Source: Parcubacteria group bacterium GW2011_GWA2_51_10
GTDB taxonomy: Bacteria > Patescibacteriota > Minisyncoccia > Phycocordibacterales > UBA2100
Length of the DNA stretch: 33,182 nucleotides
Reading direction: 5' to 3'
Assembly: GCA_001004265.1 (NCBI GenBank)
Contig: LCQS01000013.1
Location: forward strand, 1-33,182
Shown here piece by piece: positions 1 through 33,182 of the stretch (position 1 is its first letter; each line of letters starts with the position of its first letter). Below the pieces are notes generated by a model. That model did not search any database. It was given only the letters and a program-made list of their open reading frames with translations, and was not told the origin of the DNA. The position numbers were made by a program, and so were the translations under genes.

Positions 1-305
1 TTGCAGCGGCCGGTTCGTATTTTATGAATCCCGCTGTGCCGAAAGCCATACAGAAAATGTTTGAAACAGAGAAGAGCGTCGCCGCACGCGAGGGCAGAGT
101 GCCTGCCGGATGGCTCATTGAAAAAGCGGGGATGAGGGGCTTCTCCTTTGGCGGCGCGATTGCGAGCGTGCAGCATCCCAATTACATCGTGAATCAAGGT
201 GGTGCCACGGCTAAAGACGTTCTGGCCCTTGCCGAGAAGATAAAGGACGCCGTGCGAAAAAGTTTTGGCATCGAGCTCCACGAAGAAGCAGCTATATTTA
301 GTTGA
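1..305 (+). CDS. murB: UDP-N-acetylenolpyruvoylglucosamine reductase, C-terminal part (gene starts upstream of window)
   Basis: Frame is open upstream of the ATG at 24; reads AAGSYFMNPAVP...AGWLIEKAGMRGFSFGGAIASVQHPNYIVNQGGATAKDVLAL, typical MurB C-terminal motifs. Confidence 0.9.
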   Translation, partial: AAAGSYFMNPAVPKAIQKMFETEKSVAAREGRVPAGWLIEKAGMRGFSFGGAIASVQHPNYIVNQGGATAKDVLALAEKIKDAVRKSFGIELHEEAAIFS

Positions 306-317
306 TTCTGATCGCTG

Positions 318-345
318 TAACCTATAACCTGTCACCTATAACCTA
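318..345. repeat. Heptameric tandem repeat, 4 units (TAACCTA/TAACCTG/TCACCTA/TAACCTA)
   Basis: Direct reading of the murB-gpi spacer. Confidence 0.8.
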
Positions 346-351
346 ATCTAT

Positions 352-948
352 ATGGAACATCTTGCTGTGCGAACGCACGAGAAAATGAAAGAGGTATTGA
401 TGAATCCCGATGCCCCGGGACCTGCGGTCCATTACTACATGATTCGCGGCGGCTCTGATCAGCGGAATATTACGGTGTGGGAGCCGGGGACTGTCAGCGG
501 TGAGTACATAAAAACATATGGGCATTATCATGTTGATGACCTACCGGAAACGTATTGGTTTTTATTTGGTGAGGGAGTCATGCTTTTGCAGAAGCTTGCA
601 GTTGATGAAGGTGGAAAACCGATACCGGATGTTGTTGAAGAATTTCGCGCAATCAAAGTGAAAGCGGGGGACAAACTCGATATCCCGCCACGATGGGGAC
701 ATCTTGCTGTAAATACTGGCAAGACATATTTAGTGACGGCAGACGACAGCCCTGTCGATTTTGAAGACAAAGATCCCGTCGGCATGCCTTCCCATGCCGA
801 TTACTCACTTGTCCAGAAAATGCACGGCTTTGCGTTTTATGTTGTCCAAAAAGGTGGATCTCCAACTCTAGTGAAAAATGAACGCTATCGAGTCGTAACT
901 GCCATGGGAACCGGTGGATTCACTGTTCTTGACAATACCGCGCAATAG
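352..948 (+). CDS. Cupin-type glucose-6-phosphate isomerase
   Basis: TVWEPGTVSGEYIKTYGHYHVDDLPETYWFLFGEGVMLLQK matches the archaeal-type cupin PGI signature. Confidence 0.85.
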   Translation: MEHLAVRTHEKMKEVLMNPDAPGPAVHYYMIRGGSDQRNITVWEPGTVSGEYIKTYGHYHVDDLPETYWFLFGEGVMLLQKLAVDEGGKPIPDVVEEFRAIKVKAGDKLDIPPRWGHLAVNTGKTYLVTADDSPVDFEDKDPVGMPSHADYSLVQKMHGFAFYVVQKGGSPTLVKNERYRVVTAMGTGGFTVLDNTAQ

Positions 949-986
949 AAGTTTAATGTGCGCTGTTTTCACGGCGGAGGACGGAA

Positions 987-1259
987 ATGAAGATCGAATA
1001 CCACCCGCATGAAGATGGTTCGGGTGAACTGATATACACAACCAATTATGGCGGTGAGCGGTCCGTGTGCGTACTCCGGCCAGGCGTACACGATTTCGGG
1101 ATTCGAGCATATCACCGCAGTGTCGAATTCATGGATGGCTACGCGTATGTGAATGATCAGGAGTGCTGGCCCGGTGTAGCCCACGTCTACGTAGACGGCG
1201 GCGTTCGGCTGACCATTCGGAATAGCGAGGTGGCCGTCTGTTATATCGAAACGTGCTAA
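987..1259 (+). CDS. Small hypothetical protein (90 aa)
   Basis: ORF with strong SD (GGAGG, 6 nt spacer) and hairpin terminator directly after the stop. Confidence 0.7.
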   Translation: MKIEYHPHEDGSGELIYTTNYGGERSVCVLRPGVHDFGIRAYHRSVEFMDGYAYVNDQECWPGVAHVYVDGGVRLTIRNSEVAVCYIETC

Positions 1260-1260
1260 C

Positions 1261-1300
1261 GGCGACGGGGGATCGGCCCCGTCGCCGATTCCCTTTGTGC
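1261..1300 (+). terminator. Rho-independent-like terminator, 10 bp perfect stem
   Basis: GGCGACGGGG-gatcgg-CCCCGTCGCC followed by gattccctttgtgc. Confidence 0.75.
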
Positions 1301-1339
1301 TAGAATGTTCCGTACTAACCCCTCGGGCAAAACGAGGGG
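1301..1339 (+). promoter_or_regulatory. Putative uvrA promoter (TGC-TAGAAT) and 5' UTR hairpin CCCCTCG...CGAGGGG
   Basis: Extended -10-like TGCTAGAAT at 1298-1306; 7 bp stem 1319-1325/1333-1339. Confidence 0.45.
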
Positions 1340-1357
1340 CTGATCGCGTTGTATACC

Positions 1358-4000
1358 ATGTCAAAAAAAGAAGAAGATACGCACAAAATTATCGTAAAAG
1401 GCGCCCGTACTCATAATTTGAAAAATGTGAGCGTTGAAATGCCGCGAGATAAAATGATCGTGTTTACGGGGCTTTCCGGTTCGGGAAAATCTTCGCTCGC
1501 GTTCGATACGATTTTTGCTGAAGGACAGCGCAAATATGTCGAATCGCTTTCCGCATATGCGAGGCAATTCCTACGGCAGATGCAAAAGCCCGATGTTGAC
1601 GAAATTTCGGGCCTCTCTCCAGCAATATCCATCGATCAAAAGTCACGCTCGAATAATCCGCGCTCCACGGTAGCAACAATCACCGAGATTTATGATTATC
1701 TGCGGGTGCTATTCGCGCGCGTAGGGAAGCCCCATTGTCTCATCTGCGGCCGCGAGATCAGGAAGCACACGAATGAAGAAATTCTTGGTTCCGTGATGAA
1801 TATTGTTGATGAAGCGGCACTCGGAGCAAAGAAAAAAACAAAAAAAGCTAAGACGCTTACACATGGTGTATCGGAGGTAAAAATCCGAATCAGCGCGCCC
1901 GTTGTTGTGGGGAGAAAGGGAGAATACTACCAATTGCTCTATGATCTCTTGAACAAAGGATTCGAGAAAGTCGTCATCGACGGTGAAGACAAATCGTTGC
2001 GCGAACGCATCATACTGGAAAAGCACCACAAGCATGACATCGATGTTGTGGTCGACGAAATATTCGTGAGCGAATTCAAGGACGATCAGAAGGGCGCGCG
2101 CGAGCGCGCGTCCGAAGCGATAGAACGAGCGCTCCATGAATCGGATGGACTCGTCAAAATTACGGATGCGGCGGGAGCAGCGCATATTGTCTCTGCGAAA
2201 TTCATGTGTCCCTACGACGGCTTTTCTTTTCCGGAGGTAGAGCCGCGCCTGTTCTCGTTCAATTCACCCTACGGTGCATGTCCGGCCTGCAACGGGCTCG
2301 GCTCGAAATATTTTTACGGCGATGAGCCGTGCGAGACCTGTGGCGGAGCACGTTTGCGCCCGGAAGCACTCAATGTTTTTTTAGGCGCCGTTGCGGATAC
2401 TGATGGTGCGAAAGCTGCAGAAGGCATGCACATCGTAAAGCTGGCATCGCTCTCGATCGAGGATGCGCAGGCTTTTTTTGCGAAACTGAAGCTGACGAAA
2501 AAAGAAGCGGAGATCTCGAAGGTCGTTATTCGCGAGATTACGAGCCGTCTTCAGTTCATGCTGAATGTCGGCATTGAATACCTTACGCTCGACCGGAAAG
2601 CCAATACACTCTCCGGCGGCGAGTCGCAGCGAATTCGGCTCGCATCCCAGCTCGGGAGCGGTCTTGTGGGCGCCTTGTATGTGCTCGACGAGCCGACCAT
2701 AGGCCTACATCAGAGGGATAATGACAAGCTCATCGAGACGCTTAAGCACCTACGCGATTTAGGCAACACGGTCATCGTCGTCGAGCACGACGAGGACACG
2801 ATTTATGCCTCCGACTATATCGTCGATCTCGGCCCGGGAGCGGGCACGCATGGCGGCGAGATCGTCGTGGACGGATGGCTGGAAGATTTGATTACTGCCA
2901 AAACGAATGCATCGGGATCGCGTACGCTTTCGTATTTGCGAGGAGATACGGCGATTCAAATGCCAGAAAAGCGTCGGACGGCAGACAGGGGAAAGTTAAA
3001 AATACGCGGTGCGAACAAGTTTAATCTAAAAAACGTGAATGCTGATGTTCCACTTGCGAAAATGCTTGTCATCACCGGTGTGTCAGGTTCGGGCAAGTCA
3101 ACGTTTCTGTATGAAATCATCCACCGCAATCTGCTTGCACGATTCGACAAGCGCTACCGAAGCGCAAAAATCTACAACTGCAAAGAATTCAGCGGCACCG
3201 AATACTTGCATCGCTCAGTTCTTATTGATCAGTCTCCCATCGGCCGGACGCCGCGTTCGAATCCTGCAACATATACGGGAGCGTTCACGCACATTCGCGA
3301 TATGTTCGCTATGTCGGAAGAGGCCCGCGCGCGCGGATGGAGCCCGGGCCGCTTCAGCTTCAACGTGAAAGGCGGAAGATGCGAGGCATGCCAAGGTAAC
3401 GGCGTCGTCGCAGTGGAAATGCACTTCTTGCCGACGGTGTACGTCACCTGCGACGTGTGCAATGGAAAGCGCTTCATGAAAGAGACGCTCGAGGTAAAGT
3501 ATAAAAAAAAGAGCATTTACGACGTGTTAAAAATGACAGTCGAGGAAGCGCTCGATTTTTTTGAAGACATTCCTGCGATCTCGGACAGATTTAAAACCCT
3601 CGTTGATGTCGGTCTTGCCTACCTTGAGCTTGGGCAAAGCGCAACGACCCTCTCCGGCGGTGAAGCGCAGCGCGTGAAAATCGCATCAGAACTCTACCGG
3701 CCGCTTCAAACGAAGACGGCATACCTTCTCGATGAGCCAACGGTAGGTCTTCACTATGACGACGTGCAAAAATTGATAGATGTTCTCCAAAAGCTCGTGG
3801 ATCGCGGCAATACCGTTATTGTCATCGAACACAATCTCGACGTTCTGAAATGCGCGGACTACATCATCGATTTAGGACCGGAGGGTGGAGAACGAGGCGG
3901 GGAAGTCGTGGCCAAAGGCACTCCGGAAGAGATCGCGCGCAGTCCTGATTCACATACCGGTTACTATCTGAAGAAAGTCTTGAAGAGACGGAACACTTGA
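1358..4000 (+). CDS. uvrA: Excinuclease ABC subunit UvrA, lacking the insertion domain
   Basis: Two ABC modules with Walker A ([18 protein letters not shown]), LSGGE signatures, zinc motif [27 protein letters not shown]. Confidence 0.97.
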
Positions 4001-4029
4001 CCTTTGAGGTGGGATGGGTATTTATTACA

Positions 4030-4170
4030 CATAGCTCGTGCCCCCTCCCGGCCACGGCATAGGGCCTTGAATGGCCCATCGGCGAGTAATCGCCGTGCTC
4101 ATCGCAAGGTGAGCGTAGCAGCAGCGGCCGGCTCCGACGACGTATTCGGAGCCGGCCAATCTCTTTGTGC
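4030..4170 (+). ncRNA. Candidate structured small RNA with own promoter and terminator
   Basis: TTGACC (3997-4002)-16 nt-TATTTA (4019-4024) followed by consecutive hairpins 4062-4077, 4081-4094, 4097-4114 and an 11 bp terminator-like stem 4126-4157; no convincing ORF. Confidence 0.4.
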
Positions 4171-4218
4171 TGAACTTGACTTTTATAGCTGTGTGGTAGG
4201 GTTCCTTACGAATGAAAA

Positions 4219-4260
4219 TAGAAAAGAGAACGCCGGGGAGACAGCGGGTCTCCTCCGGCG
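4219..4260 (-). terminator. Terminator of the 4271-4486 minus-strand gene
   Basis: Minus strand CGCCGGaGGAGAC-ccgct-GTCTCCCCGGCG followed by ttctcttttctattttc. Confidence 0.7.
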
Positions 4261-4270
4261 CGGCGAGCGG

Positions 4271-4486
4271 TCAATCTTGCAGGAACGTCAGCCTCGCTAC
4301 TCGCAGCTCGAAGATCACGTCTTGAAGTGCTTTTTCCGGAATGAACATTTCCCGGAGGTCCGCGAGGCGGGCACAGAGTCCTCCGATTTCAAATGACATT
4401 TTGGTCCCATGCTCCATGTTCCGGAGCTTCTCCGATTGGGCGACGATCTTTTCCGTGATGACCTCGTGCGCAGGTTTCAACTTCAT
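4271..4486 (-). CDS. Small hypothetical protein (71 aa)
   Basis: SD aaaggagatcagcATG, followed by terminator. Confidence 0.65.
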   Translation of the reverse strand: MKLKPAHEVITEKIVAQSEKLRNMEHGTKMSFEIGGLCARLADLREMFIPEKALQDVIFELRVARLTFLQD

Positions 4487-4598
4487 GCTGATCTCCTTTG
4501 CTTATTATCGTTCCCGAGTGGAAACGCCGTGCAGACTAAAGCACTAGCTGTCACTCATGTCAACATTTTCAAATGGTGTTGTCTCGTATACTCACGCG

Positions 4599-5900
4599 AT
4601 GACGCGCGACGAATTAAAAAAAATTAAGCTGCCTGATGCGCCGGGGGTATACAAATTCATAGGGGCGGATAAAAATATATTGTACGTCGGTAAAGCGGCA
4701 TCACTTCGGGATCGCGTACGCAGCTATTTTGCGAACGATCTTGCAGGAGCGCGCAGTCCGGCTGTCGCTGGTATGGTCGCGCAGGCGGAGACGGTCACAT
4801 GGATCGAAACAGGCTCTGTACTTGAAGCGCTCATTCTCGAAGCAAATCTCATCAAGCGGCATCAGCCGCCATTCAATGCGGCATCGAAGGACAACAAGAG
4901 CTTCAACTACCTCGTCATCACGAAAGAAAATTTCCCACGTGTCCTCATCGTCCGTGGCCGCGAATTGTTTTCTTCCCCACTCAAAACTAAAAATTCAAAA
5001 CTAAAAACTATCTTCGGTCCGTATCCCCACGGCGGATCGCTCAAAGAAGGATTCAAAATTGTTCGCAAAATATTTCCATTCCGCGATTCGAAATGCATCC
5101 CCTGTGAAGACCAGAAGAAAGTTAAAACTCATCTGCAACCGAGAGTGAGCGAGGGCGTACTGAGCCGAGCACGGCGAATGTGTCGCCCGTGCTTCAACAG
5201 ACAAATTGGATTGTGCCCGGGCGTGTGCACTGGCGAAGTTACAAAAGAAGAATACGCACAGACAGTGCGGCATATTTGCGAATTGTTCTCCGGCAATTTC
5301 AAAGGCCTCAAGAGGCAGCTGACGAAAGAGATGAAGGAAGCCGCGAAAGCGGAAGATTTTGAAAAAGCCGGAATGTTGCGTCGCCAATGCGAGGCACTCG
5401 AGCACATCCGCGACGTATCGCTGATCAAAGAAGACAGAGCGACAGGAATATCAACCGGGGGAGGATTGCGCATCGAGAGTTACGACGTGGCGCACACAGC
5501 AGGCAAGGAAACTGTGGCGGTCATGACGGTCGTGAACAATGGCGAATCCATAAAGGATGCATATCGCAAGTTCAAAATCCATTCCGCAAAGAACAATGAC
5601 GTTTCCGCTCTGAAGGAAGCGGTAAGCCGCCGCCTCGCGCATCAGGAATGGCCGTTGCCACGGGTATTTGTCATTGACGGGGGAAAGGCGCAAGTACGTG
5701 CCATCGAGCGCGTGCTGCGCGACGCGGGAATTGAAATCCCGGTTGTTGCCGTTACAAAAGACGAATTCCACAGGCCCGCAACAATAATCGGCAACGAACG
5801 CATCGCTCGCGCGCATGAAGCAGACATTCTTCTCGCGAACAGCGAAGCCCATAGGTTCGCAATCACGTGGCACCGACGCAGAATGCGGAGGTCCATGTGA
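4599..5900 (+). CDS. uvrC: UvrABC system protein C, no C-terminal HhH domain
   Basis: GIY-YIG start DAPGVYKFIGADKNILYVGKAASLRDRVRSYF; C-x2-C...C-x3-C cluster; RNase H-like VFVIDGGKAQV and HRFAITWHRR; start re-assigned to 4599 (TATACT at 4587-4592). Confidence 0.92.
   Translation: MTRDELKKIKLPDAPGVYKFIGADKNILYVGKAASLRDRVRSYFANDLAGARSPAVAGMVAQAETVTWIETGSVLEALILEANLIKRHQPPFNAASKDNKSFNYLVITKENFPRVLIVRGRELFSSPLKTKNSKLKTIFGPYPHGGSLKEGFKIVRKIFPFRDSKCIPCEDQKKVKTHLQPRVSEGVLSRARRMCRPCFNRQIGLCPGVCTGEVTKEEYAQTVRHICELFSGNFKGLKRQLTKEMKEAAKAEDFEKAGMLRRQCEALEHIRDVSLIKEDRATGISTGGGLRIESYDVAHTAGKETVAVMTVVNNGESIKDAYRKFKIHSAKNNDVSALKEAVSRRLAHQEWPLPRVFVIDGGKAQVRAIERVLRDAGIEIPVVAVTKDEFHRPATIIGNERIARAHEADILLANSEAHRFAITWHRRRMRRSM
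5134..5179 (+). repeat. In-frame dispersed repeat unit in uvrC (peptide PRVSEGVLSRARR)
   Basis: ACCGAGAGTGAGCGAGGGCGTACTGAGCCGAGCACGGCGAA aligns with the ung 48 bp units and the 8.7 kb repeat. Confidence 0.6.
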
Positions 5901-5915
5901 TGTGGAGAGGGGGTC

Positions 5916-6035
5916 GGGGAACGGGAGTTCCCCGTGTCGGAAGGCAGGGCGAAGCCCGTTGGAAAACCGTCCGCGTGCCGCCGAAGCTTCAGCGGAGGAG
6001 CAGGGTTTCCAAAGAGCGAAGCGCGTTACGTGGCA
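5916..6035. repeat. Compound inverted-repeat element between uvrC and ddl
   Basis: Hairpins GGGGAAC/GTTCCCC, GGGC/GCCC, TTGGAAAACC/GGGTTTCCAA enclosing CCGCcGAAGCTTCaGCGG; ends in a near-copy (ACGTGGCATCGGC) of the uvrC 3' end (ACGTGGCACCGAC). Confidence 0.55.
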
Positions 6036-6073
6036 TCGGCAGCGCCGTCGCCGCGCGATGCTATAATTTTTGA

Positions 6074-7042
6074 ATGGTACGAACTGTCGTCGGAGTTCTG
6101 CGCGGTGGGACATCCAATGAATACAACCTCTCACTTAAAACGGGAGCGACGATGCTCGCTGTGCTCCCGGAAGATCGTTACGAGACGAGAGATATTCTCA
6201 TAGACAAAAAAGGCTACTGGTATTTGCGCGGCATTCCTGTTGCGGCTGTTCGCGCTCTATCGCAGATAGACGTTATTCTGAACGGCCTTCACGGGGGAGT
6301 CGGTGAGGATGGGACAGTCCAACGACTGCTTGATCGTTCTGGCGTGCCATATACGGGCTCGCGCGCATACCCTTCGGCGATATCTCTCAATAAAATCAGA
6401 GCGCGCAATGTGTTGCTGCGCGCGGGTGTGAAAATGCCGCGCGCGGTTTCCTTTACACTCGAGAATAAACTCAATACCGCGGAAATGGCCGAGTCTGTAT
6501 TTTCGCAATTCGGTCCGCCGTATATCGTAAAGCCCGCAACTGACGGCGCTTCCTTTGGCATCCAGATTGCAGACACACTGTACGAATTACCTGACGCGAT
6601 AGGTGACGTATTAGATAATTTCGGTGCAGTTCTAGTGGAGGAATTTTTGCTCGGCGAACTCGTCAGTGTCGGTTTAATTGAAAATTTCCGTAATCAGGAC
6701 ATCTATGCACTTCCGCCTGCGCATGTGCAGTTGCCGGACAACGCACGGATTTTGCACAGTAGTCATCACGAGAGCGGAACGATGCGAAATATTGTGCCAT
6801 CCAATTTTACGCATCGTGAAAAGAAAGCGATAGAGGAACTAGCCAAAGCAGCGCATCGTGCTCTCCAGCTCGCCCAATTTTCTCGCGCCGATATCGTGCT
6901 CACAAAATATGGGCCGTTCCTGCTAGAGATAAACTCGCTCCCGGGTCTTTATCCGGGTTCATCATTCGTGCCGATGCTCGAATCCGTTGGTTCGTCGAGT
7001 AGAGAATTCTTGGAGAATGCAATTGCACAGTCTCGTCATTAA
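6074..7042 (+). CDS. ddl: D-alanine--D-alanine ligase
   Basis: LNGLHGGVGEDGTVQRLLDRSGVPYTGS ... FLLEINSLPGLYPGSSFVPM; TATAAT 6062-6067, 6 nt before ATG. Confidence 0.92.
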   Translation: MVRTVVGVLRGGTSNEYNLSLKTGATMLAVLPEDRYETRDILIDKKGYWYLRGIPVAAVRALSQIDVILNGLHGGVGEDGTVQRLLDRSGVPYTGSRAYPSAISLNKIRARNVLLRAGVKMPRAVSFTLENKLNTAEMAESVFSQFGPPYIVKPATDGASFGIQIADTLYELPDAIGDVLDNFGAVLVEEFLLGELVSVGLIENFRNQDIYALPPAHVQLPDNARILHSSHHESGTMRNIVPSNFTHREKKAIEELAKAAHRALQLAQFSRADIVLTKYGPFLLEINSLPGLYPGSSFVPMLESVGSSSREFLENAIAQSRH

Positions 7043-7070
7043 AAAGAGAGACTGCCACATTGTGTGACAG
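7041..7070 (-). terminator. Terminator downstream of the PfkB-family gene
   Basis: Minus strand CTGtCACA-caa-TGTGgCAG followed by tctctcttttt. Confidence 0.6.
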
Positions 7071-7116
7071 CCCTCTGAAGTGCATTAAAAGATCGGCTCT
7101 CTCGTCCGGAGGAGTG

Positions 7117-8070
7117 CTAAGCAACTTGCAGTTCGACTTCGCCCTCCGAGATCTCGCGGAAGTTCTCTGCCATCGCCTTGACTGCTTCGGCGCTCGTCAG
7201 CGCATTTTCGTGACCCAGATGCAGTGCCTTATTGGCAGCAGCGGCTCGTGAAAAGCGAAGCGCATTCTGGACAGAGTCGTTCGGCCACTGGAGCAGCGCG
7301 TAGAACAGACCGGCCGCATTCGCATCTCCCGTGCCACTCGGATCCACGATGTGCCCTTCGATGTCGAGTGCAGGGAAGTAGCGGAAATCACGGTTCTCGA
7401 ACCAGATCATTCCGCGCCGTCCCATCGTGATAACAGCGATCTTCGCGCCCATGGCTTGCAAAAAACGGAGGGCATTGCGGGGGTTCTTTAGATCACGTTT
7501 CTTGACGATCTTGTCCGACGCAACGATGACATTCATCAGACGCAGATGATCGTCAGCGAAACGTTCTCCGTCACCGATGTCCGCGAACCGCATGATCTCC
7601 TTTTCTTGGCACATCGGTGCATAGTACTCGAGCGCATCGATTTGGTAGCCGTCGAAATAGAAGCCGCGGCACTCGTCCACATCCAGACGCGGGAACTTAC
7701 TGAGGTAGTTTACGTCGGGGAACTTGACTATCGTGCGGATCTCACGCTGGGCCACGACGATAATCGAGACGGACGATCTGTTGACGAGTCGGGGCAAATG
7801 CAGGTTCACGCCGTATCGATCGAACCAGTTCATAACCATCGGTCCGTGCTGATCGTCGGCGTACTGTCCAAGAAAATCGGACCGCAATCCAAAGCCCGAG
7901 CAGTAAAATGACGCTGCAGCTGCACTACCGCCGAAGCTGGTTACCAGCTTCTTCCCGATGACTTTGCAGTCGATCCACTCCAAATCATGAGGCGGAACGA
8001 CGATGTGGTCGACATACGTGTGTCCCAGAAAAGCAGCTGCTCCTGGCGTGAGGCGATCGCTTTTGCTCAT
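7117..8070 (-). CDS. PfkB-family carbohydrate kinase
   Basis: C-terminal DPSGTGDANAAGLFYALL motif, ribokinase-like fold signatures; SD gaaggagagaacaATG. Confidence 0.85.
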   Translation of the reverse strand: MSKSDRLTPGAAAFLGHTYVDHIVVPPHDLEWIDCKVIGKKLVTSFGGSAAAASFYCSGFGLRSDFLGQYADDQHGPMVMNWFDRYGVNLHLPRLVNRSSVSIIVVAQREIRTIVKFPDVNYLSKFPRLDVDECRGFYFDGYQIDALEYYAPMCQEKEIMRFADIGDGERFADDHLRLMNVIVASDKIVKKRDLKNPRNALRFLQAMGAKIAVITMGRRGMIWFENRDFRYFPALDIEGHIVDPSGTGDANAAGLFYALLQWPNDSVQNALRFSRAAAANKALHLGHENALTSAEAVKAMAENFREISEGEVELQVA

Positions 8071-8186
8071 TGTTCTCTCCTTCGTTCAGATTTTCAAAGC
8101 CGCGCCACCTTCAGCACGACGCTGTCGCAATAGTGACGCACGGAGACGTGCTGTCAATTCATCTTGGCTGGGGATAAAAAAATCTG

Positions 8187-8258
8187 TGGACCAGCGGGGA
8201 ATCGGACCCCGGACCTCCTCATTGCAAATGAGGCATTCTGCCACTGAACTACTGGCCC
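8187..8258 (-). tRNA. tRNA-Ala (anticodon TGC)
   Basis: Full cloverleaf: GGGCCAG/CTGGTCC with G3:U70, anticodon arm CCTCA-TTTGCAA-TGAGG, T arm CGGGG-TCCGATT-CCCCG; no encoded CCA; T-run after. Confidence 0.93.
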
Positions 8259-8340
8259 GCACGCAGACGCACGAATCTCAAACGGTCTGCGCATCAATTA
8301 TATGCGTGAAGGTGTCTGGAACAAATGCGATGCTGTAATT

Positions 8341-8376
8341 TTGAAAAAAAACGCCCCTGTCAGCATGCACAGGGGC
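8341..8376 (-). terminator. Rho-independent terminator
   Basis: Minus strand GCCCCTGT-gcatgctg-ACAGGGGC followed by gtttttttt. Confidence 0.8.
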
Positions 8377-8405
8377 AACAAGGAGGCGGTCTGGATCGCC
8401 TGCGG

Positions 8406-8591
8406 TTAGTCAGCCATGGCCTCCTCTCTGGCACCCCTCTCGGTGAGAGACCAGCCTATCGCGGTAGCTCGTGGATCCCGCGTTGGTGCCTGTCCGCGTC
8501 GGGACCCGGCCATCGGCTCGTCACTGTACACGACGAAGTAGAAGCCGTCGTATCCATTCGATTTCCCTGCAAAGACCTTCGTGTCTTTCAT
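8406..8591 (-). CDS. Small hypothetical protein (61 aa)
   Basis: SD taggaggccgacATG, dedicated terminator. Confidence 0.6.
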   Translation of the reverse strand: MKDTKVFAGKSNGYDGFYFVVYSDEPMAGSRRGQAPTRDPRATAIGWSLTERGAREEAMAD

Positions 8592-8680
8592 GTCGGCCTC
8601 CTAAAAAAGTTACGACCATTCCATATTCCAATACAATTGACAAGTCGTCAATCAACCGATGTGGATACCTTTGCGCGCTT

Positions 8681-8780
8681 GGTTGCACATTCGCGCTGCT
8701 GCGCTCAGTACGTCCTACATTCGGCCTGGTGGCCTCAGCGTTTCCTCGTTCCCACTCGGTCATCGCTCGCTCGGTTGCAC
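8681..8780 (-). repeat. Non-coding relative of the uvrC/ung repeat family
   Basis: Minus strand GACCGAGTGGGAACGAGGAAACGCTGAGGCCACCAGGCCGAATGTAGGACGTACTGAGCGCAGCAGCGCGAATGTGCAACC. Confidence 0.6.
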
Positions 8781-8904
8781 ATTTTAAAGGGAGCGGTAGT
8801 ATGCTGGCGTAATGTAAGTTTTCAATGCTAGGGAGTCGAAGAGACAAACGGGGCAGGGAAAGGTTGGTTTACATTTTTAAGAAAAAAAACATACACACAG
8901 ACTC

Positions 8905-9240
8905 ATGGCAAAAAAGTTATATGTCGGTGGCCTGCCCTACGCCACGACAGACACGGAGCTGCGAGACGCATTCTCGCAGGCCGGTACTGTTGCATCAGCT
9001 ACCGTCATCATGGACAAGATGAGCGGTCGCTCGAAGGGTTTCGGATTCGTCGAAATGTCTTCCGATGAGGAAGCGCAGAAGGCGATCGAGATGATGAACG
9101 GGAAAGATTTCGGAGGACGGACTCTCACTGTAAACGAAGCTCGTCCGATGGAAGATCGCCCGCGACGCGATTTTCGCGGAGGCGGGAATGATCGCGGCGG
9201 ATACGGAGGTGGAAGAAATAGTGGTGGAAGAAGTTGGTAA
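8905..9240 (+). CDS. RRM-type RNA-binding protein, glycine-rich C-terminus
   Basis: KLYVGGLPYATTD (RNP2) and SKGFGFVEM (RNP1), RGGGNDRGGYGGGRNSGG tail. Confidence 0.93.
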   Translation: MAKKLYVGGLPYATTDTELRDAFSQAGTVASATVIMDKMSGRSKGFGFVEMSSDEEAQKAIEMMNGKDFGGRTLTVNEARPMEDRPRRDFRGGGNDRGGYGGGRNSGGRSW

Positions 9241-9264
9241 TGAACGAATAAGTAGAAGATAGGG

Positions 9265-9301
9265 AAAATACCCCGGTCGCATCTTGTGGCCGGGGTATTT
9301 T
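9265..9301 (+). terminator. Rho-independent terminator of RRM gene
   Basis: AAAATACCCCGG...CCGGGGTATTTT. Confidence 0.85.
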
Positions 9302-9379
9302 CAATGTGGCATTAAAGGATTTTCCACATCATCGTGGCTGCGCGCATCCTGCCCTACTAAATCGTGCCATACTTAGCGC

Positions 9380-9757
9380 ATGAAGTATGGGCGGCTCTTT
9401 GGATGGGGAATAGTCATGTATGCGGTCATGTTTCTGCTATGGTCTGCGTTCACGCGTCTCGATTTTACCGCCGGCCCTGCTCCGACGCTCATTTCTCTCG
9501 CGATACTCATCGTGATTGCGATATTGGCCGGCCGCCTACTCCACTATTCATCCTGGAAGGACATCCTGCCGTATTCGTTGGGCTGGGCAATCATTGTGGC
9601 TGTTCTCGACGCTCTACTCACGGTGCCTTTTACCGGATGGCAGATATTTCTGCAGCCGAGCGTACTTATTGGCTACGCTCTCATTATCCTCGTTCCGCTT
9701 CTCGCTTTTGATCGCGCGCCGATCGCGTCAGACGACGTGCTGAAAAGGCAAACGTGA
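9380..9757 (+). CDS. Hypothetical multi-pass membrane protein
   Basis: Four hydrophobic segments; CATACT 9368-9373 6 nt before ATG. Confidence 0.7.
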   Translation: MKYGRLFGWGIVMYAVMFLLWSAFTRLDFTAGPAPTLISLAILIVIAILAGRLLHYSSWKDILPYSLGWAIIVAVLDALLTVPFTGWQIFLQPSVLIGYALIILVPLLAFDRAPIASDDVLKRQT

Positions 9758-10846
9758 CTACTTCCGAGAGTGCTGTAGCAGATTCGCCCGTGCAGACGCG
9801 CGCGGGGTTCAATGCTCTTCACGCACATCGTTTTTTGTTCCGCGTCGGATTGTGTCTCGCGGGAGTCTTCGCCTGGGTCTTCGTTTTTGAATATTTCTTT
9901 TGCACTCCTTCTCGGCGCGGCATATATCTATCTTGGCGCGACGCTCGAAGGGCTCGTCAACGGCGCCCCGCCCTCGTGGGGCATTGCGTTTTTTGCAATA
10001 CTTCTCGGCGCGTACCGCGCGCTCTATTGGATCCCGTATCAGTTAAGCGGTGGGCGAGCGCTCGGTGAAAGCTCTCGCACATCTCTCGTGTACGAAGTGA
10101 TAATTGCACTCATGCCCGCATTCGCCGGGCTCACACTTATAGCCGTTCCATTTGCCCCGCTACGCCTCCTTTTCGGCGCTGCAGTCTTTGCAGCCATCTC
10201 GCTCATTCCGCTCATTGCAGTCAAAGACTCTAGCGAGAATTTCTCGTGGAGCTATGGGAGGAGTCTTAGCGAATTTCTTGCGGATAGGCACACGGCGCTG
10301 CGTATCGAATCCATCTTGCAGGGGATCCAGGGTGCGGTGCTGTTTCTTGTGTGGCCACTTGCAATTTTCCTCATTGTTGGTTCGGATTATCAATTGCTCG
10401 GATATATTCTGACGGCCACGCTCGTCGCCGTGCTTTTTCTACGGACGTTCTGGCGCGGCTTCATGCGGAAAACTGGATTAGAGCATTCGACAACTGCGCA
10501 TGTCGCGACATCTGTATCGGGTTGGGCGCTGCGACTTTTTGCATGGACGCCGGTCGTTATTTTCATCGCGGATTCGTATTCCCATGCGACTGCGCCGCGA
10601 CGCACGTTTACCCTTGATGCTTCTGTCCTCGAGCAAGCGGCGGACTCGGGCTCATTTGTGGATGAGTACACTGCTCTTAAAGAAATAGGGCTTGCGTGTG
10701 GAAGAATTATTATTGCAGCTGTATTTGCAGTTCTCCTTTTTGCAACAACGCTACCGGTCGCATTTGCCACAGTTCTCATTGTCGCTGCGCTTGCGTCGGC
10801 GGCGTCGATTATCCTCGAACGGCGCGTGGCCCCGTCGCGCTACTAA
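9754..10846 (+). pseudogene. Multi-pass membrane transporter-like protein, apparent +1 frameshift near 9898
   Basis: GTG start overlapping previous TGA; frame 1 (HRFLFRVGLCLAGVFAWVFVFEYFF) continues naturally into frame 2 (FALLLGAAYIYLGATLEGLV...). Confidence 0.55.
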
Positions 10847-10856
10847 CGTCCAGAAA

Positions 10857-10884
10857 AAAACGGGAGCCGAGGCTCCCGTTTTCA
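10857..10884 (-). terminator. Terminator CGGGAGCC-ga-GGCTCCCG
   Basis: 8 bp stem with T/A runs on both sides (usable bidirectionally). Confidence 0.75.
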
Positions 10885-11250
10885 ATCACTCCGCCGCTTG
10901 AACTTTTGCGGCGTTCTGCCGAGAACTGGCGCAAATCTTTCGGGTGGAATCGGTGCCTCGTGGTCAGTGAAAGCGCGATATTGCCGTTCTGCTCTGTTCG
11001 CCTTAATGCGTTTTGACTTCCGTACGCTCTCAGCGCGCAAGTTGCTTTCTCTGATAATAGCAGCTCTGTAGTAGGCGAATTCCACATCCGATAGGTCGAC
11101 GTTGTGTGCTTTCTTCCACTGCTCAAGCATTGCGCTTACACCGTCGCTCATGGATACGAGCGGAAAGTCACGCCGGTGTTGCGCAACCTGCGACGTCAAA
11201 AGCTTGATGTCAGGTCGTAGAGGCGCTGGCCTCTTGATCGTCGTTGCCAT
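10882..11250 (-). CDS. Hypothetical basic protein (122 aa)
   Basis: SD tggagggttgagATG; terminator at the 3' end. Confidence 0.65.
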   Translation of the reverse strand: MATTIKRPAPLRPDIKLLTSQVAQHRRDFPLVSMSDGVSAMLEQWKKAHNVDLSDVEFAYYRAAIIRESNLRAESVRKSKRIKANRAERQYRAFTDHEAPIPPERFAPVLGRTPQKFKRRSD

Positions 11251-11312
11251 CTCAACCCTCCAGATAAAGATAATCAGTTGCCATTATGCAACAGTGTGTA
11301 AACACTGTGAAG

Positions 11313-11510
11313 CTACTCCGCCTTCTTTTTAATTTCGCTGCCCATGCGCGTTCGACGGCGTAATATGGCTTCCGCCGTTGGATCGAGTTTGCCACTATCC
11401 AACAGTTCTTTATTTTTCTGGGAAATGTTTGGCACACCCACCTCGTGCTCCGGAAGCTGTCTACGCGGTTTATGTTCGTACCGATTTTTTTTAAACTGGT
11501 CGATGCTCAT
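11313..11510 (-). CDS. Small Lys/Arg-rich hypothetical protein (65 aa)
   Basis: Upstream aaagagggcaacaatctATG; codirectional with neighbours. Confidence 0.5.
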   Translation of the reverse strand: MSIDQFKKNRYEHKPRRQLPEHEVGVPNISQKNKELLDSGKLDPTAEAILRRRTRMGSEIKKKAE

Positions 11511-11613
11511 AGATTGTTGCCCTCTTTCATATCAACAGCCGGAATCTTACAGGATCCTAAGCAAAAAAGAAACAGCGCCCATTCGGTAAGGCGCCGCTTC
11601 GGAAGTGTTTGGA

Positions 11614-11943
11614 TTACGAGAGTACGTCCAGTACTGCTTTGACACTTATGAGCTCTCGCAGCATCGGCTGGAAATGCATAACTCTCTTGTAGGCGTGGCC
11701 GAAGAAAATCGCCACTTCTCGACTCTCGTCTCGTGAGCAGACGCGTATATCAAGTCGTACTACCCACGTATGCTGCACAACGTCAACGAATATCCTCAGC
11801 GCATTCTTCCGAGGCACTCGCCGCGAGAACACACCACGCAGCGAGCGTCGTTGCATCGGGGTCATTCGTATCTTCGAGCGTATCCCGATAGTGACATCGC
11901 CGGTTGCGTGAGGATAAACAAGAACACCCTCAAAACGTCGCAT
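11614..11943 (-). CDS. Hypothetical protein (109 aa)
   Basis: SD gaaaggagatttacATG; downstream GCGCC...GGCGC stem with T-rich tail. Confidence 0.6.
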   Translation of the reverse strand: MRRFEGVLVYPHATGDVTIGIRSKIRMTPMQRRSLRGVFSRRVPRKNALRIFVDVVQHTWVVRLDIRVCSRDESREVAIFFGHAYKRVMHFQPMLRELISVKAVLDVLS

Positions 11944-12134
11944 GTAAATCTCCTTTCATCTGTCATTGGTGGAGTGGTTTGGCTGTAGAGCAAAGCTACG
12001 CATTTAATAACACGTAATTAAACTTATAACAAGGTTTCGACAACCTCCTTCTCCACGGCGCCGTCGGCTCCGCCTTTTAGCTGCTTCATCCCGATACCAT
12101 CCTCCTACGGAGGAGCTACGGGGCGGGAAGTGCT

Positions 12135-12587
12135 TTATGAAAACAATGATTCAATTATTTCTTTTACTGCTGACCCGTCAGCTTGGTTTTTCAATTCTCT
12201 CATCACGGCGCCCATGAGGATGCCAATTTTTGATTTGTCGGTGATGTTCATGCGCGCTTTCACTTCTTTCGCGATCTTTTCGATTTCACCGCGCGACATT
12301 TGCGCTGGCATGTACTCCGCGAGAATTTTGAGCTCCGCTTCTTCCTTTTGCGCGAGATCATCCCGATTGCCTTTTCTGAACTGCTCTATGGAATCTCTGC
12401 GCTGCTTGACAGCTCGTTTGATAACCGCGAGCGCGTCGTCGTCGGAAATTTGCTCGGTCGGCTTCATGCCTTTTCCAACGAGTTCATTCGTGAACGCGGC
12501 GAGAAGTCCACGGAGTGTATTAGTCCGTATCTCGTCTCTCGCCTTCATCGAGCGGGTGAGATCTTCACGGATTTTTTCCGATAACAT
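12135..12587 (-). CDS. GatB/YqeY domain protein
   Basis: MLSEKIREDLTRSMKARDEIRTNTLRGLLAAFTNE...GAVMRELKNQADGSAVKEIIE; start re-assigned to 12587. Confidence 0.9.
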   Translation of the reverse strand: MLSEKIREDLTRSMKARDEIRTNTLRGLLAAFTNELVGKGMKPTEQISDDDALAVIKRAVKQRRDSIEQFRKGNRDDLAQKEEAELKILAEYMPAQMSRGEIEKIAKEVKARMNITDKSKIGILMGAVMRELKNQADGSAVKEIIESLFS

Positions 12588-12593
12588 CGCAAA

Positions 12594-12611
12594 AGTATAG
12601 CATGATACAAT
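12594..12611. promoter_or_regulatory. Overlapping divergent -10 boxes for yqeY (TATACT, minus) and rmuC (TACAAT, plus)
   Basis: Minus TATACT 12599-12594, 6 nt to ATG; plus TACAAT 12606-12611, 7 nt to ATG. Confidence 0.65.
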
Positions 12612-12618
12612 CGCAAAT

Positions 12619-13698
12619 ATGGAGTGGGCTATTGTCGTATTGCTTCTCGCAGTCCTTGCATTTCTCATACTCCTCTACAGGCGCGGACAAAGTACGAAAG
12701 ACGATTCGCAGAGTATGCTTCTTTTGCAGAATCAGATACAGGAATTATCTCGCGGCCTAGATCAGAAGTTAGGGGAGGGAACAACCAGGATGTTCGAGTC
12801 AATGAAAACTCAGTTCGGCGAATCGCAGCGGCTTGCATCTGACATACGCGACCTCGTAGCGAAACAATTAACCGAAGTAGCGCGCGAGCAGACAAAGACC
12901 AATGAAGCGACAACGAGGTTCATGACTATAGCGGAGCAGCTGGCAAACCTAGAGAAAGTACTAAAGCATCAAAAACAACGAGGTAACCTTGGAGAGGCAT
13001 CGCTCGAGCTGATTCTGGGAAATATTCTGCCGCCTGGTTCCTATAAAATGCAGTATGAATTTCCCGGCGGAGAAACTGTAGATGCTGTTGTGGTAACCAA
13101 AGAGGGTGTAATACCGATAGACGCCAAATTTTCTCTAGACAACTACCAGCGGCTCGTGAATGCGATAGACGAAACCCAGCGAGAGGAACTTGAAAAGCAA
13201 TTTAAAAACGACCTAAAGCTTCGTATCGATGAATGCGCAAAGTACGTGCGCCCCAAGGACGGGACGCTCCCTTTTGCGTTCATGTATATTCCGGCTGAAG
13301 CGATCTATTATGACCTGCTTATCAATGAAGTCGGCTCCGTTAAAGTAAATACGCGCAATCTAATCGACTACGCATACAATGAAAAGAAGGTCATCATAGT
13401 CTCGCCGACGACTTTTGCGGCTTATCTTCAATCTGTACTTTATGGATTCAAAGCATTTAAAATTGAAGAAACGGCGAAAGACATCGCAAAAAATGTCGAA
13501 GCGCTCGGGAGACATCTGAAAGCATATGAAGACTACTATAAAAAAATAGGGAATTCGCTTTCAACTACAGTCAACCATTTCAATGCGGGTTCAAGAGAGC
13601 TCGGGAAAATCGATAAAGATGTTTTGAAAATTACCGGAGTCTCCGCCGAATTGGAGACGCCGCTTTTAGATAAGCCCGTACTTGCCCGTGATGAATAG
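12619..13698 (+). CDS. rmuC: DNA recombination protein RmuC
   Basis: N-terminal TM, coiled coil, then RGNLGEASLELILGNILPPGSYKMQYEFPGGETVDAVVVTKEGVIPIDAKFSLDNYQRL. Confidence 0.92.
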   Translation: MEWAIVVLLLAVLAFLILLYRRGQSTKDDSQSMLLLQNQIQELSRGLDQKLGEGTTRMFESMKTQFGESQRLASDIRDLVAKQLTEVAREQTKTNEATTRFMTIAEQLANLEKVLKHQKQRGNLGEASLELILGNILPPGSYKMQYEFPGGETVDAVVVTKEGVIPIDAKFSLDNYQRLVNAIDETQREELEKQFKNDLKLRIDECAKYVRPKDGTLPFAFMYIPAEAIYYDLLINEVGSVKVNTRNLIDYAYNEKKVIIVSPTTFAAYLQSVLYGFKAFKIEETAKDIAKNVEALGRHLKAYEDYYKKIGNSLSTTVNHFNAGSRELGKIDKDVLKITGVSAELETPLLDKPVLARDE

Positions 13699-13726
13699 AG
13701 ATTGTATAGTGCTGACTTCATATCGT

Positions 13727-14044
13727 ATGGCGAAAATAGCGATTATCGAGACCGGGGGGAAGCAATATCTTGTCACACAGGATACCGTTTTGAATGTTGA
13801 AAAGATTTCAGATTCGGAAAAGGCGGGATCAAAGATAACTTTTGATAAGGTTCTGCTGACAGACGATGGAAACGAAACTAAAGTTGGCTCTCCTTATGTA
13901 GAGGGAGCAAAGGTTTCTGCGGAGCTGATTGAGCAGGGGAAGGCCGACAAGGTGACTGTCATTCGATATCGCCAAAAAAGCCGCTACTTTAAGAAAAGAG
14001 GACACAGACAGCCATATACAAAGATTAGAATCACGCAGGTATAA
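13727..14044 (+). CDS. rplU: 50S ribosomal protein bL21
   Basis: MAKIAIIETGGKQYLVTQDTVLNVEKI...VTVIRYRQKSRYFKKRGHRQPYTKIRI. Confidence 0.95.
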   Translation: MAKIAIIETGGKQYLVTQDTVLNVEKISDSEKAGSKITFDKVLLTDDGNETKVGSPYVEGAKVSAELIEQGKADKVTVIRYRQKSRYFKKRGHRQPYTKIRITQV

Positions 14045-14114
14045 TTTTTTTCACAAGCCGAATTCTGCTAGCCGTGCTAGCATATTGGTTCACCAACTAG
14101 AAAGTGGAGTGTTC

Positions 14115-14282
14115 ATGAACTGGACGGCCATATCCATGGGGGCCATAGGTGGAGCTTGTGCACAGAACATAACGCTAAATTGGCTCGGTGCCAGTGTTCC
14201 TGCTGTGATCTTTGCAGCTCTGATGTTATGCGGAGTCGCGGGATTCGTTTCCTGGGCGCTGAGCCTACCCTCAAATCCGTGA
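14115..14282 (+). CDS. Small two-helix membrane peptide (55 aa)
   Basis: Start MNWTAISMGAIGGACAQ with upstream gtggagtgttc SD; followed by hairpin. Confidence 0.55.
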   Translation: MNWTAISMGAIGGACAQNITLNWLGASVPAVIFAALMLCGVAGFVSWALSLPSNP

Positions 14283-14290
14283 CGACAAAG

Positions 14291-14318
14291 GGCCGCGAGC
14301 TGTTTCTAGCTCGCGGCC
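14291..14318 (+). terminator. 10 bp GC-rich terminator-like hairpin
   Basis: GGCCGCGAGC-tgtttcta-GCTCGCGGCC then gactactttctg. Confidence 0.65.
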
Positions 14319-14320
14319 GA

Positions 14321-14938
14321 CTACTTTCTGCCCGCGAGGGCGTTTTTTATGGTATCAGGATCGGCGTACTCGAGTTCACTTCCGGTCGAAAGGCCGCGGC
14401 CGAGCGATGTGATTGCGAATTTAGATTCTTTTGATAGCGGGGCAAGTTCTTCGCGAAGTCGCACGGCAGTGGCATCACCCTCTGGATTCGCCGGAAGTGC
14501 CAGAATTATTTCGCGCAATCCATTCCTTGCTCGAGCAGGTATTGATGAAAGCAACTCGCGCATCCGCAAGTGATTTGTTTTCTCGGACGCGAGTGAAATT
14601 GTGCCCCCGAGGACGAAGTAGCGCCCTCGATACGTATGCGATCTCTCAAGAGCGTTAAGATCGGCATTGCTCGCAACGATTGCCAGAAGTTTTGCGTCGC
14701 GATCTTTGTCCGCGCAAATAGTACAAACTGGGGTGGCGCTCTTTTTTAATGAGGCAAAAAAGCGCATGCACTCCGAACACCTCTCGACTGCCCCCGATAG
14801 TTCCTCAATAGTTTTCGCGAGCTCGCGGCGTAGAGCGGAGCCACCCCGAAGAAGATACTGCACGAAGCGCTCCGCCTGCCGGGGCCCAATGCCTGGAAAT
14901 TTCTCGAATAGGGAAGCGAGGCGCTCTAGAGAATCCAT
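14321..14938 (-). CDS. recR: Recombination protein RecR
   Basis: MDSLERLASLFEKFPGIGPRQAERFVQYLL; CSEC...CTIC zinc motif; YVFLGG-like RYFVLGGTISL. Confidence 0.93.
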   Translation of the reverse strand: MDSLERLASLFEKFPGIGPRQAERFVQYLLRGGSALRRELAKTIEELSGAVERCSECMRFFASLKKSATPVCTICADKDRDAKLLAIVASNADLNALERSHTYRGRYFVLGGTISLASEKTNHLRMRELLSSIPARARNGLREIILALPANPEGDATAVRLREELAPLSKESKFAITSLGRGLSTGSELEYADPDTIKNALAGRK

Positions 14939-14949
14939 AAGATGATGTG

Positions 14950-15044
14950 CCAATCTACGAATCTATTCCAATCTACAAATAATTACGAATAATCATCCCG
15001 CGTATTTGTAGACATTCGTAGCATTCGCATCATTCGCAGATTGG
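14950..15044. repeat. Degenerate short-period repeat and inverted repeat (ATTCGTAGC/ATTCGCATC/ATTCGCAGA)
   Basis: CCAATCT/AGATTGG outer arms, TCTACAAATA/TATTTGTAGA inner arms. Confidence 0.65.
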
Positions 15045-15051
15045 GACGTTT

Positions 15052-16291
15052 TTAGAAGGGGGCGGTGTCTTCCATCTGCGTCTCGGGAGTAAAATCGCCG
15101 AATTCGCTCTTCTCTATGGACAGGAACGTCGTTTTCTCCTCGTCGAATCGCAGATCGACTTTTCCGATCGGGCCGTTGCGATGTTTTTCAACCATGATCT
15201 CCGCAATGCCGGGTCTATCGGAATTCTCATTCATCTTATCGTCGCGGTGTATAAACATCACGACATCCGCATCTTGCTCCAGGCTTCCGCTGTCGCGAAG
15301 ATCGGAAAGCCGCGGCTTGCCGCGGCGGCTCTCGATGGCACGCGAGAGCTGGGAGAGCGCCATGACGGGAACGTCGAGTTCGCGCGCCATTGCTTTAAGA
15401 GATCGCGATATTTCTGTTACTTGCTGAACCATCGAGTCGCCGCCCCGCGAGTGCAACGGCGTGATGAGCTGCAAATAATCTACAATGATGAGTCCGAGTC
15501 CTTTCTCCATCTTGAGGCGACGGGCAACGGAGCGCATCGAAAGCACCGTAGAGCTCGGCCGGTCGTCAATGTAGATCGGCGCCTCTGACAGCGCGGCCAT
15601 GCCGTTATGCAGTCGCTCGTACTCTTCGTCTTTGGAAATTTTTCCTGTCCGAAGGCGCCACGAATTCACGCCCGCCTGTGCCGCGAGCATTCTATCGACA
15701 AGTTGCTGGGAGCTCATTTCGAGAGAAAAAATGCCGACCGACGTGCCGTGCTTGATTGCGGTTTGCCGCGCGATATCCAAAGCGAGCGCGGTCTTTCCCA
15801 CGGAGGGTCTCGCCGCGAGAAGGATGAGATCGGACTTCTGCAGACCCGCGAGTAGATTGTCGAGCTGACTGAATCCCGTTGGTACGCCGCGAATCTCGCC
15901 CCTGGAAACCGAGCTCTCCGATGGTCGCCGCCGCATCAATGAGTGAACGCAGCACGAACTTTGACTGCACGATATGCGCATAATGTCGGGCGCTCCCGGG
16001 AGAAGCCGCGGCACCCGCGAGCTCCGACAAGAAGCCCCCGCCGCCGATGTCGGCGAGTTGCTTGCGCTCTTTCAGTTTGCCCGCGACGGTAATAACATCG
16101 ATAGGCTCACTCTTTGCATAAAGCGAGAGCATGGCATCGAAAATAGTTCGGTGTTTGCCAGCGTAGAAAGAATCGATAGAGACCACGTCGGCGACCTCAT
16201 ACATCGCATTTTGGTTGAGCATAAGAGCTCCGAGGAGCGCGTGCTCCATTTCGATATCTTGCGGAGGAACGCGTATGGTTTTTGCTGACAT
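15052..16291 (-). pseudogene. dnaB: Replicative DNA helicase DnaB, frame-disrupted with inter-domain linker missing
   Basis: N-terminal domain in one frame (IEMEHALLGALMLNQNA...SLIDAAATIGELGFQ), RecA-like domain in another (EIRGVPTGFSQLDNLLAGLQKSDLILLAARPSVGKTALALDIA). Confidence 0.8.
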
Positions 16292-16391
16292 TGAGGCGAT
16301 TCTAGCATGGCGCGTTTCGACCTATTTTTGAGATCATTTTTAACTCTTGGTACTAATCTGTGGATACGAAGCGCGCTCTGTTGCGATGCAT

Positions 16392-16420
16392 TTGACTGTG
16401 TGGTATTCTTTTGCTACAAC
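16392..16420 (+). promoter_or_regulatory. Sigma70-type promoter TTGACT-17-TACAAC
   Basis: Upstream of the 16463 CDS with a short 5' UTR. Confidence 0.45.
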
Positions 16421-16462
16421 TTACAACACAGTAGCAATAATAGTCAACTTTCTATCCACATT

Positions 16463-17485
16463 ATGATCACATTTTCGCCGAGAGCCGTTACAAAAGACCT
16501 CCTTGGGGAGCTTCCCGACCGATCCCGCAAAGTCTTGACCGACCGATTCGGCCTCGGGCCAAAGGCTATCGAACGCACGCTGGATGCCATCGGCAAGGAG
16601 TATGGCATCACGCGCGAGCGCGTGCGGCAAATCGAAACGCACGGGCTTTCGCTTGTGCGCGAATCAAAAAGTTACGCGGCTCATATGGACGAGCTCGATG
16701 AGCTGAAGCGCGCGCTCCATTCGCTCGGCGCAGTCCTGGCGCACCACACGATCCTTGAGCAGCTACCGGTTACGCCGGCGGATCATAATCACCTCGTATT
16801 CATACTGACTGTGGGTCACCATTTTGATATGCGGCGCGAGGATCCGGATTTTCATACGCGGTGGCACACAGACGAACAGATCGCCGACCAAGTCGAGCGT
16901 GCTCTCTCAACCGTATATGAGTCAATTGATGTCAACCGCCTTACACCGGAAGAAGAATTTTTACAGATCTTTGCGAAGCATCTGAAGCAAGAAGGAATAA
17001 AGAATCGTCCGAACGACGTCTTAATCCGCTATCTTTCCATTTCAAAACGCCTCGGTAAGAATCCTCTCGGCGAATGGGGCCGGATGGAATCGCCCCACGT
17101 GCGAATAAAAAACACGCGCGACTTCGCGTATCTGACGTTGAAGCGACACGGCTCGCCAATGCACTTTACGGAAGTCGCGAAGGGAATCGAAAAATTGTTC
17201 GGGCGCAAGGCGCACCCCGCGACGACGCACAATGAGCTCATCAAGGATAGCCGCTTCGTGCTCGTGGGGCGCGGTCTCTATGCGCTCTCGGAGTGGGGAT
17301 ACCAACCAGGTATCGTCCGCGATGTGATTCGCGAGATCCTTCGCCGCGAGGGACCGCTTTCGCGCGAAGACATTACGAACCGCGTGAAGCGCGAGCCCTA
17401 CGTGAAGGATGCGACCATTGCCGCAAAGCTGCAGGGCAGCGGTTTTGTGCGCCTTCCCGACGGCAGATTCAGCGTCACAAAATAA
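16463..17485 (+). CDS. Transcription factor-like protein: sigma region 4-type HTH + HARE-HTH domain
   Basis: RSRKVLTDRFGLGPKAIERTLDAIGKEYGITRERVRQIETHGLSLVRE (sigma-4-like) and C-terminal SPMHFTEVAKGIEKLFGRKAHPATTHNELIKDSRFVLVGRGLYALSEWGY (HARE-HTH). Confidence 0.85.
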   Translation: MITFSPRAVTKDLLGELPDRSRKVLTDRFGLGPKAIERTLDAIGKEYGITRERVRQIETHGLSLVRESKSYAAHMDELDELKRALHSLGAVLAHHTILEQLPVTPADHNHLVFILTVGHHFDMRREDPDFHTRWHTDEQIADQVERALSTVYESIDVNRLTPEEEFLQIFAKHLKQEGIKNRPNDVLIRYLSISKRLGKNPLGEWGRMESPHVRIKNTRDFAYLTLKRHGSPMHFTEVAKGIEKLFGRKAHPATTHNELIKDSRFVLVGRGLYALSEWGYQPGIVRDVIREILRREGPLSREDITNRVKREPYVKDATIAAKLQGSGFVRLPDGRFSVTK

Positions 17486-17560
17486 TTTTCGCATATCCAT
17501 AGAGTCCCATTCTTCCACCGCACTCCGTTCCGCGTACTCTATACGCTATACTGTATAAGT

Positions 17561-18967
17561 ATGGCGATGCCCAAGAGTGAAATCCAAGAGTTCTGGCATG
17601 TTCTTACATCGTTTGACTGGGAGACTTGGACTGACTGGGTATTCGACTGGGGAATTTCACGCGGCGCATTTCTCGGGCTCATTTATGTCGCGCTTCTCGC
17701 AGTCTTGAGCATCCAGATCCCCAATTTTTGGCTCTTCGCTCTTACGTGGATCGCGGGCACTGCGCCTGTATGGCTTCCTGTTGCCATGATAATAACAGCA
17801 TACAGGGTTTGGATATGGTATGCGCGATCGCATTACCTTGCATCCAAAGTGGATCCGGTTCTCTTGGAGATGAAAATCCCGCGAGAGATCACGAAATCTC
17901 CGCGCGCGATGGAAACTGCTCTCACGGCATTCTGGATGGGGTCCCATGAGACCACGTTTATCCATCGATTCGTCAAGGGTCAGGTTCGACCTTTCTACTC
18001 GTTTGAAATCGCTTCTTTTGGCGGCGAGTTGCATTTTTATGTCTGGGTCTTTAAGGCGTACCAAAAATCTGTGGAATCGAATCTTTATTCACAGTACCCG
18101 GACATTGAACTTGTCGAGGTGGAGGATTACTCGCAGAAGTTTGTTTTCGATGAGGATAAATACACATGTTACTGCACGGATTGGCGACTCGAAGGTTCGG
18201 GCATAGATCCGAGGGATCCGCGGATTAACGCGTATCCATTCAAGACGTACATTGATCTCGAGCTCGATAAGGATCCCAAGGAAGAATTGAAGGTGGATCC
18301 ATTGGCGACGGTTTTGGAATTCATGGCGAGCATAAAACCGACGGAGCAGATGTGGATACAGATTATTTTCACCGCGGCATACAGGACGGGTGTCATAAAT
18401 CGAAGAGACACCGCATGGAAGCATCTCGTAGAAACAGAAGTGCAGAAAATCCGACTGGAATCAGCGGTGTTACCAGAGAAACTGCCCGAGGATATTTCCG
18501 AACGGCGCCTAGCGCAGGCGCGGCCCCGCGCGACATGGAAGCAGACAGAGCAGGTGCAGACGATGGAGCGCAACTTGGCAAAGCATCCATTCGACGTAGG
18601 TGTGCGCGGCATCATCATAGCTCCAACAGAGGATTTCGATAGGACGTTCTGGAGTTTGCGCTGGATTTGGCGGCCGTTTGCAAATCCGCAATACATGACG
18701 CAGCTTCGCCCACGTCGCTGGCATAATCCATTTGATTACCCGTGGCAGGATTTTCATGACATCCGCTGGAATCTCGTGACGAGGCGTTTTCTCGATGCCT
18801 ACAGGCGTCGCGCATTCTTCTACACGCCGTGGGAAACTCCTTACAACATCATGACGAGCGAAATGCTCGCGACAATTTTCCACCCGCCGAGTCGCACGAT
18901 CGCGACGCCTGGCATAACTAGAATTCCCGCAACGAAAGCAGAGCCGCCGGCAAATTTGCCGAGGTAA
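17561..18967 (+). CDS. Conserved membrane-anchored protein of unknown function, resembling the non-ATPase N-terminal region of CPR VirB4/TraC-like proteins
   Basis: N-terminal TM helices, FEIASFGGELHFYVWVFKAYQKSVESNLYSQYPDIELVEVEDY motif; no Walker A; TATACT 17547-17552. Confidence 0.6.
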   Translation: MAMPKSEIQEFWHVLTSFDWETWTDWVFDWGISRGAFLGLIYVALLAVLSIQIPNFWLFALTWIAGTAPVWLPVAMIITAYRVWIWYARSHYLASKVDPVLLEMKIPREITKSPRAMETALTAFWMGSHETTFIHRFVKGQVRPFYSFEIASFGGELHFYVWVFKAYQKSVESNLYSQYPDIELVEVEDYSQKFVFDEDKYTCYCTDWRLEGSGIDPRDPRINAYPFKTYIDLELDKDPKEELKVDPLATVLEFMASIKPTEQMWIQIIFTAAYRTGVINRRDTAWKHLVETEVQKIRLESAVLPEKLPEDISERRLAQARPRATWKQTEQVQTMERNLAKHPFDVGVRGIIIAPTEDFDRTFWSLRWIWRPFANPQYMTQLRPRRWHNPFDYPWQDFHDIRWNLVTRRFLDAYRRRAFFYTPWETPYNIMTSEMLATIFHPPSRTIATPGITRIPATKAEPPANLPR

Positions 18968-19007
18968 CCCTCGCACAACAGGCGGCTTATATGTCGATAC
19001 ATTTTTC

Positions 19008-20048
19008 ATGGATATAAAAACTGCATTCGAAAAGTTCCTCGAGCGCGGATTCGAATTCTACGAACGCGTCCTCGCGAAATTCTCCGTACGGTGGCGCGAG
19101 CATGCTAATCGCCGCACTATAATCACACTCGTTCTTTTTGGGGCCATCGCACTCTACGCGTATCTATCGATCATCCGCCCACCGGATAATTTTCCGATTG
19201 CCATTCTGGTGACAGTGGAAGAAAACATGCCTCTCACGGCAGTTGCCGAGATGCTCGAAGAGGGTGGCGTCGTTCGCTCGAGTTTCGCACTTCGCTTTGT
19301 GGTTGCAGCGACGGGGCATGAACAGAATGTGCGTGCTGGCGACTATTTATTCAAAGAGCCGAAAGATCTCTTCAGCGTTGCGCGCGCCATATCGATTGGT
19401 GCATTCGGCCTCGAGCCGCTGCGCATCCGCATTCCAGAAGGCGCGACGACAAAGGACATGGAGAAGATTTTTTCTTTGCAGCTGCAGCGCTTCGATGAGG
19501 AGAATTTTCGCGTGCTCGCGTTCCCGCTCGAAGGTTTTCTCTTTCCGGATACATATTTCTTTCTGCCGAACGCCACTGAGGAGCTCGTCGTCCGCACGAT
19601 GAGACAAAATTTTGACACCCACATTGTGGAGCTCGAGGAGGAGATTGCCGCATTCGGTAGACCTCTTCCAGAGGTTGTTACGATGGCGTCCCTTCTTGAG
19701 AAGGAGGCGAGGAAGTATGAGGATCGTCGAAAGATCGCGGGTGTTTTGTGGAACCGGCTAGACAAAGGCATGCTCCTTCAAGTCGACGCGGCATTTCTCT
19801 ACACGCTCGGCAGAACAACATATGACTTGAGCACGGAAGATCTTGCGAGCGACACACCGTACAATACATACCGGTATAAAGGACTGCCGCCGGGGCCGAT
19901 AGGGAGCCCAAGCATTGATTCATTGCGTGCAGCAATTGATCCGGCGAAGCATAGCTACCTTTATTATCTTGCAGACCGCAAAGGAACAACGTACTACAGC
20001 AAAACGTATGAAGAGCACTTGCAGAAGAAACGGCGGTACATTGACTAG
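19008..20048 (+). CDS. mltG: Endolytic transglycosylase MltG
   Basis: LEGFLFPDTYFFLPNATEE, VTMASLLEKEARKYEDRRKIAGVLWNRLDKGMLLQVDAAFLYTLG. Confidence 0.93.
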   Translation: MDIKTAFEKFLERGFEFYERVLAKFSVRWREHANRRTIITLVLFGAIALYAYLSIIRPPDNFPIAILVTVEENMPLTAVAEMLEEGGVVRSSFALRFVVAATGHEQNVRAGDYLFKEPKDLFSVARAISIGAFGLEPLRIRIPEGATTKDMEKIFSLQLQRFDEENFRVLAFPLEGFLFPDTYFFLPNATEELVVRTMRQNFDTHIVELEEEIAAFGRPLPEVVTMASLLEKEARKYEDRRKIAGVLWNRLDKGMLLQVDAAFLYTLGRTTYDLSTEDLASDTPYNTYRYKGLPPGPIGSPSIDSLRAAIDPAKHSYLYYLADRKGTTYYSKTYEEHLQKKRRYID

Positions 20049-20069
20049 CTTCTCTAGTTAGTCTAGGAA

Positions 20070-20104
20070 GCGAGATGTGCGACTTCGTAAGTCGCACATC
20101 TCGC
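20070..20104. repeat. Perfect 16 bp stem palindrome in the mltG-mnmA spacer
   Basis: GCGAGATGTGCGACTT-cgt-AAGTCGCACATCTCGC; no T-run follows. Confidence 0.85.
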
Positions 20105-20150
20105 AATTGCTGATTTGGAACTTGAAGCTTTGTATGGATACTGACTATGT

Positions 20151-21203
20151 ATGAAAAAGGTATTTGTCGGGTTATCAGGAGGCGTTGACAGTGCCGTTTC
20201 TGCAGCGCTTCTCAAAGAACGCGGATACGATGTCACTGGCGTGTTCATAAAAATCTGGCAGCCAGAATTTATCGAGTGCTCATGGCGCGAGGATCGACTG
20301 GACGCGATGCGTGTTGCTGTTGCGCTCGGAGTTCCGTTTCGCGAGATTGACCTTTCGGAGGAGTATAAGCGGGGCATTGTCGAGAAAATGATAGCCGGTT
20401 ATGCGCGCGGCATCACGCCAAACCCGGACGTGCTTTGCAATAAGGCAATTAAGTTCGGGAGTTTTCTTAGTTACGCTCTTTCGGAAGGAGCGGACTATAT
20501 TGCGACGGGCCACTATGCACGCGTGCGGCAACGGAATGGTGCATTCGAACTTTTGCGCGGCATCGATCGTGCGAAGGATCAATCATACTTTCTCTACATG
20601 CTCGGGCAGGCTGAACTTTCAAAAACTCTTTTTCCATTGGGCGACATCACAAAAAAGGAGACGCGCCATCTCGCGCAGCAGTTTGATTTGCCAGTTGCGA
20701 ACAAAAGAGATAGTCAGGGTCTGTGTTTTGTCGGTGAGGTAACTATTCCGGAATTTCTCTCGCGTTTTCTTCCCCCTTCGGAAGGAGTCGTATTCGATAT
20801 GGCCGGCGAACGTATCGGAACGCACGAAGGCGCAGCATTTCTTACGATCGGCCAGCGGCATGGATTTAGAATATCGATGCCCGGCCACGGGAAGCCGCAC
20901 TACGTGGTTTCCGTTGATACTACAAATAACAGCATTACTGTTTCTGAAAGACGAGAAGACGCAGCAAAAACTGACTGCGATATAGAGGATACGCATTTTA
21001 TAGGCAATTCGATTCCCATGCCATTCGATGCGTCAGCGCAAGTTCGTTACCATGGCGAGGAAATGCCTGTCGTGATCGAATCTTCAGATGGAACGGTACG
21101 AGCGCGCTTCACCGCGCCGATCATACTTTCTCCCGGGCAGTCGCTCGTTCTCTATCGCGAGGACGTGTGCATTGGCGGAGGCATTATAGAAAGTTTACAG
21201 TGA
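20151..21203 (+). CDS. mnmA: tRNA-specific 2-thiouridylase MnmA
   Basis: MKKVFVGLSGGVDSAVSAALLKERGYDVTGVFIK; TPNPDVLCNKAIKFG; DSQGLCFVGE. Confidence 0.95.
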   Translation: MKKVFVGLSGGVDSAVSAALLKERGYDVTGVFIKIWQPEFIECSWREDRLDAMRVAVALGVPFREIDLSEEYKRGIVEKMIAGYARGITPNPDVLCNKAIKFGSFLSYALSEGADYIATGHYARVRQRNGAFELLRGIDRAKDQSYFLYMLGQAELSKTLFPLGDITKKETRHLAQQFDLPVANKRDSQGLCFVGEVTIPEFLSRFLPPSEGVVFDMAGERIGTHEGAAFLTIGQRHGFRISMPGHGKPHYVVSVDTTNNSITVSERREDAAKTDCDIEDTHFIGNSIPMPFDASAQVRYHGEEMPVVIESSDGTVRARFTAPIILSPGQSLVLYREDVCIGGGIIESLQ

Positions 21204-21227
21204 ACAGGTTACAGTCAACAGTAACAC
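21193..21227. repeat. Heptameric tandem repeat (GTTTACA/GTGAACA/GGTTACA/GTCAACA/GTAACAC) overlapping the mnmA stop
   Basis: Direct reading; reverse complement of the 318-345 repeat gives GGTTATA/GGTGACA/GGTTATA/GGTTACA. Confidence 0.65.
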
Positions 21228-21258
21228 TGCGGCTCCAGAAATGCGATACAATGTCAAC

Positions 21259-22131
21259 GTGTCGCTTCCAACACAACAGCGCGCGTACTCGATTCCGCAT
21301 CAGGGGCAGAGCACGGTGCTCGTAACGAAGGCGGATGGAGAGCGGGAGCCGTTCGATCCATCGAAACTAGATACATCTCTCGAACGAGCGGGCGCGAGTG
21401 GAAGTATGCGCTCGCGCGTGATCTCGCACATTTTGGGCGAGATCCGGGACGGCATGACTACAGAGGAAATATATCGGCGAGCGTATGAAATATTGCGTGC
21501 GGAAGAATCATCGCCCGTCGCTGCCCGATACTCCATAAAACGCGCCGTCTTCGAGCTCGGGCCATCCGGCTTCCCATTTGAGCAATTCTTAGCGGAGATT
21601 TTACGTGCGCACGGATGGAGCGCCCGCACGGGCGTCGCACTCATGGGGCGTTGCGCACCGCATGAAGTGGATGTACTTGCCGAAAAGGATGGCAAGCGCG
21701 TCGGCATCGAAGCGAAATTTCATAATGACCGCGGTGGCAAGACTGATATTAAGGACGCACTCTACGTCCACGCGCGCTATGAGGACTTACGGAATACATC
21801 CGATGCGTCTTCCCGCGTGGACGAGGGATGGCTCGTCACGAATACCGTGTTTACACAAAATGCGATCCGCTATGCGCACTGCTCCAACCTTACATTGCTT
21901 GGATGGGATTACCCACACAAGCACAACCTTCTCTCCATGATTGAGGAGGCGCGCGTGCATCCGCTCACGTGCCTCACGACGCTCTCCGACGGCGAAAAAA
22001 GGCGGCTTCTCGATAATAAAATCGTGCTCTGCAAAAGCGTACAGACGCGGCATTTGCTAGACGAATATGGCGTGAAGCCCGCGCGAATCGAGAGCGTTCT
22101 TGACGAAGCGCAACGCCTCTGCGGAGTCTAG
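21259..22131 (+). CDS. ATP-cone domain fused to Mrr-like PD-(D/E)XK endonuclease
   Basis: TKADGEREPFDPSKLDTSLERAGA...YSIKRAVFELGPSGFPFEQFLAEIL; HEVDVLAEKDGKRVGIEAKFHN; GTG start re-assigned using TACAAT at 21247-21252. Confidence 0.8.
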   Translation: MSLPTQQRAYSIPHQGQSTVLVTKADGEREPFDPSKLDTSLERAGASGSMRSRVISHILGEIRDGMTTEEIYRRAYEILRAEESSPVAARYSIKRAVFELGPSGFPFEQFLAEILRAHGWSARTGVALMGRCAPHEVDVLAEKDGKRVGIEAKFHNDRGGKTDIKDALYVHARYEDLRNTSDASSRVDEGWLVTNTVFTQNAIRYAHCSNLTLLGWDYPHKHNLLSMIEEARVHPLTCLTTLSDGEKRRLLDNKIVLCKSVQTRHLLDEYGVKPARIESVLDEAQRLCGV

Positions 22132-22215
22132 ATCGTAGTCTCGCAATCCGGGGTCTCCAGTGGACATTGATGCGCATGAGGGATTATTATTCAAATACGT
22201 ACTACGAACTAACAT

Positions 22216-22686
22216 ATGCCTACTCCTGCTGACTTCATTGATCCAACGGTCATTCTGTTTGCGAAGCTCGTGCTGGCTGTTTTTCTCGGCGGTGTAATAG
22301 GGACTGAACGCGCAGTTGTAGCGCATCAGGCGGCGGGTACACGCACATTCGGTCTCGTTTCTCTCGGCGCTTGTCTTTTTATTCTCACAGGAAATTTTGT
22401 CGATACGGCATACCTCGGCATTGTCAATTTCGATCCGGCGCGCATTTCTGCAGCGGTGGTCATGGGGATCGGCTTTCTCGGCGGAGGTCTCATTATTTTT
22501 AAAGGAGATGCACTTCACGGCGTTACGACTGCCGCAGGATTATGGCTCGCGGCCGGCGTCGGCATTGCCGTTGGCTTTGGGATGTATGCTGTTGCTATAT
22601 TCGCCACATTTCTTGCGCTCTTGGTTTTAATGGGCATGTGGTACTTCGAAAATCGCTTTAAGAGCTGGTTTGCTGATCATAGCTAG
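22216..22686 (+). CDS. MgtC/SapB family membrane protein
   Basis: KLVLAVFLGGVIGTERAVVAHQAAGTRTFGLVSLGACLFILTG...AAVVMGIGFLGGGLI. Confidence 0.92.
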   Translation: MPTPADFIDPTVILFAKLVLAVFLGGVIGTERAVVAHQAAGTRTFGLVSLGACLFILTGNFVDTAYLGIVNFDPARISAAVVMGIGFLGGGLIIFKGDALHGVTTAAGLWLAAGVGIAVGFGMYAVAIFATFLALLVLMGMWYFENRFKSWFADHS

Positions 22687-22773
22687 CATTACAGCCTGCG
22701 GAATCATTTTAGGATTGGTGGAATAGCATTTTGGCATTCCATACTCAATAAGTAATACGCTATACTGCGCAGC

Positions 22774-23574
22774 ATGCCTCCGAAATTGTATGCAAAACGT
22801 ACGCGCAATATATTTGATCCCGCGTCGTCGGAAATTTTTCGCGTAAGCCGCAGCAAGATCGATTTATTTCATGAGTGCCCACGCTGTTTTTATTTGGATG
22901 TGCGTCTCGGCATTGCGCGCCCGTCATTTCCGGCGTTTACGTTGAATAACGCCGTAGATGAGCTCATGAAGCGGGAATTTGATATGCATCGTGCGAAAGG
23001 TGAGCCGCATCCTTTAATGAAGGCATACAGGATTGATGCCGTCCCGCTTCACGACCCAAGGATGGAAGAATGGCGAGATGCTCTGCGCAAGGGCATCCAG
23101 TATCATCACAAACCCACGGGGTTCATTTTCCGGGGGGGAGTGGACGATATCTGGGTCAATACCGAGGGTGAACTAATTGTTGTAGATTACAAGGCGACGA
23201 GCAAAAAGGACGAAGTTACGATAGATGGATATTGGCAGAGAGGGTACAAGCGGCAAGTAGAAATTTATCAATGGCTTCTGCGCGGTATCGGCGAAAAAGT
23301 CTCTCCCACCGCCTATTTCGTCTATGTGAACGGGAAATCTGATGCTAAGGCGTTTGACGGCAAGCTTGAGTTTGATGTCACAATTCTTCCGCACGAGGGA
23401 GACACATCCTGGATAGAGCCGGTTGTGATGAGATTGTCGGAATGCCTGCGCGCCAGCGGCGTTCCGCAGCCTGCAGAAACATGTGAGTATTGTCGATACC
23501 GAGAAGCGGCAGGTAAGGAGTTACTCGCACTCACCAAAAGCTCGAAGAAAAGTAGCGGCACTTTGGGGATTTGA
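22774..23574 (+). CDS. PD-(D/E)XK nuclease superfamily (RecB/Cas4-like) protein
   Basis: SRSKIDLFHECPRCFYLD, GELIVVDYKATSK, C-terminal CEYCRYR; TATACT 22761-22766. Confidence 0.85.
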   Translation: MPPKLYAKRTRNIFDPASSEIFRVSRSKIDLFHECPRCFYLDVRLGIARPSFPAFTLNNAVDELMKREFDMHRAKGEPHPLMKAYRIDAVPLHDPRMEEWRDALRKGIQYHHKPTGFIFRGGVDDIWVNTEGELIVVDYKATSKKDEVTIDGYWQRGYKRQVEIYQWLLRGIGEKVSPTAYFVYVNGKSDAKAFDGKLEFDVTILPHEGDTSWIEPVVMRLSECLRASGVPQPAETCEYCRYREAAGKELLALTKSSKKSSGTLGI

Positions 23575-23610
23575 TCATGAGCAAGAGGCAAGAGAAGGAC
23601 GCAGACATAA

Positions 23611-23743
23611 ACCCCGTTAGAAGTTCTCGGCAGAAAAATTTTATTAAAATTTTTCTGCTCTAGATTAACGGAGATATGGCAAAAAAGCTGATTATGTCTC
23701 GGACAAATGATTATAATCAAATAAGTCAAACTTCTAACGGGGT
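23611..23743. repeat. Nested inverted-repeat element at the 5' end of ung
   Basis: ACCCCGTTAGAAGTT (23611-23625) / AACTTCTAACGGGGT (23729-23743) enclosing GCAGAAAAATTTT-att-AAAATTTTTCTGC (23630-23658). Confidence 0.85.
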
Positions 23744-24500
23744 AAAAATAGAAAGCTCGTGGAAAGCGGCACTCAAAGATGAGTTCGGACGGGACTATTT
23801 CAAGGAATTGCGCGAGTTCGTCAAGGGCGAATACCAGCACGCCATTGTGTACCCGCCGCCGAAGAATATTTTTCGTGCGTTCGAGCTATGTCCTGTCGGC
23901 AGCGTCAAAGTCGTGATACTCGGTCAGGATCCCTACCATGGTACGGGGCAGGCGAACGGACTTTGTTTTGCCGTCAATGAAGGTGTTCCTCTGCCGCCGT
24001 CGCTCCAAAATATATTCAAGGAGTTGGAGAGTGATTTGGGCGAATCGGTGGAAAATAAAAAGGGCGACCGAGCGCAGAGCGAGGAAGTCCTGAGGCCAGC
24101 AGGCCGAACGGGCGACCGAGCGCAGAGTGAGAAAGTCCTGAGGCCAGCAGGCCGAAGGGGCGATCTTGAGCGTTGGGCAAGGCAAGGCGTTCTGCTTCTC
24201 AATGCCACGTTGACCGTGCGCGCCGGAAGCGCCGGCTCGCATCAAGGCAAGGGCTGGGAAGAGTTCTCCGATGCAGTCATACGAAAGCTTTCCGACGAAC
24301 GCGAGCATCTTGTTTTCATTCTCTGGGGTAATTATGCGAAAGCCAAGGGCGCCCATATAGACAGGAGTAAGCACCTGGTCATCGAATCGGCGCACCCCTC
24401 GCCTTTCTCTGCCGCCAACGGCTTTTTCGGTTCAAAACCCTTCAGCAAAACGAATGAGTACCTAGTGACCCACAACAAGAGGCCCATTGATTGGCTGTAG
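23676..24500 (+). CDS. ung: Uracil-DNA glycosylase
   Basis: VVILGQDPYHGTGQANGLCFAV, WARQGVLLLNATLTVRAG, HPSPFSAANGFFG. Confidence 0.95.
   Translation: MAKKLIMSRTNDYNQISQTSNGVKIESSWKAALKDEFGRDYFKELREFVKGEYQHAIVYPPPKNIFRAFELCPVGSVKVVILGQDPYHGTGQANGLCFAVNEGVPLPPSLQNIFKELESDLGESVENKKGDRAQSEEVLRPAGRTGDRAQSEKVLRPAGRRGDLERWARQGVLLLNATLTVRAGSAGSHQGKGWEEFSDAVIRKLSDEREHLVFILWGNYAKAKGAHIDRSKHLVIESAHPSPFSAANGFFGSKPFSKTNEYLVTHNKRPIDWL
24062..24157 (+). repeat. Two tandem 48 bp in-frame repeat units in ung (GDRAQSEEVLRPAGRT / GDRAQSEKVLRPAGRR)
   Basis: Units differ at 3 of 48 positions; located between KELESDLG and LERWARQGVLLLN. Confidence 0.9.
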
Positions 24501-24588
24501 CCCTCTAGCAGTGATGCAGCGCCCCCGTTTAAAATAGAACGCGGGGCACTATAAAGACGTAGTCGGGTGGTAAAAACGCCGCAATGAA

Positions 24589-25860
24589 CTAGACGCGTAA
24601 CAGAGGGTATAGATGTTGATTGTTCGGATGCGGACCGATGACGGCGAGATTGAGTGAACCCGACTTGAAGAGATCGCGTGCGACTCGCTGTACGTCATCT
24701 GCATCTATTCGGTCAATGTTTTTTAGAAGCTCCGCGAGCGATCGCACCCTGCCAATCGAGACGACAGATGCGGCCGCATGCGTTGCCACCGCATCGCTCG
24801 TTTCGAGCGCTAGTGTCATTGTGCCCTTGATGTGTTGTTTTGCCTTACGGAGCTCCGCATTGGACACTTTGACCCGTTTTAATTTGCGCAACTCGGCGAG
24901 GACTGTGGAAATCGTCTTATCAAGCTTTTCGTGTGCGACGCCCGCCTGGATGGCGAGGTATCCAGTGTCTCTATACTTGTCCGCCCATGCGTGGATGGAA
25001 TATGCAAGCCCGCGCTTTTCCCGCACTTCGAGAAAGAGGCGGCTGCTCATGCCGCTTCCGAGGATTGCAGCGAGAACTTCAAGCGCAAACTCATCTTTGT
25101 GTAAGTACGGATACGCAGGCACACCGAGTATCATGTGCGTCTGATCGGTTTTCTTTTCTTTTATCGCTATAGCCGGTTCCACCTGCGCCTTCGAGAAGGG
25201 AAGGGCCGCTTGCGGATTGCCATTCGAAAGGCGCCCGAAATCGCGCCTGATCTTCGCGAGTGTCTTTACAATGGGAAAAGAGCCCGCGACGCAAACGACG
25301 CTATTCTGCGCGGTGTAATGCTTCTTGAAATACGACGCGAAATCCCTACGGCTGAACGAGCGTATATTCTCCTTGGGTCCTAAAATGGTGCGCCCGAGTG
25401 GATGCTCCTTTCCGAACATAAGCGCATCGAACACATTGTCTACGGTGCGCATTGGCATGTCTTCATACATGTCAATTTCTTGAATGACAGCGCCTCGCTC
25501 TTTTGCAATTTCTCTGCCGGGGAGCGTTGAATTAAGAAAAATGTCGCTTATCACGTCAAGCGCAACGCGCAAATATCGACTGCTCACTTTTGCGAAATAC
25601 GCGGTGCGATCCTTCGCGGTGAATGCATTGTATATAGAACCAATGGCGTCGAGCTCCTCACTGATCGCCCGCGCGCTCGGGCGTTTCTTTGTTCCCTTGA
25701 AGAACATGTGCTCGAGGAAATGCGCGAGCCCGTTCTCGCGCTCCGTCTCGTATCGCGAGCCCGTGCCAGTCATAACAACGACTGTTGCTGTCATCGTATC
25801 TTTCATGGGCGCAAGCACGATGCGAAGACCGTTTTCAAGCGTGTGAATCTGATATTGCAT
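24589..25860 (-). CDS. M16 family zinc peptidase
   Basis: MQYQIHTLENGLRIVLAPMKDT...NGLAHFLEHMFFKGTKKRP (HxxEH); start re-assigned to 25860 using TACGAT on minus. Confidence 0.93.
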   Translation of the reverse strand: MQYQIHTLENGLRIVLAPMKDTMTATVVVMTGTGSRYETERENGLAHFLEHMFFKGTKKRPSARAISEELDAIGSIYNAFTAKDRTAYFAKVSSRYLRVALDVISDIFLNSTLPGREIAKERGAVIQEIDMYEDMPMRTVDNVFDALMFGKEHPLGRTILGPKENIRSFSRRDFASYFKKHYTAQNSVVCVAGSFPIVKTLAKIRRDFGRLSNGNPQAALPFSKAQVEPAIAIKEKKTDQTHMILGVPAYPYLHKDEFALEVLAAILGSGMSSRLFLEVREKRGLAYSIHAWADKYRDTGYLAIQAGVAHEKLDKTISTVLAELRKLKRVKVSNAELRKAKQHIKGTMTLALETSDAVATHAAASVVSIGRVRSLAELLKNIDRIDADDVQRVARDLFKSGSLNLAVIGPHPNNQHLYPLLRV

Positions 25861-25926
25861 CGCGGCATCGTACCCTCTCGACGGCCGCGCGGCAAACCCA
25901 GAAAAAAGTGTGTATAATCCTGCATT

Positions 25927-27894
25927 ATGACAGCGAATGAGATCCGCGCCGCATTCCTCGATTTTTTCCAGAGGCGCGATCATATCGTTATTCCTTCGGC
26001 CTCGCTCGTGCCTGAAAACGATCCGACGACTCTCTTTACGGGGAGCGGTATGCAACCGTTGGTTCCGTATCTTCTCGGGAAAGACCATCCCGCCGGAAAT
26101 CGGCTTGCCAATTCCCAGAAATGCTTCAGAGCCATGGATATTGATGAGGTCGGCGATAATCGTCACACGACGTTTTTTGAAATGCTCGGCAATTGGTCTT
26201 TGGGCAATTATTTCAAAAAGGAGCAGCTTTCATATTTTTTTGAATTTCTCGTCGACGTCATTCATCTTGACCCGAGACGTCTCTACGTTACGGTTTTCAT
26301 CGGCGACGAGAAAACAGGAATTCCGAAGGATGATGAATCTGCGGCCATTTGGAAAGAGCTGTTTTCACAGAGGGGAATTGCCGCGAAAGAAGTCTCGCTC
26401 GGCTCCGGGGAGGAGGGTTCTCGCACAGGAATGCAGGATGGACGCATATTCTATTACGGCGCGGAAAAAAATTGGTGGAGTAGGGCGGGTACGCCGGATC
26501 AAATGCCCGCCGGAGAGCCAGGCGGACCCGACTCTGAAGTGTTTTACGATTTCGGGACCGCGCACGATATTCGCTTCGGCACATACTGTCACCCGAATTG
26601 CGACTGTGGCAGATTCCTGGAAATCGGCAATTCAGTCTTCATGCAGTACATGAAAAGCTCTGACGGCTCTTTTGCACTCTTGCCGAAGCTAAATGTCGAT
26701 TTCGGCGGTGGACTAGAGCGCATTACCGCGGCAGCGGGAGGTAACCCGGACATTTTTCGGATTGATCTTTTCGCCGACATAATCGCTCTCTTGCAACACT
26801 ACGCCGATGAAAAACAGTATGATGATCCGAAGCACACAAAAAGTTTTCGAATAATTGCTGATCATATTCGCGCTGCCGTTTTCATGATTGCGGATGGCGT
26901 GCGTCCATCGAATACCGATCGTGGCTACATGCTGCGGCGTCTTTTGCGCAGAGCGGCTCATCATGCAATCGCACTCGGCGCCGCACAGGGACAGGAAGAA
27001 AACAACGAGCTTGTGCGGTGCGCGATGCTTGTCGTTGAGAAGTATAAGGAGGCATATCCCGAGCTCGACGGCGAAAACGTGTACAAAAAAATATGGGAGA
27101 CGATATGGGAGGAGGAAAAACAGTTCGCGCGAGCACTCGATATGGGCAAGCGCGCATTTGATAAAATAGTCAGCGCTGAAGGTGCTCTCTCGGGAAAATC
27201 GGCAACCATGCTTGTCACAACATACGGTTTGCCCCTCGAGACCGCCATAGACTTGGCGCGAGAACGAGGGATTGATGTGGACGAAAGAGAGATTACAGAA
27301 ACGCACAAGCGGTTAATGGACGAGCACAGAGAAGTTTCTCGTGCTGGTGTCACGCAGAAGTTCAAGGGAGGGCTTGCTGACAGCTCGGAGAAAACTACAC
27401 GCCTGCACACGGCGCACCACCTCCTTCTGGCTGCACTTCAGCTCATATTGGGCAGGGCAGTGAAGCAGCGGGGCAGCAACATTACGCAAGATCGGCTGCG
27501 CATCGATTTTTCATTCGAGAGAAAAGTATCAGATGAGGAACTTAAAGAAGTAGAGCGGATCGTGAACGAAAAAATACACGAAGAGCTCCCTGTCATTCGC
27601 ACGCTTATGTCTAAGAGCGAAGCGGAAAAGCTCGGCGCACAGCAGGAGTTCGGGGCAAAGTACCCCGATCAAGTATCGGTCTACTCGATCGGCCCGGAAA
27701 CAGCGACGGACGATGATCCGAAATTTGAAAAAGCTTTCTCACTCGAGTTCTGCGGCGGCCCACATGTGAATAATACTCGCGAGCTTGCGAGTATTATTCA
27801 CCCTGACGGTCCTGACCGGAAGGGTTCTTTCAAAATTGTTAAAGAAGAGGCCGTGGCTTCCGGAATCCGCCGCATCAAGGCAGTGTTGCTGTGA
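25927..27894 (+). CDS. alaS: Alanine--tRNA ligase lacking the C-terminal C-Ala region
   Basis: RAAFLDFFQRRDHIVIPSASLVPENDPTTLFTGSGMQPLVPYLLG; HTAHHLLLAALQ; CGGPHVNNTREL; ends at FKIVKEEAVASGIRRIKAVLL. Confidence 0.95.
   Translation: MTANEIRAAFLDFFQRRDHIVIPSASLVPENDPTTLFTGSGMQPLVPYLLGKDHPAGNRLANSQKCFRAMDIDEVGDNRHTTFFEMLGNWSLGNYFKKEQLSYFFEFLVDVIHLDPRRLYVTVFIGDEKTGIPKDDESAAIWKELFSQRGIAAKEVSLGSGEEGSRTGMQDGRIFYYGAEKNWWSRAGTPDQMPAGEPGGPDSEVFYDFGTAHDIRFGTYCHPNCDCGRFLEIGNSVFMQYMKSSDGSFALLPKLNVDFGGGLERITAAAGGNPDIFRIDLFADIIALLQHYADEKQYDDPKHTKSFRIIADHIRAAVFMIADGVRPSNTDRGYMLRRLLRRAAHHAIALGAAQGQEENNELVRCAMLVVEKYKEAYPELDGENVYKKIWETIWEEEKQFARALDMGKRAFDKIVSAEGALSGKSATMLVTTYGLPLETAIDLARERGIDVDEREITETHKRLMDEHREVSRAGVTQKFKGGLADSSEKTTRLHTAHHLLLAALQLILGRAVKQRGSNITQDRLRIDFSFERKVSDEELKEVERIVNEKIHEELPVIRTLMSKSEAEKLGAQQEFGAKYPDQVSVYSIGPETATDDDPKFEKAFSLEFCGGPHVNNTRELASIIHPDGPDRKGSFKIVKEEAVASGIRRIKAVLL
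27766..27801. repeat. Perfect 15 bp inverted repeat inside alaS
   Basis: GTGAATAATACTCGC-gagctt-GCGAGTATTATTCAC. Confidence 0.9.
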
Positions 27895-27947
27895 GAGAGC
27901 GATTTTGTGCGCACCTTGCGGCAGGGTAGAGCTGATATACTGAATCG

Positions 27948-29105
27948 ATGTTTCGTTTGCGTCCGCATAAGCTGGTGCGCCCGATCATAGTCGCCGATTT
28001 AGGTAGCAACAGCGCCGGAGTCTGTCTCATCGAGCCCGGCCGTCCGGCCGCAATAATCTCGGCAGAACGACTCACGCTGCCATGGAAGGAGCGCACGCCG
28101 AAAGAGCGCACGGCAGGCGTCTTGTCGCTTCTCGACGAGGCGTGTGCTCACGCTTCTGCGCTTCTCGCACGCATGAAGGCAGAACGACACATGTTAGCTC
28201 CAAAAGAAGCATACGCTATCATTCACGCGCATTGGACGAACTCGCAGACATCAGAGACGGCAGTTTTGTATGAAAAGGAAGAGACCGTAACGGAAGAAAT
28301 GATGAGTTCGCTTGCTCGTAAGGCGCTCGAGCAAACCAAGGAGATCGATAGGTCCGGCATTTTCGAAGCGAGCGTGACATGTATCGACCTCAATGGGTAC
28401 ACGACAGGGAGACCCAATGGAAAACGTGCGCGGCAAGTCAGCATCCCGACTCTCATGTCGTCGTTTGAGCCGGGGCTCGCGCAGGGTGCCCGCGAGACTT
28501 TACTGCGGCACTTTCCCGGAGAAGTTTCATTCCGATCTATGACGCGTGCAATTCTCGCGGCAGTGAAGGAGAGCGGGGGACAGATTAGAAATTCCATCAT
28601 CATCGACATCGGCGGTGAGACAGCGAATTGCATCGTTATGCGTGACGGCATTATCGACAGCCATGTTGTCGCAGGTAAAGGCGCGCGTGAGATCCTGATG
28701 CACATTGCCGGAAAGGGTTCGGCAGAAGAGATACTTTCTTTGATGCGCATGAGGGAGAAGGACGCGTGCTCGGAGCCAGAGTGCGCTCGTTTAGACTCTT
28801 CACTTGCCGAGGTCGAGCTCGAGCTTACCAAGTCCTTCGGCGAGACGATGGCGCGGCTCGCGAATCTGCGGCGTCTTCCAAACGCGATGACGATCATCGC
28901 TCTTCCGGAACTGCTGCCGTGGCTCGTTCGTTTTTTCTCACGGATAGATTTCGGGCAGTTTACGGTGACGACACAGCCCTTCAAACCGAGCGCGCTCTCG
29001 CCAGATGATCTTGCGTCGTTTGCTGTCGCCGCCTCGGGCGTGCGCGTTGACACATCGCTTGCGCTCGCCGCAAGCTTTGTCAACATCGAGCGCTTGCAGG
29101 ATTAA
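27948..29105 (+). CDS. Actin-like ATPase (PilM/FtsA-like)
   Basis: PIIVADLGSNSAGVCLIE and IIIDIGGETANCIVMRDG phosphate-binding motifs; TGATATACT extended -10 6 nt before ATG. Confidence 0.65.
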   Translation: MFRLRPHKLVRPIIVADLGSNSAGVCLIEPGRPAAIISAERLTLPWKERTPKERTAGVLSLLDEACAHASALLARMKAERHMLAPKEAYAIIHAHWTNSQTSETAVLYEKEETVTEEMMSSLARKALEQTKEIDRSGIFEASVTCIDLNGYTTGRPNGKRARQVSIPTLMSSFEPGLAQGARETLLRHFPGEVSFRSMTRAILAAVKESGGQIRNSIIIDIGGETANCIVMRDGIIDSHVVAGKGAREILMHIAGKGSAEEILSLMRMREKDACSEPECARLDSSLAEVELELTKSFGETMARLANLRRLPNAMTIIALPELLPWLVRFFSRIDFGQFTVTTQPFKPSALSPDDLASFAVAASGVRVDTSLALAASFVNIERLQD

Positions 29106-29134
29106 TTTTCATGTTACAATTTTTTTAAACAACA

Positions 29135-30520
29135 ATGGCGAAGGATTATTTCAAGGATGCAGTTGAAGAAGGCGGCCAGTCGGGGGCGCGAGAAACGCCG
29201 GCGAGAAGAGGGCCGTCGTTTTCATATAGTGAGGGCATGGGCGAGAGCCGTGGCACTCCGCAGGGTGAGCGCTCTATTCGCAACATCAGCATATCGCCTC
29301 GCCGGGCCATGAGGAACCCCAGCGGAGAGACACACGAGGTCGCCCCGCCGCCCCGCTCTCCCTCACGAGGACGCCGCAGGTGGTTGTGGATCGCCGCAGT
29401 ATTATCACTTGTCATTCTTGTGGTGCTGGGGCTGTTCGCATTTCGCGCAACAGCGGTCACGGTGATTCCAACATCGCGCGCTATAGAACAAAATGGCGAC
29501 GTTCACATCGTAGGCTATCTTGAGAGCGCTGCGCCAACCGGTTCGCTCACCTATACTCTTTCCGCGTACGACTTTGAGGACTCTGGCGCCGTTTCCTCGC
29601 AGGGTGTCGAGAAGGTCTCAGTGCGCGCGAGTGGGAACATTACGTTATACAATGAATATTCCGATAGCAGCGTTCGACTCTTAAAAAACACGCGGCTAGA
29701 AGCCCCAAACGGTCTTATATTCCGCATCCCCGAGGAAGTTGTGATTCCAGGCAAGAAGGGCGCGAGCCCAGGCTCGATCACCGTCACGGCGGCGGCTGAA
29801 AGATCTGGTGAGCAATATAATGTCGCGCCAGTCTCGCGTTTTACCTTGCCAGGTCTTAAGGGGAACGCGGCAATGTATGCGAAGGTATATGCACGATCAA
29901 GCGTTGCTATGAGCGGCGGATTTGAGGGAGAGCGGCCCGCGGTTCCTGTGGGGGAGCTTGACGCCGCACGCGCCGATATTAGGGTGCGCCTCCAGAAAAA
30001 AGCCCAAGAGGCCGCTCGCGCGCTCATGAGTGATGCGACTATTGTTCTTTTGGATTTGATGAGCGTCAAATATGAATCACTACCGCAGACGATCGAAGCG
30101 GGCGGGGGTGTTCGCATACATGAGAAGGCGCATGTTGAGATCCCTGTATTTCCTGCCGGAGAGTTCGCCGCAGCGCTCGCAGATACGATTGCAATTTCAT
30201 TGAGCGAGGAAGAGGCGCGAGTCGTCGGCGCAGATGCGCTTGCTGCGCGCAGTGAAATTGATAGTTCAGGCACGGCTCTTGCTGAGGGACCGCTCGATTT
30301 CACACTGAATGGCAAAGCGCTTCTCGTATGGAATATTGATGTCGCGGCGCTCTCACGAGCGCTCGCCGGCCGCGCAGAGGGCGAATTTCAAACGATTATT
30401 GCGAATTTCGCGAGTATTCAGGAGGCGCGAGCGCGGATCGAACCGTTCTGGAGAGGATCCTTTCCGGAAGATGAGTCGGATATCAAAATTAAGGTCACGG
30501 CACCACCCTCACAGCAGTAA
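29135..30520 (+). CDS. Hypothetical single-pass membrane protein with large extracytoplasmic domain
   Basis: Basic N-terminus, TM WLWIAAVLSLVILVVLGLFAF, long beta-rich C-terminal part; TAATG overlap with infA. Confidence 0.6.
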   Translation: MAKDYFKDAVEEGGQSGARETPARRGPSFSYSEGMGESRGTPQGERSIRNISISPRRAMRNPSGETHEVAPPPRSPSRGRRRWLWIAAVLSLVILVVLGLFAFRATAVTVIPTSRAIEQNGDVHIVGYLESAAPTGSLTYTLSAYDFEDSGAVSSQGVEKVSVRASGNITLYNEYSDSSVRLLKNTRLEAPNGLIFRIPEEVVIPGKKGASPGSITVTAAAERSGEQYNVAPVSRFTLPGLKGNAAMYAKVYARSSVAMSGGFEGERPAVPVGELDAARADIRVRLQKKAQEAARALMSDATIVLLDLMSVKYESLPQTIEAGGGVRIHEKAHVEIPVFPAGEFAAALADTIAISLSEEEARVVGADALAARSEIDSSGTALAEGPLDFTLNGKALLVWNIDVAALSRALAGRAEGEFQTIIANFASIQEARARIEPFWRGSFPEDESDIKIKVTAPPSQQ

Positions 30521-30732
30521 TGGCTACGTCCGACGCAGCGGTTGTCGAGGGTGTCGTCGAGGAGGCGCTGCCGAACGCTCTTTTTCGGGTTCGGCTCGCA
30601 ACCGGTGAACTTGTGCTAACGTATCTTGCCGGGAAAATGCGACTGCACAGAATAAAAGTGCTGGTAGGCGATCGCGTGGCCGTGCAGCTCGATCCATATG
30701 GTGGACGCGCACGAATAACGAGGAGGATTTAG
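30520..30732 (+). CDS. infA: Translation initiation factor IF-1
   Basis: VVEGVVEEALPNALFRVRLATGELVLTYLAGKMRLHRIKVLVGDRVAVQLDPY. Confidence 0.95.
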   Translation: MATSDAAVVEGVVEEALPNALFRVRLATGELVLTYLAGKMRLHRIKVLVGDRVAVQLDPYGGRARITRRI

Positions 30733-30744
30733 TAGACAAATAAC

Positions 30745-30765
30745 GATCCGCCAGCCGGCGGAGAG
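30745..30765. repeat. REP-like palindrome GATCCGCCAGCCGGCGGAGAG
   Basis: Near-identical to 32871-32891. Confidence 0.75.
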
Positions 30766-30782
30766 TATATTTTTTGCTACCC

Positions 30783-30887
30783 CCCCCCACCAGTTTTGAG
30801 ACTCTGCCGAAATGTGTAATACTGTCGGACGATTACGATGATCAAAAAAATGGCCGAAAAAGCCCAAGATTCAAAACTGGTGGGGGG
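30783..30887 (-). repeat. MITE-like element, copy A (105 bp, 17 bp perfect terminal inverted repeats)
   Basis: CCCCCCACCAGTTTTGA...TCAAAACTGGTGGGGGG; interior homologous to copy B in opposite orientation. Confidence 0.75.
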
Positions 30888-30944
30888 TGTGAGAACTCGT
30901 AAGCTCATGCTCGCGACAGCTCGCACTCGCTAACGATTTCTAAC

Positions 30945-31058
30945 ATGAAAGTCAAAGCATCGGTGAAGAAAATATGCTCGCATTGCCGCCATGTAAAGCG
31001 GCGGGGTCGTTTGTGGGTGATCTGCACGAATCCTCGTCATAAGCAAAGGCAAGGTTAA
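30945..31058 (+). CDS. rpmJ: 50S ribosomal protein bL36
   Basis: [37 protein letters not shown] (not in supplied ORF list, read directly). Confidence 0.97.
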
Positions 31059-31129
31059 ATCAACGCTAAATTCTAAATATCAAATGGTACATTAGTATTT
31101 TGAAATTAAAACATTTGTAATTACACATT

Positions 31130-31513
31130 ATGTTGCGTATATCCGGAGTAACGGTGCCAGAAAATAAGCGGCTGCATATTGGGCTGACTTCTATCTATGG
31201 CGTGGGTCATCCCCGCGCACTCATGACTTTGAAACAGCTCGGTATAGACGCCGAGAAGCGTCCTAAGGACCTTTCACCAAAAGAAGAAGCACTCTTGCGC
31301 GAGACAATCGAGAAGTTCACCGTTGAGGGGGAGCTGCGCCGGCAGATCAGCGGAAATATCAGGCGCTTGAGAGACATCAAATCGTACCGTGGGGGACGTC
31401 ACACGAAGCACCTGCCTGTGCGAGGTCAACGAACGAAGACGAATTCCCGCACGTCTCGCGGCAATGTGCGCAAGACGATGACGAGCGGAAGACGGAAGCT
31501 GGAGAAAACTTAA
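31130..31513 (+). CDS. rpsM: 30S ribosomal protein uS13
   Basis: MLRISGVTVPENKRLHIGLTSIYGVG...RGGRHTKHLPVRGQRTKTNSRT. Confidence 0.97.
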   Translation: MLRISGVTVPENKRLHIGLTSIYGVGHPRALMTLKQLGIDAEKRPKDLSPKEEALLRETIEKFTVEGELRRQISGNIRRLRDIKSYRGGRHTKHLPVRGQRTKTNSRTSRGNVRKTMTSGRRKLEKT

Positions 31514-31664
31514 CCCCAGCCGCACTTTTGCACGTTCTCTCCGAGTATAGTATGGTATGTGAGCTTTTGCTGACTGAAGCCGCGGCAGCGCGCTTCGCCC
31601 GACAAGGGATGCGCTATTCGCGCACGCGCGCTGCATGTATCTGCGCCGCAAAAGTGCAGCGGGG
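31514..31664. repeat. MITE-like inverted-repeat element in the rpsM-rpsK spacer
   Basis: CCCCAGCCGCACTTTTGC / GCAAAAGTGCAGCGGGG, internal GCAGCGCGC/GCGCGCTGC. Confidence 0.65.
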
Positions 31665-31705
31665 CGTAACATTTTTTAATTCGCGTCGCTCATAAAAAAT
31701 CTAAC

Positions 31706-32140
31706 GTGGGAAAAAAACGCATAATCAGAAAATCGGGAAGCTCGATGGATGCGGGATTGAAATCGCGTTCTCTTGCTCGCATTGCCAAGAGAAACATTGT
31801 GCAGGGAACGCTCCATATTCACGCGACGTATAACAATACGAAAGTTTTACTCGCAGACCGACAGGGTAACGCCGTTGCGTGGTCGTCGTCCGGGTCCCTC
31901 GGATTTTCTGGCGCAAAAAAGGGCACGCCCTTTGCCGCCGCAAAAGTGGGCGAGCTTGTCGGTGAAAAAGCGGCGATCATGGGCGTCAAGGAGGTGGATG
32001 TGATTGTGAGAGGCGTTGGGGCAGGGCGCGAGTCGGCCCTTCGCGCATTTGCTGGGAAGGGCATAGATGTCGTGCGCATCGCGGATGATACTCCAGTGCC
32101 GCATAATGGCCCGCGGCCGGCGAAGCCGCGTCGTATATAG
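31706..32140 (+). CDS. rpsK: 30S ribosomal protein uS11 (GTG start)
   Basis: GTLHIHATYNNTKVLLADRQGNAVAWSSSGSLGFSGAKKGTPFAA...DDTPVPHNGPRPAKPRR. Confidence 0.97.
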   Translation: MGKKRIIRKSGSSMDAGLKSRSLARIAKRNIVQGTLHIHATYNNTKVLLADRQGNAVAWSSSGSLGFSGAKKGTPFAAAKVGELVGEKAAIMGVKEVDVIVRGVGAGRESALRAFAGKGIDVVRIADDTPVPHNGPRPAKPRRI

Positions 32141-32157
32141 GTTCTAGCTACGAGCTT

Positions 32158-32223
32158 CTAGCTTCTAGGAACACTGGAAGTTGGCAGCTCCGAGTTAGGA
32201 GCACACAATTCTCTAGAAGCTAG
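32158..32223. repeat. Inverted repeat in rpsK-rpsD spacer
   Basis: CTAGCTTCTAG (32158-32168) / CTAGAAGCTAG (32213-32223) with inner GCTCC/GGAGC. Confidence 0.7.
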
Positions 32224-32249
32224 TCCCTAGTCACTAGAGGCTAAAAAAT

Positions 32250-32858
32250 ATGTTACCCATCAAATCAAAATATAAAATAGGAAAGCGCCTCGGCCCCGGC
32301 GTATTCGAACAACTCCAAACACAGAAATTTGCGCTGTCAGAGGCTCGTTCGAAGAATCGTAGAGAGAAGCGCGGCCGACGGGGAGGTTCCGATTACGGGC
32401 GCCAGCTCCTTGAAAAACAGAGACTTCGATTTACGTATGGACTCTCGGAACGGCAGCTCGCAAATTATGTCAAAAAAGCAACGTCCGCACCCGAGCCCTC
32501 CGTCTTCCTACACCGCGCGCTCGAAATGCGAGCAGACAATATTGTCTACCGGGCGGGCCTCGCGCCGACGCGTCGAGCGGCTCGACAAATGGTCTCCCAC
32601 GGGCACATCAACGTGAATGATAGAAGAATCACAGTCCCCTCATATACAGTTCGCATCGGTGATGTCATCACAGTACGGGAAGCAAGTCGGGCGAAGACTC
32701 TTTTTGCGCAGAACGATGAATCGGAAGCTGGCCCAGCGCATCCATCGTGGCTCACGTACGATCGTGCTCTTTTGCGTATCGAAATTAAGACAGAGCCGAT
32801 GCACACAGCAGGAAGCGGCATTGATTATGCGACAGTATTTGAATTCTACAGCAGATAA
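32250..32858 (+). CDS. rpsD: 30S ribosomal protein uS4
   Basis: LTYGLSERQLANYVKKA...RADNIVYRAGLAPTRRAARQMVSHGHINVNDRRITVPSYTVRIGD. Confidence 0.97.
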   Translation: MLPIKSKYKIGKRLGPGVFEQLQTQKFALSEARSKNRREKRGRRGGSDYGRQLLEKQRLRFTYGLSERQLANYVKKATSAPEPSVFLHRALEMRADNIVYRAGLAPTRRAARQMVSHGHINVNDRRITVPSYTVRIGDVITVREASRAKTLFAQNDESEAGPAHPSWLTYDRALLRIEIKTEPMHTAGSGIDYATVFEFYSR

Positions 32859-32870
32859 GGTTTTTCTGGC

Positions 32871-32891
32871 GATCCGCCGGTTGGCGGAGAG
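32871..32891. repeat. REP-like palindrome GATCCGCCGGTTGGCGGAGAG
   Basis: Second copy of the 30745 palindrome, again directly before a MITE-like element. Confidence 0.75.
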
Positions 32892-32905
32892 CTAGAAATA
32901 ACCTT

Positions 32906-33009
32906 ACCCACCTAAACTTTTGACAAAATGCATGCCATGCTCCATAATCGTCCAGTAAAACAAAACAGACCTATTACCACTTTCGCAAGACTCAAAAGTT
33001 TGGGCGGGT
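32906..33009 (+). repeat. MITE-like element, copy B (104 bp, 18 bp TIRs with 2 mismatches)
   Basis: ACCCACCTAAACTTTTGA...TCAAAAGTTTGGGCGGGT. Confidence 0.75.
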
Positions 33010-33048
33010 GGTGATTTTTATTATCGCTTCAATTTATAAAAATCCACC

Positions 33049-33182
33049 ATGTCCGACTATCACATTGCACTTCCATCGAAGCCGCGAGTCGTTTCAGAAT
33101 CCGAGCGCAGCGGGACATATGAAATCGACGGTCTCTACCCCGGATACGGCTACACGCTCGGTAATTCTCTACGCCGCATTAT
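33049..33182 (+). CDS. rpoA: RNA polymerase subunit alpha, N-terminal part (runs off window)
   Basis: MSDYHIALPSKPRVVSESERSGTYEIDGLYPGYGYTLGNSLRRI. Confidence 0.93.
   Translation, partial: MSDYHIALPSKPRVVSESERSGTYEIDGLYPGYGYTLGNSLRRI

Follow-up and report, generated by a model that had tools for sequence, protein, structure and literature searches.

The analysed window, that is, the whole 33,182-nt stretch of the contig, contains a uvrC gene (4557-5900, forward strand, 447 amino acids) and an ung gene (23676-24500, forward strand, 274 amino acids). The UvrC product has GIY-YIG, UVR, and RNase H endonuclease domains (Pfam) and scores 282.9 bits against NCBIfam TIGR00194, slightly below the cutoff of 285.45. 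The Ung product matches Pfam PF03167 and NCBIfam TIGR00628, and about 25 N-terminal codons of its predicted open reading frame may lie upstream of the real start. Perfect 14-nt inverted arms (CCCCGTTAGAAGTT ... AACTTCTAACGGGG) at 23612-23742 surround the predicted ung start and enclose an A/T-rich hairpin; the real start may be located downstream.

Both genes carry members of one repeat family. The uvrC copy (5136-5182, forward strand, 47 nt) encodes QPRVSEGVLSRARRM, while ung has a tandem pair of 48-nt copies on the forward strand (24065-24112 and 24113-24160, together 24065-24160). A further copy, at 8686-8777 on the reverse strand, is intergenic and nested, in that a complete inner element (about 8716-8762) lies between the outer module 1 and the outer module 2. 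The repeat unit of 47 to 48 nt is composed of two small hairpin modules in direct orientation: module 1 is CC-GA-GC, a short loop, and GC-GA-GG (about 5136-5154 in the uvrC copy), and module 2, in the same orientation, is GTAC-TGA-GNNN-AGCA-NNNC-GAAT-GTGC (about 5155-5182). When module 1 was searched alone, the clear matches were those joined to module 2, and the others were weak, with two or three mismatches.

The repeat boundaries are uncertain by 1 to 2 bases. A G lies immediately to the left of the repeat in 44 of 57 copies; most of the others are nested, and no longer motif is found there. GGGCGA, a candidate target-site duplication, occurs at every ung repeat boundary, but the element itself starts with CGA and its stem accounts for the GGG. 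No Rfam match was obtained for the ung array at E values up to 1, and a single tRNA is the only match in the window at gathering scores.

A preliminary description of this DNA had placed the uvrC repeat at 5134-5179 and aligned it with the first of the two ung copies, leaving the second unused. Both repeats are real, and the proposed consensus, scanned over the window, gives two matches (both in ung) at three or fewer mismatches versus 0.00 expected. The uvrC copy escapes this ungapped consensus because it is one base shorter, so that a gap is needed; past the gap, the two genes read the repeat in the same frame, as claimed (QPRVSEGVLSRARRM versus DRAQSEEVLRPAGRT).

Distribution and hairpin structure of the repeat family

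With a covariance model trained on eight copies, 12 are detected in the assembly, which spans 711 kb and is 79% complete; among them are those in uvrC, ung (two), purL, purE, and several intergenic places. The uvrC copy, which was in the training set, scores 65.9 bits (E value of 2.8e-11 for the genome), and the model also detects copies outside the training set, for example, at C12:1156. The further copies for which the preliminary description had suggested a scan are thus present in the genome as well as in relatives. At least one copy exists in 21 of 146 genomes (the source genome and 145 relatives, i.e., 20 carriers besides the source), with 1 to 12 copies per carrier; these genomes are incomplete metagenome assemblies, and some of the copies are related by descent. 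In wider sampling, copies were found in 28 of 384 members of the class, spread over 25 genera, and in 1 of 380 genomes of the phylum. Scanning 84,980 species for the exact pattern returned 17 stretches, the named lineages being Kaiserbacteria, Lloydbacteria, Taylorbacteria, Yanofskybacteria, and Parcubacteria. The strict repeat pattern had no match in viral contigs. The family is a dispersed repeat of Paceibacteria, a class of tiny, uncultured bacteria.

The hairpins are supported by covariation. In 50 copies aligned without a model, the proposed pairs are formed in 92.3% of cells, versus 80.4% after shuffling and at most 45% when the pairing is slid, and double changes occur at 10 of 12 pairs, in 60 cells versus 11.3 in shuffles. 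RNAalifold independently recovers the same helices. The stem sequences vary freely, and the AGCA-like loop and the TGA and GAA flanks are retained. The single-strand DNA folding energy of individual copies does not surpass that of shuffles, a result probably due to G.A pairs being left out of the scoring; the case for structure accordingly rests on covariation.

These data bear on the simplest alternative, namely, that the segments are ordinary diverged loops whose likeness is due to chance or low-complexity composition. Both segments do lie in loops, and the UvrC linker is variable in length. However, we regard this reading as highly improbable, considering the chance expectation of the consensus scan, the strong covariation, and the occurrence of the repeat in intergenic DNA, in each of the two coding frames, in antisense orientation, and in other species; the additional copies refute it.

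Host genes, reading frame, and unit length

The window Ung has exactly 32 extra residues (2 x 16) between ESVENKK and GDLERW. The insert is missing from 28 of 29 Ung relatives, in which the loop is short, and from solved uracil-DNA glycosylases. The exception among the relatives (L103, the ung of G041) has a different, shorter repeat-like insert, LLARRSLGEV (GTCGAAGCCTTGGCGAAGTCGG), in the same loop.

Other hosts that are supported by Pfam and contain the element within their reading frame are glutamate dehydrogenase, CTP synthase, RsmH, an RlmD/TrmA-like methylase, and two epimerases, and an in-frame copy is present in PurL of the source genome. Comparison with solved structures of glutamate dehydrogenase and CTP synthase shows that the repeat is an insertion there, too. 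O-antigen ligase carries an in-frame element in three species, at the same site and with compensatory alterations of the stem sequence, and in one O-antigen ligase copy a second element is nested in the first with the reading frame still open. N-terminal positions are occupied in TGT, MsrB, PPDK, ClpP, and PurE, where the copies may lie upstream of the true starts of the host genes. Hosts outside the genus include DnaX and seryl-tRNA synthetase (SerRS). DNA repair is not the common factor, because most host genes have other functions.

The third sense frame of the repeat is closed by the conserved TGA in TACTGAG, and the two open sense frames encode DRASSEEVLRPAGRMC and RPSVERGSTEASRPNV. By our count, about seven independent genic events use the DRASSEEVLRPAGRMC frame and about seven use the RPSVERGSTEASRPNV frame. 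With the CTG frame and the other open frame used about equally, the sharing of a frame by two genes comes close to a coin toss, and the significance originally attached to it is not supported. Among genic copies, which are mostly 48 nt, 18 of 20 have a length that is a multiple of three, versus 18 of 33 elsewhere (Fisher P = 0.014, or 0.050 once related copies are merged; genic and intergenic classes were assigned by hand from open reading frames and Pfam), the pattern expected if frameshifting insertions are selected against. By the model, the copies in uvrC and purL are 47 nt long; thus, one extra base is needed to keep the frame, and in uvrC the flank can supply it.

About 14 of 16 genic events are in the sense orientation (P = 0.004), and the two antisense events are both N-terminal. 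This bias, together with the O-antigen ligase site that is the same in three species despite compensatory stem changes, could mean that the repeat is not selfish and is kept for an RNA or peptide function, such as mRNA stability or a regulatory hairpin. We consider this unlikely, since the hosts have no pathway in common, two different peptides are used, and at each site most relatives are without the insert; a sense bias can also stem from the more hydrophilic character of the sense peptides. The preliminary idea of a coding-compatible mobile repeat family, in contrast, is well supported by the 12 copies in the genome, the copies across the class, the empty Ung site in relatives, the tandem and nested copies, and the in-frame copies in many unrelated enzymes.

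The UvrC Cys linker and the search for a mobiliser

In UvrC, the repeat falls between the Cys pairs, in agreement with its earlier assignment to the Cys cluster, and the Cys linker is longer than in most relatives. If the conserved Cys codon TGT is taken as the right edge, the net insertion would be 16 codons, from CTG to ATG. Hairpins scoring at least 9 are present in 16 of 30 uvrC genes of the genus, and in 14 of these 16 the strongest hairpin lies in the Cys linker, versus 1.3 expected by length (P of about 4e-14). A score of 12 was reached by none of 145 synonymous shuffles, and nine uvrC genes score 12 or more. The hairpin sequences are mostly unrelated between uvrC genes. In two genomes (G036 and G012), the uvrC linker hairpin shares an identical stretch of 20 nt, in frame in uvrC, with a palindrome located next to or inside a RAYT gene from that genome, and in a third (G050), the linker hairpin and the RAYT palindrome have 13 nt in common. 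The identity in G036 and G012 indicates that RAYT-linked palindromes enter the uvrC linker, and the window's family is another entrant. The UvrC Cys linker is thus a hot spot for hairpins and appears to be a tolerant loop that unrelated hairpin repeats have entered independently.

Perfect or near-perfect palindromes that differ between species were observed in the Cys linkers of L134, L133, L147, L146, L155, L156, L161, L149, L145, L151, and L135, several of which have a common CTAATTCGCGCGAATTAG core and differing outer arms. A 38-nt palindrome (GGGTTTCGTAAACCCC...GGGGTTTACGAAACCC) is present in a second uvrC loop in L150 (the uvrC of G033, around codon 147), at a position near the LKTKNSKLKT stretch of the window uvrC. 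The latter is encoded by a simple repeat, (TCAAAACTAAAAAT)n, at 4979-5010, and L142, from another species, has a nearly identical stretch in its Cys linker.

The source genome has a RAYT-like gene, and such genes also occur in 18 of the 20 other carriers. None of 86 Y1_Tnp (RAYT/Y1) loci of about 3 kb each, taken from the incomplete assemblies of the source genome and the 20 other carriers, contains the repeat; searches of these loci with the model and with loose patterns for either module gave only one match, of 14.7 bits (E value of 0.28). IS200-type TnpA genes in G007, G117, and G140 were considered as linked mobilisers and rejected, as no unit copy lies in their flanks.

The RAYTs of the genus carry their own flanking palindromes, which are different from the 48-nt family. 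In two cases (G000:C2:21264-22740 in L009, and G036:C16 in L097:1273-2004), the flanking palindrome of the RAYT-like gene is also found inside the coding sequence of that gene; that of G000 is in frame (KKHRGRFSGEIF), and the G000 RAYT repeat CAGAGGTNGGTTCTC has 13 copies. Another coding repeat family, a tandem CTTCGACTACGCTCA-type repeat with STTLTTGG units, exists in a CapA-like protein (L001, about 1100-1280, G000:C4).

It is conceivable, if not the more probable course, that the 48-nt family is of the REP type and owes its mobility to a RAYT (Y1 tyrosine transposase) that is encoded in a stretch absent from the assemblies or acts on the family in trans. The frequency of RAYT-like genes among the carriers fits this reading, as do the palindromes of the genus RAYTs and the 20-nt stretch in the uvrC linkers of G036 and G012, by which RAYT-linked hairpins demonstrably reach the same uvrC loop. 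However, the Y1_Tnp loci are devoid of the family, the only RAYT-like gene of the source genome is flanked by another repeat, and the hairpins of the family are imperfect, directly oriented, and free of the GTAG/CGTC tag, unlike the RAYT palindromes found here.

Proposed mode of spread and comparison with known systems

We interpret the family as a non-autonomous dispersed mobile repeat of Paceibacteria, the genic copies of which have been filtered for frame, length, and a tolerant loop, and we assign this interpretation a probability of roughly 0.8. What is established is that the element recurs, that covariation supports its structure, that some copies are tandem or nested, and that it occurs both within and between genes. 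Counted against it were the lack of a linked transposase, a copy number that is low for a REP, and the ordinary folding of single sequences. The hairpins would be recognised as single-stranded DNA by a transposase acting in trans, in the way that REPs are by RAYTs, and a new copy would be pasted beside a G. A copy in a gene would then survive if the net gain in length consists of complete codons, if the host frame meets a stop-free frame, and if the hydrophilic peptide of 16 residues lands in a loop that tolerates it; under these conditions, the frame shared by uvrC and ung would be an effect of the filter. Only tentatively, and aware that it may well prove wrong, we suggest that permissive loops of Paceibacteria core enzymes, the UvrC Cys linker foremost, are recurrent landing sites for unrelated mobile hairpin families, and that the 48-nt family is moved otherwise than by a flanking RAYT and has a unit length tuned to whole codons, making it fit for life inside genes.

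Streamlined, mostly uncultured bacteria thus harbor active-looking repeats inside essential genes, often without disruption of the frame, where the insert lengthens loops at the protein surface by 16 residues, for example in DNA repair enzymes; odd protein insertions can therefore be mobile DNA rather than new domains. As a single loop in which a range of hairpins occurs naturally, the uvrC linker allows a test of whether insertions are selected by the loop or by the DNA site, and the question of which enzyme moves a repeat without a linked transposase becomes testable as well.

Non-autonomous IS200/IS605-type elements, a possible parallel, have two subterminal hairpins on the same strand that are recognised by TnpA, a fixed short target at the left cleavage site, and no target duplication. 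The 48-nt family likewise has two same-strand hairpins, but it is far shorter, and no transposase gene was seen between or beside them. The RAYT palindromes of the same genus (e.g., L097, L198, and L087) resemble the family in their in-frame entry into the uvrC linker, whereas they are perfect, linked to RAYTs, and unrelated to it in sequence.

Our literature search, which left most subscription journals outside its reach, returned no report of such repeats for Patescibacteria. REPs inside genes, many of them replication and repair genes, including excinuclease ABC, have been reported previously (Di Nocera et al. 2013, PMC3733652). Like these GTAG- or CGTC-tagged REPs, the present repeats, from the class Paceibacteria, are short hairpin repeats that lie in frame within genes, singly or as dimers, and they share the character of a short, structured, dispersed hairpin (covariation on 50 copies; 12 copies). 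However, by inspection of the alignment, the foot of the stem lacks the GTAG or CGTC tag; REP copies flank their cognate RAYT, number more than 100 per genome, and are paired in opposite orientation (BIME, REPIN), whereas the 48-nt family is at 0 of 86 Y1_Tnp loci, has 1 to 12 copies, and has direct modules. As several REP features are missing, we do not class it as a REP. The classic in-frame case is that of the Rickettsia RPEs, which are also intergenic (summarised in PMC2229807 and PMC10969869). RPEs, too, are mobile hairpin repeats found in frame in unrelated conserved proteins and between genes, although they measure about 105 to 150 bp and have terminal inverted repeats of about 12 bp, in contrast to the 47 to 48 bp and two hairpins of the present family, in which no clear terminal inverted repeat was found by inspection. 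By analogy, the 48-nt family probably works like an intragenic REP or an RPE.
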